This document shows, piece after piece, positions 1 through 64,000 of a stretch of 64,000 nucleotides of DNA. The translations under genes were made by a program, and so were the position numbers. Source of the DNA: Gammaproteobacteria bacterium (GTDB lineage: Bacteria; Pseudomonadota; Gammaproteobacteria; SZUA-229); the NCBI GenBank assembly GCA_016744065.1, contig JADGFA010000001.1, positions 1 to 64,000 on the forward strand, written 5' to 3'. A model generated the notes under the pieces. It did no database searches, was not told where the DNA came from, and saw only the letters and a list, made by a program, of their open reading frames with translations. Numbering within the stretch: the first letter of the stretch is position 1; every line of letters begins with the position of its first letter.

Positions 1-348
1 ATATATATCTAGAGCTGTTTTCATTATTGTTTTGTTAAGTTATTGTAAACTTGAATTTTGTATTGACAGATGTAACTTTAAATATGATATTTATTAGTTA
101 GATATGAAATTACTATTCTGTTATTTTTAATATTGATAGGTGCTAGCCGGATTAAGGTGCATATTAAATAAGCAGAAAAATAAGGTGTTCCAGGTTAATA
201 GGACAGGTGCTGACCGTTTTGTTCTGACGATAGTAAAAAATATTTTTCTATCAGTTCAGTAACGAGATCTTTAAGTAAAAATTAATATTCGGTAGCTTGT
301 TTTTTAGTATAAAAATTATTCGGGTAACATGGAAATAGAAGGAAAATT
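1..348. other. Noncoding leader region before the first gene
   Basis: No coding region is supported here. The stretch is very AT-rich and broken by stops in all frames. It holds an imperfect inverted repeat at 229-252 (GATAG ... CTATC around an A/T core), listed separately. The first gene begins with TTG at 349 behind a purine-rich GAAGGAA sequence at about 339-345, so the last few bases are its ribosome binding site. Confidence 0.6.
229..252. repeat. Imperfect inverted repeat upstream of the first gene
   Basis: GATAG at 229-233 pairs with CTATC at 248-252, and the A-run between them partly pairs with the T-run. Flanking CTGA/TCAG bases extend the symmetry loosely. It could be the terminator of a gene outside the window or an operator of the following response regulator. 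The sequence does not decide. Confidence 0.4.
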
Positions 349-2433
349 TTGCCAGATCTAAATAATCTCATTATTGCAGAACGTAAAATTCCGTTATTGC
401 TGGTGGTTGATGACGATATTGTGATTCGTACTATGTTAATGAAAGCGCTGCAAAAGCAGGGTTTTGATACCATCGAAGCACCCAATGGAGCGCAGGGTAT
501 TGAATTGTTTCGTCAGTATCGTCCTGATCTGGTTTTACTTGATGTTTTAATGCCTGTTATGAATGGTTTTGAAGCTTGCCAGGCGATGCGTGTTTTAGAC
601 ACGGACAGTATTGTGCCTATTATTATGTTAACAGGGCTGGATGATGTGGCATCAGTTGATAAATCATTTGATGCAGGTGCGACTGATTTTATTTCCAAAC
701 CTATTAACTGGAGTTTATTTTCTCAGCGGGTGCGTTATGCATTGAAATCCCGTGATATGGATTTTGAATTACGCAAAAATAGACATCGTGTGGCTCACGC
801 ACTAAAAATTGCCATGCTAGGTTATTGGGACTGGGATCTTCAAACAGGAAATATTTCCTTTCCACCCGGTGTACTGGAAATGTTAGGTATTGATCGCAGT
901 AAAGGCATTTCATTAAAAGATTTAATAAATTATGTGCCTGAAGATGACCGTGACCGTGTTATACATGCATTTAATGATGCGAGAAAACAGGGGGTGCGGT
1001 TTGTCCTGGAGCATCGATTACAGGGCATAGATAATAAAGAAAGGTATGTTTATCAGCAATGTGATGTGATTATGGGCGAGGATAAAAAACCCCGTTATAT
1101 CCTGGGCACGATACAGGATATAACGGCATTGAAACGTGCAGAAGATATGATTTTGCATCAGGCATATCATGATTTACTGACTGACCTTCCAAACCAGACC
1201 TTGTTTAAGGAACGACTGACCCATGCCATTAAAGTAGCTGAACATGCTAACCATCAAGTGGCTGTTGTGTTAATGGATATAGACCGTTTTCAATTAATAA
1301 ATGATAGCCTGGGGCATGATATAGGTAATGAGTTACTGGTTGCATTTGCGGGTTTTTTAAGTTGTTTTGTAACTGAAGGCGATACGGTTGCGCGTATTAG
1401 TGGAAATGAGTTTGCATTATTGCTTGAAAGTGTATCCTCTACAGAAGAAGTTACCCAGATACTTAGTAATTTAAATCTGGCCTTAAAAGAAAATATATTT
1501 GATCTTGGTGGTCAGAAAGTGGTTATCTCATTGAGCCGGGGTATATCAATTTATCCAGATGATGATGTCGATGCAGGTGAATTAATCCAATGTGCTAATG
1601 CGGCGATGCGTAAAGCTAAAGGTTTGGGTGGTGATCAGGCACATTTTTATACTTGTGATATGAATCGTCGGGTAGATGATCGTTTGAGTATGGAAACAGA
1701 TTTACGCAGTGCACTGGAAAATAATGAACTTGAGTTATTTTATCAACCACAGGTTGATACTAAAACCCGTAAGATAATAGCATCAGAGGCATTAGTTCGC
1801 TGGCGGCATAAAGAGTATGGGCTTGTTCCACCTATTCGCTTTATACCTTTGGCAGAAGAAACCGGTTTAATACAGCCTTTAGGGCATTATGTTCTAGAGC
1901 AGGCAATTAAACAGACTAAAAAATGGAACCAACAGGGGTTCGATATTAGTGTTGGTATTAATTTATCGGCAAGACAGTTTATGCAAACAGATTTGGTGGA
2001 TCAAATAAAACAGCTTATTCTGCAATATGAAATAAAACCGGAAAATATAGATTTAGAGATAACGGAAACAATTGCTATGCAGGATGCAGATAATAGTATT
2101 AATAAAATGCACCATTTAAAAGCGTTGGGTGTTAAGTTGTCAATGGACGACTTTGGTACCGGTTATTCATCTTTGAGTTATTTGCATCAGTTTCCACTTG
2201 ATGTATTAAAAATAGATAGATCATTTGTAAAAGATATTGTGGGTAATAAGGATGATGGTGCTATTGCCAGAGCTGTTATTGCTATGGCGCATAGTATGAA
2301 CCTGAGAGTGATTGCTGAGGGTGTAGAAACGGAAGAGCAATACAGGTTTCTTACAAATCATGGCTGTGAAGTTATTCAGGGTTATTTAATTTCAAAACCT
2401 GTGCCGGCAAAAGAATTTGAAAAATTGTTTTAA
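349..2433 (+). CDS. Response regulator with PAS, degenerate GGDEF and EAL domains
   Basis: Predicted c-di-GMP phosphodiesterase controlled by phosphorylation. The receiver domain spans about residues 14-130, with the acidic cluster DDD at 21-23 and phospho-acceptor Asp65 in LLDVLMP. A PAS domain follows (about 145-265), then a GGDEF-type domain whose signature reads SGNEF near residue 350 and lacks the upstream RxxD inhibitory site (it reads TEGD). The C-terminal EAL domain is intact: SEALVRW near 480 and DDFGTGYSSLSYLHQFPLD later. From family knowledge, a degenerate GGDEF with an intact EAL usually means c-di-GMP hydrolysis; that is inference here. The TTG start is chosen because GAAGGAA lies just upstream, and the ATG at 329 opens a different frame that stops after ten codons. 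No cognate kinase lies beside it. Confidence 0.9.
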   Translation: MPDLNNLIIAERKIPLLLVVDDDIVIRTMLMKALQKQGFDTIEAPNGAQGIELFRQYRPDLVLLDVLMPVMNGFEACQAMRVLDTDSIVPIIMLTGLDDVASVDKSFDAGATDFISKPINWSLFSQRVRYALKSRDMDFELRKNRHRVAHALKIAMLGYWDWDLQTGNISFPPGVLEMLGIDRSKGISLKDLINYVPEDDRDRVIHAFNDARKQGVRFVLEHRLQGIDNKERYVYQQCDVIMGEDKKPRYILGTIQDITALKRAEDMILHQAYHDLLTDLPNQTLFKERLTHAIKVAEHANHQVAVVLMDIDRFQLINDSLGHDIGNELLVAFAGFLSCFVTEGDTVARISGNEFALLLESVSSTEEVTQILSNLNLALKENIFDLGGQKVVISLSRGISIYPDDDVDAGELIQCANAAMRKAKGLGGDQAHFYTCDMNRRVDDRLSMETDLRSALENNELELFYQPQVDTKTRKIIASEALVRWRHKEYGLVPPIRFIPLAEETGLIQPLGHYVLEQAIKQTKKWNQQGFDISVGINLSARQFMQTDLVDQIKQLILQYEIKPENIDLEITETIAMQDADNSINKMHHLKALGVKLSMDDFGTGYSSLSYLHQFPLDVLKIDRSFVKDIVGNKDDGAIARAVIAMAHSMNLRVIAEGVETEEQYRFLTNHGCEVIQGYLISKPVPAKEFEKLF

Positions 2434-2534
2434 ATAATCGGTATTCTGAAAGTGTAAACATTAAGTTACAATCGTGCAGAGCCACATCCCAAGTTAATAA
2501 ATATTTAATCAGGTTATTTTATAGTATTGTGTAT

Positions 2535-3278
2535 TTATTTAAGGTCAAATTCTGCAGTTAGTGGTAAATGATCCGATAGTCCAGTCCAGTGATTATCATG
2601 TAATCGTTGGCAATTTGATACCTTTAGTCCCCGGCTATAAATTCTGTCCATCGGTAATAATGGCATCCAGGCAGGAAACGTTCGTGCGTGATTACCCCCT
2701 TCAGATTTAAAGGCCTCATTTAACCCCAGCTCGTGGCATAGGTGTTTTTCTGCTCTACCAAGCCAGTCGTTAAAATCCCCTGCAATAATTAGAGGTTCGT
2801 TATGAGGGATAAACTTCTCTATGCGTTTGACCAGTTTTACTAGCTGTCGCTGTCGTTCAAAAGAAAACAGCCCCAGATGAACGCATATAACGTGCAGAGG
2901 AGCTAATACGCCAGGAAGTTGTATGATTCCGTGTAATAAACTACGGCTGGCAGATTTCATATAAGAAACATTTATATTTTCATACTGGCTAAATGGAAAT
3001 TTACTTAATATAGCATTCCCATGATGACCTTCTGCATAAATAGCATTTTTTCCATAGGCATGGTGAGGCCATATCTCATCAGCAAGAAATTCAAACTGGG
3101 TAGTATCAGGCCAGTTATTAATTTCATTTGATCTGCTTGAGTGCTTTCCCTGAATTTCCTGTAAAAAAATAATATCTGCATCGACAGCCTGTAACGCCGA
3201 TTTTATTTTATGTAAAATAAAGCGTCGATTTCCGGGGGTGAATCCTTTATGGATATTATAGGTTAGTATTTTTAGCAT
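2535..3278 (-). CDS. Endonuclease/exonuclease/phosphatase family protein (YbhP-like)
   Basis: Cytosolic protein of the DNase I-like metal-dependent phosphohydrolase superfamily. Hallmarks in order are YNIHKG at the N-terminus, the catalytic Glu in FLQEIQG, GDFND in the middle, and SDHLPL near the C-terminus, which supplies the catalytic His. The 247-residue length fits the small stand-alone members. It lies 53 bases downstream of a cardiolipin synthase-type gene on the same strand. In Escherichia coli a protein of this family (YbhP) is likewise encoded next to cardiolipin synthase ClsB, so a role in phospholipid or phosphodiester metabolism is likely, but the substrate is unknown. It is probably the last gene of the operon starting with fliK. 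Confidence 0.8.
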   Translation of the reverse strand: MLKILTYNIHKGFTPGNRRFILHKIKSALQAVDADIIFLQEIQGKHSSRSNEINNWPDTTQFEFLADEIWPHHAYGKNAIYAEGHHGNAILSKFPFSQYENINVSYMKSASRSLLHGIIQLPGVLAPLHVICVHLGLFSFERQRQLVKLVKRIEKFIPHNEPLIIAGDFNDWLGRAEKHLCHELGLNEAFKSEGGNHARTFPAWMPLLPMDRIYSRGLKVSNCQRLHDNHWTGLSDHLPLTAEFDLK

Positions 3279-3331
3279 AAGTTATTAAATTATCTTTTAT
3301 TCAGGTGTAGGTAGTTATAATAGAGGTATGT

Positions 3332-4483
3332 TTACAACCAGTAGCGAATTCTCCATATTATTTTACCCAAAATACGATAGTACCAGGTTAGATTTATTAG
3401 TTTTGATGGTGTTATTTTATCTGAGTGATCTATGAGTTGTAAAAAATTATTTTTTAATTTTTTCAGGCTGGATGTTTTAGTCAGAATAATATCCAGTTCA
3501 AGGTCATGTAAAAAGCTACGGTGATTCAGGTTAGAGCTGCCTACAAATGCGATATTATCCAGTAAAATAGTTTTAGCATGAATTATGTATGTATTATGTT
3601 CATATATTTTTATGCCTGCCTGTAGAAGTTCTGTGTAGTAAGTTGTGCTTATTAGTGGAAAAAAAACTACATCAGAATGGCGTGAAATAATCAGTTTCAC
3701 ATCGGTTCCGTTTTTACAGGCCAGTTTTAATGCGTTAACAATGCGTCTGGACGGGGCAAAGTAAGCATTTGTAATCCATATTCTTTTTTTGCAGGATTGA
3801 ATAAGGTTAATCAGCTCATTGTTTTTATGTTGACGTCGAATAATATTGTTATTGGTTCTAAAGGGCAGATGCTGATTTTCATTAGTATAACGGATTTTAC
3901 GTTTCCATATTTCATCGAAATTGTCTGATAACTCTAATACAGACTCACCTGTCAGTTTTACTCCGCAGTCTAGCCAGATGTTTTCGTTTGATTCTTTGTT
4001 AAGGTGAGAAGCTGATATATTCATGCTGCCGCTCCATGCAGTTTCTTTATCAACTATATAGAGTTTTCGGTGGTTGCGTTTATTGATTCGTGAAGATAAA
4101 TATAGAAATTTATGGATAAAACTTTTTGTTTTTATAGCTCTTTTGTATAAGGACAGGCGCCATGGAAGAGGGTGAAATATTTTCACTTTAATGTCCATGT
4201 CAATTAATTCGGAAAGCTGCTGCGTATTCCAGCTTAGTGATCCATAGCCATCAATAATGAGTTTTACGCTAACACCTCTTTGTGCTGCTTTAATCAATGA
4301 GGCGATAATTTTTTTTCCCAGATCATCCTGGTAAAAGATATAGCATTCAAATTCAATAGAGTGTTTTGCATTGTTCAAACTATTAATGACATCATTAAAA
4401 TAGCTATCTCCAGTGAAGTATATAACTTCACTGGACCACTGGTGTAATAATGTATTTTTTATATCTGAACTTTTTTCTATCAT
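3332..4483 (-). CDS. Phospholipase D-family cardiolipin synthase (ClsB-like)
   Basis: Predicted to transfer phosphatidyl groups in making cardiolipin at the inner membrane. Two HxKx4D motifs are visible: HRKLYIVD followed by GSMNIS in the first half, and HAKTILLD followed by GSSNLNHRS in the second. This is the two-domain arrangement of the PLD superfamily, and about 383 residues without N-terminal membrane spans fits ClsB rather than ClsA. The ATG at 4483 is preferred because it forms an ATGA overlap with the stop of the preceding gene; a TTG nine bases further upstream is possible but has no better ribosome site. The tight link to fliK and the FlhB-like gene suggests one transcript. Exact substrate specificity is inferred. 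Confidence 0.85.
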   Translation of the reverse strand: MIEKSSDIKNTLLHQWSSEVIYFTGDSYFNDVINSLNNAKHSIEFECYIFYQDDLGKKIIASLIKAAQRGVSVKLIIDGYGSLSWNTQQLSELIDMDIKVKIFHPLPWRLSLYKRAIKTKSFIHKFLYLSSRINKRNHRKLYIVDKETAWSGSMNISASHLNKESNENIWLDCGVKLTGESVLELSDNFDEIWKRKIRYTNENQHLPFRTNNNIIRRQHKNNELINLIQSCKKRIWITNAYFAPSRRIVNALKLACKNGTDVKLIISRHSDVVFFPLISTTYYTELLQAGIKIYEHNTYIIHAKTILLDNIAFVGSSNLNHRSFLHDLELDIILTKTSSLKKLKNNFLQLIDHSDKITPSKLINLTWYYRILGKIIWRIRYWL

Positions 4484-4755
4484 TTCTTCCAATTTTTAGG
4501 AAATTTTCCCGTTAATATATATGCAAAAGCAATAACCTCAGCAATAGCTCGATACAGGTTTTCGGGTATATCATCCCCCAGGTTTAAATCAGAAAGTACT
4601 TCAATCAGTTCTTTATCTTTTTGTAATGGTACACCATGCTGTTCGGCGATGCTTATGATTTTTTCAGCTATAGATCCGATGCCACGGGCATTAACTACAG
4701 GTGTGTTTTCACCATCAAATTCAAGTGCTACAGCAATAGGTGTTGATTGTTTCAT
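4480..4755 (-). CDS. FlhB C-terminal cytoplasmic domain-like protein (FlhX type)
   Basis: A 91-residue protein that matches only the cytoplasmic export-gate domain of FlhB/YscU-type switch proteins. Residues PIAVALEFDGENTPVVNARG resemble the region after the FlhB autocleavage site, and GVPLQKDKELIEVLSDLNLGD matches the following conserved helix. The NPTH cleavage motif and all membrane spans are absent. Known relatives in other bacteria can partly stand in for the cleaved FlhB tail in flagellar export specificity switching. Its ATGA overlaps with fliK upstream and with the cardiolipin synthase gene downstream show tight translational coupling. Pairing with FliK, the hook-length ruler that acts on FlhB, fits a role in the substrate-specificity switch. 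Confidence 0.85.
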   Translation of the reverse strand: MKQSTPIAVALEFDGENTPVVNARGIGSIAEKIISIAEQHGVPLQKDKELIEVLSDLNLGDDIPENLYRAIAEVIAFAYILTGKFPKNWKK

Positions 4756-6146
4756 GCTTTTTCATCCAGTAAGTTGACCTGGGTACTAATAAAGGGTTTA
4801 TTTTCAAGTTGCTTGTTATCTACACTTAAGTTAACGATATTTAACCCTGCATTTGTTAGACCTGTTTCAAGCAGAGGTAACAGTTGTTTTATTTTATCTG
4901 CTGTAGTTCTGTATTCAGTATGGAAGGTGCTAGATACCTGGTTTCCCACTAAATGAATTTTGGATTGTACCTTGCCTAATGTTTTAAAATTAAAGCTTAA
5001 AATAACTGACCAGCTCTGTTCATTCTCCTCTGTTTCTTTATTTTCCTGCTGAATTCGAAAATCGATGTCAAACCGCTCATGGCGGTCTTTAAATATCAGG
5101 TTAAAAAGTAATAGAACCAGGTTGTCACCTTCACGGCTCATAGGCTGTAATTGCAGGCTAGTTATTTTGCTAATAGATTGCTCAATTTGCTGACCTAAAT
5201 CAAGTAATATTAAACGAAGGTTCAATTGCTCCTGTAATGGTTGTTTGCCATGTTGTTGTAAGGTAACGGTTAATGACTTTGCTAATGCCTGAAGTTCGTC
5301 GGGAATCAAAATATCAGGTTTTTGAGAATTAAGGATAAGGTTGAGTTGATTTAATGATGTTCTGGGTAGTGTTGTCGTTAATCTGTCGATTAGCTCAATT
5401 AACTGTTTACTATTTAAACTTCCATCTAGTTGTTTAATAGCAACCTGCAGGTGATTAAGTTGTTGAGTGGTTGTTAAGGGTCTCTTTGAGTCTATTCTTT
5501 CTGGAAGAAACTGAAGTAACTCCGACTTAATAGCTAAAAGTTGATATTTGAAATCACGAACTAAATTATTTTCACTATTATGCTGACTTGTTTGTGAGCG
5601 TAATTTTGATTCTAAAAAAATGCCACTATTCAATATTTTTTGTTTTAGCTGTGCGGGGGTAATGTTATTTTCATTTAGTTGTAATGTTTGTTGCAGGTTA
5701 TTTAGTAGATGTTTTAGTGATGCGGGTAGCTTTGCCGTCATTATATTATTAGACAGTAGTTCATGTGCAGTTTGTTGGACTTGACTAAAAGTTTGCTGAA
5801 TGGCAATAAACTGGCGTAGTTTAAGGGCTGCCAGTTTATTGGTTTCAGGTGCTGTAGCCTGTGTTTCTATAATATTGAGCAGGGGGAGTTTATTCGTCTG
5901 ATTAGCGCTCTGGAACTGACCTAAAGATTTTACTAATAGCTTTATATCCTGACCGTCCTGCAGTGTTATAGGGGTTTTAGCCTCAATAGTGTGTTGACCA
6001 ACACGAATTAAAACATTAGATAATGCATCACCACCACGTTGTGTCGTTGCGTTTAAGACCTGGCCAACTTTCCATGTTTGGGTGATATTGGTGACGAGGT
6101 CTGTTTTAACGGCTGTACTTTGCTTTATAGGTGGAATATTGATCAT
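4752..6146 (-). CDS. fliK: Flagellar hook-length control protein FliK-like
   Basis: Predicted secreted ruler that measures hook length and triggers the FlhB specificity switch. The protein is 464 residues, Gln- and Asn-rich through the middle, with low-complexity helical stretches typical of FliK. The C-terminal part, about residues 310-440, has the conserved FliK_C pattern: an LSFNFKTLGKVQSKI strand region and a TTADKIKQLLPLLETGLTNAGL helix. It has no signal peptide, as expected for a type III export substrate. It leads an overlapping minus-strand set with the FlhB-like gene and diverges from fliL across 342 bases. The middle of FliK evolves fast, so the family call rests mainly on the C-terminus and the neighbours. 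Confidence 0.8.
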   Translation of the reverse strand: MINIPPIKQSTAVKTDLVTNITQTWKVGQVLNATTQRGGDALSNVLIRVGQHTIEAKTPITLQDGQDIKLLVKSLGQFQSANQTNKLPLLNIIETQATAPETNKLAALKLRQFIAIQQTFSQVQQTAHELLSNNIMTAKLPASLKHLLNNLQQTLQLNENNITPAQLKQKILNSGIFLESKLRSQTSQHNSENNLVRDFKYQLLAIKSELLQFLPERIDSKRPLTTTQQLNHLQVAIKQLDGSLNSKQLIELIDRLTTTLPRTSLNQLNLILNSQKPDILIPDELQALAKSLTVTLQQHGKQPLQEQLNLRLILLDLGQQIEQSISKITSLQLQPMSREGDNLVLLLFNLIFKDRHERFDIDFRIQQENKETEENEQSWSVILSFNFKTLGKVQSKIHLVGNQVSSTFHTEYRTTADKIKQLLPLLETGLTNAGLNIVNLSVDNKQLENKPFISTQVNLLDEKA

Positions 6147-6488
6147 ATTTTCTGCTGTTATGTTTTTAGGTGGCAGTTTTTTGGCAAATGTCAGTTATTG
6201 TTTTATCTATCGGCCAATTGATTGACTAACTGAACTTAAATAGCCTGTTTACTCAATTATAAGCTTAGTGCTAAAGCATGAAAAAAGCATTTCTAGTTTA
6301 AACTGTTAAATTTACATTTTATTGTCAATGTTATCTATCTTATTGAAATTAAATGAATTAATACTATGCTTAAGGGCAGGTGAAAACCATATTAATATAT
6401 ACGACGGTGCTTTTAAGCTGAATAAGACATTTTTTGGTTAATAGCGGCATGGTCTTTGCATTTCTAACAATAACACAGGGGAAGCTTA
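6147..6488. other. Divergent intergenic region between fliK and fliL
   Basis: No gene is seen here. The region must hold promoters for the leftward fliK set and the rightward fliL operon. A sigma-54 promoter for fliL is clear at 6446-6459. I looked on the minus strand for an equivalent GG-N10-GC element before fliK and found none, so fliK may use another sigma factor. Confidence 0.6.
6446..6459 (+). promoter_or_regulatory. Sigma-54 (RpoN) promoter of the fliL operon
   Basis: The sequence CGGCATGGTCTTTGCA carries GG at 6446-6447 and GC at 6458-6459 with exactly ten bases between them. It matches the RpoN consensus TGGCACG-N4-TTGCA closely. Transcription would start near 6471, followed by a strong ribosome site AGGGGAAG at about 6477-6484 and the fliL ATG at 6489. 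Class II/III flagellar operons of many gammaproteobacteria use sigma-54 with FlrC/FleR-type activators, so the assignment fits the gene. Confidence 0.8.
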
Positions 6489-7031
6489 ATGGCTGACGAA
6501 GAAGAAAATACAGAAGAAGGTGAGGCCAAGTCAGGGGGTATGATGAAAATCATACTGTTGGTCAATGGTGTATTACTGTTAGTTGGTATTGGTGTTGGTG
6601 TATTTATGTTTATGGGTGACGATGATGAAGGTGCAGTCACAGACTCTGCAGATACAGAAGTGCTTGAAGATGCTGAAGATGTTTCAGGAGGTAAGTCTAA
6701 AAAATCTAGAGGCACACCCATCTATGTACCATTACATCCCGCTTTTGTCGTTAATTTTGAAAATCAGGAGCAGGTAGCTTTTTTGCAGGTTGATATTCAG
6801 ATAATGACTTATGACACATCGGTTGAGTCGGCCTTAAAGTCTCATATGCCCGCGATAAGAAATGAGTTGTTATTGTTATTGGGTGGTAAGCAGTATCATG
6901 AAATTAATACCAGAGAAGGTAAACGCGCTTTGAGTCAGGAAGCAATAAAGGTTATGCAGGATGTGCTTAAGGATGTGGGTGAATCGAGTGCAATAGAGGC
7001 TCTGTACTTTACCAGTTTCGTAATGCAATAA
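6489..7031 (+). CDS. fliL: Flagellar basal body-associated protein FliL
   Basis: Inner-membrane protein near the stator that supports torque generation. The sequence has a short acidic cytoplasmic N-terminus, one membrane span at about residues 20-42, an acidic linker, and a periplasmic domain starting near PIYVPLHPAFVVNF. That domain contains LLLLLGGKQYHEINTREGKR, typical of FliL, and ends in IEALYFTSFVMQ. The length of 180 residues is normal. It is the first gene of the sigma-54-driven set fliL-fliM-fliN-fliO-fliP. A 179-base gap with a possible repeat element separates it from fliM, wider than the other gaps in the operon. Confidence 0.95.
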   Translation: MADEEENTEEGEAKSGGMMKIILLVNGVLLLVGIGVGVFMFMGDDDEGAVTDSADTEVLEDAEDVSGGKSKKSRGTPIYVPLHPAFVVNFENQEQVAFLQVDIQIMTYDTSVESALKSHMPAIRNELLLLLGGKQYHEINTREGKRALSQEAIKVMQDVLKDVGESSAIEALYFTSFVMQ

Positions 7032-7085
7032 CGGTAACGATTCATTGCTCTATAAATGCATCAGCTCGGTGTTGAAAAGTGGCTA

Positions 7086-7147
7086 TTTACATTTGTGAAT
7101 CCATATTTTTTGCCTTGATCTGGTGCATCTCTGGGGTGAACTGAGCC
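7086..7147. repeat. Possible dispersed repeat between fliL and fliM
   Basis: Three blocks here recur in the same order between guaB and guaA: TTTACATTT (7086-7094), GCCTTGATCTG (7112-7122) and GGGGTGAACTGAGCC (7133-7147). In the guaB-guaA copy they lie at 61420, 61431 and 61452. The ends show weak inverted symmetry (CAGCTC upstream against CTGAGCC). This points to a small palindromic repeat family, seen only by eye. Confidence 0.4.
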
Positions 7148-7210
7148 GTTTTATGTAGATCGGTAAGCTATTGAAAACAGGTTTTAATATTTACTAATTG
7201 AAGAAAAATT

Positions 7211-8215
7211 ATGGCAACTGCAGATGTTTTAAGTCAGGACGAGATCGATGCCCTTTTACATGGGGTAGATGATGGTGATGTCGAAACAGAAGATGATGGA
7301 CTGCATGATGGGGCTACTCGATCATTTGATTTTAATTCTCAGGAACGTATTGTGCGTGGGCGTTTGCCCACGTTGGAAATGATTAATGAGCGCTTTGCAC
7401 GTAATTTTCGTGTGAGTATGTTTAATCTGTTACGCCGCCAGGCTGAAGTTGCAGTTAATGGCGTACAGATGATGAAATTTGCAGAGTATGTGCATAGTTT
7501 GTATGTCCCCACCAGTTTAAATATGATTAAGGTTGAGCCGCTTAAAGGTACAGCGCTTTTTGTGATTGACCCTAAACTGGTTTTTATTGTTGTGGATAAT
7601 TTTTTTGGTGGAGAAGGTCGTTTTTATAATAAAATTGAAGGACGTGAATTTACCCCCACCGAACAGCGTGTTATCAGTATGTTACTGGATCAGATTTTTA
7701 AAGATTTAGAATTTGCCTGGAAACCAATTAAACCTTTAAGATTTAAATATCAGTCCTCAGAAGTAAACCCCCATTTGGCGAATATTGTAAGCCCGACTGA
7801 AGTGGTCGTGGTGAGTACATTTCGTATTGACCTTGAAGGTGGTGGTGGTGACTTGCATGTTACATTTCCTTACTCAATGGTTGAACCTATACGTGATTTG
7901 CTGGATGCGGGTGTACAGTCAGATGTTTCGGAGATTGATGACCGTTGGCGTTTATCACTAAGAGATGAAATTTTTGAATCTAAAGTTGAAGTTAAGAGTG
8001 AGATGACAGAAATAGAAATTAATTTATCTGATGTTAATCAGCTAAAACCAGGTGATATTATCCCTTTTGATATGCCTGATCAGGTGCTTTTAACGGCTGA
8101 AGATATTCCCCTTTTTCGATGTTCATTAGGTGTGTCCAGAGGTAATGCAGCGATAAAAATAAACGAGCGTGTTACCCGTCAGGAATTAAACTTTATTTCA
8201 GATATGGACGAATAA
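7211..8215 (+). CDS. fliM: Flagellar motor switch protein FliM
   Basis: Cytoplasmic C-ring protein that binds phospho-CheY and sets rotation direction. It begins with the CheY-binding peptide, LSQDEIDALLHGVDDG, near residues 7-22. The middle domain follows, with the usual RIVRGRLPTLEMINERFARN segment after residue 40, and the C-terminal SpoA domain contains LKPGDIIPFDMPDQVLLTAEDIPLFRCSLG. At 334 residues it has the normal length. It is 14 bases upstream of fliN, its C-ring partner, which implies coupled expression. Nothing unusual is seen in the coding sequence. Confidence 0.97.
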   Translation: MATADVLSQDEIDALLHGVDDGDVETEDDGLHDGATRSFDFNSQERIVRGRLPTLEMINERFARNFRVSMFNLLRRQAEVAVNGVQMMKFAEYVHSLYVPTSLNMIKVEPLKGTALFVIDPKLVFIVVDNFFGGEGRFYNKIEGREFTPTEQRVISMLLDQIFKDLEFAWKPIKPLRFKYQSSEVNPHLANIVSPTEVVVVSTFRIDLEGGGGDLHVTFPYSMVEPIRDLLDAGVQSDVSEIDDRWRLSLRDEIFESKVEVKSEMTEIEINLSDVNQLKPGDIIPFDMPDQVLLTAEDIPLFRCSLGVSRGNAAIKINERVTRQELNFISDMDE

Positions 8216-8229
8216 TTGAGAGATAAATT

Positions 8230-8643
8230 ATGAGTGATGAAGAAAATACAGAAGCAGCAGAAGATCCGTGGGCTGATGCCCTAAATGAACAGGCAGAGTC
8301 AGAAGCAGCGGATGCAGATGTAGAAGCTGCAAGTACGGCGGGCTTTGATGAGCTTACCGACTCGAGTACACCAGGGGGTACGGATGTAAACCTGGATGTG
8401 GTACTGGATATACCTGTTAATCTGTCAATGGAAATTGGTCGTACCAAAATTAGTATTCGTAATTTATTGCAGCTTAATCAGGGTTCGGTTGTAGAGCTGG
8501 AGCGTCTTGCGGGTGAGCCTATGGATGTGCTGGTAAACGGAACATTAATTGCCCGAGGTGAAGTGGTGGTTGTAAACGAAAAATTTGGTATTCGTTTAAC
8601 GGATATTATTAGTCCTTCAGAGCGTGTAAAAAAACTGAAATAA
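8230..8643 (+). CDS. fliN: Flagellar motor switch protein FliN
   Basis: C-ring protein that partners FliM and helps dock export cargo. The N-terminal half (about residues 1-60) is acidic and low in complexity, rich in Glu, Asp and Ala. The C-terminal SpoA domain starts near DIPVNLSMEIGRTKISIRNL and continues through LNQGSVVELERLAGEPMDVL and IARGEVVVVNEKFGIRLTDI, which is textbook FliN. The length of 137 residues matches gammaproteobacterial FliN. It lies between fliM (14 bases) and fliO (10 bases), with a purine-rich GAGAGA ribosome site ahead of the start. Confidence 0.97.
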   Translation: MSDEENTEAAEDPWADALNEQAESEAADADVEAASTAGFDELTDSSTPGGTDVNLDVVLDIPVNLSMEIGRTKISIRNLLQLNQGSVVELERLAGEPMDVLVNGTLIARGEVVVVNEKFGIRLTDIISPSERVKKLK

Positions 8644-8653
8644 TTAGTGAGTT

Positions 8654-9097
8654 ATGAATAAACTATTTTACAGTCCAGTTTTATTTTTAAGTTGTATATC
8701 TTTTTCTGTTTTTGCCAAACCAGAGGAAATAGTTAAACCGACATCAGTTGAGGCATTTTCAATGATGGGAGCCTTGAATATGGCGATGGGTTTAGTTGTT
8801 GTTATTGCTTTGATTCTAGGTCTTGCCTGGATTTTAAAAAAATATGGCCGTTTACCTGGTAATAACCTGGTTGATATGAAAGTACTGGGTGGTTTATCTT
8901 TAGGGACTAGAGAAAAAGCAATTTTAATTGAGGTTGAAAATACAAAGTTGTTAATAGGCGTCACACCGGGGCATATTCAAACACTATATGTGCTAGGTGA
9001 TTCGTCTTTGAGTTCACCGGATAAGAATACCAGTCATATTAATTTACCGATAACTGATTCGTTCGATGCTAAGCTTGAAAAAGTTATGGAAAATTAG
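8654..9097 (+). CDS. fliO: Flagellar biosynthetic protein FliO
   Basis: Small membrane protein that assists FliP assembly into the type III export gate. The N-terminus has a signal-like hydrophobic stretch ([12 protein letters not shown]), then a membrane span at about residues 42-64 and a cytoplasmic part with [30 protein letters not shown]. That last element is the conserved FliO motif. The 147-residue length is typical. It lies between fliN and fliP with only two bases before fliP. FliO sequences are poorly conserved, so position supports the call as much as sequence. Confidence 0.93.
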
Positions 9098-9099
9098 AA

Positions 9100-9891
9100 A
9101 TGAAAATTTATGTTAATCATTTTATGAAAAAATGTTTTGCGAGCATAAATTTAAGAAATATTACTCTATCTGGTTTTCTGCTGTTTGTCTGTACAGGTGT
9201 TATGGCAGAGCCGACTTTACCGGCATTAATTATTGAGGATACGGCGTCGGGAGGTAAAGAGTACTCGATTTCCTTACAGGTATTAATGTTTATGACAGTG
9301 CTGTCGGTATTGCCGGCATTATTACTGGCAGTGACATCATTTACCCGAATTATTATTGTATTATCCATCTTGCGTCAGGCACTGGGCACAGCGCAGACAC
9401 CTTCTAATCAGATTTTAATAGGTCTATCCCTGTTTTTAAGTTTTTTTATCATGTCACCTGTATTTACTCAGGCTTATGAAAATGCATATCAACCTTATAT
9501 TGCAGAAAAAATAGGCGCTGATGAGGCGATTGCGCGTCTTAAAGAACCCTTTCATAAATTTATGATTCAGCAAACCCGTGAAACAGATCTTGAGCTGTTT
9601 GCAAATCTGTCGGGTGATGAAGCCTATGATAACCCTGAGTCGGTGCCTTTTTCGGTATTAATGCCGGCATTTTTAACTTCAGAGTTAAAAACAGCCTTTC
9701 AAATTGGTTTTATGTTATTTATTCCCTTCCTTATTATTGATCTGGTTGTTGCCAGTGTATTAATGGCAATGGGTATGATGATGTTGTCTCCTTTAATTAT
9801 TTCATTACCTTTTAAGTTAATGCTGTTTGTGCTGGTTGATGGTTGGTCATTAGTTATAGGTACATTGGCTGCAAGTTTTATGGTTACCTGA
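9100..9891 (+). CDS. fliP: Flagellar export gate protein FliP
   Basis: Core subunit of the inner-membrane export gate. A signal peptide covers about residues 1-36 and ends near VMAEP. The mature protein shows the family's [30 protein letters not shown] region and [28 protein letters not shown]-type segments, visible here in shorter pieces such as [17 protein letters not shown]. The 263-residue length is normal. In most gammaproteobacteria fliQ, fliR and flhB follow directly. Here a glutaredoxin gene follows instead, so the remaining gate genes must be elsewhere. Confidence 0.97.
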
Positions 9892-9933
9892 TAAACTTTA
9901 GTTTCTAGCCATTTTTATGGGTGTGCTCCAGAA

Positions 9934-10194
9934 ATGAATAAAGTTCGAATATACCGAACCCGGTCATGTCCTTATTGCCGACGTGCTGAAACATTATTAA
10001 AAAAACGTGGTGTTAAAAAAATGCAGGTGATTGATGTCGCAGGCAATAGAAAACTCTGGGTTGCTATGGAAAAAGAAACGCGACGAAAAACGGTGCCTCA
10101 AATTTTTATTGGCGATTACCACGTGGGCGGTTTTGATGATCTGGCGGCACTGGATAAAAAAGGCCAACTTGAGCAATTATTAAATTCGCAGTAG
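9934..10194 (+). CDS. Glutaredoxin (GrxC type)
   Basis: Small cytosolic thiol-disulfide oxidoreductase using glutathione. The dithiol active site CPYC sits at residues 12-15, followed later by TVPQIFIGDYHVGG, which contains the cis-Pro and the glutathione-binding GG. The 86-residue length is normal for a monodomain glutaredoxin. The segment after the active site is basic (RRAETLLKKRGVKK). It stands 42 bases after fliP and before cysG. A weak hairpin at 10221-10239 may end its transcript. It may be read through from the flagellar operon, but there is no functional link to flagella. Confidence 0.93.
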   Translation: MNKVRIYRTRSCPYCRRAETLLKKRGVKKMQVIDVAGNRKLWVAMEKETRRKTVPQIFIGDYHVGGFDDLAALDKKGQLEQLLNSQ

Positions 10195-10220
10195 TTATTA
10201 TGTTTTCGACCCGCTTAAAC

Positions 10221-10239
10221 AGGGCTACTTTAAAGCCCT
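10221..10239 (+). terminator. Weak hairpin after the glutaredoxin gene
   Basis: AGGGCT at 10221-10226 pairs with AGCCCT at 10234-10239 around a seven-base A/T-rich loop. The following bases TGCTT are not a proper T-run, so termination would be weak. It lies between the glutaredoxin stop and the putative cysG promoter. Confidence 0.35.
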
Positions 10240-10278
10240 TGCTTATGGGATATAGACCCAACCTGCCGTAATCGATAC

Positions 10279-10284
10279 TATACT
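10279..10284 (+). promoter_or_regulatory. Possible -10 element of the cysG promoter
   Basis: TATACT lies 30 bases before the GTG start of cysG. No good -35 hexamer is seen at the usual distance, so this is a weak assignment. Confidence 0.3.
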
Positions 10285-10313
10285 CCGTTAACCCCAGTTT
10301 TTGAGGAATCCAC

Positions 10314-11738
10314 GTGGATTTTTTACCTATATTTTTTGATATCAAACAAAAGCCCTGTCTTGTTATTGGCGGTGGTGAAGTGGCTGCACGTAAAGTGTCT
10401 CTGTTGTTAAAGGCGCACTCTGTTGTAACAGTTGTTTCTCCTGAGTTGTCCCGAGAGCTGGCGGAGTGGTGTGAAGATGGAAAGTTAACTCATATAGCCC
10501 GTGACTTTGAAGATGCGGATATTGAAAAGCCGGTTTTAGTGATTGCGGCCACTGATAATCGTGATGTGAATAAACGTGTTTCCAGGCTGGCACAGGCCAG
10601 AGGAATTCCGGTTAATGTGGTAGATGACCCTGCTCTTTGTTCATTTATAACCCCCTCTATTGTTGATCGTTCACCAGTACAGATTGCTATTTCTACTGGT
10701 GGTGCATCGCCTGTTCTGGCGCGTATGATTCGTACAAAGCTGGAAGGGTGTATTCCCGCTGCATATGGTCGCCTGGGTTCACTGGTTTCTGATTTTCGGG
10801 AAAAAGTTAAAGCAAAATTTACTAATGTTGATCAGCGCCGTGCTTTTTGGGAGTCAATACTGGAAAGTACCGTAGCCGACAGAGTTTATAGTGGCCACGA
10901 TGATGAGGCGGCAGCTGCTTTACAAAAGGCGATTGATGCTGCAGATGCTAACCCAGCGTTTCAGGGAGAAGTTTATCTTGTCGGGGCTGGGCCGGGTGAC
11001 CCTGATCTGCTTACATTCAGGGCCTTACGTTTAATGCAGGCCTGCGATGTTATGGTTTATGATCGTTTAGTTTCGCCGGCAATTCGCGAACTGGTGCGTC
11101 GTGATGCAGAATTAATATATGTGGGTAAAGCCCGTGATAAACATACAATGCAGCAGGAAAATATTAATGAATTGCTGGTACGCCTGGCCAAAGAAGGTAA
11201 GCGTGTACTGCGACTTAAAGGGGGAGATCCTTTTATATTTGGACGGGGTGGCGAAGAAATTGAACTGTTGGCACAGGAAGGTATTCCATTTCAGGTTGTT
11301 CCCGGTATTACAGCGGCGGCAGGTTGTGCTGCCTATGCTGGTATTCCATTAACTCATCGTGATTATTCACAGGCCTGTGTGTTTGTTACAGGGCATTTAA
11401 AAGACGGTTCTGTCGATTTAAACTGGCCTGCACTAGCGCAGCCCGATCAAACGGTGGTTTTTTATATGGGTTTGCATGGTGCACCAACATTATGTAAGGA
11501 AATGATTGCCCATGGCCTGTCTCCCTCAACCCCCGTTGCATTGGTGCAAAAAGGCACAACACCTGATCAGAAAACGGTTATCGCAACGCTAGATACATTA
11601 GAAGAAACGCTGAGAACGCATACTTTTGAGCCGCCAACATTAATTATCGTCGGTAAGGTTGTATCATTAAAAGAAAAACTGGACTGGTTTAATCCTGATG
11701 CCCCTCAGGGCCAGGCGGTTAAAGCAGGCAGGTGGTAA
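10314..11738 (+). CDS. cysG: Siroheme synthase CysG (trifunctional)
   Basis: Converts uroporphyrinogen III to siroheme, the cofactor of sulfite and nitrite reductases. The N-terminal precorrin-2 dehydrogenase/ferrochelatase half has the NAD-binding GGGEVAARK at residues 19-27 and AISTGGASPVLARMIR around 125-140. The C-terminal uroporphyrinogen methyltransferase half begins near residue 215 with VYLVGAGPGDPDLLT and has LRLKGGDPFIFGRGGEE and GITAAAGCAAYAGIPLTHR. The 474-residue length is right for the fused enzyme. The GTG start at 10314 is preceded by TTGAGGAAT, a fair ribosome site. A small membrane protein gene begins six bases after the stop. Confidence 0.97.
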   Translation: MDFLPIFFDIKQKPCLVIGGGEVAARKVSLLLKAHSVVTVVSPELSRELAEWCEDGKLTHIARDFEDADIEKPVLVIAATDNRDVNKRVSRLAQARGIPVNVVDDPALCSFITPSIVDRSPVQIAISTGGASPVLARMIRTKLEGCIPAAYGRLGSLVSDFREKVKAKFTNVDQRRAFWESILESTVADRVYSGHDDEAAAALQKAIDAADANPAFQGEVYLVGAGPGDPDLLTFRALRLMQACDVMVYDRLVSPAIRELVRRDAELIYVGKARDKHTMQQENINELLVRLAKEGKRVLRLKGGDPFIFGRGGEEIELLAQEGIPFQVVPGITAAAGCAAYAGIPLTHRDYSQACVFVTGHLKDGSVDLNWPALAQPDQTVVFYMGLHGAPTLCKEMIAHGLSPSTPVALVQKGTTPDQKTVIATLDTLEETLRTHTFEPPTLIIVGKVVSLKEKLDWFNPDAPQGQAVKAGRW

Positions 11739-11743
11739 GGCTT

Positions 11744-11914
11744 ATGTCTTTTGATATTAATCAGATGCCCGCATCTTCTGAAAAAAAAATGACTGAAGCT
11801 GAAATTAAAACAGCTAAATTAAAGCACTTTAAAATCTGGTTTGCAGGTATTGCGCTAGTTTGTTTTTTTGTTATTGCAGGTTCAGCTCTATTTTATTATC
11901 AGTTAAATCAATAG
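11744..11914 (+). CDS. Small single-span membrane protein of unknown function
   Basis: A 56-residue protein with a polar, charged N-terminal half (MPASSEKKMTEAEIKTAKLK) and one membrane span, IWFAGIALVCFFVIAGSALFYY, ending in a short polar tail. The ATG at 11744 is chosen over a GTG overlapping cysG because GGTAAGG lies just before it. Its position directly after cysG suggests co-transcription. I recognise no family. The orderly charge layout and ribosome site make it more likely real than chance. Confidence 0.55.
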   Translation: MSFDINQMPASSEKKMTEAEIKTAKLKHFKIWFAGIALVCFFVIAGSALFYYQLNQ

Positions 11915-12077
11915 AAATTAAATTTTATAGCAGAGACTGTCGTATTTATAAATAATTGCATAGCTGTCTGTGAACTAAGCATCTTTATACCGTGTTCTGT
12001 AGGGTTAAAGCTCAGTTGGGTAAAGTGGGTACCTGTTTCTTTATGCGCTCCGTGCGTCCTGGATAGGTATTCATTAT

Positions 12078-14033
12078 TTAAACCAGTCCATGATTAATAA
12101 AGCCGATTATGACCATTATCAGTAAAGTTAAACCTGTTGCTAGCAGGGTAAAACCAATGATGTGAAAAATAATATTAGCGGGCTTACTCGGTGGTTTAAC
12201 CAGGTGTTGCTCCAGTTCACCGCTTTCTTTTAGGCGCGCATACTCTAATGGACGCTCGTGTTTAAATGCCTCCAAATCCCAGCTACCAGAAAACATAACT
12301 GTATCTAAAGGAAATTTTTCCGGGCGCAAATGATTATTGAAAAAATGTACTACGAATAATGTTGCAACGGCTAAGAATGCCTCAATACCATGGGCGATAG
12401 TGGCTATGTTAAAACTCCAGCCCGGAAGGAATTTAAGTAAAACAGGCGATGCCCATAAAATAATACCGGATAAACCAATAATAAATGCACCCCAGTAAAC
12501 AGCCCAATAATCAAATTTTTCCCAATAGGTCCAACGATCAAGTTGTGGTTGTTTCCCTTTACCCAGAAACCAGTTAAACATCGCTTTCATATCATCCCAG
12601 TCTTTCCAGCGAGGGAGTAATGAATCGGGGCCGAACCATTCAAAGTTTTTGTCTTTTAATACATGTCTTAAAACAATAATGCCGTGTCCGAAAACAGAGC
12701 TTAAGAAAATAACGCCGGCGATGCGGTGAATTAAACCAAACACAGCTGTGCCACCGATGGTATTAATAATACTGACTGCCCAACGGGTATCGGGGTACAT
12801 AACTGCCATACCAGTCATCGTTAAAGTCATTACTGATAATGCCAGTGCCCAGTGGTTTAGGCGCCAGTAAATATTAAATCGTTGAAAGTGTTTTCCACTA
12901 TTAAATTTTTTGGGTTTAATATGTACTGGAACTGATTTCGAATTTTCCGTATACCAGATAATATTTCGCTCTTTATACTCACGAATAAACCAGAGTATTG
13001 AGTGGCTATAAAAGAAAACAAGTACGAGTATTACTATCCATAGCATAAATTTTCCAACAATAAACATAACAGGGTATCTATTGAAATCGGTGGTGTTGCC
13101 ATGGGGGTGGTATTGAATAATATTTTCCCCCGCGTCTTTATGGCATTCTTTACAGGTTTCCAATATGTTTTCTTTAGAAACTTTTGATAAAGGGTCATCT
13201 GTTGTATGGGTTTGATGTCCATTATGGCAGTCTATACATTTTGCTACTTTTTCGTTGCCTAGCCAGGCAAGTTGTCCGTGGGTGGTTGACATGTAGCTGT
13301 GTACTTCATTTTCGTGACAATTGCCGCAGTTTTTTGTAACAATACGATGTGCATATAGACCCTTCGTATTAGAAATTTCATGAGCAGAGTGGCAATCAGT
13401 GCAGGTGGCACTATCTCCTTTCCAGGGTGTTTTCAAGCTAGCGCCATGTACAGATTTCTGATAATTTTTTAATTCTTTTTGATGGCATTCACCACACATG
13501 TGAGGCGAGTTCTCACGATGATTTAATGCGCGTGGGTCATCAGAGCTAAAAACATAATGTGCGGTGTGGCAGGTATTGCAATGGGCATTATTATCTTTTG
13601 TTGGGTCACCATGAATAGAATTTTTATAACTATTAGTGTGGGTAACGACTTGTGGTTTTTTAGTGCGTTGAGTGGCTCCACGACCTGTAATTTTGTGTTT
13701 TTTTCTAATGATAGCAGGGTCGAGTTGTTCGTGACAGGATACGCAGTTAACCGATTTTAATTTTTCCTTTTTATGCGGTAATTCTTTAATGTCTTTGTGG
13801 CATTCTACGCACTTAAGTTTTCCATGCAAGCTCTCTAGCATTGCTTTATGGTTTACATCGATAGCACGTTTAGATCTGATTCCATTTTTTTCATAAATAG
13901 CTGAAAATCCTTTTACCCCGTGACACTCCAGGCATTGATTATCTGATACATCGGTGCTGGGTCTGGTATTTAAAACCAGTGCATTTAAGGATGAGGAAAA
14001 TAAAAATAATGTTATAAATATTTTTTTTAACAT
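12078..14033 (-). CDS. Nonaheme cytochrome c fused to a cytochrome b561/FdhI-type membrane domain
   Basis: Predicted membrane-bound electron-transfer protein linking the quinone pool to periplasmic redox partners. After a signal peptide (MLKKIFITLFLF...), the periplasmic part carries nine CxxCH heme c motifs: CLECH, CVECH, CVSCH, CNTCH, CGECH, CTDCH, CGNCH, CIDCH and CKECH. The C-terminal half has about six membrane spans and conserved His residues (RLNHWALALS, HRIAGVIF, GHGIIVLRH, IAHGIEAF, VVHFFNNHLRP), typical of the formate dehydrogenase gamma/cytochrome b561 group. The ATG at 14033 is preferred because it gives a compact signal peptide; an ATG at 14087 would add 18 polar residues. It lies 176 bases downstream of the octaheme gene on the same strand and is probably its electron donor or acceptor. 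Confidence 0.88.
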   Translation of the reverse strand: MLKKIFITLFLFSSSLNALVLNTRPSTDVSDNQCLECHGVKGFSAIYEKNGIRSKRAIDVNHKAMLESLHGKLKCVECHKDIKELPHKKEKLKSVNCVSCHEQLDPAIIRKKHKITGRGATQRTKKPQVVTHTNSYKNSIHGDPTKDNNAHCNTCHTAHYVFSSDDPRALNHRENSPHMCGECHQKELKNYQKSVHGASLKTPWKGDSATCTDCHSAHEISNTKGLYAHRIVTKNCGNCHENEVHSYMSTTHGQLAWLGNEKVAKCIDCHNGHQTHTTDDPLSKVSKENILETCKECHKDAGENIIQYHPHGNTTDFNRYPVMFIVGKFMLWIVILVLVFFYSHSILWFIREYKERNIIWYTENSKSVPVHIKPKKFNSGKHFQRFNIYWRLNHWALALSVMTLTMTGMAVMYPDTRWAVSIINTIGGTAVFGLIHRIAGVIFLSSVFGHGIIVLRHVLKDKNFEWFGPDSLLPRWKDWDDMKAMFNWFLGKGKQPQLDRWTYWEKFDYWAVYWGAFIIGLSGIILWASPVLLKFLPGWSFNIATIAHGIEAFLAVATLFVVHFFNNHLRPEKFPLDTVMFSGSWDLEAFKHERPLEYARLKESGELEQHLVKPPSKPANIIFHIIGFTLLATGLTLLIMVIIGFINHGLV

Positions 14034-14208
14034 GATTAACTTGTAATAAAATTTGAGTTTTTGTTGTTCAATGACATCAATTACCATGTCTCGAATATTC
14101 GTATTGAAGATTCAGTGACTTCAGGTGATGCAGCCCCTGATTCCTGGCGCATAAATTAAATATAGGCCAGGAATGACAGCACATAGGATTTAGAGTGAAA
14201 ATTAAGGC

Positions 14209-15681
14209 TTATTTGCTTTTAGCGTTAAACCCGTGGTTATTACTATCCTTAGGGGACCATGATTTAGGTGGTTTTTTACCCAGAAACCAGCGATGCATTT
14301 CTGAATTTAAAATTTTGTCTAACTTCGCCTGAACTTTATCAGCACCTTTTTTGTTTCCATGTTCGCGGGCATCTTTAATCAGTTCCTTTATTTGAGGAAC
14401 CATTTCAAAGTAGAAGCGATGGGCAATTTCAAACATACCTTCCCAGTGAACGTAATCTGGTGCCAGCATTGCTGCACCATGACGTGCCCGTCGGCCTTCA
14501 TGATGCCATAGGTAAAAATAAGTCCATTCAATCTCATCATTGAATTTTATTTTATCAATTAATCCTTCCTCTTTAATAAGTGTAATGAGCTGTTTTGATG
14601 GTATAGCAAATTTGTCATTAAATAATTCTATAAATGCATCGAACTGTTCGTAGAAATTATCTACGGTATTACGACCATGGCATGAACTACAGACGCTTTT
14701 CATATCTTTACGCCGTTCTAACCAGGGCTTGACTTTTTTACCGGCCTTAATGGCTTTTTCATCAATTTTAAAAGATACTGGTGCTCGTAAATTCCATGAA
14801 ATACGGCTGCCGATGTCATGGTTTACGCTTAAGTCTTTGGTTGCTGACATGTGGCAGGTAGCGCAGGTAGGAGCTGCGTTATAATCCTCACCTGCAATCC
14901 ATTTAGATGAACCCATATTCATTTTGTTAATGTTTGCGCGAAAAGCAACGCCATGAACCGATTCTTCATAAATTTCTTTTTGAGGATGATCTGGGCCTAA
15001 ATGACAGCGACCACAGTTATCTGGGTGACGTGCCTGTTCGGCTGAAAAGCTATGGCGTAAATGGCATGCAGAACAGGCGCCTTTTGAGCCATCAGGATTA
15101 ATTCGTCCAATGCCCGTATTAGGCCAACTGGCAGAATTTAATGAACCATCGGATTCAACACGAACAATAGAGCCGTGGCAACCCATGCAGCCAGAGGTGA
15201 CTACTGGTGATGTACCATGTAATGTAGGTGCCCCTTCAACCACTTCAGCAAGTACATTATCCAGTGAGCCCAATATATTACCGGCTGTTGCATGGTGTGA
15301 TGCATCAAACTCTTTTACTTCTTTTTCATGACAGCTACTGCAATCTTTAGGTGAGACAATAACGGATATAACGTGATCTTTGTGCTTAATGGCGTCCTTA
15401 TCTGATGGCTTGGCTTTATGGCACTCATAGCAGCCTACATTAGCTCGATAATGTTTTGAATCTCCCCACATCTGATAAATACCGGGTGATTTTTCTCGGT
15501 GACAGGAAACACACTGGGCGCTTTCTTTAGATAAGTGATTAAAACCTTTTAAAACCTCAACTGGCTCGTTTTTTTTATTTGATGACTTTGCCGCTAGTGC
15601 ATTATTAGCAATAAATGGTAATAATGCTAATGCTATAAGTGCAGCACTAAACAGGCTACGAAAGCTGTGTGGAAGGTTCAT
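14209..15681 (-). CDS. Octaheme cytochrome of the hydroxylamine oxidoreductase (HAO) family
   Basis: Periplasmic multiheme enzyme predicted to act on hydroxylamine, nitrite or related nitrogen compounds. A signal peptide covers about residues 1-31. Eight CxxCH motifs occur near residues 57, 84, 114, 165, 203, 223, 273 and 331. Family marks are CGRCHLGPDHPQKEIYEES, APTCATCHMSAT, HDIGSRISWNLRAP and HEGRRARHGAA. In HAO heme 4 is the catalytic site, and a Tyr from the neighbouring subunit crosslinks it in the oxidative enzymes. A Tyr is present in APDYVHWEG (residue 410), but I cannot align it securely, so direction (hydroxylamine oxidation or nitrite/hydroxylamine reduction) is open. The downstream membrane nonaheme protein is the likely quinone link. 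An AAGGATT ribosome site precedes the ATG. Confidence 0.88.
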   Translation of the reverse strand: MNLPHSFRSLFSAALIALALLPFIANNALAAKSSNKKNEPVEVLKGFNHLSKESAQCVSCHREKSPGIYQMWGDSKHYRANVGCYECHKAKPSDKDAIKHKDHVISVIVSPKDCSSCHEKEVKEFDASHHATAGNILGSLDNVLAEVVEGAPTLHGTSPVVTSGCMGCHGSIVRVESDGSLNSASWPNTGIGRINPDGSKGACSACHLRHSFSAEQARHPDNCGRCHLGPDHPQKEIYEESVHGVAFRANINKMNMGSSKWIAGEDYNAAPTCATCHMSATKDLSVNHDIGSRISWNLRAPVSFKIDEKAIKAGKKVKPWLERRKDMKSVCSSCHGRNTVDNFYEQFDAFIELFNDKFAIPSKQLITLIKEEGLIDKIKFNDEIEWTYFYLWHHEGRRARHGAAMLAPDYVHWEGMFEIAHRFYFEMVPQIKELIKDAREHGNKKGADKVQAKLDKILNSEMHRWFLGKKPPKSWSPKDSNNHGFNAKSK

Positions 15682-16005
15682 AATAATCCTTGGTTATATT
15701 TTTATGTACAGAGTGCAGGCGCACTGATTCTGTATTGTTATTTCCAGGGAGGGGGGTAAAGCAACAGTTACAAAGCAATAACCATGCCCTAAGTTGGGTT
15801 TTTGGTGCAAGCTGTTGTAATTGTTTATAAAATTTTATTTTAGATAGAAAATAAAATATAAATAAACTTTTAAAAAGTCTATAGCCGCACAATTTAAGTG
15901 CGTTAGTTCACTAAAATAGTGCAAGGTTGAATAATTGAAATGATTTAATTTATAATATTGAAGTGAAAGCAGGTCGTTATGAATACTGATTATATGCAAT
16001 AGTAT
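15682..16005. other. Noncoding region upstream of the octaheme cytochrome gene
   Basis: No gene is seen. It should contain the promoter of the leftward multiheme pair. A short inverted repeat CACT-AAAAT-AGTG lies at 15909-15921 and could be an operator. An FNR-like arrangement at 15935-15948 was considered and rejected as too poor. Confidence 0.5.
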
Positions 16006-16482
16006 TTAAATTTCATGCTCTATTGCCTTAATTTTATTTAGTACCTTTTTTGCATGACCATCAGCCGTTACATTGTATTCGACATCTATTAATAATCCGG
16101 ATTTATTAATAATGAAAGTTGAGCGAACGATGCCCATTTTTTTCTGATTATTTTTTTCTTTTTCCTGCCATACCCCATAAGTGTCACATAAGCTGCCATT
16201 GGTATCTGCAAGTAAATTAATCTGTAATGAAAATTTATTAATAAAAGCCTGGTGGCTGTCGCAGTTATCTTTACTAACACCAAAAATGACAGTATCTAAT
16301 TTATCAAACTCCTTTACGAAGTCACTAAACTGGTTTGCTTCAATAGTGCAGCCTGGCGTGTCGTCTTTAGGGTAAAAGTAGAGTACAACGTTCTTCTTAC
16401 CATTAAAATCTGATAGATTTACAGGGTCACTATTCTGGTTAGTGCTTGTAAAGTTGGGTGCGTCTGAATTGATTGATAGCAT
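16006..16482 (-). CDS. bcp: Peroxiredoxin of the BCP/PrxQ family
   Basis: Cytosolic thiol peroxidase reducing hydrogen peroxide and organic peroxides. The active-site segment is LYFYPKDDTPGCTIEANQF with peroxidatic Cys45. Many BCP proteins have the resolving Cys five residues later; here position 50 is Asn, so resolution must use another Cys (KDNCDSH or GSLCDTYG) or an external thiol. The end of the fold, GIVRSTFIINKSGLL, is standard. The 158-residue length is normal. It stands alone, 324 bases from the octaheme gene on the same strand, and could be partly co-regulated with it, though no direct sign of that is seen. Confidence 0.92.
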   Translation of the reverse strand: MLSINSDAPNFTSTNQNSDPVNLSDFNGKKNVVLYFYPKDDTPGCTIEANQFSDFVKEFDKLDTVIFGVSKDNCDSHQAFINKFSLQINLLADTNGSLCDTYGVWQEKEKNNQKKMGIVRSTFIINKSGLLIDVEYNVTADGHAKKVLNKIKAIEHEI

Positions 16483-16845
16483 TTAAGTCTCCATATCAGA
16501 TTAATGTTAATGTCATTATAGAGTATCGAAGAAATTAATAATGTTACAAACTGTAAGGAGAGGCTTTCATGGTAAATTATATTAATGTAAATAATTCTCA
16601 TTAATGAATGCATTATTAGTCGTATCTTATATTGCTTGAGCAGTGAATGTTGTTGAAGCAGGTAATTCAGTTAGTAATAAATAAAAAAGTGTAAATAATG
16701 TCCAGATAATATTTTTTATAGAGGCATTTTTTATAGAAAGGCATCTCAGATTCTAATCTGTAAATTTAATGTGGATGTTTTTATATGAATTATGGTATTT
16801 TGAATCCAGTTGAAAGGTAGTTATTCATGATTATATGTGATTTAA
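16483..16845. other. Noncoding AT-rich region between bcp and the hemerythrin gene
   Basis: Divergent intergenic region of 363 bases. No gene, strong promoter hexamers or convincing hairpin was found. The ribosome site in front of the hemerythrin ATG is also weak. Confidence 0.5.
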
Positions 16846-17268
16846 ATGAAACGAATTGAACAGTTACAGCTTTTATCAAAAGAGCATCATCAATCGCTTG
16901 TCCTGGCTAAAAAATGTAAAGACATTTTGAAAGAAGAATCTGCAGTCGATGAAGTAAAGGCATTTTGTTTTCAACTTAAAGCCGCTTTTGAAACCCAGTG
17001 GATAAGGCATTTTAAAATAGAAGAAAATACAATTTTTAATGTAGCAGAAAAAAAGAGTGAAGAAATATCAAAAATATGCCAGCAATTAAAGAAAGAACAT
17101 AAAATACTAGAAAGTATGGTTGTAAATATTGCTAAAGGTAACTATCAATTATTAAATGAATTTGGTCAATTACTATATGACCATACCAGATTGGAAGAAA
17201 GGCAGTTGTTTCCATTGGTTGAACAATTATTCACTCAGGATGAACTGGATAATATAATGAATTATTAA
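16846..17268 (+). CDS. Hemerythrin-like (HHE cation-binding) protein
   Basis: A 140-residue all-helical protein with the pattern of diiron hemerythrin-like domains. Candidate ligands are His14/His15 in KEHHQSL, HFKIEENTIF in helix two, KEHKIL in helix three, and DHTRLEERQLFP in the last helix, the classic HxxxEE...P closing motif. Relatives bind oxygen or nitric oxide, or act in iron and nitrosative-stress handling. No sensor or output domain is fused. Its place close to an HAO-like enzyme and a peroxiredoxin fits stress protection, which is inference. A bidirectional terminator at 17365-17395 separates it from ndk. Confidence 0.85.
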   Translation: MKRIEQLQLLSKEHHQSLVLAKKCKDILKEESAVDEVKAFCFQLKAAFETQWIRHFKIEENTIFNVAEKKSEEISKICQQLKKEHKILESMVVNIAKGNYQLLNEFGQLLYDHTRLEERQLFPLVEQLFTQDELDNIMNY

Positions 17269-17364
17269 TGAGTAACTAATTCACTATTTACATCTGATAT
17301 TAATGGTGTATTTATAAACTATTTAAAAAGTTACTATTAATCTTATTGCCTGGTCTCAGAATAG

Positions 17365-17395
17365 CGGGGGCCTACTGAGTAGCCCCCCGTTTTTT
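17365..17395 (+). terminator. Rho-independent terminator between the hemerythrin gene and ndk
   Basis: A GC-rich stem (CGGGGG at 17365-17370 with CCCCCG at 17384-17389, continued by TAC/GTA inner pairs) closes a three-base loop and is followed by TTTTTT at 17390-17395. It serves rightward transcription best. The convergent ndk transcript would also meet the hairpin, with a weaker T-tract. Confidence 0.8.
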
Positions 17396-17406
17396 CAGCT
17401 GATTTT

Positions 17407-17838
17407 TTAGCGTATTCTTTTACACAGCTCTTCATCACTGAAGAAAAACTTAATTTCTTCTGCTGCTGTTTCAGGAGCATCTGAACCATGTACTGCATTT
17501 TCATCCAGGCTATCAGCGAAATCACGACGTATTGTGCCTTCGTCTGCCTCTGCAGGGTTAGTTGCACCCATAAGTTCACGATTACGTGCAATTGCATTTT
17601 CACCTTCTAATACCTGCACCATAACTGGGCCAGAAATCATGAAATTGACTAATTCGCCATAAAAAGGGCGTTCTTTATGAACAGCATAAAAGCCTTCAGC
17701 CTGTTCCTTTGTTAATTGCAGCATTTTTGAAGCAATTATTTTAAGGCCGCCTTTTTCAAAACGACTGTAAATTTTGCCAATTACATTTTTTGCAACGGCA
17801 TCGGGTTTAACTATTGAAAAAGTACGTTGAATCGCCAT
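17407..17838 (-). CDS. ndk: Nucleoside diphosphate kinase
   Basis: Balances nucleoside triphosphate pools by moving the gamma-phosphate through a phospho-histidine. The N-terminal [11 protein letters not shown] and the active site NAVHGSD, with catalytic His117, are both present, as are [15 protein letters not shown] and GTIRRDFA. The 143-residue length and the whole domain are standard. It is a single gene with a convergent neighbour ending in a shared hairpin. Nothing unusual is seen. Confidence 0.98.
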
Positions 17839-18392
17839 GGGGTAACCTCTAAAAATTGAGTGATAAACTGCCGGTAATAATGCAGGGCGCGAGAGAATAG
17901 CATAAGCACGGGGTAGTATTAACCGATATTAGGTGTTTTTTTATAGAATTCTGCTATAAGCTATATAAGTTATTGATTTTAATTAAATAAATAGTTTTAT
18001 TGTTTTCCTGATTATCAATTTAAATATAAGATCTATATTGAGTGCTGGCAAGGAAGATGAATGACAGGGTATTGACTGTGGCTTGGACAATGATAATTTC
18101 GGGGGTAAATCATAGGTTGAGTTTGAAAAAGCAAAAATATACAGGGAGTGGATAATGATCAGGGTATGTTTATCTGGGCAATAAAGAAGAATACGGACCA
18201 TAGCAGGGGGCTATTAATTACACGGGCCAGATGGTTTCATTCAGGTATTTTGAGAAATCTCATGTCGTTGTCAGAAGCCAGAAATAGTTTTTCTGCAAAG
18301 GAGGTTAAAAGGTTAGCCGAAGAAGAAAGTTTAAAACTGATACCAGGCTATATATAGCGTTTTTTAATAAACAATATTATTTTAAATATCAT
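17839..18392. other. Intergenic region between ndk and the PhzF-family gene
   Basis: A 554-base stretch with no recognised gene. Short open frames exist on both strands (for example 18148-18357 plus and 17983-18201 minus), but they overlap one another, lack convincing ribosome sites and match no family I know. The ndk promoter should lie near its right-hand start. No repeat or RNA motif stands out. Confidence 0.5.
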
Positions 18393-19199
18393 ATGAAATT
18401 AGCAATTTATCAAATAGATGCTTTTGCAGCTAAGTCCTTTGAAGGTAATCCTGCAGCCGTTGTCCCGTTGGATTTCTGGTTAAGTGATGATGTTATGCAA
18501 TCGATAGCAGAAGAAAATAACCTTGCGGAAACAGCGTTTTTTGTGCCAACAGAAAAGGGCTATAGCATACGTTGGTTCACGCCGGTTGCTGAAGTTAAAC
18601 TATGTGGTCATGCGACCCTGGCTTCTGCATTTGTTATTTTCAATGAGTTAAATTATAACGAAGCTGTAATTGAGTTTGAGTCGCTTTCTGGAAAGCTATT
18701 CGTTGCAAAACAAAATGATTTACTGGTTCTTGATTTTCCTTCGCAGGAGCCTGAAAAATGTGAAATACCAGAAAACATTATAAAAGGCCTGAAAATAAAA
18801 GAGTCGGGTTACCAGGTAATAGGATGTTTTAAGAGTGAGGATTATATCCTTGTATTTGAAGACGAAAAGACAATTTCTGAGATAGTTCCAAATCATGATT
18901 ATTTGCAAAAACTGGACTTAAGAGGAGTTGCTATTACTGCCATTTCAAAAAAATATGATTTTGTAGCAAGATTATTTGCACCAAAACTGGGTATACTGGA
19001 GGACTCTGTTACCGGTTCTTTATATACTGAGTTAATGCCTTATTGGACAGAGAGGTTAGGTAAGTGCCGGTTATCGGCCAAGCAACTATCTGCTCGTGGT
19101 GGTGAATTAATTTGTGAGCAAAGGGGTGAGCGAGTGTTAATTTCTGGTAAGGCGGTTAAGTACCTTGAAGGGTTTATTGAAATAGAAGTAAAAAATTAG
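18393..19199 (+). CDS. PhzF-family isomerase/epimerase
   Basis: Cytosolic protein of the diaminopimelate-epimerase-like PhzF family. Hallmarks are YQIDAFAAKSFEGNPAAV at the start, the catalytic Glu46 in NNLAETAFF, GHAT at 72-75, and EDSVTGSLYTELMPYW in the second half where most members read EDPVTGSAH. The 268-residue length fits. No phenazine genes are nearby, so this is one of the many stand-alone PhzF homologues with unknown substrate (the YddE group). The gene is isolated, with a convergent metal-efflux operon downstream and a strong hairpin between them. Confidence 0.9.
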   Translation: MKLAIYQIDAFAAKSFEGNPAAVVPLDFWLSDDVMQSIAEENNLAETAFFVPTEKGYSIRWFTPVAEVKLCGHATLASAFVIFNELNYNEAVIEFESLSGKLFVAKQNDLLVLDFPSQEPEKCEIPENIIKGLKIKESGYQVIGCFKSEDYILVFEDEKTISEIVPNHDYLQKLDLRGVAITAISKKYDFVARLFAPKLGILEDSVTGSLYTELMPYWTERLGKCRLSAKQLSARGGELICEQRGERVLISGKAVKYLEGFIEIEVKN

Positions 19200-19231
19200 A
19201 TAGTAGAAACCTGGTTTTGAGCAGGTTTGAT

Positions 19232-19255
19232 CCTGAGTAGATCATTCTACTCAGG
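19232..19255. repeat. Perfect 10-bp stem-loop between convergent genes
   Basis: CCTGAGTAGA at 19232-19241 and TCTACTCAGG at 19246-19255 pair perfectly around TCAT. No T-run follows on either strand, so it is not a canonical terminator. It lies between the PhzF-family gene and the efflux operon end and may act as a shared 3' boundary. Confidence 0.6.
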
Positions 19256-19316
19256 CAATAAGTCGATAATATGAGAATATTTAATAAAATTAAAAATAAT
19301 TTTTATGGTGCTTATT

Positions 19317-19622
19317 TTATAATTCACCAAACTCATCAATGTTTGTTATCCAGTAAATACCTTTTCCTTTAAAAGTAGTGTCATAGTTGCGTGTTTTTTC
19401 CAGTAATAACTTAATATCTTTTTCATCGAGAATAATATCAAGTCGAACCTGTGGTACGTAGCCCACGACCTTGTCTCGGGCAGATAAAGAGCTATCTTTT
19501 TCTACATGGGAGCTATGTTCTTCGATGTGGGTAAACATAAATGTTTTCAGGTTTTGGCTACGTAAGTAGTCAGCTAATGTCTGCTGGAGTGATTTATGTA
19601 CCACCATAGATAGTTTTTTCAT
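19317..19622 (-). CDS. DUF3240-family protein, PII-like, linked to metal efflux
   Basis: A 101-residue cytosolic protein without signal or membrane segment. Sequence and context fit the DUF3240 group often found right after CzcA/CusA-type pump genes. The motif area HIEEHSSHVEKDSSLSARDK, with several His residues, could bind metal, and the ferredoxin-like layout resembles PII/CutA-type proteins; both points are inference. It overlaps the pump gene by ATGA, so it is translationally coupled. The likely role is regulation or accessory binding for the pump. Confidence 0.7.
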   Translation of the reverse strand: MKKLSMVVHKSLQQTLADYLRSQNLKTFMFTHIEEHSSHVEKDSSLSARDKVVGYVPQVRLDIILDEKDIKLLLEKTRNYDTTFKGKGIYWITNIDEFGEL

Positions 19623-22600
19623 GAATTTTTTTCCATTCTTTTTTCAAGTTTTTCTTCCATCCATGCGTATAGAGCAGGGAGTAAAATCAATGTTAATAAA
19701 GTAGATGTAATCAGCCCGCCAATCACAACAACAGCCAGGGGTTGCTGAAGCTCTGACCCAGGGCCTGTTGCGGTAAGTAAAGGAAATAAGCCAAAACTTG
19801 CGATTAATGCTGTCATTAAAACAGGTCTGAGTCGACGTTCAGCCCCCTGTTTTACAGAGTCAACCAGGCTCAAACCCGTTTGCCTTAACTGGTTAAAATA
19901 ACTTACCATCACAACGCCATTTAATACGGCAACACCAAACAGTGTTATAAAACCAACTGATGCGGGGACGGAAAGGTACAGGCCCGATATATACAGGCTT
20001 ATAACGCCACCTATCATTGCAAATGGTATATTGAGCAATATAAGCCCAGCCTGCAATATAGACCTGAAGGTAGTGAATAGCATGATGAAAATTAAAGCAA
20101 TTGCGATTGGTACTACAAGTGTTAGTGTTTTGGCTGCACGTTGCTGGTTTTCAAACTGCCCCCCGAAGGTCACATAATAGCCAGAAGGTAATTCAATGTT
20201 TTTTGTAATGGTCTCCTGTACATCCTTTACAAAACTCACTACATCACGATTTTCCACATTAGACTGTATGACTATCTGACGTTTGGCTGATTCACGAATT
20301 ATTTGAATCGGGCCATCAACGACTTTAATATCTGCCAGTTTACTAAGTGGTATTTTGTTGCCGTTCGGGATGCTAACCAGCATTTTCTTAATAGACTCAG
20401 GAGAGTTACGGTATTTTTCTTCATAACGTATGAGTACATTTATGGGTCTGTTGTTTTCAAGTATACTGGTTACCACTGTTCCACCAATAGCCGATTCAAC
20501 CAGCGAGTTAATGTCTTCAACATTTATTCCATATCTGGAAATGGCTTTCTGGTTAATATCTATTTGCAGATATTGCTGGCCAGAAATATCGGTTCTAAAA
20601 ACATCAACGGCACCCTCTATGTTTTTTACCAGTTTTTCAATTTCAGCCGATTTTTGATCGAGTATAGATAACTCATCACCATAGAGTTTAATGGCCATAG
20701 CTGAGCGAACGCCGGTTAACATTTCAGATACCCGCATATCGATAGGCTGAGTAAAAGCGTATTCAATATTTTCAAAACGAGAAAGTATTTTACGTAGATT
20801 TTCTTTGAACTCTTTTAATGTAATATCCCACTGTTCTCTGGGTTTAGTGATTATAAAATTATCCGTCTGGTACAAACCCATTGGGTCCATGCGCAATTCA
20901 TCAGCACCGGTTCTTGATGTAATGCCTGTGATTTCGGGTAGTTGCATCATGGCCTTTTGAAAAGGCGCATCCATTTCGATAGACTTCTCAAGTGTAATAC
21001 TCGGATCTTTTTCAATAATTATGACCGTATTACCTTCGTCCATGGTTGGCATAAACTCTTTACCGATCTGAGTGAATAATGGAGCAGTCGCCATTAATGC
21101 AATCAGAGCAATTGCAACAGCCGTTTTTCGATACACTAATGCCATATTCATCACAGGTAGGTAAATGTATTTTAATCCTCTAATTAAGCGGCCCTCTTTT
21201 TCTTTATGTGGTTCATCGTGGACCTTCATAAAGAAACTTGCGATGACAGGAATAACCGTTAATGACAGAGCTAATGAGGCAAGGAGAGCAAAACTGATAG
21301 TCACGGCTAGTGGTGTAAACATTTTGCCTTCTAGCCCACTAAGACTAAACAGGGGCAGGAATACGGCAACAATTATTAATATTCCTGATATAACCGGTGC
21401 AGAAACTTCAAGCACGGCTCGATAAATTAAATGTAATTTATTTAAACCTTTTGCTCCTTTACTGAAGTGGCTATGTATATTTTCTACCACTACTACGGCT
21501 GCATCTACAAGAATGCCAATAGCTATGGTCAGTCCACCCAGTGACATCAGGTTAGCTGATACACCAAATAAATTCATCATTATGAAAGTAAACAAAACAG
21601 ATAAGGGTAGAATAACTGCAACAGTTAATGCACTACGTATATCACCTAACATAATAATTAATACAAGCAGGACTAGAATAACTGCTTCACCCAGTGCTTT
21701 TTCAACAGTCCAGACAGCCTTGGTGATTAATTCTGTACGATCGTAAAATACCTCAATGGTTATGTCATCTGGCAGGATAGATTTTAAAGATTCAAATGCT
21801 TTTTTAGTACCCTCTACTGTTTTTAAGCTGTTAGCGCCTTTGCGTAATAATACAAGGCCTGTCACGACTTCCCCTTCCCCGTTGGCTGTAACAGCCCCAT
21901 AACGTGTCATGCTACCACTGCGAACCTCTGCTACATCACGTATGTGTAGTGGTGTACCATAACGCGTGCGGATAGTTATATTTCTAATGTCTTCAGCATC
22001 ATGTAGTTTGCCCAGCGTACGTACCAGAATAATTTCATTATCTCTGTTGATACGGTCACCACCCGCATTACGGTTGTTCTCTGCAAGTGCCCGTTCTATT
22101 TCATTAATGGATATACCGTGTTTTACCAGTGCATCAGGTTTGATTGCAACTTCATAATTACGTACTTCACCACCGAGTGAGTTAATATCAGCTACACCCT
22201 CAACCTGGCGTAAATGAGGTCTTATGACCCAGTCTTGCAGACTGCGTAATTCCTGGTTAGTGTAGTTTTCACCAATAATACGGTACATATATATCTCACC
22301 CAGTGGTGTTGTAATAGGTGCAAGTCCACCGTCAACACCTGCCGGTAATGAAGACCAGACCTGATTAAGGCGTTCATTTACCAGGTTGCGGGCATGATAT
22401 ATATCAACATTATCTTCAAAATCAACAACGATGATACTGAGTGCATATTTAGTTGTTGATCGAAGAATTTTTTGTCCAGGCAGGCCTTGCATTTCTGTTT
22501 CAACAGGAAAGGTAATGCGCTGTTCAACCTCTGTTGGAGACATGCCCGGTGCCTTAATAATAATTTGTACCTGAGGTGATGAAATATCAGGAAAGGCATC

Positions 22601-22708
22601 AATGGGTAAGTTTTTAAATGACCAGATACCTGCTACTGAAATGCCCAATGTAATGAGTATTACCATTAACCTCTGTATTAAAGAAAAACGCAATAGAGCT
22701 GAAATCAT
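19619..22708 (-). CDS. Heavy-metal efflux RND transporter (CzcA/CusA family)
   Basis: Inner-membrane proton-driven pump that exports metal ions through a tripartite complex. The 1029-residue length and twelve-span layout with two large periplasmic loops match the HME branch of RND. The proton-relay segment GILVDAAVVVVENIHSH in the fourth span is typical of the family. Other marks are NLPIDAFPDISSPQVQI near the N-terminus and RTGADELRMDPMG in the periplasmic loop. The ion cannot be read from sequence by eye. It follows the TolC-like gene with a single base between stop and start. No CzcB/CusB adaptor gene is present next to it, which is unusual for this operon type. Confidence 0.94.
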   Translation of the reverse strand: MISALLRFSLIQRLMVILITLGISVAGIWSFKNLPIDAFPDISSPQVQIIIKAPGMSPTEVEQRITFPVETEMQGLPGQKILRSTTKYALSIIVVDFEDNVDIYHARNLVNERLNQVWSSLPAGVDGGLAPITTPLGEIYMYRIIGENYTNQELRSLQDWVIRPHLRQVEGVADINSLGGEVRNYEVAIKPDALVKHGISINEIERALAENNRNAGGDRINRDNEIILVRTLGKLHDAEDIRNITIRTRYGTPLHIRDVAEVRSGSMTRYGAVTANGEGEVVTGLVLLRKGANSLKTVEGTKKAFESLKSILPDDITIEVFYDRTELITKAVWTVEKALGEAVILVLLVLIIMLGDIRSALTVAVILPLSVLFTFIMMNLFGVSANLMSLGGLTIAIGILVDAAVVVVENIHSHFSKGAKGLNKLHLIYRAVLEVSAPVISGILIIVAVFLPLFSLSGLEGKMFTPLAVTISFALLASLALSLTVIPVIASFFMKVHDEPHKEKEGRLIRGLKYIYLPVMNMALVYRKTAVAIALIALMATAPLFTQIGKEFMPTMDEGNTVIIIEKDPSITLEKSIEMDAPFQKAMMQLPEITGITSRTGADELRMDPMGLYQTDNFIITKPREQWDITLKEFKENLRKILSRFENIEYAFTQPIDMRVSEMLTGVRSAMAIKLYGDELSILDQKSAEIEKLVKNIEGAVDVFRTDISGQQYLQIDINQKAISRYGINVEDINSLVESAIGGTVVTSILENNRPINVLIRYEEKYRNSPESIKKMLVSIPNGNKIPLSKLADIKVVDGPIQIIRESAKRQIVIQSNVENRDVVSFVKDVQETITKNIELPSGYYVTFGGQFENQQRAAKTLTLVVPIAIALIFIMLFTTFRSILQAGLILLNIPFAMIGGVISLYISGLYLSVPASVGFITLFGVAVLNGVVMVSYFNQLRQTGLSLVDSVKQGAERRLRPVLMTALIASFGLFPLLTATGPGSELQQPLAVVVIGGLITSTLLTLILLPALYAWMEEKLEKRMEKNS

Positions 22709-22709
22709 C

Positions 22710-24014
22710 TTATTTAACTCCAGTATTGTTAGTGTCTGACAGGCCTGTATTCAGATTGATAAACTGGCCTGCATATAAATTCATTTCTGTTAATTCAATC
22801 CATGATTGATAGATTAAATCCAGGTATTGTGTATAGGATTCAAAATAAGTGTTATTTGCATCAATCAGAGATAAAATATTTAATTCACCAGTGATAAAAC
22901 CTTTATCCGTTAAAGTGAGTATTTTAGTGGCAGGTTTAAGTACTTTCTTTTTGTATTCAGAAGCCTGGTTAATTATGTGATTCAGATGCGTGTAGCTCTG
23001 GTTTAAATTAATCTGTAAATCCCGTTTTAAGCGTGCCAGTTCAATGCGTTGTTGGCTGGCATTGTAATTGGCTTTGCTTACTTTTGAGTTTTTACGGTTA
23101 TGTATTGGAATTTCAATATTAAACATAATGCCATAGACATCTTCTGTACCGCTGGAAAAATTTTCTCGTAGTCGATTTAAACTAATAGAAGGATCTTTCA
23201 TCGCCGAGCTACGAGCCAGGTTAACTTCACTTGTTGCAGCCTGTAGATTCTGTTGCTGGTTAGAGAGTAGGGGGTGTTTTATCTGTAGCTCGATTAAAGT
23301 ATTTAGTTTCGGTATTGTTATAACAGGTAATAACTCAGGTACAGTTACGTTGCTATTGTTATTGATACCTAATAACTTATAAAACTCAGTGAGTGTTTCT
23401 TGAAGTTTGCCTTCTGCTGCCGCTGCTTCCTGATGTGCTTTTTCGCTAATAATACCAAGGCGCATTTTTTCTAATGGCGTTAAATAACGTATCATAGTGT
23501 CATTGTTGTTTTTAGCGCTTGATGTATTAAGCCTGTCGGCTAGCTTGACGCGTTTTTTACTTAATTCATATGTTGCCAAGGAAAATTGTAATTTATAAAA
23601 TATTTTAGAAACACGATTCTGTAGTATTAGTGTATCGTTACTTTTTAAGTGCATGGCTGCACTGAGTTGTGCTTCTGCTACCCTTTTTTGATGTTTAATA
23701 CGTGATAACGGAATATCCTGACTGATGGTTATTTCAGACAGGCTATAGTTATCGGAACCATCATCTCGCCCCATCTGATTATCAATTTTTAATTCAATGC
23801 TGGGGTCTGGCCACATTGTGGATAGTGTCAGGTCGGCGTTACGAGAGCCGATTTTAGCGTTTGACTGTTTCAACTCAGGTGATGCAGACATCGCCTGGGC
23901 TACGCTACTCTGTAAAGTCCATTGTGTTGCAGTAGCGGCAGGTATATTTAATAACATGACGAATATACAGAGTGTGAATATATAAAAATTGGCAATAATG
24001 AATTTTAGTTTCAT
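22710..24014 (-). CDS. TolC-family outer-membrane efflux protein (CzcC/CusC-like)
   Basis: Predicted outer-membrane channel of the metal efflux complex. A signal peptide covers about residues 1-30 (hydrophobic core and ATATQW end). The rest shows the two-repeat coiled-coil pattern of TolC-like factors, with ASPELKQSNAKIGSRNADL in repeat one and LLSNQQQNLQAATSEVNLAR in repeat two. The 434-residue length is normal. AGGAG lies ahead of the ATG. It leads directly into the pump gene, and the two should be one transcript. Confidence 0.9.
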   Translation of the reverse strand: MKLKFIIANFYIFTLCIFVMLLNIPAATATQWTLQSSVAQAMSASPELKQSNAKIGSRNADLTLSTMWPDPSIELKIDNQMGRDDGSDNYSLSEITISQDIPLSRIKHQKRVAEAQLSAAMHLKSNDTLILQNRVSKIFYKLQFSLATYELSKKRVKLADRLNTSSAKNNNDTMIRYLTPLEKMRLGIISEKAHQEAAAAEGKLQETLTEFYKLLGINNNSNVTVPELLPVITIPKLNTLIELQIKHPLLSNQQQNLQAATSEVNLARSSAMKDPSISLNRLRENFSSGTEDVYGIMFNIEIPIHNRKNSKVSKANYNASQQRIELARLKRDLQINLNQSYTHLNHIINQASEYKKKVLKPATKILTLTDKGFITGELNILSLIDANNTYFESYTQYLDLIYQSWIELTEMNLYAGQFINLNTGLSDTNNTGVK

Positions 24015-24124
24015 TTAAAACTCCTGAACAAATAGGCATAAAAAAATTATGCGAAATTAAGCCGTAATTACGTGATATAAATTAACGCGTAATGATGCAA
24101 GGTAAATATGGGGTTTTCAGGTGT

Positions 24125-24499
24125 TTATTGAGGCGGAGCTCTTAATAAAGGCGTGCCGTAAAATGGCAGTTCAGACGGAGTATGAGTATCTTTTATTCGA
24201 GAAATGGAAATCGGATTAAAGGCAATAATAATGAGTGTGAGTAATAAAAAAATTACCAGTAAGTTAGGTATATTGTGTTGAGCATGTAACATACCATCTG
24301 GACTGACTTCTATTTCATTTGCCATGTCGGCAAGATCATTAGATAGTGCTGTAATAGAAACAGCAGAGCCGTGACTGGCATAGGAGGCTGTTTCCTTGGT
24401 GTGTATATGTAATTCAATAGATGACAGAAACAATAAGGCATTAATCATATAGATGATCAGTATTTTGATGAAAAATGCTTTGTTAAAATTGAGCTTCAT
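24125..24499 (-). CDS. Small membrane protein upstream of the metal efflux genes
   Basis: About 124 residues with two membrane spans (FFIKILIIYMINALLFLSS and LLVIFLLLTLIIIAF), a His-containing loop (ELHIHTKETASYASHGS), a second His in DGMLHAQHN, and the conserved-looking tail PFYGTPLLRAPPQ. Similar short proteins with this LLRAPP ending are found before czc-type genes in other proteobacteria, as far as I recall. Function is unknown; the His residues could contact metal. The start at 24499 gives a clean first span; an upstream ATG at 24535 is also open. It is 110 bases before the TolC-like gene, same strand. Confidence 0.6.
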   Translation of the reverse strand: MKLNFNKAFFIKILIIYMINALLFLSSIELHIHTKETASYASHGSAVSITALSNDLADMANEIEVSPDGMLHAQHNIPNLLVIFLLLTLIIIAFNPISISRIKDTHTPSELPFYGTPLLRAPPQ

Positions 24500-24535
24500 A
24501 TTTATTAAAATAGATAATGTATATACGGGAATCAT

Positions 24536-24852
24536 ATGATAAAGCTTAAATATTAAGGTTTTCTTATGCTCTGGAAGTATCTACCTGGTGTATATTTCTA
24601 CTCCTTTGAGGTCAGTATGCGGTTTATGCTATCATTTTTAATAAAAATTAGCTGTTTGTTTCCGGGAGTATTGGGTTTTACAGGTTTTTATGGATACAGG
24701 ACAAGGTTTAGCCTGATGATAATTGATATTCTGTGTTTAGCAATAATATTGATAGTTTTTTTTAATCAAATTGATAATATTAATTAATTTAAAATTTTTC
24801 CGAATGAGTAGTAGAGTAATGAATAAGAGTAAGTTTAATAGTGGAGAGAATA
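24536..24852. other. Region between the efflux genes and the rubrerythrin gene
   Basis: Just over 300 bases with no firm gene. An open frame at 24566-24787 plus is listed as a weak possibility. The right end carries the rubrerythrin ribosome site GGAGAG at 24843-24848. Confidence 0.5.
24566..24787 (+). CDS. Possible small membrane protein, doubtful
   Basis: An open frame of 73 codons with one long hydrophobic stretch (LMIIDILCLAIILIVFF) and several aromatic residues. There is no clear ribosome binding site, and I recognise no family. In AT-rich noncoding DNA such a frame can arise by chance. It is reported because it fills an otherwise empty interval and points towards the rubrerythrin gene. 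Confidence 0.2.
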   Translation: MLWKYLPGVYFYSFEVSMRFMLSFLIKISCLFPGVLGFTGFYGYRTRFSLMIIDILCLAIILIVFFNQIDNIN

Positions 24853-25431
24853 ATGGCTAAAAGTATCAAAGGGTCAGAAACAGAAAAAAACCTGCTTATT
24901 GCTTTTTCTGGTGAGTCACAGGCGAGGAACAGGTATACCTATTTTGCGGGCGCAGCTAAAAAGGAGGGTCTGGTTCAAATAGCGAGTATATTTGAAGAGA
25001 CAGCGAATCAGGAGAAAGAGCATGCAAAGAGATTTTTTAAGTTTCTGGAAGGCGGTGATATTGAAATAACAGATGTATTTTCTGCAGGTAAAATTGGCAC
25101 AACACTTGAAAACTTAAGGGATGCCGCAGCAGGAGAAGAGCATGAATGGTCAGAAATGTATCCAGCGTTTGCAGCCGTTGCCAGAGAAGAAGGTTTTAAT
25201 CAGATTGCCGCTGCATTTGATGCAATTTCAATTGCAGAAAAGCAACATGGTAAAAGATATAAAGACCTTGCGGATAATCTTGAGTCAGGGAAAGTTTTTA
25301 AAAGGAATGGGAAGGTTATCTGGCGTTGTCGAAATTGTGGTTACCTTCATGAATCTGAAGAGGCACCCGATGTATGTCCAGCTTGTCTGCACCCTCAGGC
25401 GCATTTTGAATTGCTGGGTGAAAACTGGTAG
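24853..25431 (+). CDS. Rubrerythrin
   Basis: Non-heme diiron peroxidase protecting against hydrogen peroxide in low-oxygen cells. The N-terminal ferritin-like domain carries FSGESQARNRYTYFA, ETANQEKEHAKRF and AAREE/AEKQHGKRY-type ligand helices. The C-terminal rubredoxin-like site is CRNCGY ... CPACLHPQ. The 192-residue length is standard. The ATG at 24853 is chosen because GGAGAG lies five bases ahead; a GTG twelve bases earlier is less likely. Rubrerythrins are typical of anaerobes and microaerophiles, which agrees with the bcp and hemerythrin genes nearby. Confidence 0.96.
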   Translation: MAKSIKGSETEKNLLIAFSGESQARNRYTYFAGAAKKEGLVQIASIFEETANQEKEHAKRFFKFLEGGDIEITDVFSAGKIGTTLENLRDAAAGEEHEWSEMYPAFAAVAREEGFNQIAAAFDAISIAEKQHGKRYKDLADNLESGKVFKRNGKVIWRCRNCGYLHESEEAPDVCPACLHPQAHFELLGENW

Positions 25432-25524
25432 ATTAGTTATCTCATATTAAAGAGGCAGCCTGGATTTTAATAATTTAAGGCTAGCCATGATGGATGCCTT
25501 TAGTTTATTTATAATTATTCTTTA

Positions 25525-27726
25525 TTATTTAACCAGATGCATTTTTATCTGTGTATTGTTTTTTAACATGTCCAGTGCCTCGAAGCAGGGCATGGGGCGA
25601 CCGAACAGGAATCCCTGCATATTTTTACAACGCCAGGCTCTTAATTGATCAGATTGGGCTACGGTCTCAACACCTTCAGATATAATATTCAGGTTTAGGC
25701 CTTTAGCCATTGCGATAATGGCCTTAATGATAGATGAGTCTTCATCACTGTTTGACATATCTCTGATGAAAGACTGGTCTATTTTAAGTGTATCAATCGG
25801 TAGACGCTTTAAATAGTTTAATGATGAGTAACCTGTACCAAAATCATCAATGGCTATTTTTATTCCGTGGGCACTTAACTCTCTCAATTTAAGTACACCG
25901 TCATCGGTATCGTGCATTAATGTATTTTCTGTTATTTCTATTTCAAGGTATTTAGCAGGAATTTCATTTTTAGCTAGAATATTTAAAACATAGTCAACAA
26001 AATCACTCTGTTCAAGTTGAATAGCAGATACATTAATGGCAACACGAATATTATCTAGCCCCATATTACGCCAGTGTTTAAGTTCGGCGCAGGCATTTTG
26101 TAAAATCCAGTTGCCTATTTGTTTGATTAAGTGCGTTTCTTCGGCCAGTTCAATAAACTCCCCCGGGGTTATCATGCCACGTTCAGGATGGTTCCAGCGT
26201 ATTAGCGCTTCCATAGCAAAAACTTCACGGGTTTCTATGTTTATTTGTGGTTGATAATAAATTTCAAACTGTTCATTATCTAATGCTCTGCGCAAATCAT
26301 TCTCAAGCGACAGGTGCTTGGAATAGGCATTTATCATATTATTATCATAAAATTGATAACCATTTTTGCCGTTACCTTTAACAGAGTACATAGCAATATC
26401 TGCATGTTTAATAAGAGAATCGATTGACTCACCATCTTCAGGGAAATGTGAAATGCCTATGCTGGTACTGATAAATAATTCATGGTTATCAATTTTAAAA
26501 GGCATTTTCAATGATTTAATTATTTTTTTAGCAATTAGTTCAGCATCTTTTTTGCTATTTACTTCGGGTAGCAACAGGGTGAATTCATCGCCACCTAAAC
26601 GAGCTAAAGTATCGCCTTCCCGTAAGCAATGGCGTAAGCGCATGGCAACGGCCTGTAATAGATGGTCACCGACAATGTGTCCTAAAGTATCATTAATCAT
26701 TTTGAAGCGATCAAGATCCAGGAACATAACGGATAAATTATTTTTATTACGACGGGCATGGGTTAATGCCTGGTTTAAACGGTCGTTTAACAAGGTACGA
26801 TTTGGCAGGCGAGTGAGCATGTCATGATATGCCTGAAAACGAATAATTTCTTCTGCTTCAATACGGTCAGTAATATCGCGAGCAATACCATAAGTTCCAA
26901 TAAATTTTTTATTGGAATCTGTGTCATGAGTGTTATAAACGCCCACTGAATTTATTTCTATGGGTAGTATTCTATTGTCAAAGTTACGAGGCTGGTCGTT
27001 ATTCTTACACTTTAGCTTTAATTCAATGTTAATGCTTGCACGTTTTCCAGTGCGACGTTCATTAAATTTAAATCTGGCTTTTTCCATGTCATCATCATGT
27101 ACTAATTCGGTATAATGCTTTCCAATAACTTCTTTTACTTTATAGCCAAGTAGCGTTTCAATACGCTTGTTAATAAAAGTGAAGCGGCCGTCGTTGTCAA
27201 GTATATAAACAATGTCAGGAGATTTGTTGACTATGTAACGGTGTAGCTTTTCAGACTCTCTGAGCTGTAAATGCATTTTTTGATTATCAGATTCTAATTG
27301 ACGTTTTTTTGTAGCATTATTTACAGAGTTTAATAAGTTATCTATAGAATAGGGTTTTCGAATATAGTCATAAGCACCATGTTTAAGGGCATTTTCTGCA
27401 GCTTCAAATGAAGTTTCACCACTTACCACAATAATAGTGGTATTTATTTCATTTTTAGAAATGAAACGCATCACATCTTCACCGTTTGTGCCATCCATAT
27501 TCAGGTCAAGAAGGACAATGCCTATATTTTTTAGTTTGATTCGATCAATTGCGGCATCACCATTACTCACACAGTCAACGTCGTATCCATTTTGTTTCAT
27601 TAACTCCATCAGGCTATATTGATGGAGTTTTTCATCATCGACTATTAGAATTTTTTCAGCAAGGCATGTGCTATTACTGGCTGAGAGTAATTCATTGTTA
27701 ATATACTTGTTAGTCTTCTCTGGCAT
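25525..27726 (-). CDS. Response regulator with PAS, GGDEF and EAL domains
   Basis: Two-component output protein for c-di-GMP turnover. The receiver domain has VDDE at 29-32 and phospho-acceptor Asp74 in VLLDLNMDG. A PAS domain (about 160-280, IVNKSPDIVYILDNDGRF) is followed by an intact GGDEF domain: LGGDEF with the inhibitory RxxD site REGD five residues before. The EAL domain is also intact (AMEALIRWNHPERG, DDFGTGYSSLNYLKRLPID). Both synthase and phosphodiesterase activities are possible; net direction is unknown. It lies 54 bases downstream of an HDOD-histidine kinase gene on the same strand, which makes that kinase a natural partner. Confidence 0.93.
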   Translation of the reverse strand: MPEKTNKYINNELLSASNSTCLAEKILIVDDEKLHQYSLMELMKQNGYDVDCVSNGDAAIDRIKLKNIGIVLLDLNMDGTNGEDVMRFISKNEINTTIIVVSGETSFEAAENALKHGAYDYIRKPYSIDNLLNSVNNATKKRQLESDNQKMHLQLRESEKLHRYIVNKSPDIVYILDNDGRFTFINKRIETLLGYKVKEVIGKHYTELVHDDDMEKARFKFNERRTGKRASINIELKLKCKNNDQPRNFDNRILPIEINSVGVYNTHDTDSNKKFIGTYGIARDITDRIEAEEIIRFQAYHDMLTRLPNRTLLNDRLNQALTHARRNKNNLSVMFLDLDRFKMINDTLGHIVGDHLLQAVAMRLRHCLREGDTLARLGGDEFTLLLPEVNSKKDAELIAKKIIKSLKMPFKIDNHELFISTSIGISHFPEDGESIDSLIKHADIAMYSVKGNGKNGYQFYDNNMINAYSKHLSLENDLRRALDNEQFEIYYQPQINIETREVFAMEALIRWNHPERGMITPGEFIELAEETHLIKQIGNWILQNACAELKHWRNMGLDNIRVAINVSAIQLEQSDFVDYVLNILAKNEIPAKYLEIEITENTLMHDTDDGVLKLRELSAHGIKIAIDDFGTGYSSLNYLKRLPIDTLKIDQSFIRDMSNSDEDSSIIKAIIAMAKGLNLNIISEGVETVAQSDQLRAWRCKNMQGFLFGRPMPCFEALDMLKNNTQIKMHLVK

Positions 27727-27780
27727 ACTACAGGCCTATTTTCATTTACAGAGATGATGCTTAAAATATTTTAAGATCAA

Positions 27781-29880
27781 TTATTTCGTTTCAGGAAACT
27801 GGATACTAAAAATAGTACCCGTTTCATTTGTTTTACAACTAATTGAGCCGCCATTTCTATCGACTAAATTTTTTGTAATGCTTAAGCCTAAGCCTGAATG
27901 ATTCTTTCCTTTGGTCGTTGTAATCGGGTTATAGAGATTTTTCATTATCTCATCAGGTATTCCAGGCCCATTGTCTTCCAGCTTAAGTTCAATATAGTTC
28001 TTTCCATTGATATTGATTGTCCCTGTTGTTATTTTTATTTCACCATCAGATTGTATAGCTTCTACTGAGTTTTTAAGTAAATTGGTAATGATCTGTTTAA
28101 TGCTGTTACTGTCCAGTTGAGCTGGATTAAGTGCATTATCGAGATTGAGTGTAGACTTAATGTTATGTGTTGCAAATAAAGATGCCTTATATATACCCAG
28201 GAGTTCAGTTACAAGTGTATTTATATTTGTATCGCCTAATTCTGTAATTTGAATGTCTGGTATATCTTTGCATCTCACTATAATGTTACTAATGCGATTT
28301 ATTTCCTGTTTTATTGTATTAATATCAGTTTGTACAGGATTGTCATTGTTTAATTTTTTAGATAATAATTCAAGGTAGTTTTTTATAATTGTTAAGGGGT
28401 TATTAACTTCATGGACTGTTTTTCTTGCTCTCTCTAAAAAAACATCGTTATTTTTTTGAGTTATATCAGAAATTTTTTGACTGTGATTCAGATGTTGTTG
28501 GATTTTATTAGATAAATTATCGGAAAACAGTTTAAGTAAAGATGTGTTTTTAAGAAGATTTATAGCTTTAGCATGGCTGCTACCCAATAAAATAACACCC
28601 TGTATTTGATTGCTATATGAAATGGGCAGGCCAATAAAACCTTCTGATTTCAGGCCGTGTGCTATTTGTTCATCAATAATGTTTATAGATGAGGCTTCTG
28701 AAAAACTATCTATTATTTGTTTTTGATTTAAACATTGTGATACAACGCAGTTACTATGTATATTGATTTTAAGGTCTTCAAAAAAATAGGTGCCAGTACT
28801 GTGTTGTTTTTTTGCAACACTTAAAAATTGCTGATTATCATCCAGATTTAAATATAAACTATTATTTATACCAAATAATAAACTAATCGACTGTTGTATA
28901 GATTCAAAGAAATCGTTGGAATAGGTGTTAATAACATTCTGACTGTTTTGTACTAATGAGTTATCCCTGACTTCTCTGGCCAGTTGAATTTGTTTTGCTT
29001 CATCTTTGTGCTGGATGGTTTCAGGTTCGACTGAGCTAATATCAATATCCATAGAAGCGGCGAGTGATTGTGTTTCCTCTTCTGCCTGTTTAACCATTGT
29101 ACTGATAACAGATTCAGATAAATCAAATAAACGGATGCCTGTGTCAGTTATTATTGATCGCTTATTCGTTGGTATATCAGAGGTTAATAAACTGGAAAAA
29201 TGGACTATTTTTGCCAGCAGATGGGCTTGTTGCATTTCATCGGTACTGAAGTGGTGGTATCGAATTGCATCACATATAACATCTGGCATGTTCCATTTTT
29301 CTAGCATAATGGCAGCCAGTTCAGGGTGACTGATACCTGCAATTTGCTGCTCTTGCTTTAAAATTGTATCGGCTGGGAAAGTGTTATGTTTATATAATTT
29401 ATATTCTTCATCTGCTCTCGGTTCAATAATTAATTTACCAATGTCATGTAATAAACCGGATATATAGGCTTCTTCAGGATATTGGTAGGAGGTGAGCTCG
29501 GCCAGTGAGCGAGAAATAGTGGCGCAGGAGAGAGAGCGATGCCAGAAGGTTTTAAGAAAATGTGTTTTTTGATTATTATATTCAGAAAAAAACTGTTTGA
29601 TACTTGCTGTAATTGCAATAGATTTAATCGTGTCAAAACCCAGAAACATGAGTGTATGTTTTAGTGAGTTTAGGTGGCGAGCACGACCGTACACCGGCGA
29701 GTTGGCCGCTTTAATAACCTTTGTAGTGAGTGATGCATCCTGACTAATAATTTCAGATAGAGAGTCAAAACTGATATCTTTATCTCGACAGGCCTGTAAA
29801 ATTTTTACCAGGACGTGAGGTAGAGAAGGGAGCTTATTCGTTTCAATATCTTCAAGTAACTTAACCGCATTGTTACGCAT
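27781..29880 (-). CDS. HDOD-GAF-type sensor histidine kinase
   Basis: Cytosolic signalling protein of 699 residues with no membrane span. The N-terminal HDOD domain (about 15-210) has LPSLPHVLVKIL and YISGLLHDIGKLI. The middle, about 310-460, looks like a GAF domain. The C-terminal kinase core has the H-box TVHEVNNPLTIIKNYLELL, the N-box region, ELKLEDNGPGIPDEI and the G-box SGLGLSITKNLV. The response regulator gene follows 54 bases downstream on the same strand, so the two probably form one two-component pair with c-di-GMP output. The signal is unknown. Confidence 0.9.
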   Translation of the reverse strand: MRNNAVKLLEDIETNKLPSLPHVLVKILQACRDKDISFDSLSEIISQDASLTTKVIKAANSPVYGRARHLNSLKHTLMFLGFDTIKSIAITASIKQFFSEYNNQKTHFLKTFWHRSLSCATISRSLAELTSYQYPEEAYISGLLHDIGKLIIEPRADEEYKLYKHNTFPADTILKQEQQIAGISHPELAAIMLEKWNMPDVICDAIRYHHFSTDEMQQAHLLAKIVHFSSLLTSDIPTNKRSIITDTGIRLFDLSESVISTMVKQAEEETQSLAASMDIDISSVEPETIQHKDEAKQIQLAREVRDNSLVQNSQNVINTYSNDFFESIQQSISLLFGINNSLYLNLDDNQQFLSVAKKQHSTGTYFFEDLKINIHSNCVVSQCLNQKQIIDSFSEASSINIIDEQIAHGLKSEGFIGLPISYSNQIQGVILLGSSHAKAINLLKNTSLLKLFSDNLSNKIQQHLNHSQKISDITQKNNDVFLERARKTVHEVNNPLTIIKNYLELLSKKLNNDNPVQTDINTIKQEINRISNIIVRCKDIPDIQITELGDTNINTLVTELLGIYKASLFATHNIKSTLNLDNALNPAQLDSNSIKQIITNLLKNSVEAIQSDGEIKITTGTININGKNYIELKLEDNGPGIPDEIMKNLYNPITTTKGKNHSGLGLSITKNLVDRNGGSISCKTNETGTIFSIQFPETK

Positions 29881-30274
29881 CTTACTAATATTATTATAGA
29901 AAATGATCTTGTCAACAATTTAAAGGCATAAAATACAAAAAAAGACCTTTTTAATTAGAAATTAGATGAATGGATAGCCTATATTAGTTAAATCATATGT
30001 GTAAATATCACATAATGAAATTTAATGACTGGATTAGCTCATTATTCTCTATTATTAAGTTATTGAAATATAAGTAAATAACTATATTGTAAAAGATGAT
30101 TGGGTATCCATTTATTCATTGATAAAGTGAAATCTTTAAAAATTTGTCACTTTTTATTAATTGGGTAATTTAATGAAAAAAATATGATAAATAATGGTAA
30201 GTTATTGCAAATAAGGGTGATGAGCTCGTAAACTATATATATTGAAGTAGTTAAAGTGCAGTAGATTAAAATAT
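29881..30274. other. Divergent intergenic region before the MinD/FlhG-like gene
   Basis: A 394-base gap with no gene. On the minus strand, TTGACA (29915-29910) and TAATAT (29893-29888), 16 bases apart, form a plausible sigma-70 promoter for the HDOD kinase. The start codon would then sit almost at the transcription start, implying a leaderless message or a false match. A near sigma-54 element at 30196-30208 was rejected. Confidence 0.4.
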
Positions 30275-31594
30275 ATGATAACAGGCCGTAGCGAAGTAAT
30301 TGCCATAAGCAGTGGCAAGGGTGGTGTTGGTAAAACAACGTTAACTGTTAATCTGGGTATTGCTATGGCCAGGCAGGGTAAAAAAGTCTGTTTATTTGAT
30401 GCAGATACTAATCTTGCCAATATTAATATTCTTTTACATGAAGTGCCTGAATATAATTTACAGCATGTGCTGAGTGGTGAGAAATCTATATCAGAGGTTA
30501 TTGTCTATTCTAATGGTATCAGTTTTATTCCTGGAGCCTCAGGGGTCGTTGATTTTAGTGTTCTTGAACGCTCAGCACAGACGTATTTATTAGAGGCATT
30601 TTCTGAACTAGAACAGGTGTATGATGTGGTCCTGGTGGATACCTCAGCAGGTATTCATAACAATGTACTTGATTTTATTGAAATGGCTCATCAAAGTATT
30701 GTGTTGATTACGCCAGAACCGACATCATTGACAGATGCTTTTTCTTTGTTAAGGATGTTACGTAAGAGAAAATATCGTAAGCGTATTAATGTTGTTGTTA
30801 ACCAGGCTATTTCTGAGTTTGATGCACGTAAAATTTTTAAACGTTTTTCAGGGGCTGTGGCAAAATACATTGGTTATCATCCTGCCTATTTAGGTTTTGT
30901 TAATAGAGATGCAACAGTATCTTCAGCTGTTTGCTCTCAGATCCCTGTAAGAGTGTTTCGTCCGGATGCAGATTCAAGTCGTTGTTTTGATCGTTTGAGT
31001 GAGCATTTTATTAGCCTGTTGTCACAACAGATTGAAGACAGTTCGTTAACTGATGCATGGCGTAAACAGCTTTCGGGGAAGACTTTAGAGCACTTGTTAG
31101 ATATTGATTCCAGCCCAGTTATTGAAAATAAATCTATGGTTTCTGCGGTAGATAAAGTTGATGTTGAAAAAAATACAGCGTTAAAATATAAAAAAGATGT
31201 CTTAAATACAAAGAAACAGTTATTAGCGGAGCATAAACAGGCGTTATTAACATATATTGATGATGTGACTTATAGCAAACAGGATATTACGTTGACTCTG
31301 GATAGCTTTAGAGATGCATTTTTTAAGCGTTTTAAAGATTGCTCGGGCAATTTTTCAGAGGGCATTAACAATGAAGTTATTTTAGAGTCAGGTGGTGCTT
31401 TAAGTTTAGTCGATAAAAGAAAGCTGGCGTCTAAGATATTAGTGCCTGAACAGGTTGACAAGACTGATATAGAAAAAAATTGTGTAGTGTTAATTGAAAA
31501 AAATGAGATTCAAACAGGAGTATTACAAAGTTTAGATGATAATATTCAGTCATTAAAAACCAGTATATATTTTGCTTCAAGGTTAGTGGAGTAA
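30275..31594 (+). CDS. MinD/ParA-type ATPase (FlhG-like) with a C-terminal extension
   Basis: P-loop ATPase of the deviant Walker A group: SSGKGGVGKTTLTVNLGIAM at about residues 12-31, DADTNLANINILL, and VLVDTSAGI as the Walker B region. The domain ends near residue 270 and resembles FlhG/YlxH, which sets flagellar number and place. It lacks the usual neighbour flhF. The final 170 residues are a polar, Lys- and Asp-rich extension with likely helices and no known domain. A role in polar placement or flagellar control is plausible but inferred. The next gene on the strand is a small SpoIIAA-like protein 177 bases on. Confidence 0.8.
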   Translation: MITGRSEVIAISSGKGGVGKTTLTVNLGIAMARQGKKVCLFDADTNLANINILLHEVPEYNLQHVLSGEKSISEVIVYSNGISFIPGASGVVDFSVLERSAQTYLLEAFSELEQVYDVVLVDTSAGIHNNVLDFIEMAHQSIVLITPEPTSLTDAFSLLRMLRKRKYRKRINVVVNQAISEFDARKIFKRFSGAVAKYIGYHPAYLGFVNRDATVSSAVCSQIPVRVFRPDADSSRCFDRLSEHFISLLSQQIEDSSLTDAWRKQLSGKTLEHLLDIDSSPVIENKSMVSAVDKVDVEKNTALKYKKDVLNTKKQLLAEHKQALLTYIDDVTYSKQDITLTLDSFRDAFFKRFKDCSGNFSEGINNEVILESGGALSLVDKRKLASKILVPEQVDKTDIEKNCVVLIEKNEIQTGVLQSLDDNIQSLKTSIYFASRLVE

Positions 31595-31771
31595 ATTATT
31601 TTAGTTGTTTTTATAAATACGACCTTATGTTTTTAGTGATATAAATGAATGTGATTTTTTGTAAAGTGGTGATGTTTTAATTTTATATATTAAGCATAAA
31701 AGTGTTTTTAAATTAGGTGTGATTAAGGGTGTCGTTTGTGTTAAATAATGGATTATATGTTGAATTAAATA

Positions 31772-32173
31772 ATGTCAATTGAGTTAAAATATAATAAAGA
31801 TCTAAATTATCTTTTGATAGTTGCTAAAGGTAATGCGACTATTGAGGATGCAGAGTTGAGAATGGAAGAAATTTTTGACTCAGATATTATTCCTTCGAAT
31901 GTTAATTCTTTATGGGATATGCGTGAGTTGTTATTTGACCATATTGATATAGAGCTTATAAAAAAATTCATTTCTTTGCGTAAAAAATATAATGATAAAA
32001 GGGGTGATGCAAAAATTGCCTTATTATCTAACTCTTCATTATCTGCTCCGCTGATAAAAATATATACTATTTTATCAAAAAATTTAAAACAGAAAACGCG
32101 AGCATTTAAATCTATAGAAGAAGCTGAGTTATGGTTATGTGAGGATTTTTTAAAAGGTCTGGGTGAAATATAA
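31772..32173 (+). CDS. Small cytosolic protein, possible SpoIIAA/STAS-like fold, paralogue A
   Basis: A 133-residue protein without signal peptide or membrane span. The N-terminal strand pattern YNKDLNYLLIVAKGNATIED and the SLWDMRELLF segment recall SpoIIAA-like/STAS-fold proteins; this is a fold guess only. A diverged copy lies at 36839-37219, sharing LWDxREL, IDIE, KIYTILS and AELWLCE. Function is unknown. It follows the MinD-like gene and converges on the barrel gene of the ABC operon. Confidence 0.7.
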   Translation: MSIELKYNKDLNYLLIVAKGNATIEDAELRMEEIFDSDIIPSNVNSLWDMRELLFDHIDIELIKKFISLRKKYNDKRGDAKIALLSNSSLSAPLIKIYTILSKNLKQKTRAFKSIEEAELWLCEDFLKGLGEI

Positions 32174-32235
32174 GTGTTTGAGAGCTTGTCTGATTTTATT
32201 TAAGGTTATTAAAGTTGCTTTTATAGATGCACTGT

Positions 32236-33507
32236 TTAAAAATAATAACGAAACCTGAAATCAAACTTCCAGTCATTTGGCTTTTCAGCAAATTCTGAAT
32301 ATTTATTCCCCTGTAAAAAACTTGTTCTAAGTCGTATTTCACTATTGTTAAAGCCGGAATATATAAGTTCAGGTGTTAATGAGTAGCTGCTGTCATGTAT
32401 ATTCATAATGCTGCTTGTTCTTAAATTAAAGTAAACAAGATCAAAAGGCTCTTTTTTTGAGACGCTTAGATAGAGGTAGTCTTTACCTGGATTAATGTTT
32501 CCATAGCCACTGGCACTTGCCTGTTGAGTTAATGATAGAAGCTGAGGGCTGGTTTGAAAGTCATTCTCTGCTAATTTAAAAAACTCTTCTAACTGTTGTT
32601 TGCTGTATCCTGAGCCATTATGGTAGTACTCACCAATCCAGGTTATTTCATTTTCTGTGAGATACCGAAAACCAAGTAAGGACTGAATGACATTTTTATG
32701 CTGAGAAATCAGTTGGCTTTGATTGTCTAGTTGAATGAGATTCTCATCTTTTATATAAGCGTACTCACCATGTATTTCGAAGCTGGAGGACAGGTTGGCT
32801 GAAAAATCAAATCCTAGTCGCGCTGCCTTGCTGCCTTTGCTTAAAAACATAAAATCAATATCAATATTTCGATAGAGTAGATAGGCTTTTACTGCAAAAT
32901 TAGTGTCTTCTTCCACTGAAAAGTGTTTATTGATATCATTAGTTACAGGTAGTATCACTGGCATGATTGATATGGTCTTCAGGCTCTGGTTGTAGCTTTG
33001 TACATAATCACCCGTTAGCATGAGGTAACCTTCTCGACTTAATTCCGGGTCATCAGGGTCTTTTTTTCTTTCAATAAAACCAACTGGATTCCAGGCATAG
33101 CCTTTGCCCCACTTTTGAATGCGTTTTCCTATATCAATAGTAAAATTATTGAATTGGTTGTTTGTATAGTAAAATTGATAAAATAAAGAATCGTTATACG
33201 TATCTGAAATATCAGAATGCTGAGATTCTGCTGAATATTGAAAATGAACCTGATTTTTACTGAAACGATAAACTCCGCTTAGCTGTAATTCTGCAGAGTA
33301 TTGGTTATTAACGCTAACGGGATTGCTTGTGGACAGAAATAAATTATAAAGAGCGCTGTTTGTGTTTAGTCTTGAGTGGGTATGGAATAGTTCGATATAA
33401 CCATCTATCTCATAGTCGGGTTTCTCGTAACTGGATATATCGAAATTATATTCTTCTGCTTGAAGGGTAAATGCCAGTAAAAAAAAGCTTAAGCTCAGTT
33501 TATTCAC
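32236..33507 (-). CDS. Predicted outer-membrane beta-barrel protein
   Basis: A 423-residue protein with a short signal peptide (MNKLSLSFFLLAFTLQAEE). The rest alternates aromatic and polar residues in many strands, with few hydrophobic blocks, and ends in RFRYYF with a C-terminal Phe, a strong sign of an outer-membrane barrel. The GTG start overlaps the stop of the LolA-like gene (GTGA), so translation is coupled. The family is not certain. It is the last gene of an operon encoding an ABC ATPase, a permease and a periplasmic LolA-like protein, and is a natural outer-membrane end point of such a system. Confidence 0.75.
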   Translation of the reverse strand: MNKLSLSFFLLAFTLQAEEYNFDISSYEKPDYEIDGYIELFHTHSRLNTNSALYNLFLSTSNPVSVNNQYSAELQLSGVYRFSKNQVHFQYSAESQHSDISDTYNDSLFYQFYYTNNQFNNFTIDIGKRIQKWGKGYAWNPVGFIERKKDPDDPELSREGYLMLTGDYVQSYNQSLKTISIMPVILPVTNDINKHFSVEEDTNFAVKAYLLYRNIDIDFMFLSKGSKAARLGFDFSANLSSSFEIHGEYAYIKDENLIQLDNQSQLISQHKNVIQSLLGFRYLTENEITWIGEYYHNGSGYSKQQLEEFFKLAENDFQTSPQLLSLTQQASASGYGNINPGKDYLYLSVSKKEPFDLVYFNLRTSSIMNIHDSSYSLTPELIYSGFNNSEIRLRTSFLQGNKYSEFAEKPNDWKFDFRFRYYF

Positions 33508-34235
33508 TGACGTAGTTCACCTACTTTAGACATGTAATTTAAAGTGAATACTTTATTTTCAAACTGGCGCTCTTTGATGCCATCAAAAAGCATGACAGAT
33601 TTATAGCCTTTGTATAAAGGGCTGTCAGTTTCTAGCATTGATGGTCGAATGATTCCATTTCCAAAGTCTTTTATCTTGCTGTAATTAAGTGTTTTTATCA
33701 GTAATCCACTTGCAGCATATGCCTCTATCTTCGTAGGGACTTTGTTTTTTTTATCAACCCACATGACAAGCTGGTCATATGCAATGCTGTTATTTTTTGC
33801 TTTGAGCGTAAGTAAATATTTTGATTTTTCTTCAGTTATTGATTTAACGTTATATTCAGTGCTGTAATCCAGTCTGAGTAAGTCAGAATTATTAAAAACG
33901 CCGCCAATAACAGATTGTAAACTTGTTATTCGTAATGGTCTGCCCACATTTGGTATATAAAGCCACATATTTTCACCCTGGCGTAAACTGCTACGGCCTT
34001 TTTCACCTGGTGGGTCTAAAAATAAGGCAACAACGTTATCTTTTCCTTTCTTTACGGTATAGAGTACAAATTCTTTCCTGTCTCCATCAGGTTCAATATT
34101 TATAAGTTTGCGATACATCTCATATGATTCAGGTTGTAATCGACGGTCTATATCAATTAAAAGTTCTGTACCATCAATGGCAAATGCAGATAAAGAAAAA
34201 GTATAAATCAGTAATAAAGGTAAGAGACATTTCAT
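33504..34235 (-). CDS. Outer-membrane lipoprotein-sorting (LolA-like) periplasmic protein
   Basis: A 243-residue protein with a signal peptide (about residues 1-19). The body matches the LolA-like group of lipoprotein-sorting proteins: GRSSLRQGENMWLYIPNVGR, QSVIGGVFNNSDLLRLDY and FENKVFTLNYMSKVGELRQ. It is probably not the housekeeping LolA, because it sits inside an ABC operon and is followed by a barrel gene. The likely job is carrying a lipid or lipoprotein across the periplasm from the permease to the outer-membrane protein; the cargo is unknown. Confidence 0.82.
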   Translation of the reverse strand: MKCLLPLLLIYTFSLSAFAIDGTELLIDIDRRLQPESYEMYRKLINIEPDGDRKEFVLYTVKKGKDNVVALFLDPPGEKGRSSLRQGENMWLYIPNVGRPLRITSLQSVIGGVFNNSDLLRLDYSTEYNVKSITEEKSKYLLTLKAKNNSIAYDQLVMWVDKKNKVPTKIEAYAASGLLIKTLNYSKIKDFGNGIIRPSMLETDSPLYKGYKSVMLFDGIKERQFENKVFTLNYMSKVGELRQ

Positions 34236-34243
34236 TTAAGTTC

Positions 34244-35488
34244 CTATACGTGACGTAATGCATCTATGGGGTTCATTCGAGATGCTTTCCAGGCAGGTTG
34301 TAAACTGGCAAGTACCGAAACGACTACAACTACTATAGATGCAAATGCTATATCACTCAGTGATATCAAAGGGTAGAGTACAAGGCCTGTCTGGCGCCCA
34401 AATGCGAATGTTATTTCGGCCTGTTGTAATACTAATATGGAGATAATGCTGATAAGTGTTCCCATAATGGCACCCAGCAACCCTAATAAAAAACCCTCAA
34501 TGACAAATAGTTTTAATATATTAGATGGCAGGGTACCCATCGCAGCTATAGTGCCAATTTCACGAATACGCTCGTAGACAGCCATAATCATTACATTCAT
34601 AACACTAATTAATACAATAGATACCAGCATGATTTTTATAAATAATGTCATCAGGTCTATCATTTTTGCAATATTGGAAAATGGTGACAGCTTTTCCCAG
34701 GAGTGAATTTCAAATACGGGTTTGCCTTTTTGACTGGTTATTTCACCCAGGCTGGTTTTGATTTTTGACATTACCCGTTTTAGTGTTCCGGGCTTTTTAA
34801 GGCGTACAACAATTTCACTAACTTCATTATCGTCGATGCGTAATAACTGGCGAGCATCATTTATATGCATGTATCCATCACGTCCACCTGGCCCTGATAT
34901 GCCTTCAAGCACACCCTGTACAATAAAATTAATACCATTAACTGAGCCATCTTTATTGGTTGCAACAAGGACGATAGAGTCCCCAGGTGAAACCTTTAGC
35001 CCTTTGGCGATGAGTTCAGGAATTAAAATTTTGCCGGGTTCGGGTAGTTTGTTCATTTCACCCTGAATAATACGTTTCATCAGCTCAGGGCAGGTTGCCA
35101 TTTCTTTTTCAGGGTCTATACCATTTAGTCGAATGCTGGTTGTCTGTGCAAAGTTACTGAACATGGCTCCCAGTTTTATTCTGGGTGACCAGGCTTCTAT
35201 TTCATTGATTGATTTTAATGATGCTTCAACTTTTGAAATCATTTGTGGTTTCATGTTCATGGTAAGGGGCAGGCTTTCGATAGAGGAAACGTAGCCCTTT
35301 CTGTGGACTTGCAGGTGGCCTAACATGGAGTCGGTGATTTGCCCGACCATCATAGCCTTGAATGAACCGGAAGCACTTAGAAATAACAGCATGGCGACAA
35401 CACCAATAGTAATTAATAACGTAGTTAATGCAGTACGTCGGCGATAACGTAAAAGGTTACGTGCTGCAATTCTGACAATTCTACCCAT
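34244..35488 (-). CDS. ABC transporter permease of the FtsX/MacB/LolC-E type
   Basis: A 414-residue inner-membrane protein with one N-terminal span (TALTTLLITIGVVAMLLFLS), a large periplasmic domain, and three C-terminal spans (from MTLFIKIMLVSIVLISVMN to SLSDIAFASIVVVVVSVLA). This is the MacB/LolE mechanotransmission layout. The motif SVMNVMIMAVYERIREIG is typical. Its start overlaps the ATPase gene by eight bases, and the LolA-like gene begins nine bases after it. Such transporters extract substrates from the outer leaflet or periplasm rather than importing solutes. Confidence 0.9.
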   Translation of the reverse strand: MGRIVRIAARNLLRYRRRTALTTLLITIGVVAMLLFLSASGSFKAMMVGQITDSMLGHLQVHRKGYVSSIESLPLTMNMKPQMISKVEASLKSINEIEAWSPRIKLGAMFSNFAQTTSIRLNGIDPEKEMATCPELMKRIIQGEMNKLPEPGKILIPELIAKGLKVSPGDSIVLVATNKDGSVNGINFIVQGVLEGISGPGGRDGYMHINDARQLLRIDDNEVSEIVVRLKKPGTLKRVMSKIKTSLGEITSQKGKPVFEIHSWEKLSPFSNIAKMIDLMTLFIKIMLVSIVLISVMNVMIMAVYERIREIGTIAAMGTLPSNILKLFVIEGFLLGLLGAIMGTLISIISILVLQQAEITFAFGRQTGLVLYPLISLSDIAFASIVVVVVSVLASLQPAWKASRMNPIDALRHV

Positions 35489-36179
35489 GTTTAGTGCCTC
35501 CCTTTGTCTGCTTTATCTGCCCGTCTTCCAGTGTATATATTATCTCCGCAGCATCCATTATTTTGGGATCATGTGTTGAGAAGATAAATGTAGTGCCATA
35601 ATCGTTGCGCATTTTTTTCATCAGATCAATAATTCGATAGGCTGTGTCATGATCCAGGTTTGCTGTGGGTTCATCTGCAAGAATGAGTTTTGCATGAGTG
35701 ACCAGCGCCCTTGCAATGGCGACTCTTTGTTTTTGTCCACCTGATAACTGATCTGGGTATTTACTTGCCTGATCACTGATACCAACTGCATCCATCAGCT
35801 CGTTAACCCGTTGTTGTCTTTTTTGTTGTGGCCAGTTCTGTACCATAATAAGAGGGTATTCAATGTTTTCGGCTATGGTGAGAACGGGTATAAGGTTAAA
35901 GTCCTGAAAGATAAAACCGATGTGTTCACCTCTAAACTTTGCGGCACTGTATCGATCCAGGCTATTTACATCTTTACCGGCAACTGTAAGAGAGCCAGAT
36001 GAAGGATGATCCAGGCAGCCAATCATATTAAGAAGTGTGCTCTTACCACTGCCTGATGGGCCCACGAAGGAGACGAAAGAGGCCGTTTCAATTGAGAAAT
36101 CTGCATGTTTAATAGCAGAAACCTGTGCTTCACCACTAAGGTAGGTTTTTTCTATTTGAATTGCTTCGACCAGGTTCAT
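35481..36179 (-). CDS. ABC transporter ATP-binding protein of the LolD/MacB type
   Basis: Cytosolic nucleotide-binding subunit, 232 residues. Walker A is GPSGSGKSTLLNMIG, the Q-loop is FIFQDFNLIPVLTIAENI, the signature is LSGGQKQRVAIARAL, and Walker B is LILADEPTANLD. The LolD-type length and the FtsX/MacB-type partner fit. It is the first gene of a four-gene operon (ATPase, permease, LolA-like, barrel). A perfect inverted repeat at 36235-36251 lies about 56 bases upstream and may be an operator. Confidence 0.92.
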   Translation of the reverse strand: MNLVEAIQIEKTYLSGEAQVSAIKHADFSIETASFVSFVGPSGSGKSTLLNMIGCLDHPSSGSLTVAGKDVNSLDRYSAAKFRGEHIGFIFQDFNLIPVLTIAENIEYPLIMVQNWPQQKRQQRVNELMDAVGISDQASKYPDQLSGGQKQRVAIARALVTHAKLILADEPTANLDHDTAYRIIDLMKKMRNDYGTTFIFSTHDPKIMDAAEIIYTLEDGQIKQTKGGTKHG

Positions 36180-36838
36180 AATGATTCCTTACTCTGTGTG
36201 CCAGGACTGAGACTCTGAAAGGGGAGTGCTTAACTGTAAAATGGTTTTACATCTGTATTCTAAATATGTCTTATAAAATTTTAGAACTAAAAGGTTTTGG
36301 GTATTGGCTGCACTCTGAAAATATATATTCAGAAAATAAATTATGGCTGGAAATGGTATTTAAGTATAGAAAAATATATCAGAAGTGAGAAGTTGGGGGT
36401 GTTTTTGGTTCAGGTGTATTGTAAAGAGCAATTTGTCATCAGGAGTGGTGTGCTGAATGATTATCGTTATTAATAGCTGGTGTTTTTTATGTTATATACA
36501 AAAGTAATAATCGGATGGTTTTTATATTTATGGTCTAATATTTTATCGCTAAGCAATGTCGATTGTTTTAAATATTGTGTAGTTCACTGTTGGTAATGAA
36601 GAGGGAGGGAATAGTTTGGGTAGCATAATAGACTGATATTATTGCGCGTTGTGTTTCTTTTTGAATTCGCCCGTATATCATTTTAATTGTATTGCTATAC
36701 GTGCTTAGGGCTTAAGGGGGCTTATATTTTGAGTAGAAAATCTATGTATTTTTTTATTTTAAAGTATAATAATGTGTTATTGGTAGCTATCCAGGCAGAC
36801 CAATCTGTTTTTGAGTGTGTAATAATTAGATTTTAAGA
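36180..36838. other. Long divergent intergenic region next to the ABC operon
   Basis: A 659-base AT-rich gap without a supported gene. It contains the inverted repeat at 36235-36251 just ahead of the ABC operon. Promoters for both divergent neighbours should lie here, but I could not define them. No RNA gene or riboswitch pattern was recognised. Confidence 0.5.
36235..36251. promoter_or_regulatory. Perfect inverted repeat upstream of the ABC operon
   Basis: TGTAAAA (36235-36241) and TTTTACA (36245-36251) form exact 7-bp arms around TGG. It lies about 56 bases ahead of the ATPase start, a usual position for an operator. No regulator gene is adjacent, so the binding protein is unknown. Confidence 0.45.
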
Positions 36839-37219
36839 ATGCCGATTAAATTAGAATACAATAGTAAATTTAACTATCTGACAATATTAGGGCAAGGCCA
36901 TATAACTTTAAAAGAGGTTGAGTCTGCTATAAAAGACATGTTTGATTCAACTGAATACGCATCTGATGTGAATGCGCTCTGGGATGTAAGAGAGCTTGAG
37001 TTTAGTGATATAGATATTGAGTTTGTTAAGGGGCTTGTTGCTATTAGAAGGCAATATAATAGAGAAAGCGAAAATACCAGAATTGCTATACTTTCAAACT
37101 ATATATTAGCTGCTCCCATCATAAAGCTGTATACCATTTTATCAAGTAATCTGGGTCAGAAAACCAGAACCTTTAAAACAGTTGTAGAGGCTGAATTGTG
37201 GTTGTGTGAAGGGCTGTAA
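36839..37219 (+). CDS. Small cytosolic protein, possible SpoIIAA/STAS-like fold, paralogue B
   Basis: A 126-residue protein, clearly related along its whole length to the protein at 31772-32173. Shared features are the N-terminal NYLTILGQGHITLKE strand region, ALWDVRELEFSDIDIEFVK, RIAILSNYILAAPIIKLYT, NLGQKTRTFK and AELWLCEGL. The two differ at many positions, so the duplication is old. No signal or membrane segment is seen. The two copies flank the ABC-LolA-barrel operon. Function is unknown. Confidence 0.7.
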   Translation: MPIKLEYNSKFNYLTILGQGHITLKEVESAIKDMFDSTEYASDVNALWDVRELEFSDIDIEFVKGLVAIRRQYNRESENTRIAILSNYILAAPIIKLYTILSSNLGQKTRTFKTVVEAELWLCEGL

Positions 37220-37245
37220 ATAGAGAAGCAGGAGTCGTTTTAAAA

Positions 37246-37587
37246 CTACTCCAACTGTTCGTATTCTTCGGTTTTAAAACCAACCAGAATTACTTTAGTG
37301 TTCACTAAAACCGGGCGCTTTATAATGCTGGGGTTCTCTAGCATGATTTTAATGGCAGAGGACTCATTGACAGAACTTTTTGTTTGCTCATCCAGCTTGC
37401 GCCAGGTGGTGCCGCGCTTATTTAATAGCGTTTCCCAGCCCACTTGTTTGATCCATGTCTTTAGTTCTTTTTCTGCTACACCCAGTTTTTTATAGTCGTG
37501 AAACTGATATTCGACTTCATGTTCAGTGAGCCATTTTCTGGCCTTTTTAACTGTATCGCAGTTAGGTATTCCAAATAATTTATTCAT
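37246..37587 (-). CDS. ArsC/Spx-family protein YffB
   Basis: A 113-residue thioredoxin-fold protein of the ArsC-like group. The N-terminus LFGIPNCDTVKKARKWL holds the single active-site Cys, and LLNKRGTTWRKL and IMLENPSIIKRPVLV are standard for YffB/Spx-like reductases. The ATG at 37587 lines up with related N-termini; a TTG at 37602 is possible but would lie inside the hairpin before the gene. In many gammaproteobacteria yffB sits beside dap genes, as here. The exact reaction is not established. Confidence 0.85.
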   Translation of the reverse strand: MNKLFGIPNCDTVKKARKWLTEHEVEYQFHDYKKLGVAEKELKTWIKQVGWETLLNKRGTTWRKLDEQTKSSVNESSAIKIMLENPSIIKRPVLVNTKVILVGFKTEEYEQLE

Positions 37588-37601
37588 ATTTTTCAATAGC
37601 A

Positions 37602-37651
37602 AGCTGTCGGCGAATAAATACGTAATGTTCTGGTTTTATTCGCCGGCAGCT
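37602..37651. repeat. Long stem-loop between dapD and yffB
   Basis: AGCTGTCGGCGAATAAA (37602-37618) and TTTATTCGCCGGCAGCT (37635-37651) form a 17-bp stem with one G-T wobble around a 16-base loop. No T-run follows on the transcribed minus strand. It lies exactly between the dapD stop and the yffB start and may shield the dapD message end or belong to a repeat family. Confidence 0.65.
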
Positions 37652-37668
37652 ATTATGCTGCAAATCCT

Positions 37669-38493
37669 TTATTCTATGTCACGCAGAAGTTGATTCAGGC
37701 CTGTTTTGCTTAATGTTTTAGCGTCAACCTGCTTAACTATTACAGCGCAGTACAGGCTATATGTTCCGTCTTTAGATGGCAGGTTACCAGATACAACAAC
37801 GGAGCCTTTGGGAACGCGTCCATAAGAGACTTCTCCCGTTTCACGGTTAAATATTTTTGTACTCTGGCCAATGTATACACCCATTGAAATAACCGAACCT
37901 TCTTCAACGATCACACCCTCAACTATTTCTGAGCGTGCGCCGATAAAGCAGTTGTCTTCGATAACAGTGGGGGCAGCCTGTAGAGGCTCTAAAACACCGC
38001 CAATACCAACACCGCCAGACAGATGGACATTTTTACCTATTTGAGCACATGAGCCAACAGTTGCCCATGTGTCAACCATGGTGCCACTGTCTACATAAGC
38101 GCCGATATTTACATAGGAGGGCATAACAACAACGTTAGGTGCAATATAGGCGCCCTTACGTGCCGTTGCAGGTGGTACAACGCGTACACCTGATTCACGG
38201 AAGTCTTTTGTGTTGTAATCAGCAAATTTAGATTCAACTTTGTCGTAATAATTAGTAAAGCCGCCTTTAATAAACTCATTATCATTAATACGAAAAGAGA
38301 GTAGTACGGCTTTTTTTAACCATTCGTTAACGGTCCAGTCATCACCGGCTTTTTCGGCTACACGTGCGCTACCTGAATCAAGCATATTGATGCACTCTTC
38401 TACTGCTTCGCGTACGTGTGTTTCAACGTTACGGGGTGTAATGTCGGCGCGGCGTTCGAAAGCCTCTTCTATAATATTTTGTAAATCGCTCAT
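37669..38493 (-). CDS. dapD: Tetrahydrodipicolinate N-succinyltransferase
   Basis: Succinylates tetrahydrodipicolinate in the succinylase branch of lysine and diaminopimelate synthesis. The 274 residues show an N-terminal helical domain and the left-handed beta-helix with hexapeptide repeats: [54 protein letters not shown] and [18 protein letters not shown]. These are the family marks. A GGAGA ribosome site precedes the ATG. It is downstream of dapC on the same strand, with a gap of about 100 bases, so both steps are probably co-expressed. Confidence 0.98.
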
Positions 38494-38594
38494 GCGGGTC
38501 TCCAGTTTATTTTGGGTCCGGGAATGCTTGATTGAGTCTGTCTGTTGATCTGGCTACCTGGTATTGATTAGTGGCTAGATTAAAATTGACCTGA

Positions 38595-39797
38595 TCAAAA
38601 TTCCCCTGTTTCTAAAAAATGTTTAATGCGGTGTGCCGCTTCAGTGGTTTCTTCGGGTGTGGCTACCAGTGCCATACGAACATGGTTTTCCCCGGGGTTT
38701 ATATTTTCCGTAGTACGTGACAGGTACTGCCCGGGTAATACGGTTATGTTTTTTTCAGCAAATAGTTGTTGTGCAAAATCGGTATCTATTATGGGGGTTC
38801 TTGCCCACAGGTAAAAGCCTGCATCCGGTAGTTTTACATCCATGAATGGAGAAAGTATTTCCAGTACAGTATTAAATTTCTGCCGATAGATGCTGCGGCT
38901 TTCAATTACATGTTGTTCATCATTCCATGCACAAATGCTGGCGTGCTGGTGATGGCCTGACATCGCGCAGCCATGGTAGGTGCGATATTTTAAAAAGGCC
39001 TGGATAATATTCTCATCGCCGGCAACAAAGCCAGACCTCAGGCCGGGTAAGTTGGAACGCTTGGATAAGCTATGAAATACGACACAGTGTCTGTAATCGG
39101 TATTGCCCATTTCTGCTGCGGCTTCTAATAAGCCGCAGGGTGCTTCATTGTCATTAAAATAAATTTCTGAATAACATTCATCAGAAGCAATAATAAAATT
39201 AAACTCTTCGGCTTTATTAATCAGCCATTGCATTTGTTTTTTTGAAATCACAGCGCCAGTTGGGTTGCCCGGGGTGCAAATGTAAATTAGCTGACAGCGT
39301 TGCCAGACTGTATTGTCTATGGCTTCAAAGTCGGGCAGGTAGTCTGTTTCGGCACTGGTGTTATAAAAATAAGGTTCGCCACCGGCTAAAATGCAGGCAC
39401 CTTCATAAATTTGATAAAAAGGGTTGGGCATGCAAACCAGGGCATCTTCATTGCGATTAATTACGGCCTGGGCAAAGGAAAACAGTGCCTCGCGGGTGCC
39501 GTTAACCGGTAAGATGTTTTTTTCAATATTCAGGCTGTTTTCAGGCAGCTTAAAACGTCGGGTTAGCCAGTTTGCAATTGACTGACGTAGTTCAGGTATA
39601 CCTTTAGTTAAAGGGTAGTTAGCGATTGCAGGTAATGATTTAACCAGTTCTTCCAGAACAAAAGCGGGTGCCTGGTGTTTAGGCTCACCAATGGATAAGG
39701 CAATATGGTTTAACTTCTCATTGGGTGTGATACCCGCTTTAAGCTTAGCCAGTTTTTCAAATGGATAGGGATGTAATAGATTGAGATCTGGGTTCAT
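38595..39797 (-). CDS. dapC: Succinyldiaminopimelate transaminase
   Basis: PLP-dependent class I aminotransferase making N-succinyl-diaminopimelate. The PLP lysine is in FHSLSKRSNLPGLRSGF, and CTPGNPTGAV and DECYSEIYF are visible. The ATG at 39797 is chosen because a perfect -10 box lies at 39842-39837. The upstream GTG at 39836 would be at or before the transcription start. From the ATG the protein is about 400 residues, the usual DapC length. It precedes dapD and yffB and is divergent from the VOC gene. Confidence 0.93.
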   Translation of the reverse strand: MNPDLNLLHPYPFEKLAKLKAGITPNEKLNHIALSIGEPKHQAPAFVLEELVKSLPAIANYPLTKGIPELRQSIANWLTRRFKLPENSLNIEKNILPVNGTREALFSFAQAVINRNEDALVCMPNPFYQIYEGACILAGGEPYFYNTSAETDYLPDFEAIDNTVWQRCQLIYICTPGNPTGAVISKKQMQWLINKAEEFNFIIASDECYSEIYFNDNEAPCGLLEAAAEMGNTDYRHCVVFHSLSKRSNLPGLRSGFVAGDENIIQAFLKYRTYHGCAMSGHHQHASICAWNDEQHVIESRSIYRQKFNTVLEILSPFMDVKLPDAGFYLWARTPIIDTDFAQQLFAEKNITVLPGQYLSRTTENINPGENHVRMALVATPEETTEAAHRIKHFLETGEF

Positions 39798-39836
39798 GTA
39801 AAATACAGTGGAGTCATAAGTCGCTAAAGGCGACAC

Positions 39837-39842
39837 ATTATA
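39837..39842 (-). promoter_or_regulatory. -10 element of the dapC promoter
   Basis: The minus strand reads TATAAT at 39842-39837. Transcription would begin near 39830, leaving a leader of about 33 bases before the dapC ATG. No convincing -35 hexamer is seen, so strength may depend on other factors. It decides the dapC start. Confidence 0.55.
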
Positions 39843-39870
39843 CGCATTTTTATGTGAAATTGGGGGTAAA

Positions 39871-40251
39871 GTGACTGTTTTATCTATTCATCATATAAGT
39901 CTGATTGTGGCTGATACACAACGGTCTGTTGCTTTTTATCATGAGGTGCTGGGGCTTATGGTATGCCATGATCGTCCAGAGCTTGGTTTTAACGGGGCAT
40001 GGCTGACAATTGGCTCACAACAGATTCATTTACTCGAAGTGGATAACCCTGATCCGGTTACAGGTCGTCCAGAGCATGGAGGGCGAGATCGACACCTTGC
40101 GATGGCCGTGGATGATCTGGCTGAGGTTGAGAAGAAGTTGAATGAGCGTCATATCTTTTTTACTCGAAGCCGCTCAGGCCGAGCCGCTTTGTTTTTTCGT
40201 GACCTGGATGGAAATGGTATAGAGTTAATACAGGTAGAAAAGGCGGGTTGA
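39871..40251 (+). CDS. Glyoxalase/VOC superfamily protein
   Basis: A 126-residue single-domain metal enzyme or dioxygenase of the vicinal oxygen chelate fold. The N-terminal IHHISLIVADTQRSVAFYHEVLGL and the C-terminal FFRDLDGNGIELIQ contain the usual metal ligands (His near the start, Glu near the end), and HLAMAVDDL marks the second half-module. It begins with GTG behind GGGGG. It is five bases before the YcgN-like gene, so the two are co-expressed. Substrate is unknown. Confidence 0.85.
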   Translation: MTVLSIHHISLIVADTQRSVAFYHEVLGLMVCHDRPELGFNGAWLTIGSQQIHLLEVDNPDPVTGRPEHGGRDRHLAMAVDDLAEVEKKLNERHIFFTRSRSGRAALFFRDLDGNGIELIQVEKAG

Positions 40252-40256
40252 ATTAA

Positions 40257-40703
40257 ATGGCTCATGTATCAGGTCAGGCTTTTTGGGAAAATAAAAAACT
40301 AACAGAATTGACTGATCAGCAATGGGAGTCATTATGTGATGGCTGTGCTCGTTGCTGCCTGTTGAAGCTGGAGGATGAGGACACATCAGAGCTATTTTTT
40401 ACTAATGTGAGTTGTCATTTATTAGATATTGAGCAGTGTTGTTGCAGGAATTATCAAAGGCGTAAATTCCTGGTTCCTGAGTGTTTGCTTATTCGAAAGA
40501 TGGATTTATCTGAGTATCAATGGTTGCCAGAAACATGTGCATACAGGTTATTGTCTGAAGGTAAGCCATTACCTGAGTGGCACCCGTTGATCACAGGTAA
40601 TAGAGAGAGTGTTGAAATAGCGGGTATTTCAGTAAGTGGTTTTGCTGTGTCTGAAGAGTTTATCCACTCTGAGCAGATTCAGGAACATATTATTGATCTA
40701 TGA
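40257..40703 (+). CDS. YcgN/UPF0260-family cysteine cluster protein
   Basis: A 148-residue cytosolic protein with the CxxCxxCC-type cluster CDGCARCCLLKLED at about residues 26-39, followed by CHLLDIEQCCCRNYQRRKF and PECLLIRKM. The conserved PETCAYRLLSEGKPLPEWHPL region is typical of YcgN. The cysteines may bind zinc or an iron-sulfur cluster; that is family inference. It follows the VOC gene by five bases. Confidence 0.88.
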   Translation: MAHVSGQAFWENKKLTELTDQQWESLCDGCARCCLLKLEDEDTSELFFTNVSCHLLDIEQCCCRNYQRRKFLVPECLLIRKMDLSEYQWLPETCAYRLLSEGKPLPEWHPLITGNRESVEIAGISVSGFAVSEEFIHSEQIQEHIIDL

Positions 40704-40889
40704 TTTTCAGCTAATCTGAGGGGTTGTAGTGTGTCCTGCAAGGGGATACATGCCTGTGGAACAGGCTATATAGTCGCCTTAATATTACGATTTTATGCTG
40801 ATACTTATCTGGCTATATAATTAATTTATATAACTTCTTGATTTATAATAATTTTGTTGTATCTTCAGTGTATAAAAACAGGAAACCTA

Positions 40890-43505
40890 ATGACACAAGA
40901 TACCACACCCAACACAATCTATTTAAAAGACTACAGTCAGCCACAGTACTGGATTGACTCAATTAATTTACATTTTGAACTGGGTGAAGATGAAACCCGT
41001 GTTGTATCTGAAATGGAAGTACGTCGAAATAGGGAGCTGGATGGGGCGCATATTCTGGAGCTGGATGGTGAGGACCTTATTTTAGGTTCGGTGCTTATTA
41101 ATAATAAAGCATTAGGTGACGGTGCTTTTAGTGTTACAGATGAGCGTTTATGGATTCCTGATGTACCAGAGCAGTTTACCTTACAAATTGAAACGTTTAT
41201 TAAGCCCCAGTTAAATACATCCCTTGAAGGCCTGTATAAATCATCTGGTAATTTTTGTACTCAGTGTGAAGCACAGGGTTTTCGAAAAATCACTTATTAC
41301 CCTGATCGTCCTGATGTGATGGCAAAATTTACCACGACTATTGTTGCTGATAAATCAAAATATCCGGTGTTGTTGTCTAATGGCAACCCGATTGATACAA
41401 ATGATCTGGATGGTGGTAAACACAGTGTTACCTGGGAAGATCCGTTTAAAAAACCCTGTTATTTATTTGCTCTGGTTGCGGGTGATCTGGAGTGTATAAA
41501 AGATACTTTTGTCACTATGAGTAATCGTGAAATTGATTGTCGTATTTATGTTGAGGCGCATAATGTTGATAAGTGCGACCATGCTATGCGTTCGCTCAAA
41601 AAATCAATGAAATGGGATGAAGAAACGTTTGGCCGTGAATATGATTTAGATATATATATGATTGTTGCAGTGGACGATTTTAATATGGGGGCAATGGAGA
41701 ACAAAGGTTTGAATGTATTTAATTCAAAATATGTTCTGGCCCGTCCTGATACGGCAACCGATACGGATTTTATAAATATAGAAGCGGTAATTGGGCATGA
41801 GTATTTTCATAACTGGAGTGGTAATCGGGTCACCTGTCGTGACTGGTTTCAGTTGACCTTGAAAGAAGGTTTAACTGTTTTTCGTGACCAGCAATTTACT
41901 TCAGATATGAACTCGGCTTCGGTGAAGCGTATTGATGATGTGAATGTGTTACGCACACGGCAGTTTGCCGAAGATGCAGGGCCTATGTCCCATCCTATCC
42001 AGCCTGCTTCTTATGTAGAGATTAATAATTTTTACACCGTAACGGTATATAATAAAGGCGCAGAAATTATACGCATGATTTATACCTTGTTAGGTAAAGA
42101 TAACTTTCGCAAGGGAATGGATTTATATTTTGAACGCCATGATGGAGAAGCAGCGACTACGGAAGATTTTATTAAAGCAATGGAAGATGCAAGTCAGATT
42201 AGTCTGAGTCAATTTCGTCGTTGGTATCATCAGGCGGGTACACCTATATTAGATGTTCAGTCTGAATATAATATGGACGAAAAACGTCTTAGTTTAACGA
42301 TCAGACAATCTTCAGAGTTAAAAGCCAATAAGCCATTTCATATTCCATTGAGCATAAGTTTAATTAATTCAGATGGAAGTGAGGTTGTATCTGCTGCACA
42401 GGTAGTTGATATAACAAAAGCGCAACAACTTATAGAATTTGAAAATATAGAAGAAAATACGACGGTTTCTATATTAAGAAATTATTCTGCCCCAGTTAAA
42501 TTGAACTACCCTATAAATAATCAACAGCTTGCTTTTCTTGTGGCAAATGACAGTGATGAGTTTAATCGCTGGAACTGTGCGCAACAGCTTGGTCTGAATG
42601 TTATGTTGTCTCTCGTAGAAGATTACCAGCAGAAAAGAACATTAATTCTAGATGTCTTTTTTATTAGTACGCTTAAACAGGTGTTGGTTGATGATTCGCT
42701 TGATAAGGCTCTGGCCGCTCGAATTTTAAGTTTGCCCAGTGAAGATTATATAGGACAAAATTTGTCGTTGATTGATGTAGATGCTATTTATCATGTTCGG
42801 GAATTTTGTAAACAAACACTGGCATTTGAATTAATGGACGAGTTTGTTGCTGTTTATAAAGCCTGTGAGAATGATGAATATACATTAACTCCAGATGCGA
42901 TGGGACAGCGTAGCCTAAAGAATACTTGCCTGGCATATATGATGTGCAGTAAAACTGAAACAGCAAGAAAAGCAGCGATAGAAATGGCACAACATCAGTA
43001 TAAAAATGCCAGTAATATGACTGATCAAATTTCAGCTTTACGTTATCTGGCACATTATTCAGAGGACGAAGGCCGACAGGTGCTAAATGCTTTTTATCAG
43101 CAATGGTCTGGTGATGCGCTGGTTATAGATAAATGGTTTATGGTGCAGGCAACAGCTACTGGTACGAATGCATTTCAGGCTATACAAATGTTGTTAGAGC
43201 ATGAGGCATTTGATTTGAGTGTGCCCAATCGAGTGCGCTCTTTAGTCGGTGCGTTTACACAGGCAAATGCTGTCGAGTTTCATCATTTATCAGGTCAGGG
43301 TTATCAGTTTCTGGCGGATATCGTTATTAAACTAAATTCGACTAATCCTCAGATAGCCGCACGTTTACTGCTGCCACTCATTCAGTGGAAGAATTACGAT
43401 GCAAACCGTCAGTTAATGATGAAGGTTCAGTTGCAAAGAGTATCAGAAGTGCCTGGTCTGGCAAAAGATGTGTTTGAAATCACAGCAAAAGGTCTAGCTG
43501 GATAA
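40890..43505 (+). CDS. pepN: Aminopeptidase N
   Basis: Zinc metallopeptidase of the M1 family that removes N-terminal residues from peptides in the cytosol. The substrate-binding motif GAMENKGLNVF and the zinc site VIGHEYFHNWSGNRVTCRDW with the third ligand in LKEGLTVFRDQQF are intact. The ATG at 40890 is supported by CAGGAAAC just upstream and by a length of about 871 residues, equal to the E. coli enzyme; a TTG at 40854 would add twelve unusual residues. It stands alone between the YcgN-like gene and a response regulator. Confidence 0.97.
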   Translation: MTQDTTPNTIYLKDYSQPQYWIDSINLHFELGEDETRVVSEMEVRRNRELDGAHILELDGEDLILGSVLINNKALGDGAFSVTDERLWIPDVPEQFTLQIETFIKPQLNTSLEGLYKSSGNFCTQCEAQGFRKITYYPDRPDVMAKFTTTIVADKSKYPVLLSNGNPIDTNDLDGGKHSVTWEDPFKKPCYLFALVAGDLECIKDTFVTMSNREIDCRIYVEAHNVDKCDHAMRSLKKSMKWDEETFGREYDLDIYMIVAVDDFNMGAMENKGLNVFNSKYVLARPDTATDTDFINIEAVIGHEYFHNWSGNRVTCRDWFQLTLKEGLTVFRDQQFTSDMNSASVKRIDDVNVLRTRQFAEDAGPMSHPIQPASYVEINNFYTVTVYNKGAEIIRMIYTLLGKDNFRKGMDLYFERHDGEAATTEDFIKAMEDASQISLSQFRRWYHQAGTPILDVQSEYNMDEKRLSLTIRQSSELKANKPFHIPLSISLINSDGSEVVSAAQVVDITKAQQLIEFENIEENTTVSILRNYSAPVKLNYPINNQQLAFLVANDSDEFNRWNCAQQLGLNVMLSLVEDYQQKRTLILDVFFISTLKQVLVDDSLDKALAARILSLPSEDYIGQNLSLIDVDAIYHVREFCKQTLAFELMDEFVAVYKACENDEYTLTPDAMGQRSLKNTCLAYMMCSKTETARKAAIEMAQHQYKNASNMTDQISALRYLAHYSEDEGRQVLNAFYQQWSGDALVIDKWFMVQATATGTNAFQAIQMLLEHEAFDLSVPNRVRSLVGAFTQANAVEFHHLSGQGYQFLADIVIKLNSTNPQIAARLLLPLIQWKNYDANRQLMMKVQLQRVSEVPGLAKDVFEITAKGLAG

Positions 43506-43649
43506 AATTGACCTATAATTGATAAATAAATATAAAGACCCTGTGATTTTACAGCAGAATTAAAATCTTGTGCTATTCTCTATATATTAGCAAGCATCTT
43601 GTAAGTAGTCATTTTGTGATGCCCACTAAATAAAAAATTATAATAAATT

Positions 43650-45395
43650 ATGACAAACTCTAGTGCCGCATCTGATAATAATAATGAAATTGGAAATAAT
43701 CCAAAACTTGAAAGAACGCCTGTTGTATTAATTGCCGATGATGATCCGTCCATTCGTTTAGTGCTCAGGCATACAATGGAACAAAGTGGTTATCATGTTA
43801 TAGAGGTTGCAAATGGCCTTGAAGCTGTTCAGGCGACAATTAAGCAAATCCCTGATTTAATTTTAATGGATGCGGTCATGCCTGAGATGGATGGCTTTCG
43901 TGCAACTGAAGAAATTAAAAAAATTACCGAATGTCATGATACGCCCATTTTAATGGCTACATCTCTGGATGATGACAGATCAATCGCCAGGGCTTTTGAT
44001 GTTGGTGCGTGTGACTATATTACCAAGCCGTTCAACTGGTCTGTTTTAAAACACAGAACAAGTCGTATGTTATTTGCGGCCGATGCAGAGCGTAAAATTC
44101 GTCACCTTGCTTACCATGATGTATTAACAGGTTTGCCTAATCGTGCGTTATTTATGGATCGTATTGACCAGGCGATTTCCAGAGCTAAACGAGAAAATAG
44201 TCAGTTCGCTTTATTGTTTCTAGATATTGATCACTTTAAAGTAATCAATGATTCTATGGGGCATGCAGCGGGTGATGAACTGTTAAATATTGTCTCCACA
44301 CGTTTAATTGGTGTGTTACGTAAAACAGATACGGTTGCAAGATTAGGAGGAGATGAATTTACCATTGTTATAGAAGGGCTGAATGAAGCAGAGGCTGTTG
44401 TATCAGTGGTAAAAAATATACTTGCTACATTAGATTCACCCATTAGTGTTAATGAAAAAGAAGTACATATTGGCGGTAGTATTGGTATTGCTATGTACCC
44501 TCAGGACGGTGAAAGTTTTGGCACTTTATTAAAAAATTCAGATATAGCGATGTATCGAGCTAAAGAGTTAGGTAGAAAAACATTTCAGTTTTATGCTCAT
44601 GAAATGAGCCAGAAGGCGATGCAGCGATTAGATCTGGAGAGTCAGATTCGCAGTGCCCTGAAAAGTGAAGAGTTTATTGTGTATTACCAGCCTAAAGTGG
44701 ATCTGGTGTCAGGAGAATGCAGGGGAATGGAGGCATTAGTTCGTTGGCAGCACCCTGAAAAAGGGCTTATTACACCGGATAAGTTTATTCCGCTTGCTGA
44801 AGAGACGGGTTTAATTATTCAGTTAGACGAATGGGTAATACGTACCGCATGCCAGCAATTTAAAGAATGGAGAGCGGCTGGGTATCAGATTAATAATTTG
44901 TCAGTTAATTTATCGGCGAGGCATTTTAAAGAAGGTGGTCTATTAAATCATTGTAAAGATATTATAGATGATATAAAAATTTCACCAGAGAGCATTGAAA
45001 TAGAATTAACAGAAAGTGCGTTGGTTGATAATTATGTAAGAGCAAAAGAAATATTGACTGAAATTCATCAGATGGGTATACGGATAGCTTTAGATGATTT
45101 TGGAACAGGGTATGCGTCTATGTCATATCTTAAGGAGTTCCCGTTTGATACAGTTAAACTTGATCGCTCATTTATTCAGGGCTTACCTGACAATATTGAA
45201 GATGCTGCTATTGTAAAAGCTATGATCCAGCTGGCTGAAGCTCTTAATTTAAATATGGTCGCGGAAGGTGTAGAAACTGAACAGCAAAAAGTTTTTCTTC
45301 TTGATAATGGATGTGTCTATGGTCAAGGTTATCTTTGGTCAAAGCCAGTTTCAGCAGATGAATTTGAAAGTGTTTTTTTAGAAAAAAACACTTAA
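43650..45395 (+). CDS. Response regulator with GGDEF and EAL domains
   Basis: Third c-di-GMP response regulator of the window, 581 residues, without a PAS domain. The receiver domain has ADDDPS at 29-34 and phospho-acceptor Asp74 in LILMDAVMPEMDG. The GGDEF domain is intact: LGGDEF with the RxxD site RKTD before it. The EAL domain is intact (GMEALVRWQHPEKG, DDFGTGYASMSYLKEFPFD). Net activity cannot be predicted. No histidine kinase is adjacent. The start has no obvious ribosome site, but the receiver domain needs this N-terminus. Confidence 0.93.
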   Translation: MTNSSAASDNNNEIGNNPKLERTPVVLIADDDPSIRLVLRHTMEQSGYHVIEVANGLEAVQATIKQIPDLILMDAVMPEMDGFRATEEIKKITECHDTPILMATSLDDDRSIARAFDVGACDYITKPFNWSVLKHRTSRMLFAADAERKIRHLAYHDVLTGLPNRALFMDRIDQAISRAKRENSQFALLFLDIDHFKVINDSMGHAAGDELLNIVSTRLIGVLRKTDTVARLGGDEFTIVIEGLNEAEAVVSVVKNILATLDSPISVNEKEVHIGGSIGIAMYPQDGESFGTLLKNSDIAMYRAKELGRKTFQFYAHEMSQKAMQRLDLESQIRSALKSEEFIVYYQPKVDLVSGECRGMEALVRWQHPEKGLITPDKFIPLAEETGLIIQLDEWVIRTACQQFKEWRAAGYQINNLSVNLSARHFKEGGLLNHCKDIIDDIKISPESIEIELTESALVDNYVRAKEILTEIHQMGIRIALDDFGTGYASMSYLKEFPFDTVKLDRSFIQGLPDNIEDAAIVKAMIQLAEALNLNMVAEGVETEQQKVFLLDNGCVYGQGYLWSKPVSADEFESVFLEKNT

Positions 45396-45460
45396 TAACT
45401 TATTTTTTATATCAGCGTGATATGTGATGAGAAAGATATGTATATATTTTTCTTATTTCT

Positions 45461-45498
45461 ATGACATCATAACCGTGTTTAAACGTTTATGATGTCAT
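45461..45498. terminator. Hairpin at the 3' ends of two convergent genes
   Basis: ATGACATCATAA (45461-45472) pairs with TTATGATGTCAT (45487-45498), and a shorter inner match extends it. The right arm includes the stop codon of the minus-strand gene. No strong T-run follows, so it may act more as an RNA-end stabiliser than a classic terminator for both convergent transcripts. Confidence 0.5.
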
Positions 45499-46374
45499 TC
45501 GTTTGATTATCTTTTTTCGCTTCTGAATGAATTCATATATTGCTACTGCAATAATAATAATGGCAGAAAATAATATTACTGAAACTATTATTATATATTT
45601 TCTATCATATGATTTTTCTGGTTCTTTTGGTTTTTTATGAGTTTTGACTTTTTTAGCTTGAGGTTTGTTGGCTGGTTTTTCAGTCTTAATACCTTTGAGT
45701 GTTTCGGATTCTATTTTTTTTGTTAAGCTGTTATATATGGACATATCCATGCCGCTGTTTTTTAATTCGGCTTGCATTTTTTTATAAGCAGCAAGTGCTT
45801 CATCTTTTCGTCCTGCTTTCTTTAGCTGATCAATATTACTCCAGTGTAAATACCAGTAGTAGCTGTCGCTTTCACCATTTCCGCCCAGGGCAATTTCATT
45901 TTTAGTGGCTTCAATTTTCATGTCTTCAGGTAAGCCATGCTTCATTGTACTAAATATAGGCGCAGTTAACTGATTTTTTGGCGTGTTTCCTAGTTCAATT
46001 GCTTTTTTATAAGCATTGTTTTTGCTGTTTACGTGGCTGTTTGCCAGCGGTAAGTTATTGTTATCAACATAATATGAAGCAATGTTTCTGTGATTTAGTC
46101 CCTTAATAAACCAGTAAACAGCGTTGTCTGAATGCTTTTTTTCCTGATTATTTAGTTGCGTTTCAATATTTAAAAGTTCTATTCTTTGTTGTGGTAATGG
46201 TAGAGGAATATCTTCACTATAATACTCAGTAATACGGTTGGCCAGTGATTCACTTATGAGTGGTTCTGTCTGGAAGTGTTCATAAAAATTAGCATTAGCC
46301 GAGCACAGAGAAAAGGGTGTTAGTATTAAAAATAATAAACTAATAGTTTGCATGCGTGGTTTAATATTTAACAT
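45487..46374 (-). CDS. Exported TPR-like protein with a C-terminal membrane anchor
   Basis: About 295 residues with an N-terminal signal-like segment (MQTISLLFLILTPFSLCSA). The middle is helical and TPR-like (YWFIKGLNHRNIASYY, KAGRKDEALAAYKKMQAEL). It is followed by a Lys-rich linker (KKVKTHKKPKEPEK), one span (YIIIVSVILFSAIIIIAVAIY) and a basic tail. The anchor orientation puts the body in the periplasm. The start is uncertain: 46374 or 46353. It overlaps the end of the M15-like gene, so the pair is coupled. No family is recognised. Confidence 0.65.
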   Translation of the reverse strand: MLNIKPRMQTISLLFLILTPFSLCSANANFYEHFQTEPLISESLANRITEYYSEDIPLPLPQQRIELLNIETQLNNQEKKHSDNAVYWFIKGLNHRNIASYYVDNNNLPLANSHVNSKNNAYKKAIELGNTPKNQLTAPIFSTMKHGLPEDMKIEATKNEIALGGNGESDSYYWYLHWSNIDQLKKAGRKDEALAAYKKMQAELKNSGMDMSIYNSLTKKIESETLKGIKTEKPANKPQAKKVKTHKKPKEPEKSYDRKYIIIVSVILFSAIIIIAVAIYEFIQKRKKIIKRMTS

Positions 46375-47602
46375 TTGCATGTAAGTGATCTGCCTTATCA
46401 AATGCATCAGGGATTCCATTTTGAGGCTCTATATCCTGTTTAAATTCTTTTGTTGTCATGGGTCTGCCATTGGTTTCAAGTTGCCAGTAAGCCTTTATTT
46501 CAGATTTATTGCTTTCCAGAGCATTCCATAATATCCAGTAGCCAATAGCTGATTTTCGCGAGTTGGAAGGTGCCATTATGATTAAATCGATAGCGCCTCC
46601 ACGCTGATGTATTCCATTGACGGCATTGCTATACCATTCATTACGTTCAGGGTTGCGCCAGCCACTGGTTACCCATAGTTTGCTTTCGGGTATTTCCAGC
46701 TTATTCATTTTTAAGTCATGGAATGAATTTGTGTTTTTTAATTTTTTTAAGTTATTAGAGTAAATATTGTTTATTTTTCTGGCGAGTTCTAGCATTCCAT
46801 CATTAATAATTAATTTATACTGGCTTTCGGTTAAAGGGTTACCGGCTAGTTTTTTTGGTTTGTTCGGTATATTTGTTATTTCTTCTCTTTTGGGTATAGG
46901 TATATGGCCGTTTTTTCCACGGCCATAACGTTTTATATTGTAATGATTGATATATTCCTGTCGAATCATGTCAATACGATCCATGCTTAAATTCGTTTTA
47001 TGTGTGGAGATGATTTCGTTATTCTCAGTGATTGTTACTGTGACATCGTATGAAAATTTTGGGTTATATTTTTTTTCATCAATATTACGGGTTCCCCCTC
47101 CGTATTTTCGTCTGCTGCCCTGTGATCCTTTGCCTTTTTTATATATTGAGGGTTGATGCGAAAATGGTGCAGGTCTGAAAATAAGTTGTTGCCTATTTTG
47201 TATATCTTTTTTAAGGGGTGAGGAGTTCCATAGGTATCCCGAGCTTAACATACGGCCATGACCCGTGAAATCAGATAGTAATTTAATTGTGCCATGATTT
47301 TTGTCGTTAACTTTAATGCGCCATTGAACAGATTGGTTTTCTTTGGGTTGCTTAATCAGCTTGATAACAAAAGGGGTTTGTTGGCCAATGGTGTTTTGTT
47401 TGCTGGAGTGCTTTATCCCCTGTGTCAGTAAATGGCCTTTCTTAATAATAATGAATGATTGAATTGCATTACTTTCTGGATTGGCGGAGCTAATAACAGA
47501 TAAATGTTGAGAAGAAACTTCTGCCAGAACTATCTGGTTGCAGGGCAATGCGCTAAGTAGAGTTACAAATAAGAATATTCGTTTGATATGTGCGCCCCGC
47601 AT
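46361..47602 (-). CDS. Exported protein with an M15-type (D-Ala-D-Ala) peptidase-like C-terminal domain
   Basis: A 413-residue protein with a signal peptide (FLFVTLLSALPCNQIVLA). The N-terminal 250 residues have no recognised domain and include a Gly/Lys/Arg-rich stretch near 150-175. The C-terminal part carries VTSGWRNPERN, then GIHQRGGAIDL with His332 and Asp339, and DHLHANVKY with His406/His408. The H-x6-D spacing and the final HxH match the zinc site of peptidase family M15 (the VanX/Hedgehog fold). A peptidoglycan substrate is the natural guess, but catalysis is unproven. GAAGGA touches the ATG very closely. It overlaps the TPR-like gene downstream. Confidence 0.72.
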   Translation of the reverse strand: MRGAHIKRIFLFVTLLSALPCNQIVLAEVSSQHLSVISSANPESNAIQSFIIIKKGHLLTQGIKHSSKQNTIGQQTPFVIKLIKQPKENQSVQWRIKVNDKNHGTIKLLSDFTGHGRMLSSGYLWNSSPLKKDIQNRQQLIFRPAPFSHQPSIYKKGKGSQGSRRKYGGGTRNIDEKKYNPKFSYDVTVTITENNEIISTHKTNLSMDRIDMIRQEYINHYNIKRYGRGKNGHIPIPKREEITNIPNKPKKLAGNPLTESQYKLIINDGMLELARKINNIYSNNLKKLKNTNSFHDLKMNKLEIPESKLWVTSGWRNPERNEWYSNAVNGIHQRGGAIDLIIMAPSNSRKSAIGYWILWNALESNKSEIKAYWQLETNGRPMTTKEFKQDIEPQNGIPDAFDKADHLHANVKY

Positions 47603-47682
47603 TCCTTCTCTCTGTTAAGGTTATTGCATGAGGTATAGTTCAGTAATGTCAGTTTTTCAAGTTTTCTGTAAGGATAGGTCTA

Positions 47683-48114
47683 TTAATGTGAAACAATACA
47701 GGGTTTTGGAGAGGATTTTACCAGATCACACTCCAGGTAGATTGAGCCAGTTACGTTGCCTGAACCATAACGATTATTTGAATATAATGTATATATCTGA
47801 TTATTGTAATTCGCACAGATTACCCATTCATCAAGTTTATAATTAACAAAAGGTGTGTAAGTGTATTCTTCTATGATTGCTTTTAAATTGAATTTCCCCT
47901 GGGGGTTGGTTAAAGTGGAATCTCGGGACTGGCGGCAAGATTTATCTCCTGAGGTAAGGCTTAACATTATTTTGGTGTTAGCAACAGGTTTGCCATTGAA
48001 TTGTAATATTCCGTTAAAGTGTGGGCTTATGCTTCGGTTCTGTGATGAAATACTACATCCAGTTAATATAAAAATGAATGAAAGGTAAAGTATAAAAAAT
48101 ATTCTAGTTAACAT
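47683..48114 (-). CDS. Lipoprotein with a carboxypeptidase-regulatory-like domain
   Basis: A 143-residue protein with a lipobox FILTGC near residues 15-20, so it is lipid-anchored. The mature part resembles carboxypeptidase-regulatory-like/transthyretin-type beta domains: GILQFNGKPVANTKIMLSL with TNPQGKFNLKAI. Such domains often sit in envelope proteins and may be binding modules. It lies 30 bases downstream of the DUF3570 gene and 80 bases upstream of the M15-like gene, all on the same strand. Function is unknown. Confidence 0.7.
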   Translation of the reverse strand: MLTRIFFILYLSFIFILTGCSISSQNRSISPHFNGILQFNGKPVANTKIMLSLTSGDKSCRQSRDSTLTNPQGKFNLKAIIEEYTYTPFVNYKLDEWVICANYNNQIYTLYSNNRYGSGNVTGSIYLECDLVKSSPKPCIVSH

Positions 48115-48144
48115 ATTGTTTTCTTTTTTATAGTGTTTATAAAG

Positions 48145-49335
48145 TTACCAGTTATATGAATAGTTCCAGGTTAAAATCAGTGTTCGTAAGGTAGGGAACA
48201 GGTCCTGTTCCTTTTGTAAACCAATTGCCGTGTCCGGGTGGCTGTCACCTATTTGGGTATAGTACTCTATGCCAATGCTTTGTTCACTGTTTTCCTGATA
48301 TGATTTTCCGTATTTAAAGCCAACGGTATATGCATTAAATTTAGCTAATCTAAAGTCAGAGCTAGCATAATCAGGTATTGGTATACTCTTATTTAAGCTA
48401 TGTTGATAAAAATTTGCAGCAGTTTGATGGTAAAACCTTAGATGTGGCTGAAAATAATAACGATATGATAAATCGAGGACGTCGCCTTTTATATATAGCT
48501 TATATGCAGAGTAAATATTCTGAATATAGCGTTGATCAGGTCTGTTTTCATATACATAATCAAGTGTTGAGCCGAGTTGAAGGTTGTTCTGGTCATCAAT
48601 TATACTCAATAATTTATAAGGATCAGAAAGGTAGCCTGAAGCATTTGACCAGGCGTATTTTATTTGCATAAGTGAATTTTTATTAATAATCTGGTTAAGG
48701 CCAAGGTGTACACCTGACTGGCGTCGTGTGGTGCTTGCTTCCCCTCTGGGTTGTAATGTGCCAGGTGGTTGCATTGATGTGAATGGTAATGGTATTCCGC
48801 CTACTGGGTGTACGCGATTATATTCAATGTTTATGCCTGTCAGTAGCGTTGTTGTATGTTGGTTGAAATCCTGTAAAAATTCTACACCAGCTCCCAGGGA
48901 TAAATAGTCGAATTCCATTGAGATGTGGGAGGAGTAGTTTAACTGTAGATTGTCGTTTACTTTTGAGTCATAAGAAAGACTAAAGGCCATACGGGTATCC
49001 ATATGTGTATTATCAGCGGGAAGTTCATTAGCATTAACGCGATAGCTGTTACTGCCGGAGGCCATGGTGAAGCTTTGTGTTACATTGCTTGCGCTTGCCC
49101 CATTCGGTGTTGCTCCAGTAATGACATCAAAGTCAAATTGTAGGGAAATTGCATCACCATCATCAAGTTCTCTTTTCCCATTTACTATTAATTCTATACC
49201 TGTATTTCTATCCTGTTCGATGTAGTTCATTATGCCCAGGTCAACAAACCAGGGTTTGGTGTTTGCAGTGGCTGTTGTGCCTAATAAACAATAGCAGGCT
49301 GATGATAAAGATATTCTTATAGATGATTTAGACAT
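48145..49335 (-). CDS. DUF3570-family outer-membrane beta-barrel protein
   Basis: A 396-residue protein with an N-terminal signal (about residues 1-24, ending near TANTKP). The segment SLQFDFDVITGATPNGASAS is a mark of DUF3570 proteins. The rest is a series of amphipathic strands rich in Tyr and Asn and ends in TWNYSYNW with an aromatic terminal residue, as in outer-membrane barrels. It overlaps the DUF4266 gene by one base (TAATG). In other genomes this pair is often joined by apbE and a thioredoxin-like gene; neither is present here. Function is unknown. Confidence 0.85.
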   Translation of the reverse strand: MSKSSIRISLSSACYCLLGTTATANTKPWFVDLGIMNYIEQDRNTGIELIVNGKRELDDGDAISLQFDFDVITGATPNGASASNVTQSFTMASGSNSYRVNANELPADNTHMDTRMAFSLSYDSKVNDNLQLNYSSHISMEFDYLSLGAGVEFLQDFNQHTTTLLTGINIEYNRVHPVGGIPLPFTSMQPPGTLQPRGEASTTRRQSGVHLGLNQIINKNSLMQIKYAWSNASGYLSDPYKLLSIIDDQNNLQLGSTLDYVYENRPDQRYIQNIYSAYKLYIKGDVLDLSYRYYFQPHLRFYHQTAANFYQHSLNKSIPIPDYASSDFRLAKFNAYTVGFKYGKSYQENSEQSIGIEYYTQIGDSHPDTAIGLQKEQDLFPTLRTLILTWNYSYNW

Positions 49336-49562
49336 TAGTTACACCCACAGCCACCGCCGCTAAACCCCTGGCCGCCACTAGATGCTTCTTTACTATAATA
49401 AAAATGAGAATCCATAGTTGAGATAATTTTGTTTGAATTAAATTGCATTTCTTTTTTTGATAAAATATCACGCTGCCAGGGTTCTATGTTTGTGTTACTG
49501 CATGATATTAAGTTTATAGTTAATAATAAACTGCTTATGACTCGTATCGTTTTTTTATACAT
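49335..49562 (-). CDS. DUF4266-family small lipoprotein
   Basis: A 75-residue protein with a lipoprotein signal (SLLLTINLISC, lipobox Cys at about 21). The mature part follows the DUF4266 pattern: EPWQRDILSKKEMQ, HFYYSKEASSGGQG, and a C-terminal GGGCGCN. The closing Cys-Gly-Cys and the Gly run are very characteristic. It starts the five-gene exported cluster and overlaps the DUF3570 gene. The Cys pair could bind a metal or take part in thiol chemistry, which is inference. Confidence 0.85.
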   Translation of the reverse strand: MYKKTIRVISSLLLTINLISCSNTNIEPWQRDILSKKEMQFNSNKIISTMDSHFYYSKEASSGGQGFSGGGCGCN

Positions 49563-49717
49563 GTTTTTTTAGGTTTATTTTTGTTTTTATATAATAAGAT
49601 TTTTAGTTAAATGAAATCGAGTTAAGTTGTACTGATTTTATGCGTAGTTACTAGCGTCTACTATTTTACTAAATAATACACATATGTAATATTTAGTAAA
49701 AAATATTAATAATTCTC

Positions 49718-50998
49718 TTAGCTGGGGCGGATCCTAAAGCTCATGTAACCCCAGATAAATGTCAGTATACCAATAATTGAACCGTAAAGATCATAATATC
49801 GATAAGAAAATTTTCGGGTTTTTGTTAGTTGTTCTTCAGCAACACCAAAAGCAGGTAGCGTTTTTCGTGGAATCCAGCCACTTTCGTTATTATTTAATTT
49901 AACCTGATCCCAGCGCAACCCATTTTTTATGACAGATTTTTTATAAATAAAAATTTCACCTGCAGGTAGAATACTTATTATTCTTGATTTCTTACCGGGC
50001 TCTTCATTAAGTTGGGTCTGGTTTTTAAGTACTTCAACAAATAAGTTACTGGATTGGTAAAGTGGTTCATGCCAGCGTTTTTTAAAGGGGACGTCGGTGT
50101 AATGGTTAAAGCTGGCAAAAAGCAAAAGTGCTAACCCGGAACCAAATAGGCCACTTAATATTCTGAGCATGGTTCTTGAAATAAAGTCAATGCGTAACAT
50201 GTAATATGCGAAACCAGCCAGGGCGAGTGTTTGTATAAGAAGTATAATTGGGTAGTCAGAAGGAATATTGCTGGTTTCCTGAAACCAGCTAAAAGACAGC
50301 CCTGAGTCTGCTAGTAAATAACGCAGATAGTATTGATAGATAAAAAATAGAGCTAACAGTGTTGTTATTACATAGGTAATAAGTTCTAGCTTCTGGCTTT
50401 TTAATAAAGGCATTATAGAGTCGGCCTTTATATTTGAAATCAGGTTTTTATGCTCCTGCCAGTTGCAGCTATATAATGAAATGCCTTTACGTTTGCCGAT
50501 TAAATTTAATTCATCTCTTTTTTCAAATTGAAAGTCTTCTGAATCAGTGTGGGCACAGGTTGAGTGTGTAACGAGTATTTGATTAGCTTCAGCGCTATTT
50601 TCAACTTTGGCGGCAACATTTACTACATCACCAAAAACATCATCATATTCAACAATGCCTTTTCCCGTGTGAATGCCAATACGGGTGCGTAGGCTAAAGT
50701 ATTTATCTCGAATGCGTTCGGCAGCCAGTTGTTGTTGAATAGCGATACCGGCTTTCACTGCATTTCCAGGTTTGTTAAATGATGCCATTATTGCATCACC
50801 CAGTGTTTTAATTATTTTTCCATTGAATTTACGTATAATGGGAAACAGTAGCCGGTTATGACGGTCCAGTAACATGCGTGCATCTACATCGCCACGGCGC
50901 TCCCAATGGCGTGTGGAGTGTTCTATGTCTGTAAATAATATAGTTACCTGTTTTCGGGATTTTTTGATAACTTCGATGGTGCTTTTATCTGTTAACAT
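49718..50998 (-). CDS. Class III adenylate/guanylate cyclase-type protein with membrane spans and an SH3-like tail
   Basis: A 426-residue protein. The N-terminal cyclase domain (about 15-185) has the metal-binding Asp24 in LFTDIEHST and Asp68 in TLGDAIMASF. The transition-state pair usually reads N-x-A-x-R; here VNVAAKVEN puts Lys in place of Arg, which may lower or change activity. Four or so membrane spans follow (about 205-320, then near the end). Between the last spans an SH3b-like stretch, ILPAGEIFIYKKSVIKNGLRWDQVKL...GWIPRKTLPAF, is seen. It diverges from a small lipoprotein gene only 39 bases away. Confidence 0.83.
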   Translation of the reverse strand: MLTDKSTIEVIKKSRKQVTILFTDIEHSTRHWERRGDVDARMLLDRHNRLLFPIIRKFNGKIIKTLGDAIMASFNKPGNAVKAGIAIQQQLAAERIRDKYFSLRTRIGIHTGKGIVEYDDVFGDVVNVAAKVENSAEANQILVTHSTCAHTDSEDFQFEKRDELNLIGKRKGISLYSCNWQEHKNLISNIKADSIMPLLKSQKLELITYVITTLLALFFIYQYYLRYLLADSGLSFSWFQETSNIPSDYPIILLIQTLALAGFAYYMLRIDFISRTMLRILSGLFGSGLALLLFASFNHYTDVPFKKRWHEPLYQSSNLFVEVLKNQTQLNEEPGKKSRIISILPAGEIFIYKKSVIKNGLRWDQVKLNNNESGWIPRKTLPAFGVAEEQLTKTRKFSYRYYDLYGSIIGILTFIWGYMSFRIRPS

Positions 50999-51037
50999 TG
51001 TGTTTATTAAAATCTCAAGCTTGTAAGGGGAATGGCA

Positions 51038-51283
51038 ATGCTGCGCATAGAAAATTTATTATTATTATTTTTACTGCTTGTACTCAGCGCTTGTTCAACA
51101 ACAGCCAAAGGTCCGATAACTAATAAAGAATATAGGGTGCAAATGGGCGGCTGGCAAGATATGAATGAATATAATCAGGCGCGTGATCAGGCAGTGCGCA
51201 ATAAAACGCGTACTGGAAATGCTGCTGCTGACTGTAGCGTGCCTGATTGTCCCAATATGAAGGGTGAAAAGAAGCCTGAATAA
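51038..51283 (+). CDS. Small lipoprotein of unknown function
   Basis: About 81 residues. The signal peptide MLRIENLLLLFLLLVLSAC ends in a clear lipobox LSAC. The mature part is polar, with MGGWQDMNEYNQARDQ and two Cys in DCSVPDCPNMKG near the end. The ATG at 51038 is preferred because AAGGGG is at a good distance; an ATG at 51032 is too close to it. Its promoter must overlap that of the divergent cyclase gene. No family is recognised. Confidence 0.65.
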   Translation: MLRIENLLLLFLLLVLSACSTTAKGPITNKEYRVQMGGWQDMNEYNQARDQAVRNKTRTGNAAADCSVPDCPNMKGEKKPE

Positions 51284-51397
51284 AACAGGTGTGATACAGA
51301 GGTCAGGTATAGGAAAGGTTTGCTAATAATGTATCTCTAGTGCCCTTACCACCCCTGTATCAGGTTGTTTATCGAACCAGTTAAATTGGGGTTATAT

Positions 51398-53362
51398 CTA
51401 CGTTTTACCCTGTAACTGTAAAAGAATATCTTCATTTTCCAGTGTAGATGTATCAGATGTAATTTCCTCGCCCCGTGCAATATTGCGTAATAAGCGGCGC
51501 ATAATTTTTCCTGAGCGTGTTTTAGGTAAATTATCAGAAAAACGAATCTGATCTGGCTTGGCAATAGCACCAATCTGTTCACCGACCCAGGCACGTAATT
51601 CCTGAGTGAGTTCATCGTTAATGCCGCCATCTGGGCGTTCGCCACGTAGTACCACATAGGCAAATATTGCTTCGCCTTTAATCTCGTGTGGGTAGCCTAC
51701 AACAGCGGCTTCAGCAACATCTTTGTGAGAGACCAGAGCTGATTCGATTTCCATGGTGCCAAGACGATGTCCGGAAACATTCAGTACATCATCAATACGC
51801 CCCATTATCCAGAAGTAGCCATCGCTATCTCTACGGGCTGAATCACCAGCAAGATAGTATTTGCCATCAAAGTTAGGCCAGTAAGTGTCTATATAGCGTT
51901 GATCATCCTCCCAGATAGTACGTAACTGTGAAGGGAATGGTTTTTTTATGACCAGAAATCCTCCCTTATTTGCCTGGGTAATGCTATTACCGTCATCGTC
52001 AACTACATCTGCATCAATACCGGGCAGGGGAAGGGTGCAGGAGCCGGGTTTGGTTGCGACCACACCCGGTAGTGGCGCGATCATATTGGCCCCTGTTTCT
52101 GTTTGCCACCAGGTGTCTACAATTGGGCAGTGTTCCTTGCCAATAACTTTGTGATACCAGATCCAGGCTTCCGGGTTAATCGGCTCACCTACAGTGCCCA
52201 GGAGGCGAATAGAGGACAGATCGTACTGATTGGGGAATTCATCGCCCTGTTTCATTAATGCACGAATAGCTGTTGGTGCGGTATAGAAGATGCTGACTTT
52301 ATGGGTTTCAACAACCTTCCAGAAACGGCCTGCATCTGGCACAGTGGGTGAGCCTTCATATATGACAATTGTGCCGCCTGCAGCCAGTGGGCCATATGCC
52401 ACATAGGTATGGCCGGTAATCCAGCCTACATCTGCGGTACACCAGAATATGTCATTATCTTTTAAATCAAATACCCATTTATTGGTGAGAATAGCGCCCA
52501 ATAGATAACCTGCGCTGGCATGTTGAATGCCTTTAGGTTTGCCAGTTGAGCCCGATGTGTAAAGTAGAAACAGGGGGTGTTCAGAGTGGACCCATTCAGG
52601 TTCGCATTCCGTACTCTTTCCGGCGATGGCATCATGCCACCAGATATCCCGGTCAGATTGCATATTAATATCATGTTTTGTGCGTTGATAAACAATAAGT
52701 GATTCAATGCTTGGGCAGCCCCCGGCCATTGCTTTGTCGGCAGCGGCTTTGAGCTCAACTATTTTGCCGCCACGGGTACCGCCATCCGCAGTAATGAGCA
52801 TTTTTGCACCAGCATCATTAATGCGGTCGCGCAATGATTCGGCAGAAAAACCACCAAATACAACGGAATGAATGGCACCAATACGGGCGCAGGCCTGCAT
52901 TGCAATAACGGCTTCCGGGGTCATGGGCATATAAATAACAACCCGATCTCCAGATTTAATGCCCTGTGCCTTTAAGGCATTAGCGAACTGATTGACCTCA
53001 TTGCTTAATTGCTGGTAGGTGATATGGCGTGTATCGCCCTTTTCACCTTCAAAAATAATAGCGGTTTTATCTGCTTTATCTGTAAGGTGGCGATCAATGC
53101 AGTTGTAGGTGACATTAAGCTTGCCATCAGCAAACCATTTAAAGTGAGGGGCATTGCTGCTATCCAGTGTTTCGCTAAATGGCGTTTGCCAACTTAGCAT
53201 CGAACGTGCCTGATCAGCCCAGAAGCCCTCATAGTCGTCCTCAGCAGCCTTATACAGGGCATCAAATTCAGCCTGTTTAATAACCGCATTTGCAGTGAAT
53301 TCTTTTGATGGTGGGAACTGGCGTTCTTCTATTAGAACGGATTCAATATTGTTATCAGACAT
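51398..53362 (-). CDS. acs: Acetyl-CoA synthetase
   Basis: Activates acetate to acetyl-CoA through acetyl-adenylate. The 654-residue length is standard. The AMP-binding motif [51 protein letters not shown] and [14 protein letters not shown] are present; the Lys in the last motif is the catalytic and acetylation-regulated residue. It is a single gene with 784 bases free of genes upstream, where its promoter must lie. Confidence 0.98.
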
Positions 53363-53565
53363 GCTTGCTCCATTTTCATTTTATGCTTCTATTTTATATA
53401 GAAAGGATACCTCAGACAAATCTACAAATGAAGGTGTAGTTCAGCTTCATTTTTTCATAAAGAGCCTCAGGGCTTAATAGCGCTTATTTTAGGTTATTTA
53501 AATACATAAGTAGTTTGGGTTAAGCAGCGCGGCTTCATTGTGTCTGATTGATATTGAAGCTGTTA

Positions 53566-53631
53566 TTTTGAGCAAATGCGAAGAGTCTAATGACTCGGTA
53601 TTCAAGGTACATCGTATTTGCTCAGGATGGT
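53566..53631. repeat. Nested inverted repeat, possible dispersed intergenic element
   Basis: Outer arms TGAGCAAATGCGA (53569-53581) and TCGTATTTGCTCA (53612-53624) pair with one wobble. An inner hairpin, GAGTC-TAAT-GACTC, lies at 53583-53596. The layout of an outer stem with an inner stem-loop is typical of small mobile or REP-like intergenic repeats. No second copy was found in this window. Confidence 0.6.
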
Positions 53632-54052
53632 AATTATTTGTATATGTTTTTACTTGTATGTTCTTTTTAAAGCCAGTAATTAGCATTAAGTAAGTGTTAT
53701 TAGTTTCGGTGTTAAGATGCTTAACAATGTATATGTAATATCAGGAAAATAGCCCTGTTGTAAATAACATATCAGTATGGACGATTAGCGGCATTATAAA
53801 TGCGGTTTTTGATTTATGAAAGTGGCGGTTAAGTCACGGTATAGAAGCAATGATAGTAAGGGGCTGGTTCAAATAGATGATATTATATTTATGATAGAAA
53901 AATATAAAAATGGGTTGAATGTCAGGGTGACAAAAATCATGTGTTTATGAGTAAACAAAAATATAAAGGGATAATGATATTATATATGAAATATTGGGTG
54001 CCCGGTTGTTTGTTGAAGTTGACAGGATGATTTCAGTTGTCAGTTTTTTAAC

Positions 54053-54088
54053 ATAAATAATCATAAAAATATTTTTATGATTATTTAT
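54053..54088. repeat. Perfect 36-bp palindrome
   Basis: The left arm ATAAATAATCATAAAAAT and its exact reverse complement ATTTTTATGATTATTTAT abut without a loop. As RNA it would form an A/U-only hairpin; as DNA it could be an operator or cruciform site. It lies 58 bases upstream of the gene at 54147. Confidence 0.75.
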
Positions 54089-54146
54089 CAGGTTGTATAT
54101 TGATCTATAACAGATTGGAACCTTTTATTGGTTTTGAGGATAAGAA

Positions 54147-54725
54147 ATGAAAACACTGGTTGTTATATATATTATGCTGTTCGCTGTTTCTTCGTATGCC
54201 TATGGAGAAGAGATACAATTTAATACATCGGCTGATTTAAAGTCATGGTGTAAGAATGAATCAGCCGAGTATTTTTTGGCTAAAGATAAAACGCCTTTTA
54301 ACTGGTCGGCATCCGAATGGAATGAAGGGAATATTATCAATGTAAAAGGTTCATGGAAGGTGGGCGTTGTTGAGTTTGTTGTTAAATGCAGGGTTAGGAA
54401 AGGGTTACAGGAAAAACAGGCCGTTATTTCAATAGCGGAGAAAAGAAAAGCTGTAAAAGAAAGCTTTGATTCTTCGTATGCAGGTGATGAATTGCAGCTT
54501 AATTCATCGGCTGATTTAAGATTATGGTGTAAAAACAAATCAGAAAAGTATTTTTTAGCTAAAGATAAAGCACCGTATAACGGGGCTTCGTCCTGGCGGA
54601 ATGAAGGAAATATTATTAATATAAAAGGTTCATGGAAAGTGAATAGTATGGAATATATGGTTAAGTGTAGAGTCAGGAAAGGTTTGAAAGAAAAGTATGC
54701 TGTTATTTCCATTGAAGAAAAATAG
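54147..54725 (+). CDS. Exported protein with two tandem copies of an unknown domain
   Basis: A 192-residue protein with a signal peptide (about residues 1-20, ending YAYGEE). The mature part holds two copies of one domain of about 75 residues. Copy one starts at IQFNTSADLKSWCKNESAEY and copy two at LQLNSSADLRLWCKNKSEKY. Both share YFLAKDK, EGNIINxKGSWKV, KCRVRKG and AVISI. Each copy has two Cys (in WCKN and VKCRV) that could form a disulfide. They are joined by a short charged linker. No family is recognised, and a recent internal duplication is clear. The gene stands alone. Confidence 0.75.
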   Translation: MKTLVVIYIMLFAVSSYAYGEEIQFNTSADLKSWCKNESAEYFLAKDKTPFNWSASEWNEGNIINVKGSWKVGVVEFVVKCRVRKGLQEKQAVISIAEKRKAVKESFDSSYAGDELQLNSSADLRLWCKNKSEKYFLAKDKAPYNGASSWRNEGNIINIKGSWKVNSMEYMVKCRVRKGLKEKYAVISIEEK

Positions 54726-54751
54726 TGAAATTATAATGATAAAAATTTCAC
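54725..54751 (+). terminator. Weak hairpin after the duplicated-domain gene
   Basis: GTGAAATT at 54725-54732 pairs with AATTTCAC at 54744-54751 around an A/T loop. It begins at the stop codon of the preceding gene. No T-run follows, so termination strength is doubtful. Confidence 0.35.
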
Positions 54752-54837
54752 AGTTAATTATTTAAATTTGTGTGGCGTTTCAGCCTGCTTTGTAGTTGAG
54801 TTAATAAGGTTTTTTAAAAAATGGTTAATATCAGTTT

Positions 54838-55767
54838 ATGAATACAGAATTAAAAATTGGTTTGGCATTAGGCAGTGGCTCGTCTCGAGGCTGGGCACAT
54901 ATAGGTGTTATTAAGGAATTATTAAAAATCGGTGTTTCTCCAGATATCGTATGTGGAACATCTGTTGGTGCAATGGTTGGTGCTGCTTATGCAACAGATA
55001 ATATAGAAAAACTGGAAACATGGGCCTGTTCTTTAACAAAGTTTGATGTTGCAAAATTTATTGATATAAATATTTCAATGACAGGTTTCGTAAATACAGA
55101 AAGATTTCATGGTTTTTTAAATGAAAATATAGCAAGTGATAGTCATGCTATTGAAGATCTTTCAAAAATATATGCAGCCGTTTCAACAGACCTGGAAACC
55201 GGACAGGAGGTATGGATGAGAAAGGGGTCATTGGTTCAGGCTGTATGGGCATCTATGTCATTGCCGGGGCTTTTTCCCGCGATAAGATATGATAACCGCT
55301 GGCTGGTTGATGGTGGGTTGGTCAATCCAGTTCCTGTTTCTGTATGTCGGGCTCTGGGCGCAGATATCGTAATTGCCGTTAATTTAAATGGTGATATTAT
55401 GGGTAAGCGTTTTCATAAGCCTGATGTGGAAAAAAATAATATTAAAAATAATACTAAAGGTTTTAGTGGAAAGATCACTGCATTGGTAAAGGAATATACA
55501 AATTTTTCGTTTAATGGCACAGGTGATAGTGAGCAGTCTCCCAGTCTTTTGAATGCGATTGCTGCTTCCATTAATATCACTCAGGATAGAATAACCAGAA
55601 GCCGCATGGCTGGTGAACCAGCAGATATTGTGTTCACGCCAAAATTAGCAGATATTGGCCTTCTGGAACTGTATCGTGCCGAAGAAGCTATAGAAGAAGG
55701 CAGGAAGTGTGTGCAGAAAAAAATGCTGAAATTGAGTATGTGTTGGGAAGAGTTTGATGGAATATAA
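54838..55767 (+). CDS. Patatin-like phospholipase (RssA family)
   Basis: Serine lipid hydrolase with the Ser-Asp dyad. The oxyanion loop is GSGSSRGWAH at residues 12-21, the nucleophile is Ser42 in CGTSVGAMVG, and the Asp lies in LVDGGLVNPVP. The 309-residue length fits the bacterial RssA/YchK group. Between 195 and 225 a Lys/Asn-rich insert is present. No signal peptide is seen, so it is likely cytosolic or peripheral. It is 44 bases upstream of the TfoX-N gene and may be co-transcribed with it. Substrate is unknown. Confidence 0.92.
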   Translation: MNTELKIGLALGSGSSRGWAHIGVIKELLKIGVSPDIVCGTSVGAMVGAAYATDNIEKLETWACSLTKFDVAKFIDINISMTGFVNTERFHGFLNENIASDSHAIEDLSKIYAAVSTDLETGQEVWMRKGSLVQAVWASMSLPGLFPAIRYDNRWLVDGGLVNPVPVSVCRALGADIVIAVNLNGDIMGKRFHKPDVEKNNIKNNTKGFSGKITALVKEYTNFSFNGTGDSEQSPSLLNAIAASINITQDRITRSRMAGEPADIVFTPKLADIGLLELYRAEEAIEEGRKCVQKKMLKLSMCWEEFDGI

Positions 55768-55811
55768 ATAGTTCAGATTTAATAATTTAATGTTATGTCA
55801 TCAGGTAAAAT

Positions 55812-56144
55812 ATGAGTGCAAGTGTAGAGTTCATTGAGTATGTTAGAGATCTTTTTATTCCGCTTGGTGAATTAAAAGAAGGTCGTTTTTTTGGTGGCTT
55901 TGCTTTTAAAAGTGGTTCCAGGCAATTTGCGATGATTATGGGTAATACTTTATATTTTTGTGTGAATGATGAAACACGGCCTAAATATGAAGCTGAAGGA
56001 ATGGAGCCATTTTCATATTCAACGAAAAAAGGCACAGTGAAGGTAAGGAAGTATTTTTCAGTGCCAGAGGTGCTTTTTGAAAATCAGGATGATTTAATAA
56101 GCTGGGCACATGAAGCAATTAGATCTGCGTATTCAGCGCAATAA
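55812..56144 (+). CDS. TfoX/Sxy N-terminal domain protein
   Basis: A 110-residue cytosolic protein consisting only of the TfoX N-terminal domain: GELKEGRFFGGFAFKSGSRQFAMIMGNTLYFCVNDETRPKYE and further FSYSTKKGTVKVRKYFSVPE. TfoX proteins activate competence genes, but short N-domain-only members have no proven role in competence. The C-terminal domain of full-length Sxy is absent. It converges on gluQ with five bases between stops. Confidence 0.88.
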   Translation: MSASVEFIEYVRDLFIPLGELKEGRFFGGFAFKSGSRQFAMIMGNTLYFCVNDETRPKYEAEGMEPFSYSTKKGTVKVRKYFSVPEVLFENQDDLISWAHEAIRSAYSAQ

Positions 56145-56149
56145 AGAGA

Positions 56150-57067
56150 TTATTTTTTTTGCAACGTGCTTGTTATAGAGAGTTGCCAGTTGTTTTTTGC
56201 CCATTGCCAGAATTCATCTAATGATGCATGTGATAGTAGCTCAGGAGGTTTTTGTCCAAGGAATTTTAAGCATTCAATTAATAAAGGAATATCTGCTTTA
56301 TTTCCAATGCTCTTAGCGCCCGTTTGTTTGCTTAATTTATCACCATTTTCATGAACAATTAATGGTAGGTGTGCATATTGTGGTTGTGGGTATTTGAGGC
56401 ATTGTTGTAAGAATAGCTGTCGTGCTGTTGAGTCGAGTAAATCTGAGCCTCGAACGATATGACTTATATTTTGAAAGTCATCATCAACCACAACTGCAAG
56501 CTGATATGCAAATAAGCCGTCTCGACGACGGATAATAAAATCGCCCGAATCTATTTTTAAATTTTGTATATTGTATCCAGATAATTCATCATTAAAGCTG
56601 TAGCTTTGTTCTGGTGTTTTGATGCGTATGGAATAATCTTCAGGATTAACGTTGGTAAAAGCGTTATTGCTGCAAAAGCCAGGGTAAATAACGCCGAACT
56701 GGCCTGTTGTTATTAGGCCAGATGCCGCTTTGTCTCGCAGGCTTTTACGACTACAGGTGCAGGGATAAACTCGCTTTTGTTTTTTAAGGTTTTGTAGTGC
56801 ATCTGCATATGCGTCTTTACGTTGTGTCTGGTAGAGGATGCTTTCATCCCATTCAAAGCCGAATGCTTCAAGGCTATGTAAAATAGAGTTTGCAGCCCCT
56901 TTTACATTGCGTAACTCATCTACATCTTCCATGCGTACCAGCCATTTACCATTATTTTTTTTTGCTTCCAGGTAGCTGGCGATAGCCGCAATTAATGAAC
57001 CTTTGTGTAAGGGGCCGGTGGGGGACGGGGCGAAGCGACCTCGATACAGGGTGGTGTGGGATTGCAT
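56150..57067 (-). CDS. gluQ: Glutamyl-Q tRNA(Asp) synthetase
   Basis: Attaches glutamate to the queuosine base of tRNA(Asp); a paralogue of the catalytic part of glutamyl-tRNA synthetase. The class I motif region is GRFAPSPTGPLHKGSLIAA, and the KMSKS-like loop is KLSKQTGA. A Cys-containing zinc-type motif PCTCSRK is in the middle. The absence of the anticodon-binding domain and the 305-residue length fit. It follows dksA on the same strand, the common gammaproteobacterial arrangement, but a terminator lies between them. Confidence 0.96.
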   Translation of the reverse strand: MQSHTTLYRGRFAPSPTGPLHKGSLIAAIASYLEAKKNNGKWLVRMEDVDELRNVKGAANSILHSLEAFGFEWDESILYQTQRKDAYADALQNLKKQKRVYPCTCSRKSLRDKAASGLITTGQFGVIYPGFCSNNAFTNVNPEDYSIRIKTPEQSYSFNDELSGYNIQNLKIDSGDFIIRRRDGLFAYQLAVVVDDDFQNISHIVRGSDLLDSTARQLFLQQCLKYPQPQYAHLPLIVHENGDKLSKQTGAKSIGNKADIPLLIECLKFLGQKPPELLSHASLDEFWQWAKNNWQLSITSTLQKK

Positions 57068-57111
57068 TTTTTTGTAGCTTTGATTTATGGCGATATATAA
57101 ATTTCAGACAC

Positions 57112-57140
57112 AAAAAAGCCGGGTTATTTCCCCGGCTTTT
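57112..57140 (-). terminator. Terminator downstream of dksA
   Basis: A GC stem (GCCGGG at 57118-57123 with CCCGGC at 57131-57136) with a seven-base loop is flanked by A-run and T-run on both sides. On the minus strand the stem is followed by TTTTTT, so it ends the dksA transcript. gluQ, 45 bases further on, therefore needs its own promoter or read-through. Confidence 0.8.
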
Positions 57141-57151
57141 CAGAGTAAAGG

Positions 57152-57583
57152 TTATTTCCCTTTGTTTTGCTTTTCTTTGATTTCATCAAGGCTCTTGCAG
57201 TCAATGCATTGAGTTGCCGTTGGACGTGCTTCTAATCGCCGTATACCAATTTCAACACCACAGGTTTCGCAGTAGCCGTATTCACCCGTATCAACTTCAT
57301 TCATTGATTCGTCAATTTTTTTAATGAGTTTGCGTTCACGATCACGGGTACGCAGCTCAAGGCTAAATTCTTCTTCCTGTGAAGCTCGATCAGCTGGATC
57401 TGGAAAATTTGCTGCATCGTCCTTCATATGGTCAACCGTGCGGTCAACTTCATGCATTAGCTCGTTTTTCCATGCCGTTAAAATGCTACGAAAATGTTCA
57501 AGCTGTTTTTCATTCATGTATTCTTCGCCCTTTTTTTCTTTATAGGGCTCAAAACCGTGTATAGGTGCCGAGTTTGCTGGCAT
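57152..57583 (-). CDS. dksA: RNA polymerase-binding transcription factor DksA
   Basis: Works with ppGpp to adjust rRNA and amino acid promoters by binding in the RNA polymerase secondary channel. The coiled-coil tip [14 protein letters not shown] contains the essential Asp/Ala residues. The C-terminal zinc finger is CETCGVEIG ... [10 protein letters not shown] with four Cys. The 143-residue length is close to that of E. coli DksA. GGAGA precedes the ATG. It is a single gene with a good terminator, upstream of gluQ. Confidence 0.97.
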
Positions 57584-57785
57584 CAGAAAATCTCCGATTA
57601 TTTCGTTCTAGCGTGTCAGAAACACGCGTATTTTTCATGTAATATGGGCTGGTTTTCAAGGAACCAGACCAATCAAACCCAGTAATTTACCTGTATTTGT
57701 TAAATTTTGCGAGTTTTAATATTGCGATTGTTCGTTTTTGTCTGATTGTTATTTGTAACTAACTGAAAAGTATAGCTTATATTTT

Positions 57786-59123
57786 CTATTCGACACGGCT
57801 ACTTATCTTTCCTTTATTAAATTCACTGGTAATAATGTCGCCTTTACGTAATTGTCTGGCATTCGTTACGGTTTCACCATTGGCATCCCGGGTTATGCTA
57901 TAGCCTCGGGATAAAGTGTTAAGTGGACTGACAGCCTGCATGGTTCTTGATAAATTGGCTAGTTGTTGTTGTTTATTTTCAATGTTTAGCTGAGAGATAT
58001 ACGTCAGTCGATTAGACAGGTCTTCAAGCTGGAGCTTTTGGTAATCAATAAACTGATCAGGCCGATTATTCAGCAGACTTTGTATATTGTATTTTAAATT
58101 GTGTCTTTTTTCGTTGAGAATGGCCTGGAAGGCCGCTTGTAAATTACTGCTTAGCTCATCTAATTGCTGATTTTGTTGTATGAGCTGGCTGTTGGGGTGT
58201 TGTATTTTCAGTCGGTTTTGTAGCCACTGGGATTGTTCATTCAGGCGCTCTAAGCTGCTTTGTATCTGGTGTATCAGTTGCTTTTGGAATGACTGCAATT
58301 TATGTTGATAAGCCTGTTGATTAGGGCTGACCAGTTCGGCAGCTGCAGAAGGGGTGGCAGCTCTAAAGTCTGCAGTGAAATCAGCGATAGTGACATCAAC
58401 TTCGTGGCCAACACCGCTAATTACGGGTACATCGCAAAGCACAATGGCTCGTGCAACCTGTTCTTCATTAAAAGCCCACAGGTCTTCTAATGAGCCGCCT
58501 CCCCGTACTAATAGAATAACATCACAAGTTTTACTCTTAGATGCTCTATAGAGTGCTTTTGCTATCTCTGGGGCCGCTTTTTCTCCCTGTACTGCAACAG
58601 GGTAAACCTGCACAGGAATAGCAGGAAAGCGACGGGCAAGTACACTCAGTACATCACGAATTGCAGCACCTGTGCCAGAAGTAATGACGGCAATACATTT
58701 GGGTAATTCAGGGACAGGTTGTTTGAGTGCTTCATCAAACAGTCCTTCAGAAGCTAGTCTTGCTTTTAGTTCTTCAAATTCCTTTCGCAGGGCGCCATCA
58801 CCTGATTCTTCCATGTGTTCCGCAATAAGCTGGAATTCACCACGGGCTTCATACAGACCAACTTTTGCTCGAATTAATATTTGCTGGCCATTGGCAGGTT
58901 TAAATTTTAACAGTTGTTTGCGCCCTTTAAACATGGCGCAGCGTACCTGCGCTTTGGCGTCTTTCAGGGTGAAGTAAATATGCCCGGAGGCGGGCTGAGC
59001 CAGATTAGAGATTTCTCCTTCTATCCAGAGAAGAGGGAACTGGCTTTCCAGTAATCCACGGATCGTTCGGTTTAATTCTGAAATACTGTAAACAGTACGT
59101 TCATTGTTTTCATTATTTGGCAT
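57786..59123 (-). CDS. xseA: Exodeoxyribonuclease VII large subunit
   Basis: Catalytic subunit of exonuclease VII, degrading single-stranded DNA. The N-terminal OB-fold (about 15-105) has LWIEGEISNLAQPASGHIYF. The catalytic domain shows TSGTGAAIRDVLSVLARRFP, LLVRGGGSLEDLWAFNEE and GVGHEVDVTIADFTADFRA. A long coiled-coil (about 275-390) and a short C-terminal domain complete it. The 445-residue length is standard. The small subunit xseB is not in the window. The usual gene order xseA-guaB is kept, but in divergent orientation, with a lipoprotein gene inserted. Confidence 0.97.
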   Translation of the reverse strand: MPNNENNERTVYSISELNRTIRGLLESQFPLLWIEGEISNLAQPASGHIYFTLKDAKAQVRCAMFKGRKQLLKFKPANGQQILIRAKVGLYEARGEFQLIAEHMEESGDGALRKEFEELKARLASEGLFDEALKQPVPELPKCIAVITSGTGAAIRDVLSVLARRFPAIPVQVYPVAVQGEKAAPEIAKALYRASKSKTCDVILLVRGGGSLEDLWAFNEEQVARAIVLCDVPVISGVGHEVDVTIADFTADFRAATPSAAAELVSPNQQAYQHKLQSFQKQLIHQIQSSLERLNEQSQWLQNRLKIQHPNSQLIQQNQQLDELSSNLQAAFQAILNEKRHNLKYNIQSLLNNRPDQFIDYQKLQLEDLSNRLTYISQLNIENKQQQLANLSRTMQAVSPLNTLSRGYSITRDANGETVTNARQLRKGDIITSEFNKGKISSRVE

Positions 59124-59290
59124 ACAGGGAATATTAATGGGTATTGCTGTGAAATGGAATATTCATGGTGTAAACGTATTGATTGTAAATTCAAAATGCA
59201 GGGGGAGGGTTGTTGAAAGTTTCTAATCTGGCAGCTAAAAACAGGAAAATGTAGTTGCTGAGTATTTAACGAGTTAAAGCGTATTCAGGC

Positions 59291-59321
59291 TAAAAAAACC
59301 GGGCTAGCTACAGACCCGGTT
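59291..59321 (-). terminator. Terminator of the small lipoprotein gene
   Basis: ACCGGG at 59298-59303 pairs with CCCGGT at 59315-59320. On the minus strand the stem is followed by TTTTTTT, so it ends the leftward transcript of the lipoprotein gene at 59356-59679. Confidence 0.8.
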
Positions 59322-59355
59322 CGATTTTTAGTTTGTTTGACCGGTATTCTTAAAT

Positions 59356-59679
59356 CTATTGAGGGCCTGCTGTGGCCTGATCTTTAGATTGTGCCACAGC
59401 CATGTCGCCCTGGCGTTTTGCTTTATTAGCCAGTTTTACGGCTGTTTTAAAGTCTCCTTTTTTAGCGGCTTTAGCTGCTTTTTTAAGAATTTTTCCACTA
59501 TCACGCCACACATAATTCGCATGTGCAGCTGCTTTAAGTGATTTATTCGCTGCTATTAAAGCAGTATTAAAATCTGCTTTTGTGGCTGTAGCAGAATTGT
59601 CTGAAGAGCCATAATTAGCGCATCCAGACAGTAGTACAGTTGCCAGTGTTATACCGACAAAGATTTTAGCGTGGTTCAT
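59356..59679 (-). CDS. Small lipoprotein resembling SoxXA-binding protein (SoxK/SAXB-like)
   Basis: About 107 residues. The signal peptide ends in a lipobox LLSGC near residue 20. The mature part is Ala- and Lys-rich and helical, with WRDSGKILKKAAKAAKKGD and FKTAVKLANKAKRQGDMAVAQ. This WRD-x-GK...GD...A..LA..A..QG pattern resembles the small proteins that bind SoxXA in thiosulfate oxidisers, as I recall it. No sox gene is present here, and Ala/Lys-rich helices can look alike by chance, so the function is tentative. The start at 59679 has GAGG at good spacing; the ATG at 59691 overlaps it. Confidence 0.6.
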   Translation of the reverse strand: MNHAKIFVGITLATVLLSGCANYGSSDNSATATKADFNTALIAANKSLKAAAHANYVWRDSGKILKKAAKAAKKGDFKTAVKLANKAKRQGDMAVAQSKDQATAGPQ

Positions 59680-59858
59680 AAATAACCTCATAAATGTTTT
59701 TTTTATATTGTAATTCCATTTTTTCGTAAATTTCTACCCGATTTTATAATCAGTTAAAGGATTGTACCCTACAGTTGACGGGATACAAGTGTATTTTGTC
59801 AGTCAGATGTAATCCGGGCTATCTGTAAAATTGGGATGAATTATTCAGTGTTTTCTTA

Positions 59859-59864
59859 TATAAT
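59859..59864 (+). promoter_or_regulatory. -10 element of the guaB promoter
   Basis: A perfect TATAAT lies 33 bases before the guaB ATG, so transcription would start near 59871, followed by a CAGGAG ribosome site. A clear -35 hexamer was not found. In related bacteria this promoter is purine-regulated, but no operator was identified. Confidence 0.55.
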
Positions 59865-59896
59865 CGTCCGATTAACCAGACCAGACAGGAGCCGAT

Positions 59897-61354
59897 ATGC
59901 GAATAGCCCAGGAAGCACTAACTTTTGATGATGTGCTGCTGATTCCCGCCCACTCTACGGTTTTGCCTAATGATGTCGCATTGGGTACTCATATCACTAG
60001 AGACATTAAGCTTAATATCCCGTTAATATCTGCTGCAATGGATACAGTAACTGAGTCCAAGCTTGCTATTGCAATAGCCCAGGAGGGCGGAATAGGTATA
60101 TTGCATAAGAATATGTCTATTGAGTTACAGGCTAAAAATGTTACTAAAGTAAAAAAATATGAATCAGGCGTTATCAGTGACCCGATTACGGTTGCCCCTG
60201 ATACTACGATTCGTGAAGTGGCAGAATTAACAGCCAAAAATAGAATTTCTGGTCTACCTGTTTTAGAGGGTGAAAATCTGGTAGGTATTATTACCTCTCG
60301 TGATCGTCGTTTTGAAACTGATCTGGATAAACCTGTTTCCAGTGTGATGACACCAAAAGATAAGCTGGTAACTGTTAAAGAAGGTGTAGAGCGTGAAGAA
60401 GTGCAGGCTTTATTGCATAAACACCGTATTGAGAAAGTGCTGGTAGTGAATGATGATTTTCAATTGCGTGGCATGATTACTGTGCGTGATATGCAAAAAT
60501 CTGATGATTTTCCTATGGCCTGTAAAGATGATTTAGGGCGTTTACGCGTTGGTGCAGCAGTTGGTACGGGTGCAGACACGGAAGAGCGTGTGACCGCATT
60601 GGCTAAAGCAGGTGTAGATGTGATTGTCGTTGATACCGCACACGGTCATTCACAGGGTGTTCTGGATCGTGTTAAATGGGTTAAGACAAACTTTCCTCAG
60701 GTTCAGGTTGTCGGCGGCAATATTGCTACTGCGGCGGCGGCTCGTGATCTGGTTGAAGCGGGAGCTGACGCAGTAAAGGTGGGTATAGGCCCGGGTTCCA
60801 TATGTACAACACGTATTGTTGCTGGTGTAGGTGTGCCACAAATTTCTGCTGTATCGAATGTGGCTAAAGAATTAGAAGGTACGGGTGTGCCGCTGATTGC
60901 TGATGGCGGTATCCGTTTTTCAGGTGATATTGCTAAAGCTATGGCGGCAGGAGCACACTGCGTTATGCTTGGTGGCTTGCTTGCGGGTACTGAAGAAGCC
61001 CCGGGTGAAGTTATTTTATTCCAGGGGCGCTCTTATAAGTCTTACCGTGGTATGGGGTCAATCGCAGCTATGGAGCAGGGATCTAGTGATCGTTACTTTC
61101 AGGATAAAGATGTCGGTGCTGAAAAACTGGTGCCAGAAGGTATAGAAGGCCGAGTGCCTTTTAAGGGGCCAATGACGGCCATTGTTCATCAGCTTCTAGG
61201 CGGGATTCGTTCAAGTATGGGCTATGTTGGTTGTGCGGACCTGGAAGAAATGCGCACTAAACCTGAATTTGTGCGTATATCGGGTGCTGGTATGAAAGAG
61301 TCTCATGTGCATGATGTGACGATAACCAAAGAAGCGCCAAACTATCGTACATAA
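59897..61354 (+). CDS. guaB: Inosine-5'-monophosphate dehydrogenase
   Basis: NAD-dependent oxidation of IMP to XMP, the first step to GMP. The N-terminal [21 protein letters not shown] and the catalytic loop [15 protein letters not shown] with the active-site Cys are intact. Two CBS domains lie at about residues 90-205. The C-terminal [20 protein letters not shown] is standard. The 485-residue length is normal. It is followed by guaA across 225 bases that contain a large imperfect inverted repeat, so the two may be co-transcribed with some control between them. Confidence 0.98.
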
Positions 61355-61360
61355 CTATTT

Positions 61361-61465
61361 AGCTCACCCCTGACAGGCTCCATACTGGCGTTAAAAAATG
61401 CATACTTATATTTTGTAAGTTTACATTTTCGCCTTGACCTGAAACCTGTCAGGGCAAGCTGAGCC
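61361..61465. repeat. Large imperfect inverted repeat between guaB and guaA
   Basis: The arms AGCTCACCCCTGACAGG (61361-61377) and CCTGTCAGGGCAAGCTGAGC (61445-61464) pair with one small bulge. Inner matches GGCG/CGCC (61387 and 61429) and ACTTA/TAAGT extend the fold into a nested structure of about 100 bases. The right half shares blocks with the fliL-fliM gap. It could be a REP-type repeat or an RNA element tuning guaA expression. Confidence 0.6.
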
Positions 61466-61579
61466 ATTATGACTATGTATTATATAGTTGTAAAAAATAA
61501 AAGTGACTTTGTTATTCACTGCGTTAAGCCTTGTGGATAACAGAGTTTTTATTATCTGATTAATAAACTGACCTATCTC

Positions 61580-63160
61580 ATGACCTCACAAAATATTCAT
61601 ACAGATCGTATTTTAATTCTCGACTTTGGTTCCCAGTATACTCAGCTCATTGCGCGCAGAATTCGTGAAGCGGGTGTTTATTGTGAGTTATATGCATGGG
61701 ATGTTAGCGACGAAGATATTAAAGCATTCAAGCCTAAGGGAATTATTCTTTCCGGTGGCCCCGAATCTGTAACCGAAGGTGAAGCACCGCTTGCACCGGC
61801 TATTGTTTTTGAATTAGGTGTTCCGGTATTAGGCATCTGTTACGGCATGCAAACGATGACTGCGCAACTGGGTGGGTTGGTTGAAAATGCAGATCATCAT
61901 GAATATGGTTATGCAAAAGTTCGTGCCCGTGGCCACACTGCTTTATTAAAAAATATTGAAGATCATATTACCGAAGAAGGTTACGGTATTCTTGATGTAT
62001 GGATGAGTCATGGTGACCATGTGGTTAAAATGCCTGATGGTTTTAAATTAATGGCGTCAACTGATTCTGCACCAGTTGCGGGAATCGCTAATGAAGAAAA
62101 ACATTTTTATGGTGTGCAGTTTCATCCAGAAGTGACTCATACTAATCAGGGGCAAAGAATCATAGAGCGGTTTGCTCATGAAATTTGTGGCTGTGGCAGT
62201 TTGTGGACAGCGGATAATATCGTTGAAGATTCCATAAAAAATATCCATGAATTAGTAGGTAAGGATGAAGTTTTACTGGGTTTATCTGGTGGGGTGGATT
62301 CTTCTGTTGTTGCCGCGTTATTACACCGTGCAATTGGTGAACGTTTAACCTGTGTATTTGTTGATAACGGTTTATTGCGTCATCAGGAAGGCGACCAGGT
62401 AATGAAAATGTTCGCCGAACATATGGGTGTAAAAGTCATACGTGTAAATGCGGAAAATAGATTCCTGACTGCATTAAAAGGCAAAACAGACCCTGAAGAT
62501 AAACGTAAAATTATCGGTAACTTATTTGTTGATATTTTTGAAGAAGAATCTGCAAAATTAAAAAATGCTAAATGGCTGGCTCAGGGTACGATTTATCCTG
62601 ATGTGATTGAGTCTGCAGGATCAAAAACAGGCAAGGCGCATTTAATTAAATCACATCATAATGTAGGTGGTTTGCCGGATTACATGAAGTTAAAACTGTG
62701 CGAGCCGTTGCGCGAGTTATTTAAAGATGAAGTGCGTGAGCTGGGTGTTGAATTAGGTTTGCCATATGATATGGTTTATCGGCATCCGTTTCCTGGGCCG
62801 GGTTTAGGTGTACGCATTCTAGGCGAAGTTAAAAAAGAGTATGCAGATACGTTGCGTTTAGCGGACTATATTTTTATAGAAGAGCTTTATAAACACGATT
62901 TGTATCATGGTGTCTCTCAGGCGTTCAGTGTTTTCTTGCCAGTTAAGTCTGTGGGTGTAACGGGTGATGGGCGTCGTTATCAATGGGTCGTTGCATTGCG
63001 AGCCGTTGAAACTATTGATTTTATGACAGCACGCTGGGCGCATTTACCCTATGATTTTCTTGATCTTGTATGTCGTAGAATTGTAAATGAGGTGGATGGA
63101 ATCTCACGTGTGGTTTATGACATAACGGGTAAGCCGCCAGGCACTATCGAGTGGGAATAA
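61580..63160 (+). CDS. guaA: GMP synthase (glutamine-hydrolysing)
   Basis: Converts XMP to GMP using glutamine. The N-terminal amidotransferase has [15 protein letters not shown] with the nucleophilic Cys and [11 protein letters not shown] with the catalytic His. The ATP pyrophosphatase domain starts at [19 protein letters not shown] (P-loop), and the dimerisation domain ends with [10 protein letters not shown]. The 526-residue length is normal. It follows guaB as in most gammaproteobacteria. Confidence 0.98.
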
Positions 63161-63253
63161 AATTGCTTGTGTTGTTTTGAGTGCAATAGACGCGCTTGCT
63201 GCCATATTTTATATTGATTTCTGGCTGCACTGGAGAGGCCCTTAAGGTTCAGA

Positions 63254-63739
63254 ATGACAGATAAAAAGATGTATGACGATCATGATCACTGGATGCAACA
63301 TGCCATCCAGCTAGCCCAAAAAGCAGCCGATGAAGACGAAGTACCTGTCGGCGCAATCATTGTTAAAGGTAATCAGCTTATTGCTGAGGGTTGGAATCGC
63401 CCCATACAATCACATGATCCATCGGCTCATGCTGAGTTGATTGCTATTCGAAGTGCAGGCCAGGTTTTAAGTAATTACCGTTTAATTGATACAACGATGT
63501 ATGTCACATTAGAACCCTGTTCCATGTGTGTGGGGGCAATGATTCATGCTCGGGTAAAGCGCCTGGTGTTTGGTGCGAGTGACTTGAAAACCGGTGCTAC
63601 AGGCAGTGCAATTAATTTGATTCATGATTCTGCACATAACCATAAAATTGATGTGTTAGGTGGTGTTATGGCTGTTGAGTGCAGAGAAATCTTACAGGCA
63701 TTTTTTAAGTTAAAACGAGAATCAAATAAAAATAAATAA
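63254..63739 (+). CDS. tadA: tRNA-specific adenosine deaminase
   Basis: Deaminates A34 to inosine in the tRNA(Arg) anticodon. The zinc site is HAE at 59-61 with the catalytic Glu61, and PCSMC with Cys89 and Cys92. The 161-residue length fits. The long N-terminal helix MQHAIQLAQKAADEDEVPVGAI is standard. It is 93 bases downstream of guaA and keeps the common guaA-tadA order. The 261 bases after its stop show no gene. Confidence 0.97.
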   Translation: MTDKKMYDDHDHWMQHAIQLAQKAADEDEVPVGAIIVKGNQLIAEGWNRPIQSHDPSAHAELIAIRSAGQVLSNYRLIDTTMYVTLEPCSMCVGAMIHARVKRLVFGASDLKTGATGSAINLIHDSAHNHKIDVLGGVMAVECREILQAFFKLKRESNKNK

Positions 63740-64000
63740 TTGCTGGAGTGGCTAATTGTTGTAATTGATTGTCATGGTTGTCATCTATGGCTTTAGTGAA
63801 ATGTCTTAACAGTTTGCCATAAAAATATCAGTCTCGTTGATTAGATGATTTTAGAGCGTTCCTGAATCTAAAGATATGTTCAATATTAAGTGGTGACATC
63901 ATAAGCCTTGTTTTTGAAGATAGGCGCTTTTGGATTGTAATGGGATATTCATATTATAGTATGTTCAGAATGAATGAGTCAGATTAAGCTCAGTATTTCA

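Follow-up and report, generated by a model that had tools for sequence, protein, structure and literature searches.

The row of five leftward genes analyzed here (A to E, positions 45487 to 49562 of the window, i.e. the whole stretch of 64,000 nucleotides) is composed of two neighboring modules: a conserved pair formed by genes D and E, often accompanied by gene C, and a known redox pair formed by genes A and B. The reading preferred here, to which we attribute a probability of about 0.5, is that D is a periplasmic M15 peptidoglycan peptidase, that E is its anchored tether or restraint, and that A-B is an independent module.

All five genes are located on the minus strand. Gene A (49335..49562) encodes a DUF4266 lipoprotein-like peptide (Pfam DUF4266, 4.8e-20), gene B (48145..49335) a DUF3570 protein (Pfam DUF3570, 6.3e-89) and gene C (47683..48114) a DUF6795 lipoprotein (Pfam DUF6795, 5.1e-10), which displays an LTGC lipobox and weakly resembles transthyretin/CarboxypepD_reg as well. 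The product of gene D (46361..47602) comprises a signal peptide, an Ig-like N-terminal half, a linker and an M15-type zinc-peptidase domain, and that of gene E (45487..46353) a signal peptide, a helical domain, a C-terminal transmembrane segment and a basic tail. Export signals could be read from the sequences of C, D and E. The initial annotation, which had described five leftward genes for an exported DUF4266 protein, a DUF3570 protein, a lipoprotein, an M15-like protein and an anchored protein, was in agreement with the open reading frames, the Pfam matches and these signals. Upstream of the row, and on the same strand, lies the gene of a class III cyclase that has membrane segments and an SH3-like domain (49718..50998, minus strand).

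Overlaps had been claimed at both ends of the row. A and B do share one nucleotide (TAATG), while the overlap of D and E depends on the upstream ATG at 46419 that was given as an alternative start by the ORF finder. Its homologues point to the ATG at 46353 as the most likely start of E, with a gap of 7 nt after the D stop. Overlaps of 1-14 nt between D and E were encountered in some other species and gaps of a few bases in others. Promoter and terminator scans of the locus returned no more sites than did shuffled sequences.

The 54 genomes of the order were scanned with a D profile and with an independent E profile. The former matched 13 genomes and the latter the same 13, D being adjacent every time; no genome harbored only one of the two. 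Co-occurrence of these families outside the window, which the initial annotation had proposed as a check, was constant for D and E but rare for the five-gene set. The surroundings of the pair varied between genera, which indicates that D and E move or are retained together. In five species of the window's genus, the pair was found downstream of a membrane cyclase, with C in between except in one species (G002), where C was degraded to a remnant. D-E is a conserved unit; about half of its carriers also have C upstream of D, and C is dispensable to it. In this genus as in G013, C-D-E has the cyclase as its ancestral upstream neighbor.

Window E alone gave no significant Pfam domain. Its single transmembrane segment, as read from the sequence, is C-terminal, peaks at residue 254 and is followed by a basic tail. 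Among ten E homologues, weak matches were obtained to TPR_17 in one (E 0.032) and to TPR_1 in one (E 0.12). Of the anchored TPR-like protein initially proposed, the anchor was retained, and the protein is helical and only weakly TPR-like. Matches of the E profile to designed PPR/TPR proteins were rejected on account of zero scored stretches.

Three more distant gammaproteobacterial MAGs kept the order D then E, at a D identity of 40-42%. On its own, the E profile recovered, among 398 genomes of the phylum, two that belong to another class, both with an M15-type gene directly upstream. Overall, the D-then-E order was observed in three genomes of that class (two of them via the E profile) and the M15 domain in six out of 78. 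Two relatives from that class, G475 and G467, have the domain at the end of large proteins, and an E-like gene comes next; G475 displayed two M15-E modules in tandem. Other phyla were represented as well. A Thermoanaerobaculia genome encodes a giant Ig-repeat protein ending in the domain, followed by a TPR protein and then by a second M15 copy, and in a Saprospiraceae genome the domain is found inside a protein of 898 residues. L117 and L049 harbored extra tandem M15 copies behind a large surface protein; the extra copy of L049 is almost a repeat of the giant protein's tip, and the L049 counterpart of E is a clear TPR protein (TPR_17, 1.2e-8). Plasmid or viral relatives of D were searched for and none was found.

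Tentatively, D-E may represent a so far undescribed pair, sparse across several phyla, in which an M15 peptidoglycan peptidase is matched by a cognate membrane-anchored inhibitor conferring self-protection or immunity. It would exist by itself in the periplasm in some cases and, in others, as the end of giant surface proteins, at times with spare modules in tandem. A more doubtful, antibacterial version makes D a peptidoglycan-cutting effector or secreted lysin and E a periplasmic, membrane-anchored immunity protein. It has to be taken seriously as a rival, given how patchily the pair is distributed and given the tandem modules that follow large surface proteins elsewhere: D-E behaves as an obligate two-gene unit at changing genomic sites, large surface proteins of other lineages carry the M15 domain as their C-terminal tip with an E-like or TPR gene directly after, and the tandem M15 copies of L117 and L049 look like displaced tip modules. 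D of the window's lineage, however, is single-copy, carries its own signal peptide and displays no delivery domain, and no secretion system was seen adjoining D-E. Neither D nor E matched PADLOC, a library of anti-phage defence and not of toxins. Within the genus, moreover, D is well conserved (68-80% identity to the window) and E diverges only moderately faster (55-65%), for which reason a fast-evolving E was dropped as evidence for immunity.

The assignment of D to M15 was based on its relatives, on profiles and on a predicted fold. Window D alone gave no meaningful Pfam match, and distant members of its family exceeded the Pfam M15_3 cut-off. Nearly all members displayed the signature DxxRQEY, SGWRNPERNE, HxxGxAxD and HxH, of which the RQEY of the linker corresponds to residues 214-217 of D (46952..46963, minus strand). 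Residues R316, H332, D339 and H406 (window numbering) were invariant across 22 sequences and H408 was nearly invariant, so that the conservation of the zinc residues expected by the initial annotation was indeed observed in these relatives. The zinc site spans positions 46379..46609 (minus strand), with H332 at 46607-46609, D339 at 46586-46588, H408 at 46379-46381 and both D405 and H406 within the span. D405, the acidic residue located three positions before the last histidine, was kept in near relatives and is replaced by T or G in the remotest ones, which suggests that catalysis may vary.

Searched against the PDB, a profile of the 22 sequences (A5) matched 1LBU, the zinc D-Ala-D-Ala carboxypeptidase of Streptomyces albus G, at 5.3e-5. 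The match spans SG(W/F)R...HxxGxAxD, H332 and D339 being aligned with the HxxGxAxD motif of 1LBU, i.e. the same zinc motif as in D. Weaker matches of this profile were mainly to M15 proteins (VanX-type and VanY/VanXY-type enzymes, and the T5 endopeptidase), and 1LBU was the sole match of a profile of 15 sequences (0.021). Like D, this muramoyl-pentapeptide carboxypeptidase has its catalytic domain at the C-terminal end. In contrast to 1LBU, D has an Ig-like N-terminal domain, and its RQEY linker and WRNPERNE stretch are not seen in the aligned part of that enzyme; it also differs from 1LBU and M15_3 proteins by its obligate membrane-anchored partner and, taken alone, by the lack of a Pfam M15 match.

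Structure prediction, which had been proposed as a check of the M15-like domain, pointed in the same direction. A model of the 209 C-terminal residues (pLDDT 77.7, pTM 0.77) found its best group in Hedgehog N domains, LdcB, VanXY, phage endolysins and ChiX, which all share the LAS fold, and the top Foldseek and VIA rows for this domain were nearly all LAS/M15 proteins. Scores were modest (Foldseek E 0.02-0.2 for the best M15/Hedgehog rows, VIA Z at most 5.9), so that the LAS/M15 fold is supported but not proven by the model alone. In the full-length AlphaFold model (pLDDT 61) the C-terminal domain was poor and PDB matches were obtained only to the N-terminal beta-sandwich, an Ig-like domain of about residues 31-209 with generic structural matches. 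Considering sequence homology, the zinc ligands H-x6-D...H and the predicted fold together, the C-terminal domain of D is, as judged from sequence and model, a genuine M15 (LAS-fold) zinc-peptidase relative.

Proteins of the M15 fold are sometimes non-enzymatic or of disputed activity, as is the case for Hedgehog. It is conceivable, if unlikely, that D uses its M15-type domain not for catalysis but, in the manner of Hedgehog, to bind wall or surface material, and that D-E forms an envelope anchoring or sensing complex tied to the cyclase. Hedgehog N domains were the top structural matches, and the ancestral neighbor codes for a membrane cyclase that carries an SH3-like domain. The Hedgehog N domain and its bacterial counterparts, bacHh (PMC6027127, PMC8052667), share with D the closest predicted fold, a LAS zinc site, an H-X-H ending and the C-terminal location of the domain in a larger exported protein. 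Identity to ShhN was 18% in the structural alignment, and no Hedgehog chain was retrieved by the D sequence profile at E up to 10. Membership in bacHh is defined by high sequence identity to Hedgehog and by identical calcium-binding residues (PMC6027127, PMC8052667). The zinc ligands of D are kept, together with D405 in near relatives, the sequence profile points to bacterial carboxypeptidases rather than to Hedgehog, and the cyclase is missing beside D-E in several genera.

Under the preferred reading of a peptidase with an anchored partner, D would be secreted to the periplasm, where its Ig-like N-terminal domain would position it and its C-terminal M15/LAS domain would most likely trim or cut peptidoglycan peptides, the substrate that we infer for it. 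E would be exported, its C-terminal segment serving as an inner-membrane anchor and its helical domain lying in the periplasm. There it would most likely bind D, tethering it and restraining its activity; we infer both this contact and the direction of control, and a tether or inhibitor is preferred over a pure activator. Helical-repeat regulators of wall peptidases are known, namely NlpI (PMC11211486, PMC7049810) and Bd3460 (PMC4686830), and are invoked here as precedents showing that such an arrangement is workable, not as relatives of E. In the NlpI-MepS couple of E. coli, a TPR adaptor is combined with an endopeptidase and, as for E, an exported helical-repeat protein goes with a wall peptidase (PMC11211486, PMC7049810). 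NlpI is a lipoprotein of the outer membrane and serves other families of hydrolases, whereas E has a C-terminal membrane segment and a single adjoining M15 gene. In Bdellovibrio, the helical-repeat protein Bd3460 blocks peptidoglycan peptidase for self-protection, its partners being Bd3459 and Bd0816 (PMC4686830); it differs from the D-E case by its ankyrin fold, by a DD-endopeptidase family enzyme and by its predator context.

The pair A-B is of another nature. DUF3570 proteins are flavinylated by ApbE at [S/T]GA[S/T] motifs, clusters of DUF3570 with ApbE, thioredoxin-like and DUF4266 genes have been described, and DUF4266 proteins carry a conserved C-terminal CXC (PMC8238504). Window B displayed one exact motif of this type, TGAT at residues 73-76 (49108..49119, minus strand), the next position being NGAS, and window A ends GCGCN, i.e. 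with a CXC (GCGC) near its C terminus (49341..49349, minus strand). By their Pfam matches and these two motifs, A and B are members of the known flavinylation module and form an independent flavin-type redox unit. They depart from that module in having no adjoining thioredoxin or ApbE gene, one exact motif only and a long-branch B.

The initial annotation had viewed the cluster as built on the DUF4266/DUF3570 pair, in which the usual ApbE and thioredoxin-like genes would have been replaced by the peptidase and a TPR protein. Neither view was supported. The host genome (G000) harbored three DUF4266/DUF3570 loci in total, two of which are of the ordinary kind: thioredoxin-DUF4266-DUF3570-ApbE on C61 and thioredoxin-DUF4266-DUF3570 on C35. 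No ApbE or thioredoxin-like gene adjoins window A-B. The lack of thioredoxin is not special, since several other DUF4266 loci likewise displayed no thioredoxin motif within 1500 bases. Two ApbE genes are located elsewhere in the genome (on C61 and C86), which makes modification in trans possible, and window B is probably flavinylated by an ApbE of this kind.

A-B adjoined D-E in only two of the 13 D-bearing genomes, G000 and its sister species G004, and these are two out of the 59 DUF4266 loci of the order. In both, and only there, the pair sits at the cyclase-C junction. About 50 bases separate the cyclase stop from the C start in G003 and G001, and cyclase, C, D and E are consecutive in G013, which belongs to another genus. 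The simplest explanation is that a cyclase-C-D-E row was already present when A-B became inserted in the common ancestor of the two species; loss elsewhere is less parsimonious. The junction is intact in G003, G001 and G013. A flavin-type redox module would thus have been put upstream of the row in one small lineage. In the DUF3570 tree of the order, both inserted B copies formed a long, separate branch. DUF4266 was found anywhere in the genome in 12 of the 13 D-bearing genomes and in 26 of the 41 others, a contrast that was counted by hand and is too weak to build on. That all five genes form one redox-plus-wall system, in which electron transfer by DUF4266/DUF3570 drives or regulates the peptidase, is highly improbable. 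The spacing from A to E in G000 and G004 is tight and one transcript is possible in that no terminator-like site was found between A and E on the gene strand, but the association is limited to these two sister species among the 13 D-bearing genomes, and related genomes have the insertion site uninterrupted.

The A-B module and M15 enzymes are already known. The initial suggestion of an undescribed system holds for the linkage of D and E: in the literature searched, which included few subscription journals, no description was found in which an M15 protein with an RQEY linker is paired with an exported partner anchored at its C terminus. The unit is corrected accordingly: peptidase and anchored partner travel together, and the redox pair does not belong to it. 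If E controls D, the two would constitute a compact and testable peptidase-regulator pair, and the fact that giant surface proteins of other phyla end in the M15 domain offers a lead on how these may act on cell walls.

The class III nucleotide cyclase encoded at 49718-50998, which displayed membrane segments and an SH3-like domain, is the ancestral neighbour of genes C (DUF6795 lipoprotein), D (M15-type zinc-peptidase-like protein) and E (membrane-anchored partner of D). It resembled Pycsar cyclase models (1.6e-9 in a PADLOC model search), and no Pycsar effector was recognised near it. The genes for the cyclase and for acetyl-CoA synthetase flank a small lipoprotein-like ORF of 83 aa (51032-51283, + strand), which was kept in this position genus-wide. 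Between the cyclase end (8695) and the start of D (8899) in genome G002 (locus L026) lay an apparent decayed remnant of C, and C is therefore dispensable.

Among the DUF3570 proteins of the order, the inserted copies (48145-49335 and the one at locus L083) stood apart on a long branch of their own (1.34 changes per column). In genus g12, two genomes (G015, contig C10; G028, contig C23) carried a DUF4266 locus and the D-E unit on one contig, non-adjacent and about 19-21 kb apart.

Terminal M15 domains were also displayed by large surface proteins (L049:3500-9597, from a Thermoanaerobaculia genome; L117:3058-9269, from genome G475; and L118:2-9873), which were often rich in Ig, HYR, PKD and Glucodextran_B domains and were followed by TPR-like or anchored genes. 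Transposase-like fragments of IS110-type appearance (L117:10317-11350) adjoined the large surface-protein locus in G475. M15-E modules occurred in tandem in L117, and L049 harboured an additional M15 copy, a near-repeat of the tip of its giant protein.
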